A DNA stretch of 50,595 bases from Acidobacteriota bacterium (GTDB taxonomy: Bacteria > Acidobacteriota > Thermoanaerobaculia > Thermoanaerobaculales > Sulfomarinibacteraceae), in contig JAHECW010000015.1 in assembly GCA_024641545.1 (NCBI GenBank), forward strand, positions 1 to 50,595, written 5' to 3'. Below, in pieces: positions 1-50,595 of the stretch (positions within the stretch are counted from its first letter, which is position 1; each line of letters begins with the position of its first letter). Made by a program: the position numbers and the translations under genes. The notes beneath the pieces are model-generated. The model worked only from the letters and a program-made list of their open reading frames with translations. It made no database searches and was not told where the DNA came from.

Positions 1-135
1 GCGGATCCAGCCGAGATAGGCCTCTTCGGTGCGCAGCGAGTAGTGGCGGACGCGGATCGCGCGCCGCATGCGCTCGAGCAGCCTGGGGGCTTCGGCGCCC
101 CGGGCGGCTGCCGCGGGGTGGGGGACGACGTTCAT
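1..135 (-). CDS. Integron-type tyrosine recombinase, N-terminal fragment (cut by window edge)
   Basis: The reverse strand from the ATG at 133-135 stays open to the window edge and gives 45 residues. The last 28 or so contain LLERMRRAIRVRHYSLRTEE followed by AYLGWIR. This is the SAM-like core-binding segment that starts integron integrases and related XerC/D-type recombinases (pattern R..HYS.RTE.AY..WIR). The catalytic domain (R..H..R..Y) and the IntI-specific insertion lie outside the window, so IntI cannot be separated from a chromosomal Xer-like enzyme by sequence seen here. It is divergent from the 304-4410 gene, the orientation an intI has to its cassette array. However, no attI-like GTTRRRY core was found in 136-303, and the next gene is a very large enzyme rather than a cassette. 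Confidence 0.7.
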   Translation of the reverse strand, partial: MNVVPHPAAAARGAEAPRLLERMRRAIRVRHYSLRTEEAYLGWIR

Positions 136-201
136 GGTGTAAATAGAGCATAGATGGCGATCATCGGACGTGTCAAGTTCGGTTTCCCCTTGATTTTCTT
201 T

Positions 202-247
202 TTCAATTCTCCGGGCCGGCCGTGTGCGGCCGGCCCGGAGAATTGAA
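202..247. repeat. 21-bp perfect inverted repeat in divergent intergenic region
   Basis: Bases 202-222 and 227-247 are exact reverse complements separated by TGTG. The stem has an AT-rich outer part (TTCAATTCTC) and a GC-rich inner part (CGGGCCGGCCG). No T-run follows on either strand, so it is not a standard intrinsic terminator. It lies between the recombinase (minus) and the PPDK-like gene (plus), 57 nt before the latter's start. It could be a REP-like repeat, a recombination-associated hairpin or a regulatory cruciform; the sequence does not decide between these. Confidence 0.85.
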
Positions 248-303
248 GGAGTGAAACCTCGCTCGCTTCGTGGGTCGCTCCCACGCTATACTCATCGCAG
301 ATC

Positions 304-3300
304 ATGCCGCGGCATATCGAGCCGGACCGTCCGCAGTCGTCAGCGCTGCTTGCCAACCTCGAGGAGACCCGCCGCGAGGTTGTAGTTCCCGATGAGTACC
401 TCGCCCTCGTCGATTCGGTGTCGCGGTTTTTCGGCGTCCGGCAGGCGCTCGAAAAGCTCCTCAACGAGTTCTTCCATCCGCTGCGCAACGTCAAGGCGGT
501 CGTCAACCAGCTGCGCAGCCTGTGCGGCGGGATGTTCCACTACTTCGAGCGGACCGAGGGGCGCGCTTCGTCGGCGGCGCTGCTCAACGACCTGTTCTGC
601 GTGCTCTACACGACCGAGCTCAAGGCCGAACACCTGAACAACCTCGTCGGGACCCACCTCCAGTTCATCGACACCCTGAGCCGGTCGCGCTACAGCGACG
701 AGTACGCGGCCGTGATGCTCCACGCTCTCGAGCGGCTGACCGAGGTCCAGGCCGCCCACGGCAGCAGTTTTCTGCCCTATTCAGGTCTGTCGAAACGGCT
801 CGGCGGCCGTCTCGTGGACCAGGAGCTGCTCGCCGCCCGCTTCGGCGCCCTCTACGCCGGGACCGTGCGCTACGGGGTGGAGGTTTTCGCCAACGTCATT
901 TCGCTCGGCGCCTGGTGCTCGGGGCAGCCCTCCGGTTCGTCGTCGCAGTGCCGCGACCGGGTCGTCAAACCGCTCGATCGCGCCATTGCGGATGCCGGCG
1001 CCGTGCTCGGCCGGGCGACGCCCGAGGAGGTGTTGGAGCTGCCCAACCTCGACGATCTCCTCAACCTGACCATGGCGGGATCGCGGCGGCTGACCAGCCC
1101 CATCGAACGGATCGGGCTCTATGTCTACCTCGCCGGAATCCCCGAGCTCGAGCACCGCAACATGGAGATCCTCAGGGCGCTCTACTACTCCATCGACACG
1201 GTCTGCGCCGACGGCTCGGACGAGGATGTGACCCGGGCGGTGGATCTCATCACCGGCCATCTCATCAGCTGCGAGAGCTCGCACAAGAACCTGCTCTACA
1301 AGTGCCTCGAGCAGCTCGGCCGGGGCATCGCCAAGCGCGGAGGGGACCCGCTGGTCGGGCATTTTGTCGAGCGCACCATCGCCACCGGGTTCGAGGGCCC
1401 GGAGATCAGCGGCGTTTCGGAGGAGTGGGAGACCCACGTCAACCCCCACCACCTGACCTGTCTGCGGACCTGGCTCGCCATCATCATGTCCGACCCGTTC
1501 CGCTTCGAGCAGCTGCTGTCGGCGCTGGTCATCAACATCCACTTCAAGGGCGTCTTCGTCGCCGACACCGATCTGTTCCAGCGCGACATCACGGCGCTGC
1601 TCAACTCCGACATCGCCGACGCCTTCGCGCTCATCATGCAGGTCGTGACCCACGTGCCGGTCTTTTTCAACGAGGTCGGTTCGGAGGGCCAGCTCCGCGA
1701 TGTCTCGACCCGGATCGACCAGATCACCCACCGCCGCGATCCGGTGATCCACTACCTGCGCAAGCAGTGCCACGCCGAGTCCAACAACCGGTTGGTGGGT
1801 TTTGCCGCCAATGTCTACGACTACTGGGTGACCGGCAAGCCCGAGGGCCTCGAGCCGTACCTGCCGGAGAGCGTCTATGCCGCCCTCGACTCCGAGGCCG
1901 AGTGGTTCGTCGGCCCGCACGCGGTCACCGCGAAGCTCGCGAGGCGAGGCTCGCGCCTGACCGAGCTCGAGCGTCGCGATGTCGATGAGCTCGACGCCGA
2001 GCTCGCCAAGCTCGATGTCGGCAGCCGCGCCGACCGCGAGCGGGTGCTGCTGCTGATCCGGCTCTACCGCCTGCTCAAGACCAAGTACTCCAACTCGCCC
2101 GAGGGCATCTTCGAAACCCTCGAGCACTCGCCGCTGGTCGCGACCGAAACCGTCAACGCCTTCGCCGCAGCGTTCGAGGGGTCGGATCCCCTCGCGATCG
2201 TGGCGGCCGGCAACCGGGTGCTCGAGGAGCTCAGGGCGCAGATCATCTCGTCCGAGGTCACCGAGGCCTTCGAGAACATCTACCACAAACGCCACATCGC
2301 GGCCGGGATCCCGTCCATGTACGGCACCTACCGCGAACCCAAGTTCGACGCCATGGGGCTGCTGCTGCGGGTGATGAACGCGCTCAAACCCCAGCTCGAG
2401 AGGTGCGTCGCCGATTTCAACTACCGCTACATGACCCGCGAGTCCATCGCCGAGGCCTACGGGATCCTGCACGAGATGCTCGAGGGGCTCAAGATCGCCG
2501 GGCTGCGGGTCCAACACCTGTCGACCAAGCTCGAGATCCTCGGCGGTGTCATCAAGCACGGCAGCCTGTCGGCCGGCCAGTACGTCAACATCTTCGATTT
2601 CATGTCCGAAGCGCTCAACGATGTGGTCGAGACCAACTACATCGCGCTCCACAACCGCAACCTGGAGCGCCTGCCGGTGACCCACGAGGGCGCCGCCGGC
2701 ACGGGGCGAAAGACCGCGGGCCGGCGATCCGAGATATTTCTTCGCTCCATCATCGCCTCGACCTACGCGATCCAGGAGCTCGACCTCTTTCTCCGTCGCA
2801 TCGGCGAGAGCCTGCGCCGGATGACCGAAACCCTCTCCGACGAGGCCTGCAGCGTGGTCCTCGGCTACAGCCCGACGCGTCTGATCTCTTTTCTCCACGG
2901 CGAGATCGGCGACCGGGAGGATCAGCTGGCGCTGGGCTACAAGGGCTATTCGCTCAGACGGTTGTGCTCGCTGGGGCTGCCGGTGCCGCCGGGCTTCGTG
3001 GTCTCCACCGAGCTCTTCAACATCCAGGGCGCCCTCGACTATCAGGGTCTCGAACGGGATACCAGGGAGCGCGTCACCGGGGCGCTCAACACCCTCGAGG
3101 AGATCACCGGGCTCGCGCGCAACGATCCGAAGAAGCCCCTGGTGCTCTCGGTGCGCTCCGGTTCGGCGTTTTCCATGCCCGGGATGATGGACACCATCCT
3201 CAACGTCGGGCTCAACATTCCCCTCCTCGAGGCGATGGACGACGGCAGCGAGCGCGCCTGGGGCGGCTGGGACTGCTACCGGCGCTACCTGCAGAACGTG

Positions 3301-4410
3301 GCCATGTCGTGCGGCGCCGACCGCGACCTCTTCGACGACGTGATGATCCGGCATAAGGAGAAGCACCGGGTCGACGTCAAGCTCCAGTTCACCGCCGCCC
3401 AGATGAAGGAGATGGCGCTCGAGTACCGCGAGGTCGGTGAACGCCTGGGCGTCGGGTTTGTCGACGACCCCGTCGACCAGCTCATGCAGGCGATCTTTCT
3501 CGTTCTCGATTCGTGGGATTCGCAGCCGGCGCGGTTGTACCGGCGCCAGCTCGGGCTCGCCGACGGTTGGGGGACTGCGGTCATCGTCCAGCGCATGGTC
3601 TACGGCAACATGAACCGCGAGTCGGGATCGGGGGTGGTCTTCACCACCAACCCGCGCTCGTCGACGACCGTCATCGGTCTCTTCGGCGATTTCACCCGCT
3701 GCTCGCAGGGCGAGGACGTGGTCGCCGGCCTGGTCTCGCCGTCGCCGATCAGCGAACGCCAACGCAAGGAGTACTCGCCCACCGTCGAGGGCTCGTTGGA
3801 GACCGAGTTTCCGGGGATCTACGCCAGGATCAGGAAGATCGCATTCGAGCTCATCAACGAGCACGGCTACGAGCACCAGGAGATCGAGTTCACCTTCGAA
3901 TCCGGCGAGGCCGGTGGGCTTTACCTGCTGCAGACGCGTCCGCTGCGCCACACCCGCACCGGCGACCTCAAGATCTTCGCCCACCCGGAAAAGCTCGAGA
4001 AGCACCTGCTCGGGTCCGGGATCGGGGTCAGCGGCGGCGCCATGTCGGGCCGGCTGGCCTTCTCGGAAACCGATGTCGAGCGGCTGCGCCGGACCCACCC
4101 CGGAGAACGGGTGATTCTGATTCGGCCCGATACGGTGCCCGAGGACATCGGCGTGGTCCTCTCGGTGGACGGACTGCTCACCGCGCGCGGCGGTTTCACA
4201 TCGCACGCGGCGGTGACCGCCAAACGGCTCGGCAAGTGCTGCGTGGTCAACTGCAAGGGCCTGACGGTGGACACGGCGAACAACGTGGGACGGATCGGCG
4301 ACCGGCCGATCCTGGCCGGCGATGAGATCTCCATCGACGGCTACTCGGGGCAGGTCTGGGCGGGTCGGCACGAAATCGCCGGTGCGCGCGATCCGGTTCG
4401 ACTGTTCTAG
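304..4410 (+). CDS. PPDK-like PEP/pyruvate-binding protein with a giant N-terminal region
   Basis: The protein has 1368 residues. About 877-1240 match the pyruvate phosphate dikinase/PEP synthase ATP-grasp region (GYKGYSLRRL; SVRSGSAFSMPGMMDT near 950). About 1250-1360 form the swivelling phosphohistidine domain (TARGGFTSHAAVTAKRLGK, His near 1301). The C-terminal TIM barrel that binds pyruvate/PEP in true PPDK is missing. In its place, some 870 residues of mostly helical sequence that I do not recognise sit at the N-terminus. A dikinase-type phosphotransfer to an unknown acceptor is more likely than classical PPDK activity (inference). No Shine-Dalgarno is visible. TATACT at 287-292 would place the transcript start only a few bases before the ATG, so a near-leaderless mRNA or a later start is possible. 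The GAPDH gene follows after 13 nt, probably in one operon. Confidence 0.8.
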   Translation: MPRHIEPDRPQSSALLANLEETRREVVVPDEYLALVDSVSRFFGVRQALEKLLNEFFHPLRNVKAVVNQLRSLCGGMFHYFERTEGRASSAALLNDLFCVLYTTELKAEHLNNLVGTHLQFIDTLSRSRYSDEYAAVMLHALERLTEVQAAHGSSFLPYSGLSKRLGGRLVDQELLAARFGALYAGTVRYGVEVFANVISLGAWCSGQPSGSSSQCRDRVVKPLDRAIADAGAVLGRATPEEVLELPNLDDLLNLTMAGSRRLTSPIERIGLYVYLAGIPELEHRNMEILRALYYSIDTVCADGSDEDVTRAVDLITGHLISCESSHKNLLYKCLEQLGRGIAKRGGDPLVGHFVERTIATGFEGPEISGVSEEWETHVNPHHLTCLRTWLAIIMSDPFRFEQLLSALVINIHFKGVFVADTDLFQRDITALLNSDIADAFALIMQVVTHVPVFFNEVGSEGQLRDVSTRIDQITHRRDPVIHYLRKQCHAESNNRLVGFAANVYDYWVTGKPEGLEPYLPESVYAALDSEAEWFVGPHAVTAKLARRGSRLTELERRDVDELDAELAKLDVGSRADRERVLLLIRLYRLLKTKYSNSPEGIFETLEHSPLVATETVNAFAAAFEGSDPLAIVAAGNRVLEELRAQIISSEVTEAFENIYHKRHIAAGIPSMYGTYREPKFDAMGLLLRVMNALKPQLERCVADFNYRYMTRESIAEAYGILHEMLEGLKIAGLRVQHLSTKLEILGGVIKHGSLSAGQYVNIFDFMSEALNDVVETNYIALHNRNLERLPVTHEGAAGTGRKTAGRRSEIFLRSIIASTYAIQELDLFLRRIGESLRRMTETLSDEACSVVLGYSPTRLISFLHGEIGDREDQLALGYKGYSLRRLCSLGLPVPPGFVVSTELFNIQGALDYQGLERDTRERVTGALNTLEEITGLARNDPKKPLVLSVRSGSAFSMPGMMDTILNVGLNIPLLEAMDDGSERAWGGWDCYRRYLQNVAMSCGADRDLFDDVMIRHKEKHRVDVKLQFTAAQMKEMALEYREVGERLGVGFVDDPVDQLMQAIFLVLDSWDSQPARLYRRQLGLADGWGTAVIVQRMVYGNMNRESGSGVVFTTNPRSSTTVIGLFGDFTRCSQGEDVVAGLVSPSPISERQRKEYSPTVEGSLETEFPGIYARIRKIAFELINEHGYEHQEIEFTFESGEAGGLYLLQTRPLRHTRTGDLKIFAHPEKLEKHLLGSGIGVSGGAMSGRLAFSETDVERLRRTHPGERVILIRPDTVPEDIGVVLSVDGLLTARGGFTSHAAVTAKRLGKCCVVNCKGLTVDTANNVGRIGDRPILAGDEISIDGYSGQVWAGRHEIAGARDPVRLF

Positions 4411-4423
4411 CCAGGAGGATGAC

Positions 4424-5674
4424 ATGGACGCAAACGGCGCAGACGGGATTCTCGGGATCAACGGCCTCGGCCGGATCGGCAAGCTGACCCTGTGGCACGA
4501 AGTGGGCACGCAACGTTTCAAACGCCTGGTCGTCAACACCGGTCGTCCGGTCGGCAAGGGCATCGACGCGATCGTCCGTTATCTGTCTTCGGACAGCACC
4601 TACGGCAGCCTCGGCCGATTTCTCTACGGCCACAACGGACCGTGGCGCTGCATCGACGTCCTCGATGCGGACGAGCAGCTGCTGTCCATCAACGGCGTCG
4701 AGATCAAGATGCTCACCGAGCACCGCAACCCCAAGGACATCGGCTGGGCCGACCACGGGGTCAGGATCGTCATCGACACCACCGGCCGCTTTCGCGACCC
4801 GAACCTGCCGGCCGGTCACCCCGGCGGCAGCATCCAGGGCCACCTCGAGGCCGGCGCCCAGCTGGTGCTGGTGAGCTCGGCGTTCAAGATGAAGGATCCC
4901 TCGGCCAGGTTCCCCGATGACGCCGGGATGCTGATCTACGGCATCAACCACGATGCCTTCGAGCCCCGGCGGCACTGCATGATCTCGGCGGCGTCGTGCA
5001 CCACCACCGCGCTGGCGCACATGATGCTGCCGCTGCTCGAGCACGAGCTCACCCACACCATGCTCACCGCCTCCATGTCGACGGTGCACGCCTCGACCAA
5101 CTCGCAGAGCGTCCTCGACTCGGTCCCCAAGGCCGGCGCCGGCGATCTCCGCAAGAACCGCTCGATCTTCAACAACATTATCCTCACCTCGACCAACGCC
5201 GCCGCCGCCCTCGAGCACGTCATGCCCGAGATCGCCACCATCGGTTTCCTCGCCGACTCGGTTCGGGTGCCGCTCAACACGACCTCGCTGATCATCCTCA
5301 ACTGCACCTTCCAATCGAAGCTCGACGAGTACGGCAACGCCCTGATCAACCGCCGATCGGTCAACAGCATCTTCGCCGAGTACGCCAAGAACCCCGACTC
5401 GGGAGTGCTCTTCACCGAGGAGCAGAGCGTCTCGTCGGACATGATCGGCGAGCCCTTCGGGGTCATCATCGAGGGTTCCGAGACCCATGCGAGGACCGGG
5501 TTCACCAGGGTCAACCTCGCCGAACTCGGGCTCAAGGAGCTCGATCCCGAGCACCTCGAGGTCGAGGTGCCGGTGACCCACCTCAAGCTCTTCGGCTGGT
5601 ACGACAACGAGCTCGGCTCGTACACCAGGCGGATGAGCAAGCTGTGCCACTACATGGCGGACCGGTTGGGGTAA
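4424..5674 (+). CDS. Glyceraldehyde-3-phosphate dehydrogenase-family protein, atypical
   Basis: The protein has 416 residues, about 80 more than classical GAPDH. AGGAGG at 4413-4418 sets the ATG at 4424. The Rossmann motif GINGLGRIG is at 11-19. The catalytic Cys192 sits in SAASCTTT and His222 in STVHASTN; RVP and WYDNELGSY are conserved further on. Two differences stand out. The Asn of the usual SCTTN is Thr195. The NAD-selecting Asp after the second strand is replaced (LVVNTG instead of VND), which may relax specificity towards NADP (inference). It could catalyse the phosphorylating glycolytic step or act on a related aldehyde phosphate. It sits 13 nt after the PPDK-like gene, which suggests a shared role in central carbon flow. 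Confidence 0.85.
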   Translation: MDANGADGILGINGLGRIGKLTLWHEVGTQRFKRLVVNTGRPVGKGIDAIVRYLSSDSTYGSLGRFLYGHNGPWRCIDVLDADEQLLSINGVEIKMLTEHRNPKDIGWADHGVRIVIDTTGRFRDPNLPAGHPGGSIQGHLEAGAQLVLVSSAFKMKDPSARFPDDAGMLIYGINHDAFEPRRHCMISAASCTTTALAHMMLPLLEHELTHTMLTASMSTVHASTNSQSVLDSVPKAGAGDLRKNRSIFNNIILTSTNAAAALEHVMPEIATIGFLADSVRVPLNTTSLIILNCTFQSKLDEYGNALINRRSVNSIFAEYAKNPDSGVLFTEEQSVSSDMIGEPFGVIIEGSETHARTGFTRVNLAELGLKELDPEHLEVEVPVTHLKLFGWYDNELGSYTRRMSKLCHYMADRLG

Positions 5675-5943
5675 TCCCGCGTCCCCGTCCGAGTCCGCGT
5701 CCGAGTCCGATGCGATGGTTCGTTCCCGTTCCCGATGCGATGGTCCGATCCCGACCCCGGCGGCAGCGTGTTGTAGCGCCGACGTCCCGTCGGCGATGAA
5801 ACCGGACCGCTGCGCCCGGCCACCATCGCCGACGAAACGTCGGCGCTAAAAGGTACCTCCACATCTTTGAACGCCCGCGTTCGTCTGCATCGGGCACGGA
5901 CGCGGACGCGGACTCGGGCACGGGCATTTCGGCCGACCAACGG
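5675..5943. repeat. Intergenic spacer with REP-like inverted pair and hexamer repeats
   Basis: No gene is seen here. Bases 5774-5798 and 5824-5848 each fold as CGCCGACG-3 nt-CGTCGGCG and are inverted relative to each other, giving a BIME-like pair. Degenerate hexamers of the CGGACK/CGTCCG kind occur on both sides (about 5681-5710 and 5898-5928). The same hexamer style flanks the larger composite repeats elsewhere in the window. The gap separates two convergent genes, so the hairpins could also help end transcription. Confidence 0.8.
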
Positions 5944-6639
5944 TCAGCCGAACAGCAACTCCCACCCGACGGCGAAGACCGCGACATCGGCGATGACGTG
6001 GCTGAGCCACCCCGGCCAGATCGACCGGGTGCGGCTGTAGAGTTGCGCCCAGATCAAGCCGCCGATGAAGACGCCGAGCGAGGCGAGGGCGTTGAGGTGA
6101 CCCGGGAGGTAGGTGCTGAGCGCCACCACGTGGTGGGCGGTGAAGACCGCCGCCGAGGCGAGGACCGCAACGAACCGCGGCATCAGGCGTTCGCACCGGC
6201 TGAAGACGAACCAGCGGTAGACGTACTCTTCCATGAGCGAGTTGGCGAAGGTCCAACCGAGGGCGCCGAGCAGATAGGCCCGCGGCGCGGCCAGCCCGAT
6301 CTCCTCGACCTCGCCGGCGAGGTCGGCCACGTCCATGTCGAAGACGCCGAAGAGCCACGCTGCGAGAACGATGGCGGCGCCGGCGCCGAGGCCGGTGAGG
6401 AGCCCGGCGCCGAGGCCACCTTCCCGGGTCGGCGACCAGCTCGGTCGGCCGCGCTCGATCACCAGATACCAGAACGCCGGGAATCCGAGCAACCAGATTT
6501 TGGCGGCCATGAAGAGCGCCTGACCCACCGGGCCGGGGACGAAGATCAAGGCGGCGGCGGTGCCCAGGCTGGGGACCGGGATCAGCAGGGCGAGGGCGAT
6601 CATCGCCCGCCGGCGATCCGTCGGCGAGTGCCGGTTCAC
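5944..6639 (-). CDS. CPBP-family intramembrane metalloprotease
   Basis: The protein has 231 residues with several hydrophobic segments (about 12-34, 42-61, 77-100, 155-178, 185-200, 212-230). The three CPBP/Abi motifs are present: EExxxR at 137-142 (EEYVYR), FxxxH at 166-170 (FTAHH) and HxxxD at 214-218 (HVIAD). These give a glutamate/histidine metal-dependent active site in the membrane, as in Rce1-like prenyl-protein proteases. The GTG start at 6637-6639 overlaps the stop of the upstream M23 peptidase gene as GTGA, so the two are probably translationally coupled. The substrate is unknown; a role in envelope protein processing is an inference. Confidence 0.88.
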   Translation of the reverse strand: MNRHSPTDRRRAMIALALLIPVPSLGTAAALIFVPGPVGQALFMAAKIWLLGFPAFWYLVIERGRPSWSPTREGGLGAGLLTGLGAGAAIVLAAWLFGVFDMDVADLAGEVEEIGLAAPRAYLLGALGWTFANSLMEEYVYRWFVFSRCERLMPRFVAVLASAAVFTAHHVVALSTYLPGHLNALASLGVFIGGLIWAQLYSRTRSIWPGWLSHVIADVAVFAVGWELLFG

Positions 6640-7325
6640 AGACCGGGGATGCCGAGGATCAGGTTCGGGTCGGGGCAGATTCCGAGCCAGCGCTCGCGCT
6701 CCGACGGCGCGGCGACCCCCGGAAAATCACCCGAGTTGCCGAGGAGGTCGGCCACGATCTGGAAGTGGAGGTGGGGCGGCCAGCCGCCGTTCTCGGTGAG
6801 GTCGCCGACCACGGCGAACTCCTCGCCCGCCTCGAGGGCCTGCCCCATTTCGAGCCGGACCACCGAGTGCCGGCCGAGGTGGCCGTAGAGCGTCCAGAAC
6901 CGGATTCCGTCGAGCTGGTGCTCCAGAATGACGGTCGGGCCGTAGTTGCCGAGCCCGGTGTTGTCCGCCACCGAGTGGACGTGCCCCGGCAGCGGGGTCA
7001 TGACCTCGGTGCCGTCCATGACGAAGAGATCGATCCCGAGGTGGACGCTGCGCCGTTCGCATTCGCCGTCGAAGAGCGGCGAGTGGCGGTAGAGCACCCG
7101 GTCTTCGTCGTAGCGGCCGACCCCGACCGGGAGCTCGGCCTCGGCGACCCTGGCGAAGAGCCGCTCGCTGAAGCCGGCGACATCGTTGATGTCGATCTGG
7201 GCGAAGTCGGAGCTGCTCTCGGTGAAGTCGAAGACGACGACCCCACCCGCCCTGAGATTGAACGGGATCACCGGCTGGAACCGCCCGCGGCGGGTCCTGA
7301 GCACGGAGGACAGCGTGAGACTCAT
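6636..7325 (-). CDS. M23-family peptidase (LytM-like), no signal peptide
   Basis: The protein has 229 residues. Zinc-site motifs are HLGID (His95, Asp99) and HLHF (His185, His187), with the catalytic-pocket YGHL around 147-150. This is the lysostaphin/LytM fold that cleaves peptidoglycan cross-bridges. No hydrophobic N-terminal signal is seen (MSLTLSSVLRTRRG). It is either exported by another route, has a wrongly assigned start, or belongs to the cytosolic M23-like group. It overlaps the CPBP protease gene by 4 nt. A composite repeat lies immediately upstream. Confidence 0.85.
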   Translation of the reverse strand: MSLTLSSVLRTRRGRFQPVIPFNLRAGGVVVFDFTESSSDFAQIDINDVAGFSERLFARVAEAELPVGVGRYDEDRVLYRHSPLFDGECERRSVHLGIDLFVMDGTEVMTPLPGHVHSVADNTGLGNYGPTVILEHQLDGIRFWTLYGHLGRHSVVRLEMGQALEAGEEFAVVGDLTENGGWPPHLHFQIVADLLGNSGDFPGVAAPSERERWLGICPDPNLILGIPGL

Positions 7326-7387
7326 GGGGTCATTGTAAGGGGGAAACCGGGTTCACGTACAACCGGGGCGGACGCGGCAGACGTTTC

Positions 7388-7860
7388 GTTCAGCTTCGGC
7401 CTTCCGGGCCGCCTCCGGCGGCCCAGCGTCGCCCATTGTGGTGCGGGCGTCTCGCCCGCAGGAAGGCGTCGTGTTTCGGCACCATCTGGTAGGCGCGGGC
7501 GCGGCAGACGCTTCCTTCAGCTCCGGCCTTCCGGGCCGCCTCCGGCGGCCCAGCGTCGCACGGGCTGCGCGGTCACGAGGAGCGGACGGAAGGGCGGTGA
7601 CCGCGCTGCCCGCGCGAGCGGCGGCCTCATGTCGACTTGGGCGGATGCACCGGGTCGCTTTACCCCGGGGGTTGCCCGGCATCGGCATTGTGCGGAGCGT
7701 GAGGCGCTGCCGGGAGTGCTCTGGGGCACAATGCCGTGCCCGGCACGCCCCGGTGGGGGCTGGTATTCGGCTTCCCGGGGGTGCTGCCACGGGCACGGGC
7801 ACGGACTCGGACTCGGACGCGGACGCGGACTCGGACGCGGACTCGGATACGGATACGGAG
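7388..7860 (+). repeat. Composite structured repeat, copy R1 (subtype I)
   Basis: Order of parts: a GCGGGCG-TCT-CGCCCGC hairpin (7443-7459); the main stem 7561-7575 / 7598-7612 with a 22-nt loop and one T.T mismatch; the second stem GGCATTGTGC / GCACAATGCC (7684-7693 / 7726-7735); then a hexamer array of CGGGCA/CGGACT/CGGACG units (about 7789-7860). Short motifs such as CTCCGGCCTTCCGGGCCGC occur twice. Open frames across it are repeat translations with no recognisable protein. It lies between the divergent M23 gene and the FKBP gene, ending about 100 nt before the FKBP start. Confidence 0.9.
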
Positions 7861-7957
7861 GGGGGCGGGAGCGGCACGGCAGGACCGGTAAAAACCAGGT
7901 AACGGGTCCCGATTCCCCGCTTGCGCAGGCTGCCCGTTCCGCGATAGGGTCGCGCTC

Positions 7958-9133
7958 ATGAAAACGCTTACTTTTTTTGCACTCGTCTGTCTCCTTCCAC
8001 TGATGGTCGCTGCGAACAACGTCGAAGCGCCATCCGACGTGGCCGCGCCGCCGGCCGACGCCGAGGTCACCGCCTCGGGTCTTGCCTCCAAGGTGATCAA
8101 AGAGGGCACCGGCACGGTTCACCCCGATGCCTGGGACTCGGTCACCGTCCACTACACCGGTTGGACCACCGACGGCACGATGTTCGACTCGTCGGTGAGC
8201 CGCGGTCAGCCGGCCACCTTCCCGCTCAACCGGGTGATCCCGGGTTGGACCGAGGGCGTCCAGCTCATGGTCGTCGGCGAGACCCGGCGCTTCTGGATCC
8301 CCGAGGACATCGCCTACGGCGGTCGTCCGGGGGCTCCGGCCGGGATGCTCGTCTTTGATGTCGAGCTCATCGACATCGCCGAATCGCCGGATCCGCCGAA
8401 GACACCCGCCGACGTTGCGGCGCCGCCGAAGGACGCCCAGGTCACCGCATCCGGGCTCGCCTCCAAGGTTCTCAGCCCGGGCACCGGCACCGCCCATCCC
8501 GACTCCTGGGATCAGGTCACGGTCCACTACACCGGCTGGACCACCGACGGCAAGATGTTCGATTCGTCGATCACCCGCGGCCAGCCCGCCACCTTCCCCC
8601 TCGACCGGGTGATCCCGGGCTGGACCGAGGGCGTGCAGCTCATGGTGGTCGGCGAGAAGCGCCGCCTGTGGATTCCGGTGGAGCTCGCCTACAACGGCCA
8701 GCCCGATCGTCCCGCCGGCATGCTGGTCTTCGACGTCGAGTTGGTCGAGATCAAAGACCAGGTCGAGCCGCCGAAGGCGCCGAGCGATGTCGCCGGCCCG
8801 CCGAGCGACGCCAAGACCACCGCCTCCGGTCTCGCCAGCAAGGTCCTCGAACCGGGGACCGGCAGCGACCGGCCCGGCCCCTCGAGCCGGGTCACGGTCC
8901 ACTACACCGGTTGGACCACCGACGGCAAGATGTTCGACTCGTCGGTCACCCGCGGCCAGCCCGCGACCTTTGCGCTCAACCAGGTGATCCCGGGCTGGAC
9001 CGAGGGCGTCCAGCTCATGGTGGTCGGCGAGAAGCGCCGCTTCTGGATCCCCGAGTCGCTCGCCTACAAGGGCCAGCAGGGCGCGCCGCAGGGGATGCTC
9101 GTCTTCGATGTCGAGTTGATCGAGATCCAGTAG
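7958..9133 (+). CDS. Secreted triple-domain FKBP-type peptidyl-prolyl isomerase
   Basis: The protein has 391 residues. An N-terminal signal sequence (about 1-20, MKTLTFFALVCLLPLMVAAN) is followed by three tandem FKBP domains of about 122 residues each (roughly 25-147, 148-269, 270-391). Each has VTVHYTGWTTDG, MFDSS, VIPGWTEGVQLMVVGE and a final VFDVELI/VEI strand. All three keep the aromatic and Asp residues expected of an active FKBP pocket. The domains are joined by short proline-rich linkers (PPKTPADV, PPKAPSDV). It should catalyse prolyl cis-trans isomerisation on exported proteins, in the periplasm or outside. The strong similarity between the repeats points to recent internal duplication. 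Confidence 0.93.
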   Translation: MKTLTFFALVCLLPLMVAANNVEAPSDVAAPPADAEVTASGLASKVIKEGTGTVHPDAWDSVTVHYTGWTTDGTMFDSSVSRGQPATFPLNRVIPGWTEGVQLMVVGETRRFWIPEDIAYGGRPGAPAGMLVFDVELIDIAESPDPPKTPADVAAPPKDAQVTASGLASKVLSPGTGTAHPDSWDQVTVHYTGWTTDGKMFDSSITRGQPATFPLDRVIPGWTEGVQLMVVGEKRRLWIPVELAYNGQPDRPAGMLVFDVELVEIKDQVEPPKAPSDVAGPPSDAKTTASGLASKVLEPGTGSDRPGPSSRVTVHYTGWTTDGKMFDSSVTRGQPATFALNQVIPGWTEGVQLMVVGEKRRFWIPESLAYKGQQGAPQGMLVFDVELIEIQ

Positions 9134-9217
9134 ACCGGGAAGACACCACCGGTGTCGGCTTCCGGCTCGGAAGGTTTGAGAGTTAGAAAATCAGAAGGTC
9201 AGAGAGTGAGATGGCGA

Positions 9218-9244
9218 GGGGGCTGGGTATCGCACCCGGCCCCC
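9218..9244 (+). terminator. Candidate hairpin terminator after the FKBP gene
   Basis: GGGGGCTGGGT and ACCCGGCCCCC (9218-9228 / 9234-9244) form an 11-bp stem with one G-U pair and a 5-nt loop. They are followed by pyrimidine-rich ACGCTTTCTCACTTTCTCGC. The T content is broken, so termination strength is uncertain. The outer flanks (GAGAGTGAGATGGCGAG on the left, CTTTCTCACTTTCTCGC on the right) extend the inverted symmetry. GTGAG-type units of the same kind recur near 30540, so this may be repeat DNA acting as a terminator. Confidence 0.5.
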
Positions 9245-9368
9245 ACGCTTTCTCACTTTCTCGCTTTCTCACCTCCTTTCCGCCTCACGTTTCACTCCCC
9301 GCGGCTTGCTCCGCGGCGGGTGGCTCGGGTAGCGTGAGTGACGTGAACTCCTCTCTCGGGTCCCGGCC

Positions 9369-10151
9369 GTGACACCCCCCGCCGTGTCGGTGGTGATTCC
9401 GGTCTTCAACGGCGAGAGCTATCTCGCCGGGAACCTGGCGCGGCTTCAGGACCTGGTCGAGACCACCGGGCTCGATGCCGAGATCATCGTCGTCGACGAC
9501 GGATCGACGGACGGCACTCCCGGGATTCTCGACGGCTGTGCCCAGGATCGGCTCGTGGTGGTTCGACTGCCCGACAATCGAGGGAAGTTCGCCGCCCTCA
9601 AGGCGGGAATGGCGGTTGCCCGGGGCGCCTGCCGGGTCTTCACCGATGCCGATCTGCCCTACGATCTCGAAGCCGTCCCGTACATGGTGGAGCTGGTCTC
9701 GAAGCAGGGATTCCACATCGTTGTCGGCGATCGAACCCTCGCCGAGTCCGAGCTCGTCGCCGACCAACCGCTCCTGCGCCGTCTCAGCACCCGGGTGTTC
9801 TCGTTCTCGGTGCGGATGCTGGTCACCGGTGAGCTCTTCGACACCCAGGTCGGCTTCAAGGCGTTTCGCGGCGATGTCGCGTCGGAGCTCTTCCCGCTCG
9901 TCACCGACGACGGATTCGCCGGCGATGTCGAGCTGCTCTACGTCGCTCTCAAGTACAACCTGGCCATCCGCCGGATCCCCGTCCGGCTGCTCCGGACCGG
10001 GCCGACCACGGTCAGCGTCGCCGGCCACTCGTTGCCGATGCTCCGGACCATCGCCGGTCTGCGCCGCCGCTGGGCGTCGGGCGGGTACGAGGCCCCGGGT
10101 CTCCGGCGGATCGCGGGCCAGCGCTACTGGATCGAGTCCCGCGATGGCTGA
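9369..10151 (+). CDS. Family 2 glycosyltransferase (dolichyl-phosphate-sugar-synthase-like)
   Basis: The protein has 260 residues with a GTG start. The GT-A fold motifs are VSVVIPVFNGE at 6-16, IIVVDDGSTDGT at 39-50 (Asp43/Asp44), DNRGKFAALKAGM, and the metal-binding TDAD at 92-95. DTQVGFKAFR (about 158-167) is typical of the DPM1/DPG-synthase branch, which moves a sugar from a nucleotide carrier to polyprenyl phosphate. No transmembrane segment is evident. The next gene overlaps it by 8 nt and encodes a membrane-anchored protein, so the pair may work together at the inner membrane (inference). The sugar donor cannot be told from the sequence. Confidence 0.87.
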   Translation: MTPPAVSVVIPVFNGESYLAGNLARLQDLVETTGLDAEIIVVDDGSTDGTPGILDGCAQDRLVVVRLPDNRGKFAALKAGMAVARGACRVFTDADLPYDLEAVPYMVELVSKQGFHIVVGDRTLAESELVADQPLLRRLSTRVFSFSVRMLVTGELFDTQVGFKAFRGDVASELFPLVTDDGFAGDVELLYVALKYNLAIRRIPVRLLRTGPTTVSVAGHSLPMLRTIAGLRRRWASGGYEAPGLRRIAGQRYWIESRDG

Positions 10152-10929
10152 GAGCCGGCCACGCTGGGTCGAGGTGCTCCACGCGCTGCGCTGGCCGGTG
10201 GTGGTCGTGGTGCTCGCGGTGCTGGTCGTGTACGGGGTTCGCGAGCTGCGCGAGACCGCCCGCGAGGGCGGCCGGGCGACGGTCGACACCGTGCGGGCGT
10301 TGGGAGAGGGGGCGGCCGAGGTCGCGGGCCGGTTCGCCACGGGAACCATCACCACGACCTTCGTCTCGGCGATCCCGCGGCTCGTTCCCGACGGCGGCAC
10401 CCTGCTCGAGCTGGCCGCGTTCGAGGCGACCGAGACGATTTCCCGGACCGACGACAAGCGGATCTTCTTCGATCTCGTACCCCTCGGCGCGACGGTCAGC
10501 GAGATCCGGGTCCCGGTGACCTACCGCTACCACCTCCGGCTCGACGAGGAGTGGACGCTGTCGGTGGCCGACGGTACCTGCATCGTCCACGCCCCGCCGA
10601 TCCGGCCTTCCCTGCCGCCGGCGATCCACACCGACCGGATGGAGAAACGTTCTGAAAGCGGCTGGTTGCGTTTCAACGAGGACCAGGAGATGGAAAGCCT
10701 CGAGCGCAGTCTCACTCCCACCCTGGTGAACCGGGCGAAGGATCCCGACCACCTCGAGTTGGTGCGGGAAACCTGCCGAAAACGGGTCGGCGAGTTCGTC
10801 CGGTCGTGGCTCCTCCTCGAGGACCAGTGGGGCGCCGAGCGCTTCACCTCGGTCGTCGTGGTCTTCTCCGATGAGCCGGATCTCGAGCCGGGTGCGCTGC
10901 CGCCGACGGTTTTCTTCGACCGGGACTGA
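10144..10929 (+). CDS. Membrane-anchored protein, DUF4230-like (tentative)
   Basis: The protein has 261 residues and starts inside the end of the glycosyltransferase gene. One N-terminal transmembrane helix (about 16-35, WPVVVVVLAVLVVYGV) leaves the rest outside the cytoplasm. The middle part has EATETISRTDDKR, EIRVPVTYRYHLRLDEEW, CIVHAPPIRPSLPPAI and LERSLTPTLVNRA. This recalls the DUF4230 family, small anchored proteins of unknown function, but the assignment is from memory of the pattern. No enzyme motif is visible. The 8-nt overlap implies co-translation with the glycosyltransferase. Confidence 0.6.
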   Translation: MAESRPRWVEVLHALRWPVVVVVLAVLVVYGVRELRETAREGGRATVDTVRALGEGAAEVAGRFATGTITTTFVSAIPRLVPDGGTLLELAAFEATETISRTDDKRIFFDLVPLGATVSEIRVPVTYRYHLRLDEEWTLSVADGTCIVHAPPIRPSLPPAIHTDRMEKRSESGWLRFNEDQEMESLERSLTPTLVNRAKDPDHLELVRETCRKRVGEFVRSWLLLEDQWGAERFTSVVVVFSDEPDLEPGALPPTVFFDRD

Positions 10930-10950
10930 AACCCTCCTTCTCCCGAGACG

Positions 10951-11637
10951 CAGTGACAGCGGCAGCGTCCGCGACAGCGGCCGGGGCAGCGGCCGGGGCA
11001 GGAGCAAGGGCCTGTTCAGCGTTCTGAGCACGCGGGAACAAACCTCCACCGGGGCGTGCCGGGCACGCCATTGTGCGGAGCGAAAATCCTTCCGGCGACG
11101 CCGAGCCCCGAGCACAATGGCGCTGCCGGGCAACCCTCGCGGCACACCGCTCCGGTGCATCTCTCCCGGCCGCGAAACAGGCCGCCGGCGCGCGATCGGC
11201 GTGGTCGCAGCCCTTCCCGTTCTGCTCTCCGACCACGCTGATCGCGCGACGCTGGGCCGCCGGAGGCGGGCCAGAAGGCCGGAGCTCCGGGAAACCGCGT
11301 GCCCTCCCGGCGCCAGTGCTCGTTGGTGCCAAGACGCAACGGCATCCTGCGGGCGGGACGCCCGCACCACAATGCTCGACACCGAAGGCCGGAGCTCCGG
11401 GACACCGGGACAGCGACAGCGGCCGGGGCAGGAGCAGGGACAGGGGCAGCGGCAGGGACAGGGGCAGCGGCCACATCCTCCCGTGGACTCGCGTGGAACG
11501 CTTCGCCTGCATCGATGCCTCTGAAGGTGGGCCCAGGCCCACCCTACGTCGGACCATCCGAACATGCGAACGGCATGGCCGCCGAAGGCGGCCCGGAAGG
11601 CCGGAGCTCCGGGACACGGACACGGAAACGGACGCGG
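10951..11637 (-). repeat. Composite structured repeat, copy R2 (subtype II, inverted) plus fragments
   Basis: This 799-nt gap between two plus-strand genes holds no recognisable gene. Read on the minus strand it matches R1 and R3. Parts in plus coordinates: a hexamer-like array near 10951-11005; the second stem CGCCATTGTGC / GCACAATGGCG (11066-11076 / 11112-11122); the main stem 11189-11207 / 11230-11248 with a 22-nt loop and 18 of 19 pairs; a GCGGGCG-type hairpin (11349-11365); and a second array (about 11400-11470). A separate REP-like hairpin GGTGGGCCCAGGCCCACC lies at 11526-11543. A further repeat fragment with a short hexamer run follows (about 11578-11637). Confidence 0.88.
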
Positions 11638-11728
11638 ACTTCACGCCGCCATCCAAACCCTTCGTGCGTCACCGGTATCTCAGAAGCGTGAAAAGGCAAG
11701 ATCAACACCGACGATAAAGGAGTTGGAG

Positions 11729-12481
11729 ATGAAGCAAGTGATGACGATGGCTGCTGTTGTGCTGCTCGCGGCGGGCGCCGCCGCGGCGGGGGAGTACACC
11801 GAGATCTTCGACAAGACCTACGCCATGGACCCCGGCGGGCGGGTGTCCCTCGAGAATGTCAACGGCGACGTCACCATCGAGGTCTGGGACGAGGCCGAGG
11901 TGCGGGTCTACGCGGTCAAGAGCGCGAGCTCCCCCGAGCGGTTGGAAGCCCTGAGGATCGATGTCGACGCGACCGCCCGCGGTGTCTCCATCGACACCCG
12001 CTACCCGAATTCCCGTGACCTCAGCAATGGTGATCGGCACTGCAGCATGGAGGTCGAGTACACCCTGACCGTCCCGAGATTCGCGGCGGTCGACGGTGTC
12101 GATCTGGTCAACGGCGACCTTCTGATCTCCGGGGTCGAGGGCGACATCGACGCCGACACCGTCAACGGGACCATCGTCGTCCGCGGTGCGACGGGCGAGA
12201 TCGAGCTCGAAACCGTCAACGGCGGGATCGAGCTCGAGTTCGATGCCGTGGTGAGCAAGGACGTGTCGTTGAGTTCGGTCAACGGGTCCATCGAGGTCCT
12301 CGTGTCCGGGTCGGCGGAGATCCGCGCCGAGACCGTCAACGGCAGGATCCGCAACGACTTCGGGATCGAGGTCAAGAAGGGCAAGTACGTCGGGTCCACG
12401 ATGAACGGCAGCATCGGCGGCGGCGGCCCCACCATCGATATGGAAACCGTCAACGGCAGCATCCAGGTGAGCTCGCACTGA
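11729..12481 (+). CDS. Secreted DUF4097-like adhesin/beta-helix protein
   Basis: The protein has 250 residues. AAAGGAG at 11716-11722 supports the ATG at 11729. A signal peptide (about 1-20) is followed by repeated short strands each built on V-N-G: ENVNGDVTIEV, DLVNGDLLISG, DTVNGTIVVRG, ETVNGGIELEF, SSVNGSIEVLV, ETVNGRIRNDF, STMNGSIGGGG, ETVNGSIQVSS. Such regular VNG turns are typical of the DUF4097 family, which is predicted to form a right-handed beta-helix in the envelope. Its biochemical role is unknown. It is followed 86 nt later by another secreted repeat protein. Confidence 0.83.
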   Translation: MKQVMTMAAVVLLAAGAAAAGEYTEIFDKTYAMDPGGRVSLENVNGDVTIEVWDEAEVRVYAVKSASSPERLEALRIDVDATARGVSIDTRYPNSRDLSNGDRHCSMEVEYTLTVPRFAAVDGVDLVNGDLLISGVEGDIDADTVNGTIVVRGATGEIELETVNGGIELEFDAVVSKDVSLSSVNGSIEVLVSGSAEIRAETVNGRIRNDFGIEVKKGKYVGSTMNGSIGGGGPTIDMETVNGSIQVSSH

Positions 12482-12567
12482 GATCTTCGGCACGAACGGT
12501 GATTCGAATCCGTTAACAAGCGAACCCCGGAGGCGTTCCTTTCGTAATGAGGTACAGGGGGATCGCT

Positions 12568-13815
12568 ATGACCAAGAAAACTGGAATCATCCTCGCGGCG
12601 AGCTTCGTGCTCGCCGCGTTTGTCGGCGCCGACGCCGGCACCACGGCGCCGGACGCGGGAATCTCGGTCGAGGGATATCTCTACGGCACGGTGCAGACCA
12701 GGGCCGGCAGGACCCACACCGGTGTCCTGCGCTGGGACGATGAGGAGGCGTTCTGGGACGACCTTTTCCACTCGTCCAAGAAGGGACTCCCGTACGAGGA
12801 ATTTGCCGAGGACCCCGTCGCGGATGAAGAGGCGACCTGGTGGGAACGGATGGCCACCACCATCTCGGGGGATCTCGACCTCCACCACGTGTCGCGGAGG
12901 ATTGCCGTCCGCTTCGGCGATCTCAAGCAGATTCGGGTGACCGGCGGCGATGACGCCGTGCTCATCCTGCGGGACGGGACCGAGGTCGAGGTCTCCGGTT
13001 ACGCCAACGACGCCGGTGCGACCGTGGTCGTCTTCGACGCCAAACCCGGTCGGATCGAGGTGCCGTGGAAGAAGATCGACACCATCACCTTTTCCCCGAC
13101 CCCGCCCGACGCCGAGCCGGGGAGCTTCCGCCTGCGCGGCACGGTCTCGACATCCAAAGGTGAGTTCGTCGGCTTCATCCAGTGGGACAACCAGGAGTGC
13201 CTGAGCACCGACCGGCTCGACGGCGACGCCGGCGACGACGACGTCAGCATCGAGATGGGCGACATCCGCTCCATCGAACGGCGCGATCGGCGGAGCTCGC
13301 GGGTGGTGCTCAAGGATGGCACCGAGATGGTGCTCTCGGGCACCAACGACGTCAACCACGACATCCGCGGGATCCACGTCGAGGATGTGCGGTTCGGGCG
13401 GGTCGAGATCGCCTGGGACGAGTTCGAGAGGGTCGTCTTCGACGATCCGGGATCGAGCGGTCGGTCGTATGCGGACTACGCGGCTCCGACCCACCTCGCC
13501 GGTACCGTGACGCTGAAGAGCGGTGACTGGCGGAGCGGCAAGCTGGTCTTCGATCTCGACGAGGAGTGGAGCTGGGAGATGCTCGACGGGACGTCGAACG
13601 AGATCGAGTACAGCGTGCCGTTCTCGCTCGTCGCGTCGATCGAGCCGGCCGGGGGCTCCGGGAGCCTGGTCCGGCTGCGCAGCGGTGTCGAGCTCGAACT
13701 CGAGGACAGCCACGATGTCGACCGGGACAACTCCGGTCTGGTGGTGGTCCCGAGTGGGGCGGGGGAGCCCGGCCACGTGCCGTGGCGGGAGATCGCGAAG
13801 ATCGAGTTCGACTGA
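12568..13815 (+). CDS. Secreted protein with three tandem ~120-150-residue repeats, function unknown
   Basis: The protein has 415 residues. Two in-frame ATGs exist (12547 and 12568). The second is preferred because AGGGGG lies 6 nt before it and the signal sequence MTKKTGIILAASFVLAAFVG then begins at residue 1. After cleavage there are three related units starting near residues 36, 188 and 310. Each has G.V.T..G...G...WD.EE early and V.L.DG.E or LRSGVELEL later, closing with a V.W..I..I.F strand. This looks like an all-beta repeat protein of the envelope. I do not recognise the family. The start follows the DUF4097-like gene by 86 nt. Confidence 0.75.
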   Translation: MTKKTGIILAASFVLAAFVGADAGTTAPDAGISVEGYLYGTVQTRAGRTHTGVLRWDDEEAFWDDLFHSSKKGLPYEEFAEDPVADEEATWWERMATTISGDLDLHHVSRRIAVRFGDLKQIRVTGGDDAVLILRDGTEVEVSGYANDAGATVVVFDAKPGRIEVPWKKIDTITFSPTPPDAEPGSFRLRGTVSTSKGEFVGFIQWDNQECLSTDRLDGDAGDDDVSIEMGDIRSIERRDRRSSRVVLKDGTEMVLSGTNDVNHDIRGIHVEDVRFGRVEIAWDEFERVVFDDPGSSGRSYADYAAPTHLAGTVTLKSGDWRSGKLVFDLDEEWSWEMLDGTSNEIEYSVPFSLVASIEPAGGSGSLVRLRSGVELELEDSHDVDRDNSGLVVVPSGAGEPGHVPWREIAKIEFD

Positions 13816-13904
13816 CGCCCGATCGCTTCGGGTGCCGTAGAATCGATGTGCCGCGATCACACGGGCCTCGAGTGTGCATCGACCGCGGCGAGGAGATTCT
13901 CGCG

Positions 13905-14288
13905 ATGAGGGACAACTACCGATCGTCGTCGCCTTATGAGAGCCTTGTCGGGTTTTCGCGCGCCGTTCGCCACGGCAGCCGGATCGTGGTTTCGGGCACG
14001 GCGCCGATCGGAGAAAACGGCGAAACGGTGGTCGGCGACGCCTACGAGCAGGCCATGCGGTGCTTCAAGGTCATCCTCGAGGCGGTGGTCGCGTTGGGCG
14101 GATCCCGTGAAGACGTGATCCGGACGCGGATCTATGTCACCGACGCCGCCGACTGGGACGCCGTCGGTCGCGCCCACGGCGAGGTCTTCGGGGAGGTCTT
14201 CCCGGCGGCGACCATGGTGGTGGTGGCCGGTCTCCTCGATCCGCGTTGGCGGGTCGAGATCGAGGCGGAGGCCGAGGTTTCCCGGTGA
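13905..14288 (+). CDS. RidA/YjgF-family protein lacking the catalytic arginine
   Basis: The protein has 127 residues and a GAGGAG site 9 nt before its ATG. It matches the YjgF/YER057c/UK114 fold: VVSGTAPIGENGE, a long central helix, VIRTRIYVTDAADWDAVG and a closing VEIEAEAEV. Archetypal RidA deaminases carry PAR near residue 105, whose Arg binds the imine/enamine carboxylate. Here the motif is PAAT (100-103), so classical 2-aminoacrylate deamination is unlikely and a Rid5-7-like role is more plausible (family knowledge). It is the first gene of a tightly overlapping trio. Confidence 0.88.
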   Translation: MRDNYRSSSPYESLVGFSRAVRHGSRIVVSGTAPIGENGETVVGDAYEQAMRCFKVILEAVVALGGSREDVIRTRIYVTDAADWDAVGRAHGEVFGEVFPAATMVVVAGLLDPRWRVEIEAEAEVSR

Positions 14289-14803
14289 GATCGTCGCGGG
14301 TCGCCGCCGCGCTGATCGTCGCGGCCGCAGCGGCGGGCGCGTGGGCTGCGGACGGCGCGGCGAGGTTGAACTATGCGCTCGCCGACCAGTTCGGAACCAC
14401 CCACACCGATGAGGACTGCGGCGGCGCCGTGGTCGTGCTTCTCGGCGGGGACCGCAAGGGTTCGGCCTACATCGACGAGTGGAGTACCGCGCTTCGTCGG
14501 GCTTATTCCCGGGAGCTGGAGGAGGGGAAGGTGTGCTCGGTCGGCTTCGCCCATCTGAAGGGCGCGCCGTTCTTCGTGAAGAAGAAGATCGTCGCGAGCT
14601 TTTCCCGGGCCCCCGAAGACTGGACCCTTCTCGATTGGAAGGGCGAGATTGCCGGGACCTGGGGCGGCGAGAAGGATGCCGCCAATCTCTATGTCTTCGA
14701 TCGTGGCGGCGGGCTTGTCTATCGCGTGAGTCTGCGCGACTTCGACCGGGCGACCTTCGCCGAGATCGTCCGAGTGGTTCGAGAATCGGCCGCCGACCGA
14801 TGA
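14285..14803 (+). CDS. Exported thioredoxin-fold-like protein, YtfJ/AhpC-like, no redox cysteines
   Basis: The protein has 172 residues. Its GTG start overlaps the RidA-like stop as GTGA. A signal peptide (about 1-22, rich in Ala) is followed by a domain recalling the AhpC/YtfJ thioredoxin-like fold: LADQFGTTHTDEDCGGAVVVLLGGDRKGS, then Y..EW...LRR, PFFVKKKIVASF, W.LLDWKGEI and LYVFDRGGGLVYRV. No CxxC is present, so disulfide exchange is not expected. A binding or structural role in the periplasm is possible; the function is unknown. The next gene starts within its stop codon (ATGA). Confidence 0.6.
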   Translation: MRSSRVAAALIVAAAAAGAWAADGAARLNYALADQFGTTHTDEDCGGAVVVLLGGDRKGSAYIDEWSTALRRAYSRELEEGKVCSVGFAHLKGAPFFVKKKIVASFSRAPEDWTLLDWKGEIAGTWGGEKDAANLYVFDRGGGLVYRVSLRDFDRATFAEIVRVVRESAADR

Positions 14804-15432
14804 CGGAGACATTCTGGGATCAGCGTTTCGCCGAGGAGGGCTTCGCCTACGGCGAGGAGCCGAACCGGTTTCTCCGCGAGCAGCTCGACCTGCTCGCACC
14901 GGGATCGCTCCTGCTTCCCGCCGAAGGCGAAGGACGCAACGCGGTCTGGGCCGCGACCCGGGGTTGGGAGGTCCACGCTTTCGACACCAGTTCGGTCGGG
15001 CGCGACAAGGCGCTGGCGACGGCCCGGCGGAAGGGCGTGGAGATCACCTATGAGCTTCGTTCGGCGGCGGACCCGCTGCTCGATCTCGAGGGCGGCTTCG
15101 ATGCGGCGGGGCTGGTATTCATGCACCTCCCCCCGGAGGTGAGGCGAACGGCCCATCGAGCGGTGGCGCGCTGCCTCCGGCCCGGGGGGACCCTGGTCCT
15201 CGAGGCCTTCTCGACCGAGCAGCTCGAACGGGGGACCGGCGGCCCGCGCGACCTGGAGCTGCTCTACCGAACCGAGGCTCTCAAGGCGGATTTCGCGGGG
15301 CTCGAGATCCACACCCTCGAGCGGCGCGATGTCCGTCTCGACGAGGGCCGGTACCACCTGGGCGTGGCGAACGTCGTCCGAATGCTGGCGACGGCGCCGG
15401 GCTGCAGGCCCACTCAATCAAGTACTTCGTGA
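14800..15432 (+). CDS. Class I SAM-dependent methyltransferase (TehB-like)
   Basis: The protein has 210 residues; the ATG overlaps the previous stop as ATGA. The N-terminal pattern FWDQRFAEEGFAYGEEPNRFL and motif I in the form LLLPAEGEGRNAVWAATRGWEV (about 37-58) are typical of TehB/thiopurine-type small-molecule methyltransferases. Later motifs are FDAAGLVFMHLP and RPGGTLVLEAF. The motif I glycines are partly replaced (PAEGEG rather than DLGCGEG), which is common in this subgroup. It is the third gene of the RidA-like operon, which suggests handling of a reactive small molecule (inference only). Confidence 0.83.
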   Translation: MTETFWDQRFAEEGFAYGEEPNRFLREQLDLLAPGSLLLPAEGEGRNAVWAATRGWEVHAFDTSSVGRDKALATARRKGVEITYELRSAADPLLDLEGGFDAAGLVFMHLPPEVRRTAHRAVARCLRPGGTLVLEAFSTEQLERGTGGPRDLELLYRTEALKADFAGLEIHTLERRDVRLDEGRYHLGVANVVRMLATAPGCRPTQSSTS

Positions 15433-15583
15433 CGCTGATGATACAATCTCAATGATCAGAGCGATTTAGTGTGACTCGGAGGGTCTGACGCAGTACCGCA
15501 GCAAGGTCGATGGGGACTCCTCGGACGGCATCCGGATCGCTGCACCCTACGATTCGGACCCGGCCCTTCTCGCCAACGGCGGC

Positions 15584-18229
15584 GTGCTCGACGATCGGGC
15601 ATTCGACAAAGAGCTCAGAAATCGAAACCTCCCCATGCTGTTGTGGACCGCGGTGGTCTTCAACGCCGCCTATGTCGGCTGGGCCCTCTTCGACTATGTC
15701 CTGGTCCCCGACCTGTGGTCGACCTTCCTCGTGTTCAGGATCATCGCGGTGGCGATCAACACCGCCATGGTCGTGGTCATCTTCAGACCGCGCTTCCGCA
15801 GGTACAGCTTCGAGGGGTTCTGGCTGTTGGTGGTGGTCTATTGCAGCTTCATCGCACCGATGCTGCCCCTGGCGGGCGACAACTTCGCCAAGTACATCAT
15901 GGGTCTCGCCGTCACCATGGTGGGCGCCGGGGTCATTCCTGTGTGGCATCCCCGGTGGCCCGTCACCGCGCTCGTTGTCGTCGGCCTGGTCAACGCGGCC
16001 TTCTTCTTTCCCATGTGGGACGGCGATCCGCCGATGCAGGAAGTGGTGGCCAACAGCTTCGTGCTCATCACCGCCTTCGGGCTCGCTGTGGTGGCCTCGA
16101 TCTTCAAGTACGATCTCGCCAAGCGCGATTTCCTCAGCCGCGTCCAGTTGGCGACGGTGGCGCGCCGGGAATCGGAAGCGAGGAAGGTCCTGGCCAGGAC
16201 CTCGGACGATCTCCAGACCGCGCTCGAGAAGCTCAAGGAGCTCGATCGCCTCAAGAGCCAGTTCTTCGCCAATATCTCGCACGAGCTTCGAACGCCGCTG
16301 ACCCTCATCCTGGCGCCCTTGAGCGAGCTCGACTCCACCGTGACCGGGGCCGAGGCGCGGCAGCAGGTCAAGGTCATTCGCCGCAATGCCGAGCGGTTGC
16401 TGGGCTTGATCAACGATCTCCTCGATCTCTCCAGCCTCGACGCCGGCGGGCTGCGGCTCAACCTCTCCGAGATGGATATCCGGTCGGTGGTCGCATCGGT
16501 GCACGAGAACAGCATGCCGGCGGCCCAGGCCGCAGGCATCGACCTCGAGATCACGAGCGGAGCATCGACGCACCGGATCTGGGGCGATGCGCACCGCCTC
16601 GAGATCGTCATGACCAACCTGGTTTCCAATGCCCTCAAGTTCACCCAACGGGACGGCCGGATCGAAATCCGGGTTGAGGATCTCGACGACGGGGTTCGGA
16701 TCGAGGTCGAAGACAGCGGGGTGGGGATCCCCGAGCAGGACCTGCCGCGGGTCTTCGAAAGGTTTTTCCAGGTCAACCCGGCCGATCGCAGGCGCGAAGG
16801 CGGTGTCGGGATCGGCCTTGCCCTTGCCAAGGAGTTGGTCGAGTTGCACGGGGGGACCATCGCCGTCGAGAGCCCGGGTGAAAAAGGGACGGTCTTCACG
16901 ATCTTTCTTCCATTCGGTCGTGAGCACATCCGACCCGAGGCCATCGAACGGCGCCAGCAGTTCGAAGAACCTCTGGTTCGCCGGCGGGCGGAAGACGCTT
17001 CGGAGTATCCGTCCGATATCGAGGTTCCGGAACCCGAGATCGAAGAGGGTCTCGATCTGTCGGCCGGCGACTACCCGGCCGGTGTCGGTCCGGTGCCTTT
17101 TCTTGCCGGTCGCCGGCCGCGGATTCTCCTCGCCGAGGACAACCCGGAGGTGCAGGAGTTCATCAGGACCCTGCTCGAGCCTCTTTTCGAGGTGGCGGTC
17201 GCCGACGACGGCGCCGAGGCTCTGGAGATCGTTCGAGCCGAATCGCCCGATCTGGTGGTGTCGGACGTGATGATGCCGAGGATGAGCGGCATCGAGCTGT
17301 GCCGGGCGATCAAGAACGATCCCGTGCTGAAATCGACGCCCGTGATCCTGCTGACCGCCAAGGTGGGTTCGGAAGCCACTCTCGAGGCCTATGCCCACGG
17401 CGCCGACGACTTTGTCGCCAAACCGTTCCATCCGCGGGTCCTCATGGCCCGGATCCGGGCTCAGCTCAACCTCAGGGCGTTGGCGCTGCACCTGGCGCAG
17501 CAGGAGAAGCTCGCGGTGGTCGGGACGATGTCGGCCGGTATCCTCCACGAGGTTCGCAACCCGGTCAACGCGATTCTCAACGCCTCCCGGGCGATGGCGT
17601 CGAACACCCTCGACGATGTCACCCAGCGGCAGCTCGTCGAGGTCATCGGCGATGCCGCGGTCCGAATCGAGGAGATCACATCGGCGCTCGACACCCATGC
17701 CCGGCCGGCCGAAGCGGGCGAGACCGAATTCTGCGATCTGAGAGAAGGCCTCGAGGCCACGCTCAAGCTCATCTCGCACCGGCTCGATGACGTCGGGGTT
17801 CACCGGGACTTTGCCACCGACCGTCTGGCGAAAGCCCCGGCCGGCCCGATGAACCAGGTTCTCCTCAACCTCATCGACAACGCCGTGCGGATGGGTGCGA
17901 AGAACCTCTGGATCAGCATCGAGGCCGACGAGACCAACCTCGTCGTCAAGGTCGGAGACGACGGTCCCGGGGTCGCGAAGGAACATCTGGACCGGATCTT
18001 CGATCCGTTCTTCACCCACCGACCCGCCGGCGACGGAACCGGGCTGGGTCTCTTCTTGTCGCGAAAGATGGTCGAAGAAGCCGGCGGATCGCTGCGAGTC
18101 AAAGACAGATCCGGCGGTGGGGCCCTGTTCATCATGGTGGTTCCTGCGCTACCCTTGCAGTCGGAGCCTGGGAGGGCGCTGAACCATGACCGGAATGGGG
18201 CGTCACAGCAGGTGAAACCTACGCCTTGA
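15584..18229 (+). CDS. Membrane hybrid histidine kinase, HK-REC-HK (PhcS-like candidate)
   Basis: The protein has 881 residues. About six hydrophobic segments (20-175) precede a coiled stretch (KLKELDRLKSQF). The first kinase module has NISHELRTPL (His233), an N-box (NLVSNALKF), DSGVGIP and GVGIGLALAKEL. A receiver domain follows near 505-630 (LLAEDN, phospho-acceptor Asp561 in VVSDVMMP, Lys in FVAKPF). A second kinase module has GILHEVRNPVN (His655), NLIDNAVRM, DDGPGV and GTGLGLFLSRKM. The GTG at 15584 is the only standard start in an open frame running from 15470; no Shine-Dalgarno is seen. TACAAT at 15442-15447 is a possible -10. The methyltransferase gene follows after 25 nt. It may sense a membrane-permeant signal made by that neighbour (inference). 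Confidence 0.9.
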   Translation: MLDDRAFDKELRNRNLPMLLWTAVVFNAAYVGWALFDYVLVPDLWSTFLVFRIIAVAINTAMVVVIFRPRFRRYSFEGFWLLVVVYCSFIAPMLPLAGDNFAKYIMGLAVTMVGAGVIPVWHPRWPVTALVVVGLVNAAFFFPMWDGDPPMQEVVANSFVLITAFGLAVVASIFKYDLAKRDFLSRVQLATVARRESEARKVLARTSDDLQTALEKLKELDRLKSQFFANISHELRTPLTLILAPLSELDSTVTGAEARQQVKVIRRNAERLLGLINDLLDLSSLDAGGLRLNLSEMDIRSVVASVHENSMPAAQAAGIDLEITSGASTHRIWGDAHRLEIVMTNLVSNALKFTQRDGRIEIRVEDLDDGVRIEVEDSGVGIPEQDLPRVFERFFQVNPADRRREGGVGIGLALAKELVELHGGTIAVESPGEKGTVFTIFLPFGREHIRPEAIERRQQFEEPLVRRRAEDASEYPSDIEVPEPEIEEGLDLSAGDYPAGVGPVPFLAGRRPRILLAEDNPEVQEFIRTLLEPLFEVAVADDGAEALEIVRAESPDLVVSDVMMPRMSGIELCRAIKNDPVLKSTPVILLTAKVGSEATLEAYAHGADDFVAKPFHPRVLMARIRAQLNLRALALHLAQQEKLAVVGTMSAGILHEVRNPVNAILNASRAMASNTLDDVTQRQLVEVIGDAAVRIEEITSALDTHARPAEAGETEFCDLREGLEATLKLISHRLDDVGVHRDFATDRLAKAPAGPMNQVLLNLIDNAVRMGAKNLWISIEADETNLVVKVGDDGPGVAKEHLDRIFDPFFTHRPAGDGTGLGLFLSRKMVEEAGGSLRVKDRSGGGALFIMVVPALPLQSEPGRALNHDRNGASQQVKPTP

Positions 18230-18254
18230 CCCGCGCGTGGGTTTGGAGGGCACA

Positions 18255-19742
18255 ATGGTCAAAACCTACGAGGCGCTGATGGGGTCACTCGGCCGGTCCA
18301 TGTTCTACCGGCCGGAGCGGCAGAGGGTTCGCGAGCTTCTTTCTCGCGACGCCCGACCGAAACTCCTCATCAACGGCGCCGAGTACCCGCTCTTCGATGT
18401 GTCGATGAACGGGCTTTCGTTCCTGACGCCGAACGGGGCGAGGGACTGGCCCATCGGAACCACCATCGACCTCGAGCTCCTGCTGCACGAGGAGCCGGTC
18501 TATTCGGGCACCGCGCATGTCGCGCGGGTCGAACCCGGGCCGCGGGGATCGCGAGTCGGGGTCGGGCTCATGACCGGTTTCCTGGATCTGCCCGAGATCC
18601 GGCGACGCGACGACCAGAAGCTCCTCGAGGAGCAGATGGACCCCGGCGCCGCCGGCCAGATGGCGAAGGTGCCGCAGTCCTACCGCGAGAAGGTGACGGA
18701 GATCCTCCACTTTTTTCAGTTCTACCGGCGGGCCCTCGACTACCACGAACGCCGCTTCCGGGCGGAAGGAGCCACCGACAGCGATCTCACGGCCTTCGCT
18801 CAACGCGCCTACGAAGCCCTGCGCGAGCCTTACTACCAGCTCCATCGAGAGGCCACCAGCGAGGCCTTGAAGTTCATGTCCCAACGCGAGGTTCTGATCG
18901 CGGCCAAGGAGTACACCGAGACCGTGCTCGTGCCGCTGACACTCGACATCCCCCTCAACAAACGCGCCTATCTCAAACCCATGGGGTACCCGGGGGACTA
19001 CCAGGTCATGCTCTACTACTACAACAAGAGCTTCGAGGGAGATTCGGTCTTTGCCAAGGTCTTCCACCGCATCGGCCTCGAGCACCCTCTGGCGCACGGC
19101 GTCTGCACCCGCAAGGACTTCATCGTTCAGCTGATGGAGGGGGAGCACGACCGGGTTCTGGCCGAACGGGGCGGCTCGTGCGAGTTCCGGGTCGCGAGCC
19201 TCGGGTGCGGTCCGGCCCGGGAGGTCTCGGACTATGTGTCGAAGCGGCAGACCTGGCCGGGCACGGCGGTCTGGACCTTGATCGATCAGGAAGAGGAGGC
19301 GCTTGGCGTCGCCTTCCGTTCGTGCAAACGCGAAATCGGCGACTGCGGGGCGCCCGCGCAGCTCGATCTGCTCAATCTCTCCTTTGTCCAGATGATCAAC
19401 GAGGGCGTGCCGCTGCACGATCCCGAGTCGCAGGACTTCATCTACTGCACCGGCCTCTTCGACTACATCAAGGAATCGCGCGCCCAGGGTCTCATCCGCG
19501 CGTTGTACGATCTGCTGGCGCCGGGCGGGTTGATGAGCGTCGGCAACGCCATCGGTCCCCAGGATTGTTTCTGGACGCCGGAGTTTCTCGGCGACTGGTC
19601 GATGATCTACCGTACCCGTGATCAGGTGCTGCAGCTCGGCGCGTTGTTGCCGGACTCCGCCGGATTAGAGGTGGTCGCCGAGCCCGGGAATGCATACTAT
19701 TTCTTGAACATCCGTAAGAAAGAACCAGCAAGAGGTGTTTGA
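18255..19742 (+). CDS. PilZ-like domain fused to SAM methyltransferase (PhcB-like candidate)
   Basis: The protein has 495 residues; TTGGAGGG 4 nt before the ATG fixes the start. Residues about 20-115 look like a PilZ domain: RQRVR then DVSMNG, matching the R...R and (D/N)xSxxG pattern that binds cyclic-di-GMP. A helical middle part (130-300) is followed by a class I methyltransferase domain with motif I at about 313-322 (RVASLGCGPAREV), an acidic strand (WTLIDQEEEAL), DFIYCTGLFDYI and APGGLMSVGN. This size and arrangement recall proteins annotated as 3-hydroxypalmitate methyl ester (EF) synthases such as PhcB of Ralstonia. It lies between two histidine-kinase genes in one operon. The substrate is an inference. 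Confidence 0.78.
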   Translation: MVKTYEALMGSLGRSMFYRPERQRVRELLSRDARPKLLINGAEYPLFDVSMNGLSFLTPNGARDWPIGTTIDLELLLHEEPVYSGTAHVARVEPGPRGSRVGVGLMTGFLDLPEIRRRDDQKLLEEQMDPGAAGQMAKVPQSYREKVTEILHFFQFYRRALDYHERRFRAEGATDSDLTAFAQRAYEALREPYYQLHREATSEALKFMSQREVLIAAKEYTETVLVPLTLDIPLNKRAYLKPMGYPGDYQVMLYYYNKSFEGDSVFAKVFHRIGLEHPLAHGVCTRKDFIVQLMEGEHDRVLAERGGSCEFRVASLGCGPAREVSDYVSKRQTWPGTAVWTLIDQEEEALGVAFRSCKREIGDCGAPAQLDLLNLSFVQMINEGVPLHDPESQDFIYCTGLFDYIKESRAQGLIRALYDLLAPGGLMSVGNAIGPQDCFWTPEFLGDWSMIYRTRDQVLQLGALLPDSAGLEVVAEPGNAYYFLNIRKKEPARGV

Positions 19743-19754
19743 GGAAGGTATGGC

Positions 19755-20885
19755 ATGAACGACACCATTCTCTATATCGACGATGATGAGGCGAATCTCA
19801 TCGTCCTCAAGGCGACCTGCGCGGGTGAGCTCAACGTCGTCACCGCGTCGAGCGGTCGCGAAGGGCTCGCTCTCCTGGCCGAGCAGGAGGTGGCGGTGCT
19901 GCTGGTCGATCAACGGATGCCCGGGATGACCGGCGTCGAGGTCTTCGAGGTTGCCCGCGAACAATACCCCGATGTGGTCCGGATTCTGATCACCGCCTTC
20001 ACCGATCTCACCGAAGCCATCGCCGCCATCAACCGCGGCCACATCCGCCGCTATCTGAGAAAACCTTGGGAGCCCGAGGAGCTCAAGGCGGCGCTCCGCG
20101 AGGCGGTGGAGATCTACCAGACCCGGAAGAAGATCGCCGATCTGGAGACCCGGCTGCTCGAGACCGAACGCACCTACGCCCTCGGCGTGGTCGCGGCCGA
20201 GGTCGCCCACGAGCTGCGGAATCCCCTCGCCGCCATGAGCATGAACCTCGAGCTCGCGCGGATCCGCCTCGATGCCATGAATCGCAGCCTCGCCGAGGGC
20301 GGTTCCGTCGATCCCGCCAATCTGGTCTCTCTGACCAACGCGCTGGAGAAAATCGAAGGAGCGGTCGAGAGTTCGAAGAAGATCGCCGACGGGCTCGAGC
20401 TGAGCCATCGCCGGCGGGACGAGGAAACCACCGCCGACCTCGGCGAGATCCTCGAGCTCACCCTCAAGTTCATGCGCGCGGCGCTGCTCAAGCGGGCGCG
20501 GCTCGAGGTCGAGACCGCCGTCGTCCCCATCGTGCAGGGTTCGCCTCGCGAACTCGGCCAGGTGCTGGTCAATCTGCTGGTCAACGCCATGCAGGCGATG
20601 CCGGACCAGCCGCCGAGCGAAAGTCTGGTCGGTGTCCGTCTCGCGCCGTCGGACGAGATGGGCTGGGTCCAGCTTCAGGTCTACGACAACGGCGAGGGCA
20701 TCCGGGAGAATCTCGTCGATCGGGTCTTCGATCCGTTCTTCACCACCAAGACCCAGGGAGGGACCGGGCTCGGCCTCGCGATCTCGAAGAAGATCGTCGA
20801 GGAAGCCGGCGGGACGATCACTGCGACCAGCGTCCTCGGCGAAGGCACCACCTTCACCGTGCGGCTCCCGGTTGCGGTGAGTTGA
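19755..20885 (+). CDS. Response regulator-histidine kinase protein, REC-HK (PhcR-like candidate)
   Basis: The protein has 376 residues and starts 12 nt after the methyltransferase gene, with GAGGAAGG before the ATG. An N-terminal receiver (ILYIDDDEAN at 5-14, Asp52 in LLVDQRMPG, Lys in YLRKPW) is joined by a coiled coil (about 118-142) to a kinase with AEVAHELRNPLAAM (His152), NLLVNAMQAM, DNGEGI and GTGLGLAISKKI. A receiver whose output is itself a histidine kinase is the arrangement of PhcR. There is no membrane segment or DNA-binding domain, so any transcriptional output needs another partner outside this operon. The last gene of the operon. Confidence 0.92.
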   Translation: MNDTILYIDDDEANLIVLKATCAGELNVVTASSGREGLALLAEQEVAVLLVDQRMPGMTGVEVFEVAREQYPDVVRILITAFTDLTEAIAAINRGHIRRYLRKPWEPEELKAALREAVEIYQTRKKIADLETRLLETERTYALGVVAAEVAHELRNPLAAMSMNLELARIRLDAMNRSLAEGGSVDPANLVSLTNALEKIEGAVESSKKIADGLELSHRRRDEETTADLGEILELTLKFMRAALLKRARLEVETAVVPIVQGSPRELGQVLVNLLVNAMQAMPDQPPSESLVGVRLAPSDEMGWVQLQVYDNGEGIRENLVDRVFDPFFTTKTQGGTGLGLAISKKIVEEAGGTITATSVLGEGTTFTVRLPVAVS

Positions 20886-21032
20886 TCATCGCACCATCGT
20901 AGGGTTGAACCGCGAAGGCGCAAAGAACGCTCGGCCGTCACACCGTTGCAACCGGGAAGACTCGAAGACACAAATCGGTCATCAGTTCCTTGCGGTGAAC
21001 CTGCGATGGCTCTTCGACTCTGCGACTCCGGG

Positions 21033-22130
21033 TCAGATACCCGCCGCGAAGTCGCCCAGCCGCACCGGCCTCCGTTTGGCGCCCCAGTCGCCGGGCGGAC
21101 CGTCGAACCGACCCGGGCAGGCGGTTCCGCAGTGTCTGCAACGACCATCGTCGGTGAGGTTCCACCGGGTCAGCCGGTACCAGTCGCGACCGATGAGCAC
21201 GCGGCCGCACGCGTGGCACAGGGTGCTGCCGCCGGACTCGTCGTGGACATTGCCGGTGTAGGCGTGGCGGACACCGTTGGCCCTGGCGGTGGACCTCGCC
21301 TTGGCCAGGGTGGCGGGCGGCGTCGGCGGGATGTCGAGCATCTTGTAGTCGGGATGGAAGGCGGTGAAGTGCATCGGAACGTCCGGACCGAGGCGGTCGA
21401 CCACCCAGCGGGTCATCTCGTCGAGCTCGCGGTCGGAGTCGTTGAGACCGGGAATGAGCAGGGTGGTGAGCTCGACCCAGACCCCGGTCTCTCGTGCGAG
21501 GTATTCCAGGGTCTCTTTCACCACCTCGAGTTCGGCGCCGCACTGCCTGCGGTAGAACTCCTCGGTGAAGGCTTTGAGGTCGACGTTGGCGGCGTCCATG
21601 GCGGCGAAGAACTCGGCCCGGGGGGCGGCCAGGATCTCGCCTGCCGTGACCGCCACCGTCGCAACGCCCCGCGCCCGGCACGCCGCGGCGACATCGACCG
21701 CATACTCGAGAAAGATCACCGGGTCGTTGTAGGTGAAGGCGACCGACCGGCAGCCGAGTTCGGCGGCCGCACGGGCGATGATCTCGGGGGTCGCGTCGTC
21801 AGCCAGGGTGTCGACCTGACGCGACTTGGAGATGTCCCAGTTCTGGCAGAAGCGGCAGGTCAGATTGCACCCCGCAGTGCCGAAGCTGAGAACCGCACTG
21901 CCGGGAAAGAAGTGGTTGAGCGGTTTCTTTTCGATGGGGTCGACGCAGAAACCCGACGACCGGCCGTAGGTGGTCAGAACCATCTCGCCGCCGATGTGCT
22001 GCCGCACGAAACAGAGCCCGCGTTGACCCTCCTTGAGCTTGCACAGCCGAGGACAGAGCTCACACAAGAGGCGTCCGTCCTCGAGCGGGTGCCAGTACCG
22101 GGCCGGATGAAGCGAAGTTTCGCGCGCCAT
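21033..22130 (-). CDS. amrS: AmmeMemoRadiSam-system radical SAM enzyme (AmrS)
   Basis: The protein has 365 residues. It contains two cysteine-rich N-terminal pairs (LLCELCPRLC at 21-30, GLC at 38-40), then the radical SAM triad C88-x3-C92-x2-C95 in GTAGCNLTCRFCQNW. Other family marks are IEKKPLNHFFPGS, SVAFTYNDPVIFLEY, DAANVDLKAFTEEFYR, ELTTLLIPGLND, HFTAFHPDYKM and a C-terminal CHACG / CRHCG zinc-like site. The usual genomic partners (AMMECR1 and Memo homologues) are not in this window. Its reaction is not established. The 147-nt gap downstream to 20885 contains short AACCGCGAAGGCGCAAAG-type repeat text and no gene. Confidence 0.93.
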   Translation of the reverse strand: MARETSLHPARYWHPLEDGRLLCELCPRLCKLKEGQRGLCFVRQHIGGEMVLTTYGRSSGFCVDPIEKKPLNHFFPGSAVLSFGTAGCNLTCRFCQNWDISKSRQVDTLADDATPEIIARAAAELGCRSVAFTYNDPVIFLEYAVDVAAACRARGVATVAVTAGEILAAPRAEFFAAMDAANVDLKAFTEEFYRRQCGAELEVVKETLEYLARETGVWVELTTLLIPGLNDSDRELDEMTRWVVDRLGPDVPMHFTAFHPDYKMLDIPPTPPATLAKARSTARANGVRHAYTGNVHDESGGSTLCHACGRVLIGRDWYRLTRWNLTDDGRCRHCGTACPGRFDGPPGDWGAKRRPVRLGDFAAGI

Positions 22131-22633
22131 ATCGGAGTTTCCAATGCCATGACACGCCGAATTGCGAACGGTGTCAAATCAGGAGCGAGACGGACGACGT
22201 GCGCCTCGTGCAAGGTTCGTAGTTCGGGAACAGCGGATTGCCGTTCCTGAGCAACATCTTGCCGGCGGGGGCGCCGGCCCCACAATGGACCTCTGCCCTT
22301 TGTCGCGCCGGCGCCCCAGCCGGCGAAAAGACCACCGACGACGATTCCCCGCAGGACCGAGGTTTTTGCATGAGGCTCGGAACTCAGCTCTGTCGCGTCC
22401 ATCGCAGACTTGAATCACAAAGGACGCGAAGAACCACGAAGCAGCCGCGAAGGACAGATCTTTGACCCATCGCAGGATGCCACGGCAGGACGTGCCTCCC
22501 GGTTCGGTTGGGCCCGGGTCAATATTGCGTTGCTTCGTGAACCGCTTTGCGGTTCTTGGTGGTCGTCGTGTTTCAGACTCGTGCGCCGAAGGTTGTTCGG
22601 CCGACTCAGGGATCACGAATTCTTAAAAACTGA
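22131..22633. repeat. Gene-free spacer with family-B repeat copy FB1
   Basis: No gene is seen in this 503-nt gap. About 22250-22378 match a second site at 30600-30745. Shared blocks are CCGGCGGGGGCGCCGGCCCC, ACAATGGA, GCGCCGG..CCC..GCCGGCG and later TTGCA.GAGGCTC. The first block forms a short GC hairpin (CCGGCG/CGCCGG). Text around 22408-22460 (AAAGGACGCGAAGAACCACG and AGCCGCGAAGGACAG) repeats an AAGGACGCGAAG-like unit also found near 20907. Confidence 0.75.
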
Positions 22634-23920
22634 TCATCTTGCGATGGCGGGCAGCAGGGTCCCGCGCACCTCGCCGAACCCGACCTTGACCCCGTCCCTC
22701 TCGCAACACCCGGTCATCACCACGGTATCGCCGTCGGCGAGAAACGTCCTCTCCTCGCCGGTGCTCAGCCGGATCGGCTCGGCGCCGCGCCAGCTGAGCT
22801 CCATCATGGAGCCGCGCTCGTGCTTCCCCGGACCCGAGATCGTGCCCGAGCCGCACAGATCACCGGGTCGTGCGTTGCAGCCGTTGATGGTGTGGTGGGC
22901 GAGCTGCTGGCAGACGTTCCAGTACATGTAGCGCAGATTCGACGTCGCGATGGGTTCGGGCGCGGTCATCCTCTCGCTTTGGAGCAGGACCTCGAGGTGG
23001 ATGTCGTAGGCGCGATCATCAGGGCTCTCGAGGTAGGAAAAAACCTCCGGGTCGGTCTGGGCCGGGCCGGCGCAGCGGAAGGGTTCGAGCGCGTCCATGG
23101 TGACCACCCACGGCGAGATCGAGGTTGCGAAGTTCTTGCTGAGGAAGGGGCCCAGAGGGACATACTCCCAGGCCTGGATGTCGCGGGCCGACCAGTCGTT
23201 GACCAGCACCATGCCGAAGATGTGTTCGGGTGCCTCGGCGATGGGAATGGTCTCGCCGAGCCGGTTGCCCGGGCCGACGAAGAAGCCCATCTCGAGCTCG
23301 AAATCCATCAGGCGGCTCGGGCCGAAGACCGGTTGATCGGCGCCGGCGGGTTTGGACTGGCCGTTGGGCCGGCGCACACCGGTGCCGCTGACGACCACCG
23401 AGCTCGCCCGGCCGTGGTACCCGACGGGGATGTGGAGCCAGTTGGGCTGGAGGGCGTTGTCCTTGCCGCGGAGCATGATGCCGATGTTGGTCGCGTGCTC
23501 GCGCGACGAGTAGAAGTCGGTGTAGTCGCCGATGGCGGCGGGGAGCACCATCTCGACGGTGGTCTGTTTGTGGAAGGCCGTATCGCGCAGCGCGGCGTTG
23601 TCGCGAAGGGTCGGCTCGTCATCGCGGAGGAGCTTGACCAGGGCCGAACGTGCGGCTGTCCATGCCGGACGTCCGAGGGCCATCAGGGCGTTGAGGGTCG
23701 GCCCCCTGAATACCGATCCGTCGCCGAGCGGGCCGCCGTCGAGCAAACCCGCGTCAGCGAGGACTGCGAGATCGAGGACCTCGTCGCCGACGGCGACGCC
23801 GATTCTCGCTGGTGAGTTTGCCGAGGTCTTGAAAACACCGTAGGGGAGGTTGTGGATGGAGAAGTGCGAGTCGGGCGCGACATCGATGAACGAGCGAAGC
23901 GAGGGGTCGAGCGTTGTCAT
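22634..23920 (-). CDS. fahA: Fumarylacetoacetase
   Basis: The protein has 428 residues, the usual length for the eukaryote-like FAH family. The ATG at 23918-23920 has TGGAGA 7 nt upstream. Hallmarks include IHNLPYGVF, DYTDFYSSREHATNIG (metal Asp and catalytic His region), PVGYHGRASS, MDFELEMGFFVG (metal Glu pair), LVNDWSARDIQAWEYVPLGPFLSKNF and GTISGP. It hydrolyses fumarylacetoacetate to fumarate and acetoacetate, the last step of tyrosine/homogentisate degradation. Other pathway genes (hmgA, hppD) are not in the window. The neighbouring upstream gene on the same strand is a conserved unknown, probably co-functional. The 172-nt gap between them contains AATTGAGAATCGAGAATTGA repeat text (24063-24082). 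Confidence 0.95.
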   Translation of the reverse strand: MTTLDPSLRSFIDVAPDSHFSIHNLPYGVFKTSANSPARIGVAVGDEVLDLAVLADAGLLDGGPLGDGSVFRGPTLNALMALGRPAWTAARSALVKLLRDDEPTLRDNAALRDTAFHKQTTVEMVLPAAIGDYTDFYSSREHATNIGIMLRGKDNALQPNWLHIPVGYHGRASSVVVSGTGVRRPNGQSKPAGADQPVFGPSRLMDFELEMGFFVGPGNRLGETIPIAEAPEHIFGMVLVNDWSARDIQAWEYVPLGPFLSKNFATSISPWVVTMDALEPFRCAGPAQTDPEVFSYLESPDDRAYDIHLEVLLQSERMTAPEPIATSNLRYMYWNVCQQLAHHTINGCNARPGDLCGSGTISGPGKHERGSMMELSWRGAEPIRLSTGEERTFLADGDTVVMTGCCERDGVKVGFGEVRGTLLPAIAR

Positions 23921-24092
23921 GAAAGCGTCTCCAGTCGGTCTTTGTCTCGCGCTGACGAAAGGCTGTGCAGGATGGTAGCAAGACCAAACCGATCGCTGCA
24001 GGTTTATGAACTGCGCCGCATCGAACCTACCCCGACGAGGATGATCTTTGCGATGTCGTGCAAAATTGAGAATCGAGAATTGAAGATTTCGA

Positions 24093-25043
24093 TCAAAGCC
24101 ACCCGAGCCCGGCGAGATCATCGCGCGGCTCGGCGAAGCTGCAGCTGCCGAAGCTGGTCATGGCGCGGAGCCGACCCTCGACCACGCCTTCGAGCCCGGT
24201 CTCGAGATCGCGCCAGCGAAGCGCGGAGTCGCTGAGGCCGAACGCCTTCGGGTCCTCTTCGCCGATGATGGCGCGAACCGCCTCCTCGTCGAGGGTGTGC
24301 GCGCGCGCCAACACCGAGGCGGCGAAGAGGTTGACGAACCCGTGGAGCATCACGCCGAACGACGGGTCGTGGTGTCGGAACGGGTGGTGCAGGCCCTGGG
24401 TCGCCTTCAACGGGAGGTCGGTCGCGAGTCCCGCGGTGATGACGGCGGCCACCGCAGCGACGCCGGGAACGGCGGCGGCGTCGAGCCCGCCGCAGCGGAT
24501 CTTGAGCCCTGCGCGGCGGTTCTCGTCGATCCGGTGGCTCGCGGCGGCTACTGCGATCGCATCGATGATCGGCTCGTGCCGGTTGTCGAGGAGGGGGACC
24601 TCGAAGAACGCAACGGGGCTCCGGGCAGCGACGTCGTCGAGATGATGGAAGGTGACATCGACGACCTCCGGGGGATCGCCGTGAGCGGGCAGCTTGACCT
24701 CGAAGACATCGATCAGCGCGGCGCCGCCGTGCCGGTCGCTGAAAGCCTTCATGGCCTCGGCGTCGCGCTCGATGGCGGCGCAGAAGCCGGGCGGGTCGTC
24801 GCCGCCGGCGCCGAGGGCGGCGATCCGGATCGGCGTCCGCCCGAGGTCGGCGCCGGCGAGGAGCGGCGACAGCTCTTCGAGCCGCGCGGCCGGGCAGACA
24901 AAGCGGGCCAGCAGCCAACCGTCCTCACTTGCCCGATGGGCGAGGAAACGGCTGAACGCCTCCGCCATGGGCAGCTTCGCCGGTGGGAAAAGCCCGGCGT
25001 AGTCGATGATCTCGGTCAGGAACGCGCGTGATGTGATCGGCAT
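24093..25043 (-). CDS. Conserved protein of unknown function next to fahA
   Basis: The protein has 316 residues; CGGAGG 6 nt before the ATG at 25041-25043 sets the start. Visible motifs are EIIDYAGLFPPAKLPM at the N-terminus, LKIRCGG, PLKATQGLHHPFRH and a closing FGSCSFAEPRDDL. The spacing of strands and helices suggests an alpha/beta (perhaps TIM-barrel-like) protein with a charged pocket (Lys/Arg/His in the KIRCGG and KATQGLHHP motifs). I do not recognise a named family. Its position, same strand and directly before fumarylacetoacetase, suggests a role with aromatic amino acid breakdown, but this is context only. Confidence 0.7.
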   Translation of the reverse strand: MPITSRAFLTEIIDYAGLFPPAKLPMAEAFSRFLAHRASEDGWLLARFVCPAARLEELSPLLAGADLGRTPIRIAALGAGGDDPPGFCAAIERDAEAMKAFSDRHGGAALIDVFEVKLPAHGDPPEVVDVTFHHLDDVAARSPVAFFEVPLLDNRHEPIIDAIAVAAASHRIDENRRAGLKIRCGGLDAAAVPGVAAVAAVITAGLATDLPLKATQGLHHPFRHHDPSFGVMLHGFVNLFAASVLARAHTLDEEAVRAIIGEEDPKAFGLSDSALRWRDLETGLEGVVEGRLRAMTSFGSCSFAEPRDDLAGLGWL

Positions 25044-25084
25044 GTCGGCCTCCGGATTGGATCCTGCGACGTCGTCTCGCGCAT

Positions 25085-25577
25085 CGTAGCACTGCCGCTG
25101 CCACTGTCGCTGACGCTGACGCGGTGTCCCGGAGCTCCGGCCTTCCGGGCCGCGCATTGTGGTGCGGGCGTCCCGCCCGCAGGATGCCGTTGCGTCTTGG
25201 CACCATCGGGCACTGGCGCGGGGAGGGCACGCGGCTTCCCGGAGCTCCGGCCTTCCGGCCCGCCTCCGGCGGCCCGGCGTCGCGCGATCAGCGTGGTCGG
25301 AGAGCAGAACGGGAAGGGCTGCGACCACGCTGAACGCGCGCCGGCGGCCTGTTTCGCTGACGGGAGAGATGCACCGGGAGGTTGTGCCGCGGGGGTTGCC
25401 CGGCAGCGCCATTGTGCTTGGGGCTCGGCGTCGCCGGAGGGGTTGTCGCTCTGCACAATGGCGTGCCCGGCACGCCCCGGTGTGCGGTTTTTTCGAGCGC
25501 CCGGTGCGGTATCGGTCACCGTCTCGGTCCCGGCCGCGGTCACGGATACGGACGCGGACGCCGACGCAGGACGGATC
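25085..25577 (+). repeat. Composite structured repeat, copy R3 (subtype II)
   Basis: Parts in order: a short hexamer-like array (about 25085-25123); a GCGGGCG-TCC-CGCCCGC hairpin (25164-25180); the main stem 25281-25299 / 25322-25340 with one A.A mismatch and a 22-nt loop; the second stem CGCCATTGTGC / GCACAATGGCG (25407-25417 / 25453-25463); and a degenerate CGGTCA/CGGATA/CGGACG array (about 25513-25577). It fills the divergent gap between the minus-strand unknown gene and the plus-strand secreted hydrolase. No gene is seen inside. Confidence 0.9.
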
Positions 25578-25612
25578 GCAACGGTTACAATCGCTCCCTC
25601 GGAGGAACCCGC

Positions 25613-28600
25613 ATGCGTTCGACCCTCATCGCCGCCGTTCTCGCACTCGTTCTCCTGCCCGTCGGATCGGCCGTTGCCGACGACGAGATCGCTCTCGCCA
25701 ACCCGGGATTCGAACGGCTGGCGCCCGACGGCGCGGTGACCGGCTGGCGCCGGGACGGCGCGCGGTCGTCGGAAGGAGCCGCCGTCGAAGCGAGTACCGA
25801 CTCGGTCCACGGCGGCGTGGGCAGCCTCCGTCTCGCGGTGCGCGGGCACGGAACGGTGACCGCCGAGTCGGAGCCGGTGGCGATGGAGGTCGGGAAGCTC
25901 TATCGACTCAGCGCCTGGATCCGGACCGAAGGCGCGGTCTCCGACGCGACGACGAAGTACCCGACGGCGGTTCCGGCCTGCCTGACGATGGCGTCCTTTC
26001 CCTTTACCAACCACTCCCAGGCCGTCGGCGGCGACTCGGACTGGACCCGGGTCGAGAGCCTCTTCTTCGCGACTCAGCGGGAGGACCGCGTCCGGCTCCA
26101 CCTCGGGTTCAACGGCAGCGCGCGCGGCAGTGCGTGGTTCGACGACGTCCTTCTCGAGAAGGTGGACGACATCACCGAGTACATCCCGCTCGAGACCGTC
26201 CGCTGGTCGGGCAGGGGATTCCGCTACGACGATCGCGGCTGGATCGTGGTTCACATCGAGGGCGAACCGTACGACCGCGGCTACCAGTACGGCTCGCTGG
26301 TCGCGGACGAGATCGCTGCCTACATCGGCAAGCTCGGCGTTCTGGCGAACGAGGCCGACCCCGAAGCCGGCTGGCGCCGGCTTCGCTTCGAGTGCGACAC
26401 GCTCTTTCTACGCGGCTACGACGACGAGTACCTGCGGGAGATGAAGGGCATCGCCGCCGGCGCGGCGGCCGCCGGCGCCGAGGCATTCGGCCGATCGCTG
26501 GATCTGGTCGACATCGTCACCATCAACTCGGTGGTCGATCTCGGCCAGCTCGAGGACGCCATCGAGATCAGCCCGCACGCGCTCACCGGCGAGGCGTTTA
26601 CCGCCCCGGATGAGGAGATCGACATCGCACCGGAGAAACACAGCTGCTCCGCGTTCGCGGCGACCGGGCCGGCGACGAAGACCGGCGACGTTGTTTTCGG
26701 CCAGATCTTCATGTGGGGCGGCTACACCGGGGTGCACTGGAACGTCATCACCGATGTCGTGCCGAGCGACGGCAACCGGCTCGTGTACCACACCTTCCCG
26801 GGGGGGATCCACTCGGGCGCCGACTTCTATCTCAACTCGGCGGGGATCATCATCGGCGAGACCACGGTCTCCCAGACCCCGTGGGAGGCCGACTCGACTC
26901 CGCAGTCCAACCGGATCCGCAAGGCGGCGCAGTACGCGAACTCCATCGACGACGTGGAGCGCATCCTGTGGGACGGCAACAACGGGATGTACACCAACGA
27001 CTGGCCCATCGCCGACATCAAGACCGGCGAGGTGGCGATCCTCCTGCTCGGGACGCACTCGAAGAAGCTGTGGCGGACCGGTGAGGACATGGCGCCCTTC
27101 GGCACCCCGGGATTCCTCTGGGCCAACAACAACAATCGCGACTCCGAGGTGCGCAAGGAGTACCTCGCCCAGCCCGACGACCGGCCGTTCGATCTGATGT
27201 TCTCGCCGTGGAACCGGGACATCGCGTTCAACGAGTTCTACGACACGCACGCGGGCGCCATCGACGCCACGGCCGGGGTCGAGCTCTGGGCGTCGTCGCC
27301 GATCAACCGCGCGCACGCCTGCGACGGCAAGATCACCACCACCGAGATGGCCGAGGAGATGGTCTTTCTCGCCCACCACGGCAAGGTCACCCTGCGCGAA
27401 AAGTTCCCCACCAAGGGCTGGCGCTACCTGCCGGATCTGCCCGGCGCCGAACCTCACCTCAGCCTCGGTTACGCCACCATCAGCCCGATCTTCGTCAACC
27501 GGCAGCTCCAGGCGCTGCGCGACCGGGCGGCGGCGGCCGAGGCGCCCGAGACGCCCGAGACGCCCGAGCTCGAGCTCGGAGCGCTCGCCGGTCAATTCAC
27601 GATCGACCGCGCCGATCTCTGGAGTCGGACGGTGTTCCCGGCGACACCGGCGGAGAGCTGGTTCGTCAGTGGTTCGGCGGCCTACTGGGGGATCCTCGAT
27701 GCCCTCGACGACGATCCGGCGATCGCCGCCGGGGAGCTCGGCGACGCCCTCGCCGAGCTTTCGGTTCGATACCTCTACACCGTGTCGCGTGAGAGCGATC
27801 TCGCCGCCCTCGCCGCCCACCGCGCCTACGACCGATTCGGCCCTTATCTGCTGCCGCGGATCAAGGGGACATATGCCCTCCACCAACTTCGACTGCACCT
27901 CGGCAACGATCTCTTCTTCGCCGTGATGCGGGCGGTCCACGATCGATTCGCCGAGCGCGAGATGTCGACAGCCGACTTCGTCGCGGTCGCCGAGGAGGTG
28001 TCGCGACAACCCCTCGACGCCTTCATCCGCCAGTGGCTCGAGCGTGAGGGCCTGCCCAGGCTGACCCCGAGGGTCGAGATCAAGGAGAGGAAAGGCGATT
28101 GGGAGGTCCGGCTCGAGGTCGCGCAGGAAGGCGCCGCCTATCGGCTGGTGACTCACATGGAGGTCACGGCCGGCCGGGAGCGCCATCTCGAGCGCATCGA
28201 GATCGACGGCCGGTCCGAAATGAGGTTTCGCTACCAGGCGCGTCCGACGCGCATCGTTTTCAATGTTCTCGACGACGTCCCGGTGGCGCGTGAGAACTTC
28301 TATGTCTGGAAGAACTTCATCGACGACTTCCACTCAACGCTCATCGTCTACGGGACGGCGAGTCAGATCGAGGCCAACCACACCATGGCCCGCCGCTGGC
28401 AGGAGCTGGTGGCCGACACCTATGTCGAGATCCTGCCGCCCGTGGTAAAGGACGCCGAGGTCAACCGGGTCGAGGCCGCGACCCACGACCTGATGGTTCT
28501 CGGCACGCTCGACGACAACTCGTTCTTCGGCAGCGTCCCGGCGGTCGGGATTGCGGTCGGCCGCGGCCACTTCAGCTTCCGGGGACGCACCTACACCGAT

Positions 28601-28807
28601 CCTGAGGACGGGCTTTTCGCCGTCGTGCCGAACCCCTTCAACCCGGCCAAGGTCCTCTACCTCATCGCCGGCAACTCGGCGATGGAGCTCTACCGGATGA
28701 CCGCCCAGTACCACCGGGAGATTCCCTCGTGGGCCGTGTTCAGGGGTGACGAGATCGTCGATCAGGGGTACTTCGAACCGCAGGGCTTCGTCATCGAGTT
28801 CGAGTGA
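25613..28807 (+). CDS. Secreted C45/phospholipase-B-like Ntn-hydrolase fused to M1-peptidase-like C-terminal region
   Basis: The protein has 1064 residues; GGAGGAA before the ATG supports the start and TACAAT at 25586-25591 is a possible -10. Layout: signal peptide (1-22); a carbohydrate-binding-like beta-sandwich (about 25-185, NPGFERL, YRLSAWIRT, WFDDVLLEK); a C45/phospholipase-B-like region (about 200-640) with DRGYQYGSL and a likely nucleophile Cys345 in HSCSAFAATG; a TPE-rich linker near 643-652; and a C-terminal region (650-1064) whose helical part (FFAVMRAVHDRFAEREMSTADFVAVAEEV) resembles the tail of M1 aminopeptidases but has no HExxH. It probably cleaves an amide or ester outside the cell. 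The substrate is unknown. Confidence 0.7.
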   Translation: MRSTLIAAVLALVLLPVGSAVADDEIALANPGFERLAPDGAVTGWRRDGARSSEGAAVEASTDSVHGGVGSLRLAVRGHGTVTAESEPVAMEVGKLYRLSAWIRTEGAVSDATTKYPTAVPACLTMASFPFTNHSQAVGGDSDWTRVESLFFATQREDRVRLHLGFNGSARGSAWFDDVLLEKVDDITEYIPLETVRWSGRGFRYDDRGWIVVHIEGEPYDRGYQYGSLVADEIAAYIGKLGVLANEADPEAGWRRLRFECDTLFLRGYDDEYLREMKGIAAGAAAAGAEAFGRSLDLVDIVTINSVVDLGQLEDAIEISPHALTGEAFTAPDEEIDIAPEKHSCSAFAATGPATKTGDVVFGQIFMWGGYTGVHWNVITDVVPSDGNRLVYHTFPGGIHSGADFYLNSAGIIIGETTVSQTPWEADSTPQSNRIRKAAQYANSIDDVERILWDGNNGMYTNDWPIADIKTGEVAILLLGTHSKKLWRTGEDMAPFGTPGFLWANNNNRDSEVRKEYLAQPDDRPFDLMFSPWNRDIAFNEFYDTHAGAIDATAGVELWASSPINRAHACDGKITTTEMAEEMVFLAHHGKVTLREKFPTKGWRYLPDLPGAEPHLSLGYATISPIFVNRQLQALRDRAAAAEAPETPETPELELGALAGQFTIDRADLWSRTVFPATPAESWFVSGSAAYWGILDALDDDPAIAAGELGDALAELSVRYLYTVSRESDLAALAAHRAYDRFGPYLLPRIKGTYALHQLRLHLGNDLFFAVMRAVHDRFAEREMSTADFVAVAEEVSRQPLDAFIRQWLEREGLPRLTPRVEIKERKGDWEVRLEVAQEGAAYRLVTHMEVTAGRERHLERIEIDGRSEMRFRYQARPTRIVFNVLDDVPVARENFYVWKNFIDDFHSTLIVYGTASQIEANHTMARRWQELVADTYVEILPPVVKDAEVNRVEAATHDLMVLGTLDDNSFFGSVPAVGIAVGRGHFSFRGRTYTDPEDGLFAVVPNPFNPAKVLYLIAGNSAMELYRMTAQYHREIPSWAVFRGDEIVDQGYFEPQGFVIEFE

Positions 28808-28893
28808 GAAGGTCGGAGTTCAGCGAGGGAGAGCCTGACATCGAGGAGGGATCAGAGCAAAACCTTCGGGCTTCGATCGAGTATTCTTCTGTT

Positions 28894-30501
28894 ATGAAAA
28901 CGAAGTTCATCGTCCGTTTCGTGTTCATGGTCACCCTGGCGGCGGGGATTGCGGTGGCTGCGGCGGAGTCGGACCTGCGCGCCGGGGATCCCGGTCCGGC
29001 CGCCGAGTCCGCGGTGCCCGAACCGCTCGAACGCCTCGACGACCCGCCCGTGGCGGCGGAAACCCCGGGGTTCAAGACCACCGAGTCACCGGTCATCGAG
29101 CACCAGGGGTTCGTGAGCTACCAGGTCAACGTCGGGCCGGACGGGCTCAACATCGCGGGCGATGCCGCCAACGAGCCGTCCATCGCCGTCAGCCCCCTCG
29201 ATCCGAACAAGATGTCCATCGGCTGGCGGCAGTTTGACACCGTCTTGTCCAATTTCCGCCAGGCCGGCTGGGGCTGGAGCGACGATCGAGGCAGGAGCTG
29301 GACGTTCCCGGGCGTCTTCACCCCCGGCCTGTTCCGCTCGGATCCGGTCCTCGATGTCGATGGCGACGGCCGCTTCTACTACTACAGCCTCAAGAACGAC
29401 CTGCTCTGCGATTTCTTCTTCTCCGATGATGCCGGCCAGTCGTGGGATGGACCGACCTCGGCCTTCGGCGGAGACAAGCAGTGGTTCACCATCGATCGGA
29501 CCGACGGCGCCGGTCGCGGCAACATCTACGCCAGCTGGAGCCTCGCGAGCAATCCATGGGGGCTCCGGGTCTTCATCCGATCCACCGATGGCGGTCAGCA
29601 TTTCTCGGAACCGGTCGAGCTTTCACCCGCGCCGATCTGGGGGACCCTCACCGTCGACGCGGATGGGACCCTCTACCTTGCGGGTAACGCCAACTTCAGC
29701 GCCACGATCTTTGTCGTCTACCGTTCGCTCGATGCCTGGGATGCGTTTGTCGAACCGACCTTCGATGCATTCACCCTCAACCTCGGCGGTCGTCAGGATT
29801 CCGGTTACGGACCCAACCCCGTCGGGTTGCTCGGTCAGGTCTGGATTGCCGCCAATCGCAGCGACGGCCCCGACCGGGGAGATCTCTACATCGTGGCGTC
29901 GGTCGACCCGCCCGGCGGCGACCCGCAGGATGTCCACTTCGTCCGCTCGAAGGACGGCGGCGAGTCCTGGAGCCTGCCGGTCCGGGTCAACACCGACGAC
30001 CGCCGCGCGTGGCAGTGGTTCGGCACCATGTCGGTCGCGCCCGGCGGCCGGATCGACGTGGTCTGGATCGAGTCGGTGACCGAGGACGAGCCCAACATCG
30101 GCCAGCTCATGTACGCGTTCTCCGAGGACGGCGGCGACAGCTGGTCGGTTCCGGTCTCCGCCAGCCCCCTCTTCAACAGCTGGCGGGGGTGGCCGCGACA
30201 GAACAAGATGGGTGACTACTACGACATGGTCTCGGACGACGCCGGTGCGGACCTCGCCTACGCGGCGACCTTCAACGACGAGCAGGACGTCTACTATCTG
30301 CGTTTGTGGAGCGACTGCAACGGCAACGGGATCAGTGATTCCCACGACATCTGGTCGGGCAGCGCGCGCGACTGCAACGCCAACGCCGTGTCCGACAGCT
30401 GCGAGATCATCGAGGATCCGACTCTCGACTCGAACGGAGACGACATTCTCGACCAGTGCCAGACCGCACCGAGATCGGGCGGAGGGCGCGTGACGCCGTA
30501 G
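28894..30501 (+). CDS. Secreted BNR/sialidase-type beta-propeller with C-terminal calcium-binding-like repeats
   Basis: The protein has 535 residues. The ATG at 28894 begins a signal sequence (MKTKFIVRFVFMVTLAAGIAVA). Asp-box motifs recur: SDDRGRSW, SDDAGQSW, STDGGQHF, SKDGGESW and SEDGGDSW, as in sialidase/sortilin-like beta-propellers. Near the C-terminus DCNGNGISDSHDI, DCNANAVSDSCEI and DSNGDDILDQC look like paired calcium loops of the dockerin/thrombospondin-3 kind. No sialidase arginine triad or catalytic Tyr can be assigned, so it may be a binding protein. It starts 86 nt after the secreted hydrolase and may be co-expressed with it. Confidence 0.8.
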   Translation: MKTKFIVRFVFMVTLAAGIAVAAAESDLRAGDPGPAAESAVPEPLERLDDPPVAAETPGFKTTESPVIEHQGFVSYQVNVGPDGLNIAGDAANEPSIAVSPLDPNKMSIGWRQFDTVLSNFRQAGWGWSDDRGRSWTFPGVFTPGLFRSDPVLDVDGDGRFYYYSLKNDLLCDFFFSDDAGQSWDGPTSAFGGDKQWFTIDRTDGAGRGNIYASWSLASNPWGLRVFIRSTDGGQHFSEPVELSPAPIWGTLTVDADGTLYLAGNANFSATIFVVYRSLDAWDAFVEPTFDAFTLNLGGRQDSGYGPNPVGLLGQVWIAANRSDGPDRGDLYIVASVDPPGGDPQDVHFVRSKDGGESWSLPVRVNTDDRRAWQWFGTMSVAPGGRIDVVWIESVTEDEPNIGQLMYAFSEDGGDSWSVPVSASPLFNSWRGWPRQNKMGDYYDMVSDDAGADLAYAATFNDEQDVYYLRLWSDCNGNGISDSHDIWSGSARDCNANAVSDSCEIIEDPTLDSNGDDILDQCQTAPRSGGGRVTP

Positions 30502-30873
30502 TCGCCTCGCAGCGGAATGGGTGGATCGCGAGGCGTGAGGAAGTCAGAAGGTGAGAAGGTGAGCCTCCTGTAATACTCGATGCCGGCGGTGCGAGAATGC
30601 TGTTTGGGGAAGGACTTCCGGCCGGCGGGGGCGCCGGCCCCACAATGGATCTCAGCCTTTTGCAGCGCCGGGGCCCTCGCCGGCGTCGAGAACGGAGACG
30701 TCGATTCTCCGAAAATCGAGGGTCTTGCAAGAGGCTCAAGGTGAGACCGGAACGGACACCTCGGCCGCTGCCGGGGATTCGGGCTGCTTTCCCACGTCTC
30801 ACGTCTATCGTCTAACGTCTAACGTCTAACGTCTAACGTCTAACCCCGAAGTCTCACGTCTAATCCCTGACCC
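30502..30873. repeat. Gene-free spacer: family-B copy FB2 and a heptamer tandem array
   Basis: No gene is seen. GTGAGAAGGTGAG-like text (about 30536-30566) resembles repeats near 9190-9215. About 30600-30745 is the second family-B copy (see 22250-22378). At about 30793-30862 a heptamer (CGTCTAA, with CGTCTCA variants) is repeated: five near-perfect units in a row, plus outlying variants. The gap lies between convergent genes. Confidence 0.8.
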
Positions 30874-33129
30874 CTACATCTCCGACCGCATGTTCGGCGT
30901 CGGCCCCGACTGCGCGAGAACCCTCGCGATGGGTCTGAGCGAAAGCCACCACTGCTCCAGCGGACGCTGGTGCTGTTCGTCGACGAGTCTCGGCAGATCC
31001 CTGAGATCGAGCGTCTGGATGGTCCCGCCCTGGAGACCGATGGCGGACACCGAACTGCGGCCGTGTTCGGCCTCGTCGATCAGGTGGGCGATGCAGCGCT
31101 TGGCAAACCTCGTTGCCAGGATCCGGTCGAACGGGGTCGGGCTCCCGCCCTGCTGGAGGTGACCGAGGATGGCCTGGCGCACCTCGAAGAGATCGCCGCC
31201 CTCTTCCTCGAAGAGCGCCGCCATGAACGGGGTCGTGTAGGTCTCGTTGGTCATCTCGTTGCGAATGATCAGCCCGAGGCGTTTGCCGCGCCGGAAGCCC
31301 TGCACCAGGTGGTCGAGATCGGCCTTCAAATCGGCGAGGGTGACGCCCTCCTCGTGCATGTAGACCCGCTCGGCGCCGGTGGAGAGCCCGCCCATCAGGG
31401 TGAGATAGCCGCAGTACCGCCCCATGACCTCGACGACGAAACAGCGATTCGAGGCGACCGCCGATTGCTTGATCTTGTCGACCGCCTCGACGATGGAGTT
31501 GAGTGCGGTGTCGGCGCCGACGCTGAGCTCGGAGCCGGGGAGGTTGTTGTTGATGGTTGCCGGCAGGCACATGATCGGGATGTCGAAGGCCGGAAACGCT
31601 TCCCGTTTGCTCAAAAAGCGATAGGCGGTTTGATAGGCCGACCATCCGCCGATGATGAGGATGGCGTCGATCCGCCGGTCTTCGATGGTCCTGGCAATGG
31701 TGTAGAAGTCGTGCCCCGAGGGCACCTTGCGGTTGATTCCCAGTTCGCAGCCCCCGCTCGACGACCAGCCGCGCACGCTCATCCACCCGGGTTCCTCGAT
31801 CCGGCCCTCGATAAAGCCGGCGAATCCGTTGCGGACGCCGAGCATGACGTGGCCGGCATCGAGGCCGAGGCGGACCGCGGCTCGGACGGCGGCGTTCATC
31901 CCCGGGGCCGGCGCCCCCGAGTGGACCACGGCGATCCTGAGCCGGCGCTGATCCGGTCGCGGCGGACTCGGCAGCGACCGCAGCAGGGTGTCGAGGGTGT
32001 CGATGCTGTCCGAGAAGCTCCCTCCGCGGATGCGGAGGGCCTCATCGTGGCGACCGTCGGCGATGGCCTGGGCAGCCAAGACGGTTTGTTCGACGCAAGC
32101 CGCGAGGGGTTGATGTTGGATTCGGTTGTTTCGGACACCCATGAGCTGGGGTTCCGCTCCGGCATCCTGGGACAGGACGAACTGAACGGCTGCGTGTCCC
32201 AGGAGGGTGCTCATGGTGCGGTCGAACGCGCTCGGGGAACCGCCGCGCTGGACGTGGCCGAGGATGGTGAGCCTCACCTCCTCGGCCATCCCGCGCTCGA
32301 GGATTTCGCGGACCTCGCCCGAGGTGATGGGCTTGCCGTGCCGGTCGTGGGCCCCTTCGGCGACGACGACGATGCTGTCGCGGCGTCCCGCCTTGCGGCC
32401 CGCACTCAGGCGGTCGCACAGGCGTCGCGCCCAGTCGTCGTCCTCCGGCGGTTTCTCCGGGATGAAGACCGCATCGGCGCCGGTCGCGAGGGCGCTCATG
32501 AGGGCGAGATAGCCGCAGTTCCGCCCCATGACCTCGACGACGAAGGTGCGTTGATGGCTCGCGGCGGTGCTCGTCAGGGCGTCGATCGCCTGGGTGATGC
32601 GGTGCAGCGCGGTGTCGGCGCCGATGGTCATGTCGGTGCCGAAAAAATCGTTGTCGATGGACCCGGCGAGACCGGCGAGGACGATCCCGGTCCGTTTCTC
32701 CACGGCTTCCGGTGGCAGCTCTCCGGCAGCGACCAGGTCGTCGACGTGCTCGGACCACTCGCGGTGGAGCAGATCAGCGGCCGTCAGGCTTCCGTCGCCG
32801 CCGATGACGATGAGGCGGGAGACGTCGTTTTGGATGAGGTTGCGAACCGCCGCCCGGCGCCCCTCGGGTCTCCGGAAGTCGGGACTGCGGGCGCTCCCGA
32901 TGGCGGTGCCGCCGAGGTGGAGAATGCCGCCGACCGAGTCCCAATCCATGGTTTGGAAGTGGTCGCCGCCTGCGACCAAGCCCCGGAAGCCCTCGGTGAT
33001 GGCGACGACCTCGACCCCCTGATCGAGGGCGGATCGGACGATGGCGCGCAGCGCCGGGTTCATCCCGGGAGAGTCGCCTCCGGATGTAAGGATGGCCAGG
33101 CGGCCGTCAAGTGAATGTGCTACGGGCAT
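30874..33129 (-). CDS. pfkA: Tandem-duplicated 6-phosphofructokinase of eukaryotic type
   Basis: The protein has 751 residues made of two fused PFK halves (about 8-385 and 395-740). The first half has intact catalytic motifs: TSGGDSPGMN, GGDGS (110-114; Gly at the ATP-selecting position), AGSIDND with catalytic Asp159, and MGRNCGYLAL. In the second half GGDGS is GGWSA (494-498) and the catalytic motif is ATINNN (Asn527 in place of Asp), while sugar-binding MGRYCGYLTL and LGHLQQGGSP remain. So the first half should phosphorylate fructose 6-phosphate with ATP and the second half is probably an allosteric or structural copy, as in fungal and animal PFK. GGAGG lies 9 nt before the ATG. It is divergent from the REC-LpxC gene. 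Confidence 0.93.
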   Translation of the reverse strand: MPVAHSLDGRLAILTSGGDSPGMNPALRAIVRSALDQGVEVVAITEGFRGLVAGGDHFQTMDWDSVGGILHLGGTAIGSARSPDFRRPEGRRAAVRNLIQNDVSRLIVIGGDGSLTAADLLHREWSEHVDDLVAAGELPPEAVEKRTGIVLAGLAGSIDNDFFGTDMTIGADTALHRITQAIDALTSTAASHQRTFVVEVMGRNCGYLALMSALATGADAVFIPEKPPEDDDWARRLCDRLSAGRKAGRRDSIVVVAEGAHDRHGKPITSGEVREILERGMAEEVRLTILGHVQRGGSPSAFDRTMSTLLGHAAVQFVLSQDAGAEPQLMGVRNNRIQHQPLAACVEQTVLAAQAIADGRHDEALRIRGGSFSDSIDTLDTLLRSLPSPPRPDQRRLRIAVVHSGAPAPGMNAAVRAAVRLGLDAGHVMLGVRNGFAGFIEGRIEEPGWMSVRGWSSSGGCELGINRKVPSGHDFYTIARTIEDRRIDAILIIGGWSAYQTAYRFLSKREAFPAFDIPIMCLPATINNNLPGSELSVGADTALNSIVEAVDKIKQSAVASNRCFVVEVMGRYCGYLTLMGGLSTGAERVYMHEEGVTLADLKADLDHLVQGFRRGKRLGLIIRNEMTNETYTTPFMAALFEEEGGDLFEVRQAILGHLQQGGSPTPFDRILATRFAKRCIAHLIDEAEHGRSSVSAIGLQGGTIQTLDLRDLPRLVDEQHQRPLEQWWLSLRPIARVLAQSGPTPNMRSEM

Positions 33130-33166
33130 CGATCAGAACCTCCGAACCGAGCCCGTATTTTACAGG

Positions 33167-33180
33167 GTTCTCGCGAGAAC
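33167..33180. promoter_or_regulatory. 14-bp perfect palindrome in the pfkA/REC-lpxC divergent region
   Basis: GTTCTCGCGAGAAC is a perfect palindrome midway in the 135-nt gap between the divergent starts (33129 minus, 33265 plus). Its size, symmetry and place suit a dimeric repressor or activator site controlling one or both genes. Short related text (GAACGAGAATCGAG) follows. No regulator for it can be named from this window. Confidence 0.45.
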
Positions 33181-33264
33181 GAGAATCGAGTTCCCGCGCC
33201 GCGATCGTCCGGCCGGCGGCTGAATCGCTTGACCCGGCGTGCGGGAGTGTGGAGACTTTGGAGA

Positions 33265-34560
33265 ATGAACGAACTCATTCTGATTGTCGATGATGAAGTG
33301 GGGATCCTCACCACCATGTCGCAGGTTCTCGGCGACGAGGGTTTTCGCACGCTGACCACGACCAGCGGCGAAAAGGCCCTCGATCTGTATCGTGAACACC
33401 ATCCCGACGTGGTCTTCCTCGATATCTGGATGCCCGACAAGGACGGGCTCGAGGCGCTCCAGGCGATCCTGGAGATGGACTCGGGCGCCCTCGTGGTCAT
33501 GATGTCGGGCCACGGAACCTCGTCGACGGCGGTCAAGTCGATCAAGATGGGGGCGCAGGACTATCTCGAGAAACCCCTGTCCTACGACCAGACGGTGGCG
33601 GCGGTCCACGATGCGTTGCAGGTCCGCAGAAAACGGGCCTCTGCCGGTGAAGGCGGTGTGCTCGAGGCCGCCAAGCACCAAGCGGTCGGCGAGCTCGATC
33701 CCCCTCCGGAGCTCAGCCTGCTGGTGACGACCGACCGACCGCAACGCACCATCAAGAGTCCGAGTGTGATCTACGGTCTCGGGCTGCACTCGGGCGGTCG
33801 GACAGGGATGGTGATTCAACCGCTGCCCCCCGACACCGGGATCCACTTCATCACCCTGCCCGCGGGCAACGTGATACCCGCCCAGATCAGCGCGGTTGCC
33901 GAGACCGACTACGCCACCTCCATCACCCGTCAGGGTGAGCACATCAAGACCGTCGAACACCTCCTGTCCGCGCTCCACGCGTGCGGCATCACCAACCTTC
34001 TGGTCAAGGTCCACGGCGAGATCCCGGTCCTCGACGGATCGGCCCTGGGGTTCCTCGATCGGATCGAGGAGATCGGGGTGGAGAATCAGGACCGCCCGGT
34101 CAAGGAGCTGGTCATCGACCGGGTCTGGGAGGTCGGCGACGGCAAGGGGAAGAGTCTCACCATCGAACCGGCGGATGTCTTCTCGGTGTCGTACCTCCTG
34201 CGTTACCCGCAGCCCATCGGCGAACAGTTCTACGAGTTCACCATGACCGGCTGCGAAGCGTACCGACGAGAGATCGCACCCGCCCGGACCTTCGGTTTTG
34301 TCCGCGACATCAAGATGCTCAACGAGCTCGGTCTCGGTGGTGGCGGCCGGCTCGACAACTTCATCATGGTGGGGGACGACGAGGTCATCAACACCGAGCT
34401 GCGGTTCCCGGACGAGTTTGTCCGCCACAAGATCCTCGACATCATCGGCGATCTCTACCTGCTCGGTTACCCGGTGCGCGCCAAAGTGACCGCGCGCTTC
34501 ACCGGCCACCGGGACAACATCGCCCTGCAGCGGAGGATCCTGGCCGATCTCGGAGCGTGA
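33265..34560 (+). CDS. lpxC: Response-regulator receiver domain fused to LpxC deacetylase
   Basis: The protein has 431 residues. Residues 1-120 are a receiver domain: ILIVDDE (Asp9, Asp10), phospho-acceptor Asp53 in VVFLDIWMP, Ser81 in MMSGHGT and Lys103 in LEKPL, NtrC/NtrX-like. After a short linker, 160-431 are UDP-3-O-acyl-GlcNAc deacetylase: SPSVIYGLGLHSG, TVEHLLSALHACG (Glu231, His232), RTFGFVRDI, HKILD (His388, Asp392) and TGH (His415). All zinc and catalytic residues are present. LpxC makes the committed step of lipid A synthesis and is normally controlled by proteolysis. Here phosphorylation of the fused receiver could set its activity (inference). No dedicated histidine kinase adjoins it. 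The start is the first ATG with GGAG upstream (33251-33254 and 33260-33263). Confidence 0.93.
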   Translation: MNELILIVDDEVGILTTMSQVLGDEGFRTLTTTSGEKALDLYREHHPDVVFLDIWMPDKDGLEALQAILEMDSGALVVMMSGHGTSSTAVKSIKMGAQDYLEKPLSYDQTVAAVHDALQVRRKRASAGEGGVLEAAKHQAVGELDPPPELSLLVTTDRPQRTIKSPSVIYGLGLHSGGRTGMVIQPLPPDTGIHFITLPAGNVIPAQISAVAETDYATSITRQGEHIKTVEHLLSALHACGITNLLVKVHGEIPVLDGSALGFLDRIEEIGVENQDRPVKELVIDRVWEVGDGKGKSLTIEPADVFSVSYLLRYPQPIGEQFYEFTMTGCEAYRREIAPARTFGFVRDIKMLNELGLGGGGRLDNFIMVGDDEVINTELRFPDEFVRHKILDIIGDLYLLGYPVRAKVTARFTGHRDNIALQRRILADLGA

Positions 34561-34613
34561 TCCCGGTCCTCGTTCGCCGGGAATAGCACAGAATTGGGTT
34601 AGTATTTCCATCG

Positions 34614-35987
34614 ATGCCAACCAGGAACCGCCGTTCTGCCGTGTCCGAAGACGAGGCCCGCCGACAGGCGGGATTGACCGCCTTCCCCAAACCGTCGGAC
34701 GCCGCCGCCGTGATGGGTGTCGGGCTCGAACCCGAGCTCTTCCCCATCGTGGTCGGCCCGTCGGGTGAACCGCGCGAACGATTGCTGCTGACCCGGCCCA
34801 ACGGGCTCGGGGTGGTGCAGGTCGTCGACAGCCTCGCCTTCGCCGGGGGTGAGATCCTGCCGCGGGTCGGTCGGCCGCCGCATGCCTTCCACTACCCGCT
34901 CGCCAACGGCGGACGGCTGACATTCGAGCCGGGAGCGCAGGTCGAACACTCGACGGCCGTCCAGCCGAGCGCGGCCGCCGCTCTCGCCGACGTGGAGCAC
35001 ATCGTCGGGCTGCTGCGCGGCGGTTTTCGCGCCGACGGGGTTCGGCTTGCCGCGGTCGGGCTGGACATCTGGCACGACGTCGACGAGGTGCCGCAGCAGC
35101 TCCGCGCCGGCCGCTACACCGCCCAGGCCGCATACTACCGACAGCGGGGCTATTGGGGCGCGATCATGATGCGGCACACCGCGAGCCTGCAGATCAACCT
35201 CGATCTCGGACCCGAGGGCGTGTGGCAGGAGCGCTGGCTCGCCGCCAACCTCATCAGCCCCATGCTGACGGCGATCTTCGCCTGCAGCCCGGGCCCGGAC
35301 GCGATCAGCGCCCGGGCCCGGGCTTGGCAGCAGCTCGACCCGACTCGAAGCGGGTTTCCGGCTCTGTTCACCGCCGGTGCGGGCGACGATCCGCGCGCCG
35401 AATGGGCCGAGGCCGCACTGACGGCGGATGTGATGCTCGTTCGAGCCGGCGACGAGCATTTCGTTCCCGGTGTGCCCGGTGTGCGCTTCATCGACTGGAT
35501 CAACGATGGCCACCCGCGCTACGGTTGGCCCACCGCCGACGATCTCGCCTACCACCTGACCACCCTGTTTTTCGAGGTCCGCGCCCGCGGGTTTCTCGAG
35601 TTGCGCGCGGGCGAGGGCGTTCCGGATGCGCTTCGACCGGCCCAGGTGGTGCTGGCATCGGTGCTGCTGTATGACGAGTGCGCGCGAGGCGAGGCGATCG
35701 CGTTGCTCGGCGGTCACCGGACCAGCCTCGATGACCTGTGGCGCCGGGCGGCCGTCGACGGGGTGCACGATGACGAGATCAGGAGCGTTGCGTGCCGGCT
35801 CTGGGAGATCGTGCTCGCCGGCGCCGAACGTCTGCCCCAGGGGTGGATCTCGGCGCAGAACCTGACCGCGACGAGGACCTTCATCGACGAGTTCACGGCC
35901 CGGGGCCGGGTGCCCGCCGATCGCCTCGCCGAGCTCATGGGGGAAGATCCGGCACGGGCGCTCGCGTGGGCCGCTTCCGAGCTTTGA
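34614..35987 (+). CDS. Glutamate-cysteine ligase family 2 (GshA/EgtA-like)
   Basis: The protein has 457 residues. Family motifs are VGLEPELFPI (32-ish onward), FEPGAQVEHST, MMRHTASLQINLDLG, LTAIFACSPG and DPTRSGFP. These define the plant/alphaproteobacterial-type glutamate-cysteine ligase and its EgtA relatives, which join glutamate and cysteine with ATP as the first step of glutathione or ergothioneine synthesis. No gshB or egtB/D gene is nearby to decide between the two. It starts 53 nt after REC-lpxC and could share its transcript. Confidence 0.87.
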   Translation: MPTRNRRSAVSEDEARRQAGLTAFPKPSDAAAVMGVGLEPELFPIVVGPSGEPRERLLLTRPNGLGVVQVVDSLAFAGGEILPRVGRPPHAFHYPLANGGRLTFEPGAQVEHSTAVQPSAAAALADVEHIVGLLRGGFRADGVRLAAVGLDIWHDVDEVPQQLRAGRYTAQAAYYRQRGYWGAIMMRHTASLQINLDLGPEGVWQERWLAANLISPMLTAIFACSPGPDAISARARAWQQLDPTRSGFPALFTAGAGDDPRAEWAEAALTADVMLVRAGDEHFVPGVPGVRFIDWINDGHPRYGWPTADDLAYHLTTLFFEVRARGFLELRAGEGVPDALRPAQVVLASVLLYDECARGEAIALLGGHRTSLDDLWRRAAVDGVHDDEIRSVACRLWEIVLAGAERLPQGWISAQNLTATRTFIDEFTARGRVPADRLAELMGEDPARALAWAASEL

Positions 35988-36031
35988 AACCGTCGGCCGG
36001 TCCGGGTCGACGGTGAGAGAGAGGGTTGAAA

Positions 36032-37729
36032 ATGCGCTTTGACGCGCCCAATGATCGGCGGATCCGCGGCGGCGGGTCGCTCGAGACCACCCCCGCCTGG
36101 ACCGCGCTGCGAAGCCACCACGACAGCATGCGGACGCTCGAGATGCGATCGCTCTTCGAGCGCGATCCGGCCCGGTTCGAGCGTTTCTCGGTCGAGCTCG
36201 GTCCGCTCTTTCTCGACTATTCGAAGAATCTCGTCACCGCCGAGACCATCGGGCTCCTGTGTGATCTCGCGCGGGCGGCAGGGGTCGAGGATGCGGTTGA
36301 GGCGATGTTCTCCGGCCGGCCGATCAACTGGACCGAGGGTCGGTCGGTGCTCCACGTGGCGCTCCGCAACCGCGCCGACTCGCCGATCGAGGTTGACGGA
36401 ACCGATGTCATGCCGGCGGTCGATGCGGTGCTCGAGAAGATGCGGGTCGTCGCCGATGATCTTCGCTCGGGTCGTTGGCTCGGCGCCACCGGCAGACCGA
36501 TCCGTACCGTCGTCAACATCGGCATCGGCGGCTCGGACCTCGGCCCGGTGATGATCACCGAGGCCCTGGGGGCTTTCCATGACGGCCCCGCCGTGCGGTT
36601 CATCTCCAACGTCGACGCCACCGACTTCGTCGAGAAGACCCGTGGGCTCGACCCGGCCGAGACCCTCTTCGTGGTGGCGTCGAAGACCTTCACCACCCAG
36701 GAGACCATGACCAACGCCCACACCGCTCGGTCCTGGCTCGTCGCGGCACTCGGCGACGAGGCGGTGGCCAGACACTTTGTCGCCCTCTCGACCAACCACA
36801 AGGCGGTGGCCGCCTTCGGGATCGACCCGGACAACGTCTTCGAGTTCTGGGACTGGGTCGGCGGCCGTTACTCGAGCTGGTCGGCCATCGGCCTGACCAT
36901 CGCGGTTGCGGTCGGGTTCGAGCGTTTTGTCGAGCTGCTCGAGGGCGCCCACGCCATGGACCGACACCTCGCCGAGACGCCGCTCGAGCGGAACATTCCG
37001 GTGATCATGGCGCTTCTCGGGATCTGGTACGCCAACTTCTTCGGCGCGGCGACCTATGCCATTCTTCCCTACGACCAATATCTCCACCGCTTCCCGGCCT
37101 ATCTCCAGCAGGGCGACATGGAGTCCAACGGCAAGGCGGTGGACCGGGACGGCAACCGCGCCGGCTATACGACCGGACCGGTAATCTGGGGCGAGCCCGG
37201 CACCAACGGCCAACACGCCTTCTTCCAGCTCATCCACCAGGGCACCCGGCTTATCCCCTGCGACTTCATCGGCGCCGTCAATCCGGCCCACCCGGTGGCC
37301 GATCACCACGCCAAGCTGATGGCGAATTTCTTCGCCCAGACCGAGGCGCTGATGCGCGGCAGGACCGAGGACGAGGTCCGCGCGGAGCTCCGGTCCCAGG
37401 GGCTGGACGCGGAGGCCATCGACGCGCTGACGCCGCACAAGGTCTTTCCCGGCAACCGGCCGAGCAACACCATCCTCCTCGACCGGCTCACGCCGACCTC
37501 GCTCGGCATGCTGGTCGCCGCCTACGAGCACAAGATCTTCGTCCAGGGCGTGATCTGGCGGATCAACAGCTTCGACCAGTGGGGCGTCGAGCTCGGCAAG
37601 GTCCTCGCCAAGACCATCCTCGCCGAAGAGGAGGCGCTCCTCGCCGGCGACGATGTCGATCTCGGCCCCCACGACTCGAGCACCGCAGGTCTGCTGCGGC
37701 GGTTTGCGGACAGGCAGGAGAGGGCCTGA
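36032..37729 (+). CDS. pgi: Glucose-6-phosphate isomerase
   Basis: The protein has 565 residues. A TTG two codons earlier is possible, but the ATG at 36032 has GAGAGAGGG at suitable distance. Signature regions are [34 protein letters not shown] (catalytic Glu), [15 protein letters not shown] (catalytic His) and [11 protein letters not shown] (catalytic Lys). It interconverts glucose 6-phosphate and fructose 6-phosphate, directly upstream of the phosphofructokinase step encoded at 30874-33129. The 44-nt spacing after the ligase gene suggests a shared operon. Confidence 0.97.
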
Positions 37730-37760
37730 CCGGAGTCGGTCGCCTGTCACATCCCGCCGG

Positions 37761-38167
37761 CCTTCCTTCAGCTCCGGCCTTCCGGGCCGCCCATTGTGGT
37801 GCGGGCGTCCCGCCCGCAGGAAGGCGTCGCGGTTCGGCACAATCGGGAATGGGCTCCGGCCTTCCGGTCCGCCTTCGGCGGCCCAGCGTCGCACGGGCAG
37901 CGCGGTCACGAGGGGCGGAAGGAAGAGCGGTGACCGCGCTGCCCGCGCGCCGGCGGCCTCTTGTCGACCGGGAGAGATGCACCGGGTCGCTTTGCCGCGG
38001 GGGTTGCCCGGCGTCGGCACTGTGCGGAGCTTGTCGAGCTGCCGGAGGCTTGTTCCTGCACAATGCCGCGCCCGGCACGCCCCGGTGGGGAGTAGTCTTT
38101 GGCTTCCCGGGGCTTCGGCCGCTGTCCCTGTCCCTGTCCCTGTCCCTGCCCCTGCCGCTGCCCCTGC
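37761..38167 (+). repeat. Composite structured repeat, copy R4 (subtype I)
   Basis: Parts: the GCGGGCG-TCC-CGCCCGC hairpin (37801-37817); the main stem CGGGCAGCGCGGTCA / TGACCGCGCTGCCCG (37894-37908 / 37931-37945, 15 perfect pairs) with a 22-nt loop; the second stem 38016-38025 / 38058-38067 with one C.A mismatch; and an array of CTGTCC/CTGCCC hexamers (38119-38167). It ends about 40 nt before the mqnD start. No gene lies inside. Confidence 0.92.
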
Positions 38168-38206
38168 GCGGTGCATGTAGAATGCCCGCTCGAAAGCGGA
38201 GGCCCC

Positions 38207-39037
38207 ATGACCCTGATCCGTGTCGCCCACTCGCCCGACTCCGATGACGCATTCATGTTCTACGCCCTGGCCAAGGGGCTCATCGACACCGGTGGGTACG
38301 AGTTCGAGCACGTCCTGTCCGATATCGAGACCCTCAACCGCGAGGCCCATTCGGGGACCTATGAAGTCACCGCGGTGTCGATCCACGCCTATGCCTATCT
38401 CGACGAGCAGTACGCGCTGCTGGCCTCCGGCGCCTCGATGGGTGACGGCTACGGTCCGGTGCTCGTGGCGCGCGGGGAGATTCCCGCCGACCGCCTGTCG
38501 TCGATCAAGGTGGCGATTCCCGGCACCCTGACGTCGGCGGCGCTGGCGCTCAAGATGTGGAATCCGAGCCTGCACACGACGGTGCTGCCCTTCGATGCGG
38601 TGGGGCCGGCGGTCGAGGCGGGCGAGGTCGACGCCGGGGTGGTGATCCACGAGGGTCAGCTGACCTGGCAGGACGAGGGTTTTACCAAGCTCGTCGATCT
38701 CGGCGAGTGGTGGGCCGCCCAGACCGATGGGCTACCGCTGCCCCTGGGCGGCAACGTGGTCCGCCGGGACCTCGGCGGCGAGGCCATGGCCGAGGTCGCC
38801 CGGCTGCTCAAGGAGTCCATCGTCTACTCCCTCGAGCACCGGGATCCGGCCCTCGACTACGCCCTCGACTACGGCCGGGGTCTCGCCCGCGACAAAGCTG
38901 ATCGGTTTGTCGGGATGTATGTCAACGATCTCACCGTTGACTACGGCGAACGCGGCCGGGAGGGGATGAGGGTCTTCCTCGAGCGCGCCTACGACGAGCG
39001 GTTGATCCCGAAGATCCCCAAGCTCGATTTCATCTGA
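38207..39037 (+). CDS. mqnD: 1,4-dihydroxy-6-naphthoate synthase (futalosine menaquinone pathway)
   Basis: The protein has 276 residues; GCGGAGG before the ATG fixes the start. It matches MqnD along its length: AHSPDSDDAFMFYALAKG at the N-terminus, LSDIETLNREAHSG, VIHEGQLTW, VVDLG-type LVDLGEWWAAQT, LPLPLGGNVVRRDLG and MYVNDLTVDYGERG. This is a periplasmic-binding-protein-like enzyme fold that converts cyclic de-hypoxanthine futalosine in the cytoplasm. There is no signal peptide. No other mqn genes are adjacent, which is common for this scattered pathway. Confidence 0.92.
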   Translation: MTLIRVAHSPDSDDAFMFYALAKGLIDTGGYEFEHVLSDIETLNREAHSGTYEVTAVSIHAYAYLDEQYALLASGASMGDGYGPVLVARGEIPADRLSSIKVAIPGTLTSAALALKMWNPSLHTTVLPFDAVGPAVEAGEVDAGVVIHEGQLTWQDEGFTKLVDLGEWWAAQTDGLPLPLGGNVVRRDLGGEAMAEVARLLKESIVYSLEHRDPALDYALDYGRGLARDKADRFVGMYVNDLTVDYGERGREGMRVFLERAYDERLIPKIPKLDFI

Positions 39038-39095
39038 TCCGCGAACGAAACCGCGCCCGACGGTCCGCCGAAGCTCCTTCCGGGCGGTGGCGTCG

Positions 39096-42000
39096 TCAGG
39101 ATCGCTCGATCTCGGGTGAGGTCTCGAGCAGCTCGCCCTCCGCGAGGATGAGCGGCAGATAGGGGCGGCTGGTGGTCATCGAGTGGATGATCTGGGTCGT
39201 GAAGACCGGGCGATCACCTCGAAAGACGCGGATCAGGAAGTTCCACTCCCGGTCAGGGCCTTCACCATCGGCTCGCCTGAGCGTGGCGGACCAGCCGCTG
39301 GCCTGCGCTCCGATGATGGTCGGGTGAGCGAGCGCCACATCGGGCCGCGGCCCGGGTTCCGCGGTGATCTTCGATCCGCCCTGCGGGTCGATCTCCACGG
39401 TCAGCGGGAAACCGTCCTCGGAGAGCAGCCAGCCGCCGATGACGAGACCCTCCTCGGTCTGTTCGATGGTGTCGAGACAGCCCTGGATCCGTGGGCCGCG
39501 GGGCGCGCCGAGACCGACCATCGCGCCGGCGGCGGTCGCCCCGGCGATCTCGGAAAGCGCGCCGTCGAACGCGTCGGCGGTCTCCTCGATCGCGCGATCG
39601 TCGTGGGCCGCGTTGGGCAGCAGAGTGCCGTTGGTGACGACGCCTCGACGGAGACAACCGTCGATGAACCACTCGAGCAGACGTTGACCGCGCAGCTTTC
39701 CGTGGTCGTCGAAGCTGATGTTCATCCGCGACGGGTGGCCGGTCAGGCGCGCCGCGAGGCCGAGCTCGCCGGCTCGTCGGTCGAAGACCGCCCGCAGCTT
39801 CGACCCGGTCGCCGCGAGCCGCGCCGCGACGTGGTCGCGTTCGAGGATCGCGAGCACCGAGCGGGCGGCGGCCAGCGACGTCGTCTCCGCCCTCCAGGTC
39901 ATATCGACGCCGATCTGCGGCCACCGGTCCATGAGGTCGGCGCGGCCGACCAGGGCCGAGATCGACCACCCGTTGGCCATCGCCTTGCTGAAGCAGGCGA
40001 GGTCGGGGGTCACGCCCGAGAGCTCCTGCATCCCTCCGGGAGCGAACCGGAAGCCGGTGACGATCTCGTCCCAGACGAGGACGGCGCCGTGTCGGTGCGC
40101 GAGGTCTCGGACCCCCGCGAGATACCCCTCCTCGGGTAGGAGCTGTTTGGCCGGTTCCATCACGATCACCGCCACCTCGTCCCGGTGACGCATCAGGAGC
40201 GCCTCGAGGGCGTCGAGATCGCCCCACGGGAACTCGCGGATGAGCGGTCCGAGGGCAGCCGGGATCCCGCCGATCGCCGGGTTCGAGGCGGCGAACCAGT
40301 CGTGGAAGCCGTGGTATCCGTGAAACAGCACCAGCTCGCGGCCGGTGACCAGGCGGGCGATCCGGATGGCTGCCGTGACCGCATCCGATCCGTTCTTGCC
40401 GAATCCCACCTTTTCCGCGCACGGAATCAGCCGTTTGAGAGCCTGCGCGACCTCGAGCTCGAGGGGGTGGCCGAAGGGCAAGACGGGCCCACAGGCGAAC
40501 TGGGCCTGCGCCGCCCGCTCCACCTCCCGGCAGCGGTAGCCGAGGATGACCGCGCCGTAGCCGCTCATCCAGTCGAGGTAGCTCCGGCCGCAGGTGTCGG
40601 TGAGCCGGCAGCCTTCGGCCGCGGTGACGAACTGGGGGTAGAGCAGGGCGTCGTCCTGGTACAGCGGGCGGAGGCCGGTCACCACCGGCGCGTAGGCCAG
40701 ATCTCGGCGACAGCGTCGAACCAGGTCGACGGTGGCGGCGATCCGGTGCTCGGTCGGAGGCGCGGCCCTGCACGACCTGGTCCGCGGAGGGTGCGGGTCC
40801 GATGGAGCCAAGTGGTCGACGAGGCCTCGCACCAGCGCCGAGGTCGGGGGGTCGAGCCGCGGTTCGAGATCGAGCAGTCCGTCGAGAACGCGGCGGGATT
40901 GCCGGTTCAGATGGGCGGGATCGCGGTAAAACCGGTGCAGCCCGCGGGCGACCGACAGGGCGAGGTCCGCCGCCGCGGCGGAATTCGCGGCGGCGAGTCC
41001 GGCGGCGCTGTCGTGCAGCCGCGATTCGAAGTCCGAGAGATCGGGCGCATGGCATTCAAGGGTCTGGCGCAGACCGGCGGGGGGGTCGGGGAGGTCGCGC
41101 TGCGAACGGATGCCGGCGGCGACCGGTCCGTTCCGGGTCAGGACCACGCGGAGTTCGCCGACACCGGCATCGACCGCGATCGCATGCGCCCGGCGCAGCT
41201 CGTCGGCGCTCGAGTTGTGGTTGAAGAGAACATACTTCCAGACGACCCGGGTCGGGTGGCGGCCGGCGCGGGCCGCCGCCGCGACGTCGCGCATGAATCG
41301 GACGGCGACGGGGAACGAGCCGCCGACCCGATACCGCGCATAGCTCGACTCGCACGCGCCGTCGATGGCGCAGACGATCTCGTCGACGCACTCCGTGGCC
41401 TGCCGGTCCTTGAGAACCGCCTGACAGTTGGTGGTCACCGAAACCCGGGTTCCGGGAAAGAGCTCCTTGACGAGGCGTGTCTGCCGCCACAGCTCCGGGT
41501 GCATGAGAGGTTCGCCGTGGCCCTGGAAGTCGACCGCTTCGATGGCGATCCCGGCCTCGGCGAAATCGGAGAGGATCCGTTTCAGCAGGCCGCTGTCGAG
41601 GTTGCCCGGGGGAGCGGCCCGCCGGACCGAGAGCGGGACGCAGCCGGGGCAATCGAGCGAGCACTTGTACGAGGGCTCGATCTGCAGCACCCGGATTCGC
41701 CGCCGGTCCACCGCCTCGGACGAGTGGACACCCCGGGTTTTCAACACCAGGCAGTTCTGGCAGGTCTCGCCAAAGGGCATCCGCCCCTGCCACAGCAACC
41801 GCCGCACCCGTTCGTAGGGTTCGCCGAGCCAGACCTCTCGTCCGTAGTGGAGGTCGCCTCCGGGTTGGTGAAGAACGGTGTCGTTGCCGGCGTCGTCCCA
41901 GCAGACCAGATTGCCGGAGGCGCGGAGGTAGATGGAATCGACCGACGGGCAGACCAGGGTTTCCCGCGCCGGCCGTCGCAGGGGGGACGCCCATCGCCCC

Positions 42001-42203
42001 TCCGATCGACCGTGGTCGAGCCAGTGGGACCGCGCATCGCCCTCTGAGCTCAGCCCGGCGGCGCGGAGATCCGGATAACGGTCGAGGTACGCGGCCCAGT
42101 CGAAATCGCCGGGTTCGACCGCCGCGGCCGAAGCTCGACCGGCCGGGTCACCGAAGGGCGGTCGGCGGTGTCGTGCGAAACGGTCGAAGAATCCTCGGAT
42201 CAC
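39096..42203 (-). CDS. SPASM-like / radical SAM / class III aminotransferase fusion
   Basis: The protein has 1035 residues with a GTG start preceded by AAGGGGG. Layout: a short FDWAAYLDRYPDLRAAG..HWLDHGRSEGR unit (34-72) of the kind found in polysaccharide-related proteins; a SPASM-like cysteine set placed before the radical SAM core (C85, C101, C148-x2-C151); radical SAM motif C181-x3-C185-x2-C188 with GHGEPLMHPE; a helical linker; a PLP fold-type I class III aminotransferase (about 530-920) with GFGKNGSDA, VWDEIVTGFRF and Lys740 in FSKAMANG, close to glutamate-1-semialdehyde aminomutase; and a C-terminal beta domain (930-1030, GWLLSEDG, RPDVALAHP). It may build or modify an amino sugar or a peptide by coupled radical and amination steps (inference). 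An MFS gene lies next on the same strand, in the upstream direction. Confidence 0.82.
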   Translation of the reverse strand: MIRGFFDRFARHRRPPFGDPAGRASAAAVEPGDFDWAAYLDRYPDLRAAGLSSEGDARSHWLDHGRSEGRWASPLRRPARETLVCPSVDSIYLRASGNLVCWDDAGNDTVLHQPGGDLHYGREVWLGEPYERVRRLLWQGRMPFGETCQNCLVLKTRGVHSSEAVDRRRIRVLQIEPSYKCSLDCPGCVPLSVRRAAPPGNLDSGLLKRILSDFAEAGIAIEAVDFQGHGEPLMHPELWRQTRLVKELFPGTRVSVTTNCQAVLKDRQATECVDEIVCAIDGACESSYARYRVGGSFPVAVRFMRDVAAAARAGRHPTRVVWKYVLFNHNSSADELRRAHAIAVDAGVGELRVVLTRNGPVAAGIRSQRDLPDPPAGLRQTLECHAPDLSDFESRLHDSAAGLAAANSAAAADLALSVARGLHRFYRDPAHLNRQSRRVLDGLLDLEPRLDPPTSALVRGLVDHLAPSDPHPPRTRSCRAAPPTEHRIAATVDLVRRCRRDLAYAPVVTGLRPLYQDDALLYPQFVTAAEGCRLTDTCGRSYLDWMSGYGAVILGYRCREVERAAQAQFACGPVLPFGHPLELEVAQALKRLIPCAEKVGFGKNGSDAVTAAIRIARLVTGRELVLFHGYHGFHDWFAASNPAIGGIPAALGPLIREFPWGDLDALEALLMRHRDEVAVIVMEPAKQLLPEEGYLAGVRDLAHRHGAVLVWDEIVTGFRFAPGGMQELSGVTPDLACFSKAMANGWSISALVGRADLMDRWPQIGVDMTWRAETTSLAAARSVLAILERDHVAARLAATGSKLRAVFDRRAGELGLAARLTGHPSRMNISFDDHGKLRGQRLLEWFIDGCLRRGVVTNGTLLPNAAHDDRAIEETADAFDGALSEIAGATAAGAMVGLGAPRGPRIQGCLDTIEQTEEGLVIGGWLLSEDGFPLTVEIDPQGGSKITAEPGPRPDVALAHPTIIGAQASGWSATLRRADGEGPDREWNFLIRVFRGDRPVFTTQIIHSMTTSRPYLPLILAEGELLETSPEIERS

Positions 42204-42356
42204 TCAGCCCCCTTTCATCGAGACGCCGCCGCGCGCTCGGCGCCGGCCGGGGTTGGATCTTCGAACGAGGACGGTGGTGGCCGCCGGCGCGCCCCCCGCC
42301 TTCAAAGCCGCATCCGTTATACGCGGTGGTCGGCACCGGCGTTCAGCCCGGCCGGT

Positions 42357-43520
42357 TCAATCCGTGCTCGGGCGGACCCTCGATATCGTGACCAGGGCGA
42401 GGAGAGCGGTGCCGGCGAGAAGGCCCCACACCAGGCTCCAGGGGACCGCGCGATCGATGAGGGCGCCGACGGCGGCCGGGCCGGCGATGGTGCCCAGATT
42501 CGAGAACATCGTGATGAATCCGAAAGCGAACCCGACGCGGTCGGGTTGCACGAGGAGGCCCGGCAGGGCGTAGATCGCGGTCGGAACCAGGGCGGTGGCG
42601 AGACCGATGCCGAGCATGGCCGGGGTCGGCGACAACAGACCCGAGGCGGCGCCGGCGAGGGTGGCGCCCTGGATCGTGAGTCCGACGGCGACCCACCGGG
42701 TCGGGCTCGACGTGCGGTCGATGAGGGTGCCGGCCAGCGGCGAACCGATCATGGCCACCCACATCACGATGGTGACGATGAGCAGCGCGGCGGTGCCGCC
42801 CCCCGCCCACTCCGGTGCGAAGGTCAGCACCGACGAGTGGACGGCGAAGAACAGCATCCAGGTCAGCGCCAGCGCCGCCAACGAGGGGGAGACCTTGAAC
42901 GAAACTCGGCTCCGCTCAACCGGAAGATCCGATGGCTCCGGCCGGCCGACGGCGACCAGGAAAAGCGGGATGGCGAGACCGACCAGGGCGGCGAGCAGCA
43001 GCAGTTCGTTGCGCCATCCGATGTTCTCGATGAGCACCGGGTGGAGCGAGAAGACCGTGATCATGCTCGCCGGATAGGTGGCCACGAAGACCCCCATGGC
43101 GAGGGCGAGCTCGCGGCCGGAAAAGGCCTCGGTCAGGAGGCGCGCCAGCAGCAGGTTGACCACCAGTCCTCCGACCCCGAACAGCAGCCGGCCGGCGAAG
43201 AGGAGCCCGAAAGTCGGAGCCGTGGCAAAGCACACGGCGCCGACGAACATGAGCCCGAGCGAGACGACCCCGACTCGACGGGGCTGCCAACGATCGACGG
43301 CGAGACCGATGGCGATGGCGAGGAAGACCGCCGGGATGCTGATCGCGCCCATCAGCAGACCGACCTTGAAGTGCGACAGACCGAAGCGGGCCACGAGTTC
43401 GGGAATCAGCGGCGGCACGACGAAGAATGTCGCGCCGATGGCGAAAAAGCTGAAGACCGACGAGAGCAGAATGAGCCAACGGCGTTCGGCGAGGGGAGAG
43501 ACGGTAGTCACAGGGGGCAA
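42357..43520 (-). CDS. MFS transporter
   Basis: The protein has 387 residues with about 12 hydrophobic segments (first LILLSSVFSFFAIGATFFVV). Loop 2-3 carries GLAVDRWQPRRVGV, close to the MFS signature G..(A)DR.GRR. FGVGGLVVNLLLARLL and a second-half GTLIDRTSSPTRWVAVG repeat the pattern. The start is uncertain: a TTG at 43520 gives the full length and GTG codons lie 3 and 6 residues in; none has a good Shine-Dalgarno. Substrate unknown. It is 153 nt upstream of the radical SAM fusion on the same strand, so it may export or import that enzyme's product (inference). Confidence 0.88.
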   Translation of the reverse strand: MPPVTTVSPLAERRWLILLSSVFSFFAIGATFFVVPPLIPELVARFGLSHFKVGLLMGAISIPAVFLAIAIGLAVDRWQPRRVGVVSLGLMFVGAVCFATAPTFGLLFAGRLLFGVGGLVVNLLLARLLTEAFSGRELALAMGVFVATYPASMITVFSLHPVLIENIGWRNELLLLAALVGLAIPLFLVAVGRPEPSDLPVERSRVSFKVSPSLAALALTWMLFFAVHSSVLTFAPEWAGGGTAALLIVTIVMWVAMIGSPLAGTLIDRTSSPTRWVAVGLTIQGATLAGAASGLLSPTPAMLGIGLATALVPTAIYALPGLLVQPDRVGFAFGFITMFSNLGTIAGPAAVGALIDRAVPWSLVWGLLAGTALLALVTISRVRPSTD

Positions 43521-43552
43521 TCATAACCGGAACGATGGAGTTTCTCGACCCG

Positions 43553-43805
43553 GCTTCGCGCGGGCAGCGCGGTCATGAGGGGTGGAAGGAGGAGCGGTGA
43601 CCGCGCTGCCCGCACGCCGGCGGCCGGTTTCGCTGCGGGGGGAGACGCACCGGGATGTCGTGCCGCGAGGGTTGCCCGGCGTCGGCATTGTGCTCGGCGC
43701 CCCGCGTCGCCGGATGGCTCTCGATCTGCACTCTGCCGCGCCCGGCACGCCCCGGTGGAGGTCGCTCGCCGACCCGGACGCGGGCTCGGATACGGAAACG
43801 GCCGG
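43553..43805 (+). repeat. Composite structured repeat, copy R5 (subtype I, 5' truncated)
   Basis: This copy lacks the GCGGGCG hairpin module. The main stem is intact (43561-43575 / 43598-43612, 15 perfect pairs, 22-nt loop). The second stem has decayed (GGCATTGTGC against GCACTCTGCC). It ends in a short CGGACG/CGGATA/CGGAAA run near 43776-43805. It lies between the MFS gene and the promoter of the efflux operon. Confidence 0.88.
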
Positions 43806-43828
43806 GGCTTCTCGGAGGATTGGGCTTC

Positions 43829-43873
43829 TTGACAATTTCAAACACTTGTTTAATATTAGCGTTTGAAACGTTT
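43829..43873 (+). promoter_or_regulatory. Promoter and likely TetR operator of the efflux operon
   Basis: TTGACA (43829-43834), a 16-nt spacer and TAATAT (43851-43856) form a near-consensus sigma-70 promoter, notable in such GC-rich DNA. Symmetric sites overlap it: TTTCAAAC (43836-43843) is mirrored by GTTTGAAA (43861-43868), AAAC-ACTT-GTTT sits at 43840-43851, and AAACGTTT at 43866-43873. A TetR dimer bound here would block the polymerase, fitting autorepression of the downstream gene. GGGAGA lies 5 nt before the ATG at 43887. Confidence 0.75.
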
Positions 43874-43886
43874 GTTGGGAGATCCT

Positions 43887-44594
43887 ATGGAAGCGCCTGT
43901 GACCACGTGCGACGGCAGCCCGGAGACGTGTGAAACCCACGAGCGGATCCTCGAAACAGCGCAGAAGTTCTTCGCGGAAAAGGGCTTCGATGCGACCTCG
44001 GTGCGGGACATCACGGCCGAGGCCGGGTGCAACGTCGCCGCGGTGAACTACCACTTCGGCGGTAAGGAGAGGCTCTATCTCGAGGCATTCAGAGCCATGC
44101 TGGGCGCGTTGCGGGATCAACGGTTGGCGATGCTCGAAGGACTCATGCGCCGCGATCCGACGCCGACCCTCGAGGAGTTCCTCGCCGCCTTTGCCGAGGG
44201 CTTTCTCGATCCGTTGGTCGATGAGAGCAGGGGCCGGCGCTTCCTGGTCTTCGTCAGTCGGGAGATGCTCGATCCGCGCCTTCCCGCTGCCGTCTTCCTC
44301 GACGAGTTCATCCACCCGCTCGTCGATCGGGTGATGGATGCTCTCGCCCGGGTGGGGCCGCCCCTGGCGCCTGAAAAGGCGCTGCTCTGTGTCTTTTCCC
44401 TCATCGGCCAGCTCCTCCATGCCCTCAAGGCTCGTCACCTCTTGGACCAGCTCGATCTTCCGGATTCGATGTCATTCGACCTCGCCGGGTTTCTCGAGCA
44501 CTTCGTTCGTTTTTCATCCGGCGGAATCCGGGCCTGCGCTGTGAATCCAACGGCAACCCCGAGATCGTTCATCGATGGGGAGAGAGTCCAATGA
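43887..44594 (+). CDS. TetR-family regulator of the efflux operon
   Basis: The protein has 235 residues. The helix-turn-helix is at about 20-65 (ILETAQKFFAEKGFDATSVR, DITAEAGCNVAAVNYHFGGK), near-consensus for TetR/AcrR. The C-terminal ligand/dimer part is helical and resembles the CerR/CecR-like group. An in-frame TTG at 43863 lies inside the promoter region, so the ATG with GGGAGA upstream is preferred. Its stop overlaps the channel gene as ATGA, so it is co-translated with the pump it probably represses. The ligand is unknown. Confidence 0.92.
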   Translation: MEAPVTTCDGSPETCETHERILETAQKFFAEKGFDATSVRDITAEAGCNVAAVNYHFGGKERLYLEAFRAMLGALRDQRLAMLEGLMRRDPTPTLEEFLAAFAEGFLDPLVDESRGRRFLVFVSREMLDPRLPAAVFLDEFIHPLVDRVMDALARVGPPLAPEKALLCVFSLIGQLLHALKARHLLDQLDLPDSMSFDLAGFLEHFVRFSSGGIRACAVNPTATPRSFIDGERVQ

Positions 44595-46132
44595 ACCGCA
44601 CCGTGAAATCGTTCGTTCTTTCGATGGCGGCCGTTGTCGGTCTCGCCGGGTGCACCCTCGGGCCCGAACCCGAGCGGCCGGCGACCGCGGCCGACGTCGG
44701 CGACAGCTATTTCCACGCCTCCGGGGCGCCGGCGGCCGAAATTCCCGAGGTCTCGCCGTGGTGGCGGACCTTCGGCGACGCGACCACCGTCGAGCTCGTT
44801 GAGCTCGCTTTGGCGAACAACACCGATCTCCGGGCGGCGGCGGCCCGGGTCCTCGAGGCCGAGGCCGGGCTCGAGAGGGCCGGCGGCGCCCGGCTGCCTC
44901 AGATCGGCTACGGTCTGAATGCATCCAAACAACGAAACTCCTTTGTGCTACCCGAGATCGGTCGACGCGACATCGAGTCCACCACCTACTCTTACAACTT
45001 CAACGTCTCCTGGCAGGCCGATCTCTTCGGCCGCCTCAGGCGGACTCATCAGTCCCAGTGGGCGTCGGTCCTGGCCGAAGAGGCAGCCCGGGAGGCCGTG
45101 GTCCACGCCGTCGTGGCCTCGGTGGTCCGGGCCCGGGTGCTGGTGGCGACCGCGGCATGGGCCCTCGACATCAACCGCGAGGTGACCCGGAGCTGGGAGG
45201 CGACCACCAGGACGGTGGAGCGCCGCTACCGCTCGGGTGTCGCCGGGGCGGTGGAGCTCCACCTGGCGCGCGAGAACCTGGCCTCCGCCAGGGCGTCGGA
45301 GGCGACCATCGAGGGCCAGCTCGAGCAGGCCCGCCTGGCCCTCGATGTCCTCGTCGGTCGGCGACCGGGCAGCGCCGGGATGTTGCCGGACACGATGCCC
45401 CGGCTGCCGTCTCTCGAACCGGTGCCCGTCGGGCTGCCCGCGGCGCTGCTCGATCGGCGGCCGGATCTGCGGCAGGCCGAGATGCGGCTCGAGGCCGCGA
45501 CCTACGGCGTCGGCGCCGCCATCGCCAACCTCTACCCGGACCTCAGCCTCACCGGCTCGGTCGGGGAAAACGGAGATCGGATCAACGATCTCGACCTCAC
45601 CAACTTCGTCTACAACATCGTCGCCAATCTTACCGGGCCGCTCTTTACCGGCGGCCAGCGCCGGGCGGATGTGGCTGCCGCCCGGGCCCGCGCCGAGCAG
45701 GCCGCGGCGGTCTACGCCGGAGCGGTCCTCAACGCCCTGCGCGAAGTCGAGGAGGCGTTGGTGCTCAGCGACACCTCGCTCACCAGCTTCGAGCTGACGA
45801 CCGAACGGGTGGCCGAAGCGCGCGCCGCCGACCGTCTCGCCAAGGAGCGCTACCAGCGCGGCGTGGAATCGCTGCTCACGGTGCTCGAGACCGAGCGCCG
45901 GCTCCGTCTCGCCGAGCAGGCCATCATCACCAACACCGGGTCGGTCTGGAACACCAGAGTCAACCTCTTCCTCGCCCTCGGAGGCGACTGGGGCACCGAT
46001 CCTCCCGAAGAGCCTGCAAACCCGCCGGAGTTACCCGAAGGTGATCCGGAAGACCCGGGTCGTTCCGCCCGAGCGAATTCCGAATCTGTCGACTTTCAAC
46101 CGTCAACTGTCGACTGCGAAGAGGTGTCCTGA
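44591..46132 (+). CDS. Outer-membrane efflux lipoprotein (OprM/NodT type)
   Basis: The protein has 513 residues. A lipoprotein signal ends in LAGC (Cys21). Two outer-membrane-factor repeats follow, with WWRTFGDATTVELVELAL and LALANNTDLRAAAARVLEAE early, RRPDLRQAEMRLEAATYGVG and LYPDLSLTGS in the middle, and YQRGVESLLTVLETERRL late, as in NodT/OprM channels. It should form the trimeric TolC-like duct for the RND pump encoded next. The last 40 residues (PPEEPANPPELPEGDPEDPG and beyond) are low-complexity; the final part is coded by GTCGACTTTCAACCGTCAAC-like repeat text, suggesting repeat DNA captured into the reading frame. Confidence 0.94.
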   Translation: MNRTVKSFVLSMAAVVGLAGCTLGPEPERPATAADVGDSYFHASGAPAAEIPEVSPWWRTFGDATTVELVELALANNTDLRAAAARVLEAEAGLERAGGARLPQIGYGLNASKQRNSFVLPEIGRRDIESTTYSYNFNVSWQADLFGRLRRTHQSQWASVLAEEAAREAVVHAVVASVVRARVLVATAAWALDINREVTRSWEATTRTVERRYRSGVAGAVELHLARENLASARASEATIEGQLEQARLALDVLVGRRPGSAGMLPDTMPRLPSLEPVPVGLPAALLDRRPDLRQAEMRLEAATYGVGAAIANLYPDLSLTGSVGENGDRINDLDLTNFVYNIVANLTGPLFTGGQRRADVAAARARAEQAAAVYAGAVLNALREVEEALVLSDTSLTSFELTTERVAEARAADRLAKERYQRGVESLLTVLETERRLRLAEQAIITNTGSVWNTRVNLFLALGGDWGTDPPEEPANPPELPEGDPEDPGRSARANSESVDFQPSTVDCEEVS

Positions 46133-47409
46133 TGTCGAACACGACTCTCAAAGGCCTGCTCCCCCTGATCGTCCTCATCCTCGGGATCCTCTCGGCCTGG
46201 TGGCTGGTTTCCTCCCGCACGGCGCCCGACAGGGTCCAACGGCCCCCCCTCGGCCCGCTCGTCGAGGTCATGCCGGCGCGGATCGCCGATGTGCCGGTTG
46301 TGATCAACGGCCACGGCGAGGTCGTTCCCAGAGTCGCCGTCGATGTCGTGCCGCAGGTGGCGGGACAGGTGGTGAAGGTCCACCCATCGCTGGTTGCGGG
46401 TGGTTTCTTCCGCGCCGGCGACGCCCTGGTCGTCATCGATCCGCGGGACTACGAGCTCGCCCTCGAACGAGCGCAGGCATCGGTCGCACGGGCCCAGGTC
46501 TCGCTCCAGCGCGAGCAGGCCGAGGCCGTGGTCGCGCGCGAGGAGTGGGACGAGCTGCATCCGGGTGAAGAGGCCCCAGGTCTCGTTGTCCGCGAGCCGC
46601 AGATCCGCCAGGCCGAGGCCGAGCTCGCCGCGGCGAACGCCGATCTCGCCGGCGCGAGGCTCAACCTCGAACGCACCCATGTGAGCCTGCCGTTCGACGG
46701 GGTCGTGGTCTCCGAAAGCGTCGATGTCGGACAGTTCGTCGGCAGCGCAAACCGCCTGGCGCGGGTCTACGGCACCGATTTCGTCGATGTCAGAGTCCCC
46801 CTCGAAAGCCGCGAGCTGGCGTGGTTCGACGTCCCTTCCCGCGACGGGGGAACGGCGCCTCGCGCCGAGGTCAGCGTGACCTTCGGCGGCAGGCGGAGCA
46901 CCTGGGAGGGCCGGGTGACCAGGATGGAGGCCCAGGTCGACCAGGCCTCGCGCATGGTTCACGTGGTGGTCGAGGTTGCCGACCCCTACGATACCGCCGA
47001 GAACAGCCTCGCGCTGCTGCCGGGGACTTTTGTCGACGTGCGGATCTCAGGCAGGACCCTCGAGGGCGTGGTTCCGGTCCCCAGGTTCGCCGTCCACGAC
47101 GGCTCTCAGGTCTGGGTCTTCGACGACGGGAAATTAGCCGTCCGCCAGGTCGAGGTCCTGCGCTCGGATCGGCAGGAGACCCTGGTTTCCGACGGCATCG
47201 ACGAAGGCGAGCTCGTCATCGTCAGCTCCCTCGACGCGGTCACCGACGGCATGGCGGTGAGAAACGCCGCCGATCAAGAGGACTTCACAGTCGAAGCTTC
47301 CTCGAGCGATCCTCCGCAGGTTTCCGCCGTCTTGGGATCGGAGTGTTCGCCGCCGGCGAACGCGATCGATCCCACCGCAACTCGCGCGAGCGGATTGCAG
47401 GGAGCGTGA
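46132..47409 (+). CDS. RND efflux periplasmic adaptor (HlyD/AcrA type)
   Basis: The protein has 425 residues and starts within the stop of the channel gene (TGATG). An N-terminal membrane anchor (about 8-27) is followed by the lipoyl half-motif (VVPRVAVDVVPQVAGQVVKV), an alpha-hairpin (about 105-165, ALERAQASVARAQVSLQRE) and the second lipoyl half (RTHVSLPFDGVVVSESVDVG). Beta-barrel and membrane-proximal strands (VPVPRFAVHDGSQVWVF) come next. It joins the channel to the inner-membrane pump. The C-terminal 40 residues look unstructured. Confidence 0.94.
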   Translation: MSNTTLKGLLPLIVLILGILSAWWLVSSRTAPDRVQRPPLGPLVEVMPARIADVPVVINGHGEVVPRVAVDVVPQVAGQVVKVHPSLVAGGFFRAGDALVVIDPRDYELALERAQASVARAQVSLQREQAEAVVAREEWDELHPGEEAPGLVVREPQIRQAEAELAAANADLAGARLNLERTHVSLPFDGVVVSESVDVGQFVGSANRLARVYGTDFVDVRVPLESRELAWFDVPSRDGGTAPRAEVSVTFGGRRSTWEGRVTRMEAQVDQASRMVHVVVEVADPYDTAENSLALLPGTFVDVRISGRTLEGVVPVPRFAVHDGSQVWVFDDGKLAVRQVEVLRSDRQETLVSDGIDEGELVIVSSLDAVTDGMAVRNAADQEDFTVEASSSDPPQVSAVLGSECSPPANAIDPTATRASGLQGA

Positions 47410-47410
47410 C

Positions 47411-50400
47411 ATGCAAGAAACTCGTCGCGGTCCCTTAGCCTGGTTCGCCGCCAACCACGTGGCGGCCAACATCCTGATGGTCTTCATCCTGGTTTCGGGT
47501 GTGCTGGCCCTGTTCAACGTGGTCATCGAGGTCTTCCCCGAGCTCGAAACCGACATGGTCACCGTCCGTGTGCCCTACCGCGGCGCCTCGCCGGCCGAGG
47601 CCGAGGAGGGGGTCTGCGTCCGGGTCGAGGAGGCCATCGCCTCCATCGAGGGCATCAAGCGGATCCGTTCCACCGCGAGCGAGAACCTCGGAACCGTCAC
47701 CATCGAGCTCGAGGAGAACGCCGACAACCGCGAGGTCCTCGACGATATCAAGGCCGCGGTCGATCGGATCGAGACCTTTCCGGTCGAGACCGAGAAACCG
47801 GTGGTCGCCGAGGTCGACACCCGCCGCCGGGTGATCACCATCGTGCTCTACGGCGAGGCCTCCGAGAAGACCCTCAAAGCCCTGGCCGAACGAGTCCGGG
47901 ACGAACTCACGGCGGTCGAGGGGATCTCTCAGGTCGAGGTTGCGGGGGTCCGCAACTACGAGATCTCCATCGAGGTCTCGGAGGAGGCGCTCAGGCGTTA
48001 CGGGCTCAGCTTCGAGCAGGTGGCGAACGCCGTCGCCATGTCGTCGCTCGACCTTCCGGGCGGCGCGGTCAAGACCCGCGGCGGCGAAATTCTCCTGCGC
48101 ACCAAGGGCCAGCGTTACCGCGGCGCAGAGTTCAAAGAGATCGTGGTCGTCACCCGGCCCGACGGCACCCAGGTCGAACTCGGGGACGTGGCCGACGTGA
48201 TCGACGGTTTCGAGGACACCGACACGGCGACCCGGTTCGACGGCAAACGGGCCGCGCTGATTCAGGTCTTCCGGGTCGGCAGCGAGGGCGCCCTCGAAGT
48301 CGCCCAGGCGGCCAAAGACTACCTTGACGACCTCCGGCCGAGCCTTCCAGCCGGGGTTTCGGCCGATACCTGGGACGATGACTCGATCATTCTCAAGCAG
48401 CGGATCGGTCTCCTGCTCCGCAACGCCCGCCTCGGTCTGGTCCTGGTCTTCATCTGTCTGGCGCTCTTCCTCAACACCCGGCTCGCGTTCTGGACCACCA
48501 TGGGGATCCCGATCTCCTTCCTCGGCGGGCTGTGGCTCATCCCGGAGTTCGGTGTCACCATCAACATGATCTCGCTCTTCGCCTTCATCGTCGTCCTCGG
48601 CATCGTGGTCGACGATGCCATCGTGGTGGGGGAGAACATCTTCAACTTTCTCGAAGAGGGGATGAAGCCCCTCGACGCCGCGGTTCGCGGCGTGCGCGAG
48701 ATGGCCATGCCGGTGACCTTTGCCGTGATCACGACGGTGGCGGCCTTCGCGCCGCTGCTCTTCGTTTCGGGCAACATGGGCAAGGTCATGCGTCAGATCC
48801 CCATCGTGGTGATCGCGGTTCTGATGATGTCGTTGGCCGAGGCGCTGCTGATCCTCCCGGCCCATCTCTCCGGCGCCGGCACTCTCTTCCACCGCATCAT
48901 GGATCCGATCCTCGGGCCCATCGAGCGCGTCCAGGCCGTCGTCCAGAGAGCCCTCCAGTGGTTCATCCGGGTGCCCTACCGCAAGAGCCTCGAGTTCGCC
49001 CTCGAGTGGCGCTACCTGACGGTGGCGCTCGCGATGGTCTTTCTCTTCCTGAGCGTGTCGCTGGTCGCCGGCGGTTTCCTCAAGTTCAGCTTCATGCCCA
49101 AGGTCGATTCGGACAACATGGTCGCGCTGCTCACCATGCCCCAGGGCACCCCGGTGGAGCAGACCGAGGCCGTCCTCGAGCGCCTCGAGAATGGTGCGAT
49201 CCGTCTGGCAGCCGATATCGACGAGGCCAGACCGGACGGCAGCCCGTCGCTGATCCGCCACGTTTCGAGCACGGTCGGACAGCATCCGACCGGGGGCGGC
49301 CACGGGCCGATGGCAACCCGGCAGTCGGGCGGCGATTCCTCGCACCTCGGCGAGGTCAACGTCGAACTGCTCGGCGCCGAGGATCGCGTTGTCGGATCGG
49401 GCGAACTGGTCCGGGCCTGGCGTGAGATCGTCGGTGAGGTGCCGGGCGCGGTCTCGCTGACCTTTCAGGCCAACATGTTCTCGGCCGGCGACCCGGTCAG
49501 CGTCCAGCTCGCCCACAGCGATTTCAAGGTGCTTCTCCGAGCGGTGGATAAGCTCAAGCGGATCATTGCCGAGTACCCCGGCACCAAAGATGTCGCCGAC
49601 AGTTTCCTCCCCGGAAAAAAAGAGCTCAAGCTCACCCTCACCCCCGCGGGCCGGGCGGCCGGTCTGACCCTGTCCGATCTCGCCCGCCAGGTGCGGTCGG
49701 GATTCTACGGCCGCGAGGTCCAGCGGATCCAGCGCGGCCGCGATGACATCCGCGTCATGGTCCGCTACCCGGAAGGGGAACGGCAGTCGCGGGGCGACAT
49801 CGACGCGATGCGGATCCGCCTGCCCGACGGTTCCGAGGTCCCCTTCACCACCGTCGCCGCGGTCGAGGAGGGTCGGGGTTATGCGGTGATCAACCGGACC
49901 GACCGTCGGCGGGTCGTGACCGTGACCGCCGATGTCGAAGAGGGGGAGGCCAACGCCAACGAGATTTCCAGCGATCTCAGGAACACCGTGCTCCCGGCCC
50001 TGGTGGCGGACTTCCCCGGTCTCACCTTCGACTTCGAGGGAGAGCAGCGCCAGCAGAGCGAGTCGCTCGACAGCATGAAGATCAACTTCGTGGTGGCTCA
50101 GCTCGCCATCTTCGCCCTGCTGGCCATCCCCTTCAAGTCCTACGCCCAGCCGCTGATCATCATGTCGGCCATCCCCTTCGGCCTGGTCGGCGCGGTTCTC
50201 GGCCACATGCTCATGGGTCTCGACCTGACCATGCTTTCGATGTTCGGGATGGTGGCGCTGACCGGTGTGGTGGTCAACGACTCGCTCATCCTCATCGACC
50301 TCATCAACCGCCGGAGAGCCGAGGGCGCCACGGTGGATCAGGCGATCAGGGAGTCCGGCGAGCGCCGTTTCCGACCGATCATGCTGACCACGGCGACCAC

Positions 50401-50595
50401 CTTCCTCGGGCTGACGCCGATGATCTTCGAGACCAGCATGCAGGCGAGGTTCCTCATCCCGATGGCGGTCAGTCTGGGCTACGGCATCGTCTTCGCGACC
50501 GCCATCACGCTCATCCTGATCCCGACGCTGTATCGGATCCTCGAGGACTTCAAGGCGTTCTTCGGCGCCAAAGAGGACCTGGTGGAGGATGGGGT
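47411..50595 (+). CDS. RND multidrug efflux permease, 3' end cut by window edge
   Basis: The frame from the ATG at 47411 (1 nt after the adaptor stop) stays open to the edge: 1061 residues, so only a short C-terminus is missing. First transmembrane helix at about 14-38 (HVAANILMVFILVSGVLALF). Two large periplasmic loops flank the transmembrane blocks, as in AcrB/HAE-1 pumps. The proton-relay aspartates are Asp401-Asp402 in GIVVDDAIVVGENI. The TM10 region reads GVVVNDSLILIDLINRRRAEG, the form with Asn in place of AcrB Lys940, seen in a subset of this superfamily. It should export drugs or lipophiles by proton antiport. The operon order is regulator-channel-adaptor-pump. Confidence 0.95.
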   Translation, partial: MQETRRGPLAWFAANHVAANILMVFILVSGVLALFNVVIEVFPELETDMVTVRVPYRGASPAEAEEGVCVRVEEAIASIEGIKRIRSTASENLGTVTIELEENADNREVLDDIKAAVDRIETFPVETEKPVVAEVDTRRRVITIVLYGEASEKTLKALAERVRDELTAVEGISQVEVAGVRNYEISIEVSEEALRRYGLSFEQVANAVAMSSLDLPGGAVKTRGGEILLRTKGQRYRGAEFKEIVVVTRPDGTQVELGDVADVIDGFEDTDTATRFDGKRAALIQVFRVGSEGALEVAQAAKDYLDDLRPSLPAGVSADTWDDDSIILKQRIGLLLRNARLGLVLVFICLALFLNTRLAFWTTMGIPISFLGGLWLIPEFGVTINMISLFAFIVVLGIVVDDAIVVGENIFNFLEEGMKPLDAAVRGVREMAMPVTFAVITTVAAFAPLLFVSGNMGKVMRQIPIVVIAVLMMSLAEALLILPAHLSGAGTLFHRIMDPILGPIERVQAVVQRALQWFIRVPYRKSLEFALEWRYLTVALAMVFLFLSVSLVAGGFLKFSFMPKVDSDNMVALLTMPQGTPVEQTEAVLERLENGAIRLAADIDEARPDGSPSLIRHVSSTVGQHPTGGGHGPMATRQSGGDSSHLGEVNVELLGAEDRVVGSGELVRAWREIVGEVPGAVSLTFQANMFSAGDPVSVQLAHSDFKVLLRAVDKLKRIIAEYPGTKDVADSFLPGKKELKLTLTPAGRAAGLTLSDLARQVRSGFYGREVQRIQRGRDDIRVMVRYPEGERQSRGDIDAMRIRLPDGSEVPFTTVAAVEEGRGYAVINRTDRRRVVTVTADVEEGEANANEISSDLRNTVLPALVADFPGLTFDFEGEQRQQSESLDSMKINFVVAQLAIFALLAIPFKSYAQPLIIMSAIPFGLVGAVLGHMLMGLDLTMLSMFGMVALTGVVVNDSLILIDLINRRRAEGATVDQAIRESGERRFRPIMLTTATTFLGLTPMIFETSMQARFLIPMAVSLGYGIVFATAITLILIPTLYRILEDFKAFFGAKEDLVEDG

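Follow-up and report, generated by a model that had tools for sequence, protein, structure and literature searches.

Several response regulators have enzymatic outputs, among them the CheB methylesterase and the GGDEF, EAL and HD-GYP proteins, and in these phosphorylation sets catalytic activity. All of them carry a receiver fused to an enzyme, and the enzyme acts on signalling molecules or proteins. The means by which cells adjust lipid A output to the needs of the envelope have been worked out in detail only in Enterobacteriaceae, where FtsH/LapB proteolysis is responsible, and in part in Pseudomonas. Two-component control of lipid A through lpxC has been described for NtrYX and ChvGI of alphaproteobacteria and for DVU2934 of Desulfovibrio vulgaris, in each case at the level of transcription (PMC7240162, PMC12444477, PMC3333781). 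Deletion of ntrYX in Rhodobacter sphaeroides raises the lpxC transcript 8.8-fold and about doubles LPS, and no NtrX site was found upstream of lpxC in that organism (PMC7240162). In D. vulgaris, lpxC is the only target of DVU2934 (PMC3333781). In a 2025 review of lipid A regulation, the two-component control listed for lpxC is all transcriptional (PMC12444477), and a 2026 review has no match for the terms two-component or receiver (PMC13333357).

We analysed a 50,595 nt stretch of DNA from an Acidobacteriota bacterium of the Sulfomarinibacteraceae (hereafter the window), which constitutes one contig (C307) of a genome of 5.38 Mb that is 99.4% complete. The window carries a gene, rec-lpxC, whose product joins a receiver (REC) to LpxC, the UDP-3-O-acyl-GlcNAc deacetylase with which a cell is committed to lipid A synthesis. 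This protein shares with LpxC of the E. coli, Aquifex and Pseudomonas type the complete catalytic domain, the zinc and catalytic residues and the fold, but adds the N-terminal receiver and belongs to a separate LpxC clade. It resembles NtrX of the NtrYX system in having a receiver placed in the NtrX clade, REC-LpxC of several lineages is encoded next to NtrY, and in Acidobacteriota it takes the place of NtrX; unlike NtrX, it lacks the AAA+ and Fis HTH domains, and its output is an enzyme rather than a DNA-binding activator. In contrast to NtrYX, ChvGI and DVU2934, which act on transcription, the receiver is within the enzyme itself and no sigma54 promoter is found upstream. Its architecture is that of CheB and the GGDEF, EAL and HD-GYP regulators, except that the output is a primary envelope biosynthesis enzyme present as the only copy. 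LpxC-FabZ (NF009667) is likewise an LpxC fusion, but there the partner is a C-terminal FabZ. Comparative sequence evidence leads us to propose, with a probability of roughly 0.77, that the window protein works as an LpxC and is at the same time the response regulator of NtrY, an envelope-sensing kinase. No paper describing REC-LpxC was found in the open-access full-text literature, and domain databases may list the architecture without comment.

A receiver joined to the only LpxC of its genome

The rec-lpxC gene is a single unbroken frame that runs from the ATG at 33265 to the TGA ending at 34560. Its features, in window coordinates, are as follows.

33265..34560, + strand: rec-lpxC gene, encoding the 431-aa REC-LpxC fusion, sole lpxC of the genome (Pfam, TIGR00325, genome search)
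33277..33606, + strand: receiver (REC) domain, residues 5-114, assigned to the NtrX type (PF00072, REC tree)
33289-33294, + strand: D9/D10 of the receiver active site (invariant in 43 fused proteins)
33421..33423, + strand: D53, predicted phosphorylation site (invariant in 43 fused proteins)
33505-33507, + strand: S81 of the receiver active site (invariant in 43 fused proteins)
33571-33573, + strand: K103 of the receiver active site (invariant in 43 fused proteins)
33607..33741, + strand: end of an extended helix 5 and interdomain linker, residues 115-159 (AF2 model; 127-140 predicted disordered)
33742..34542, + strand: LpxC deacetylase domain, residues 160-426 (PF03331, TIGR00325, Foldseek)
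33955..33960, + strand: E231-H232, catalytic base and zinc ligand, corresponding to Aquifex E78/H79 (alignment to 1p42; invariant)
34426..34440, + strand: H388-K389-x-x-D392, zinc ligands and active-site Lys, corresponding to Aquifex H238/K239/D242 (alignment to 1p42; invariant)
34507..34509, + strand: H415, general acid/electrostatic His, corresponding to Aquifex H265 (alignment to 1p42; invariant)

Response_reg (PF00072) matches residues 5-114 with an E value of 4e-28. The LpxC family (PF03331) matches residues 160-426 (E 1e-81), covering positions 1-267 of the 268-position profile at 274.7 bits against a cut-off of 27, and TIGR00325 gives 232.1 bits against its curated cut-off of 187.25. 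Pfam detects neither AAA+ nor Fis HTH nor FabZ domains in the protein. Assignment to the LpxC-FabZ bifunctional type was rejected, given this lack of FabZ and a score of 198 bits against a cut-off of 465. The receiver residues D9, D10, D53, S81 and K103 are invariant across 43 diverse fused members, down to 39% identity, and E231, H232, H388, K389, D392 and H415 are likewise invariant in the same alignment. These matches, together with the alignment to 1p42, bear out the original prediction, made from the DNA letters, of one frame holding a complete receiver, with these same five residues, and a complete LpxC. An Rfam search of the window returned no matches.

A model of REC-LpxC (AF2, built on the 43-row alignment) contains two well-folded domains, with a mean pLDDT of 87, and no confident interface between them (pTM 0.68; linker 127-140 disordered). 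By Foldseek, the LpxC half matches solved LpxC at an rmsd of about 1.5 A. Among solved structures, the receiver's best relatives are proteins of the NtrC family and NtrX, the latter including 4d6x and 5m7n of Brucella.

The only PF03331 match in the genome is rec-lpxC, so that a second, stand-alone lpxC is absent from the assembly, and lpxB and lpxK give one match each. REC-LpxC therefore very likely supports lipid A synthesis. No other LpxC is present in 32 of the 35 other fused-LpxC genomes searched; the three with a second copy are those of L084, L085 and L088.

Fused LpxC proteins form one clade

Two congeners of the window organism share the REC-LpxC architecture, at 90% and 86% identity. 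A wider search for proteins combining REC and LpxC, the check proposed at the outset, revealed a recurrent architecture, with 52 distinct fused proteins from Acidobacteriota, Thermodesulfobacteriota, Myxococcota, Nitrospirota, Nitrospinota and Binatota. The fusion is also present in members of Deltaproteobacteria, Thermodesulfovibrionia, Binatota, Nitrospirae and Desulfopila. The hosts are soil and sediment bacteria, and 18 of 396 sampled Acidobacteriota carry the fused form. The 60 genomes nearest to that of the window have either stand-alone LpxC (PF03331 scores of about 300-340 bits) or fused LpxC (about 260-290 bits), and some have both.

In a tree of 139 LpxC domains, all 52 fused proteins lie on one side of a branch with a support of 100, a side that also takes in L088, which is cut by its contig end. 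Fused LpxC is one clade apart from all stand-alone LpxC. This single, fully supported clade argues for one old fusion rather than repeated accidents.

Seven loci (L078-L083 and L086; Desulfomonile, Nitrospinota and others) encode intermediates of about 700 aa each INTERMEDIATES, in which the domain order is receiver, sigma54-type AAA+ with lid, LpxC. A Fis HTH match is still present in L080. All seven proteins have lost the GAFTGA loop and Walker B and kept Walker A. The location of these proteins inside the fused LpxC clade, coupled with their degenerate AAA+ domain, indicates that LpxC joined a regulator of the NtrC/NtrX type, in which the transcription module subsequently decayed. The decayed module was probably dropped more than once. 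The Walker A that is kept in these proteins may mark an ATP-binding spacer.

The receiver groups with NtrX

In a tree of receiver domains, those of REC-LpxC, REC-AAA-LpxC and NtrY-adjacent NtrX proteins group together with an SH-aLRT value of 95, on a branch that also holds two NtrC-like receivers (L269 and L270). Receivers of this clade stand apart from most others sampled, including those of the window's own genome. Drawn from a short alignment by a quick method, this placement is moderate evidence that the REC-LpxC receiver belongs to the NtrX clade. Some positions of receiver helix 1 depart from those of local NtrX (GIL-T versus GIRELLG), so sequence does not prove partner specificity. The NtrX-like gene of the two f39 genomes that contribute L269 and L270 was rejected as an adjacent NtrX; it lies 2 kb behind ntrY and has a long-branch receiver.

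NtrY is the candidate kinase

An NtrY-type kinase gene immediately precedes the fused gene at L068-L074, L078 and L080, with no more than a few tens of bases between the two or with an overlap. These NtrY-adjacent loci are of the deltaproteobacterial type and from Binatota, and the kinase, of about 750 aa, carries NtrY_N, HAMP, PAS, HisKA and HATPase domains. A search profile (A2) built from nine of these REC-LpxC-adjacent kinases finds one strong full-length ortholog in nearly every relative and fused genome. In the window's genome there is one outstanding match (G000:C180:73228-75258, E 2e-132; next best 2e-46), in which HAMP, HisKA and HATPase score above cut-off and NtrY_N is weak (21 versus 23.2 bits). 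By synteny, this candidate sits in the conserved ntrY locus. That locus and rec-lpxC are on different contigs, hence the gene is not adjacent to ntrY, in keeping with the earlier claim that the kinase is not encoded beside the window gene.

Most Acidobacteriota fused genes have no kinase gene within 8-10 kb, although in several of these loci the contig stops short of that distance; the nearest kinase gene lies 6.4 kb away (L043/L064). Two kinase genes of the window, at 15470-18226 and 19743-20882, were rejected as adjacent partners, both being of other types. The former (+ strand) is a 919-aa hybrid kinase reading frame with two HisKA domains, two HATPase domains and one receiver domain. Elsewhere the genome encodes dozens of other kinases and several other NtrC-like regulators, which are possible partners.

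All 43 fused-only genomes sampled, that of the window among them, keep ntrY without ntrX. The H box and the [DN]xGxG box of NtrY are preserved in every one of the 43, and the N box in 41.

Stand-alone lpxC and ntrX are lost together

In genomes with stand-alone LpxC the genes run lpxC - DUF4390 - ntrY - ntrX. They diverge from smpB, uvrA and a gene for an HD-domain protein, and behind them comes either a TPR gene or selB. In other phyla, lpxC is found just before ntrY at L109, L110, L134 and L135, with ntrX detected in three of the four. The corresponding locus of the window's genome (L178) reads DUF4390 - ntrY - TPR, without lpxC and without ntrX, and only 38 bases separate the ntrY and TPR frames. 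The best remaining NtrX-like match in this genome scores 482 bits, compared with 764-817 for the NtrX encoded beside NtrY in members of its family that have stand-alone LpxC.

NtrX is located beside NtrY in 28 of 30 relatives with only stand-alone LpxC, in eight of nine with both forms (in the ninth, G028, ntrY is near a contig end), in both of those with a fused gene and a decayed lpxC, and in none of 14 with only the fused form. On a tree of NtrY from 76 loci, adjacent NtrX occurs in 0 of 43 fused-only cases versus 29 of 33 others; among the four others that lack it, L110 has a partial NtrX match. Independent pairs on this tree number seven and divide about 6:0 (median sign-test p 0.03), the co-loss statistics thus comprising only about seven independent evolutionary contrasts.

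Two genomes, G036 and G024, have an intact REC-LpxC elsewhere, a partial, decayed lpxC remnant, and ntrX still beside ntrY. As their sequences read, they are the replacement caught halfway. The decayed stand-alone LpxC adjoins ntrY at L056 (G036:C436); the other is at L057 (G024:C194). A genome with stand-alone LpxC, G047 (L162), has no ntrX after ntrY, and its best NtrX match is on another contig. The DUF4390 gene (for example L178:10293-10835, - strand) stays with ntrY in most loci, with or without lpxC or ntrX, and its product may belong to the NtrY signalling unit.

Sigma54 promoters precede stand-alone lpxC

In 22 of 30 relatives, stand-alone lpxC is preceded by a sigma54 -24/-12 element, scored at a threshold of at least 9 of 10 consensus bases, where 0.13 is expected from dinucleotide shuffles. 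The element lies mostly 20-90 bases before the start. It is absent upstream of all 54 REC-LpxC genes and all 87 control genes, and it precedes one of 26 DUF4390 genes in lpxC-less loci. In fused-only genomes, then, the ntrY locus no longer has lpxC, ntrX or this promoter, while ntrY itself stays. The NtrX proteins of stand-alone relatives that were used for the profile contain GAFTGA. These promoters, coupled with the GAFTGA motif of NtrX, make it probable that the older circuit ran from NtrY through NtrX and sigma54 to the lpxC operon; we infer that NtrX acts at the promoter of stand-alone lpxC. The published NtrX site GCAn9TGC is not enriched upstream of lpxC. The pattern suggests sigma54/NtrX control of lipid A in Acidobacteriota. 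Stand-alone lpxC genes with a sigma54-type promoter were seen at L002-L031 and others.

Proposed mechanism and alternative explanations

These comparisons are best read as a rewiring of NtrY, which would once have controlled lpxC transcription and would now act directly on the LpxC enzyme via an NtrX-type receiver. In the ancestral state, NtrY would have signalled to NtrX, and NtrX to a sigma54 promoter ahead of lpxC-DUF4390-ntrY-ntrX. LpxC would then have joined an NtrX-like protein, as the existing REC-AAA-LpxC forms illustrate, and the AAA+ part would have decayed and later been dropped. In Acidobacteriota, REC-LpxC would have replaced both stand-alone lpxC and ntrX, with ntrY staying in place. 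Membrane-bound NtrY would sense the state of the envelope, autophosphorylate on its DHp histidine and pass the phosphoryl group to D53 of the receiver, all residues for this being present. The receiver would act on the LpxC joined to it, changing its activity, its stability or its recruitment to the membrane, and lipid A flux would thereby be set without transcription. Ancestral NtrX is built like a sigma54 activator and apparently acts at the lpxC promoter, so D53 phosphorylation would most likely raise LpxC output, a direction we lean towards, provided that the activating sign of the old circuit was kept.

Adjacency to NtrY, the NtrX-type receiver and the retention of NtrY thus favour the idea of the original prediction, that a kinase whose gene lies elsewhere controls LpxC directly. 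The contrast it drew with FtsH proteolysis holds for E. coli, but in other bacteria two-component systems are known to control the transcription of lpxC (PMC7240162, PMC3333781). We consider it likely that fused LpxC constitutes an ancient, multi-phylum class whose activity would be set directly by histidine-kinase phosphorylation, from NtrY to REC-LpxC. An LpxC addressed by a kinase would give several phyla a post-translational route that is both direct and fast, and the signal sensed by NtrY would become accessible via a simple enzyme assay. If this reading is true, a circuit of kinase, transcription factor, sigma54 promoter and enzyme has been rewired to one of kinase and enzyme, and the intermediates and decaying remnants of that rewiring are still visible in living genomes. 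REC-LpxC would then offer a well-documented example of a two-component output changing from transcriptional to enzymatic, and would help explain the recurrent envelope phenotypes of NtrYX, a system named for nitrogen control.

A possible alternative, which we hold tentatively and give appreciably less than even odds, is that phosphorylation acts not on catalysis but on stability or membrane placement, by way of proteolysis or of REC docking on NtrY. LpxC is under proteolysis in E. coli and under LapB-dependent membrane placement in Neisseria (PMC12444477), and the flexible linker of the model would demand no tight allosteric interface. This would be a variant of the NtrY to REC-LpxC circuit and not its contradiction.

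It is unlikely that the receiver is phosphorylated and controls LpxC but that the kinase in the window organism is not NtrY, which would then serve another regulator. The separation of rec-lpxC from ntrY and the many other kinases and NtrC-like regulators of this genome are what such an arrangement would look like. However, NtrY is the adjacent kinase in deltaproteobacterial-type loci, the receiver is of the NtrX type, and NtrY remains intact throughout the 43 fused-only genomes though its own NtrX is gone.

Less probable still is a receiver that is a structural or dimerisation relic without signalling, with the loss of ntrX merely following that of stand-alone lpxC. The association does consist of gene losses within one locus, which can go together, and ntrX may be needed only at the old lpxC promoter. 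A relic would, however, sit poorly with receiver active-site residues that are invariant in 43 proteins of several phyla, with the decay and disappearance of the AAA+ part between REC and LpxC, a fate that the receiver did not share, and with the keeping of an orphan NtrY. An assembly or annotation artefact joining two genes, raised as a caveat at the outset, has a negligible chance of being correct and is rejected, because both congeners and many further genomes of several phyla carry the same fusion.

Two further reading frames of the window have unusual domain content. That at 30874-33129 (- strand) encodes 751 aa with tandem phosphofructokinase domains (PF00365, two stretches), and that at 39096-42203 (- strand) encodes 1035 aa with a weak N-terminal Fer4_12 match and a class III aminotransferase domain.
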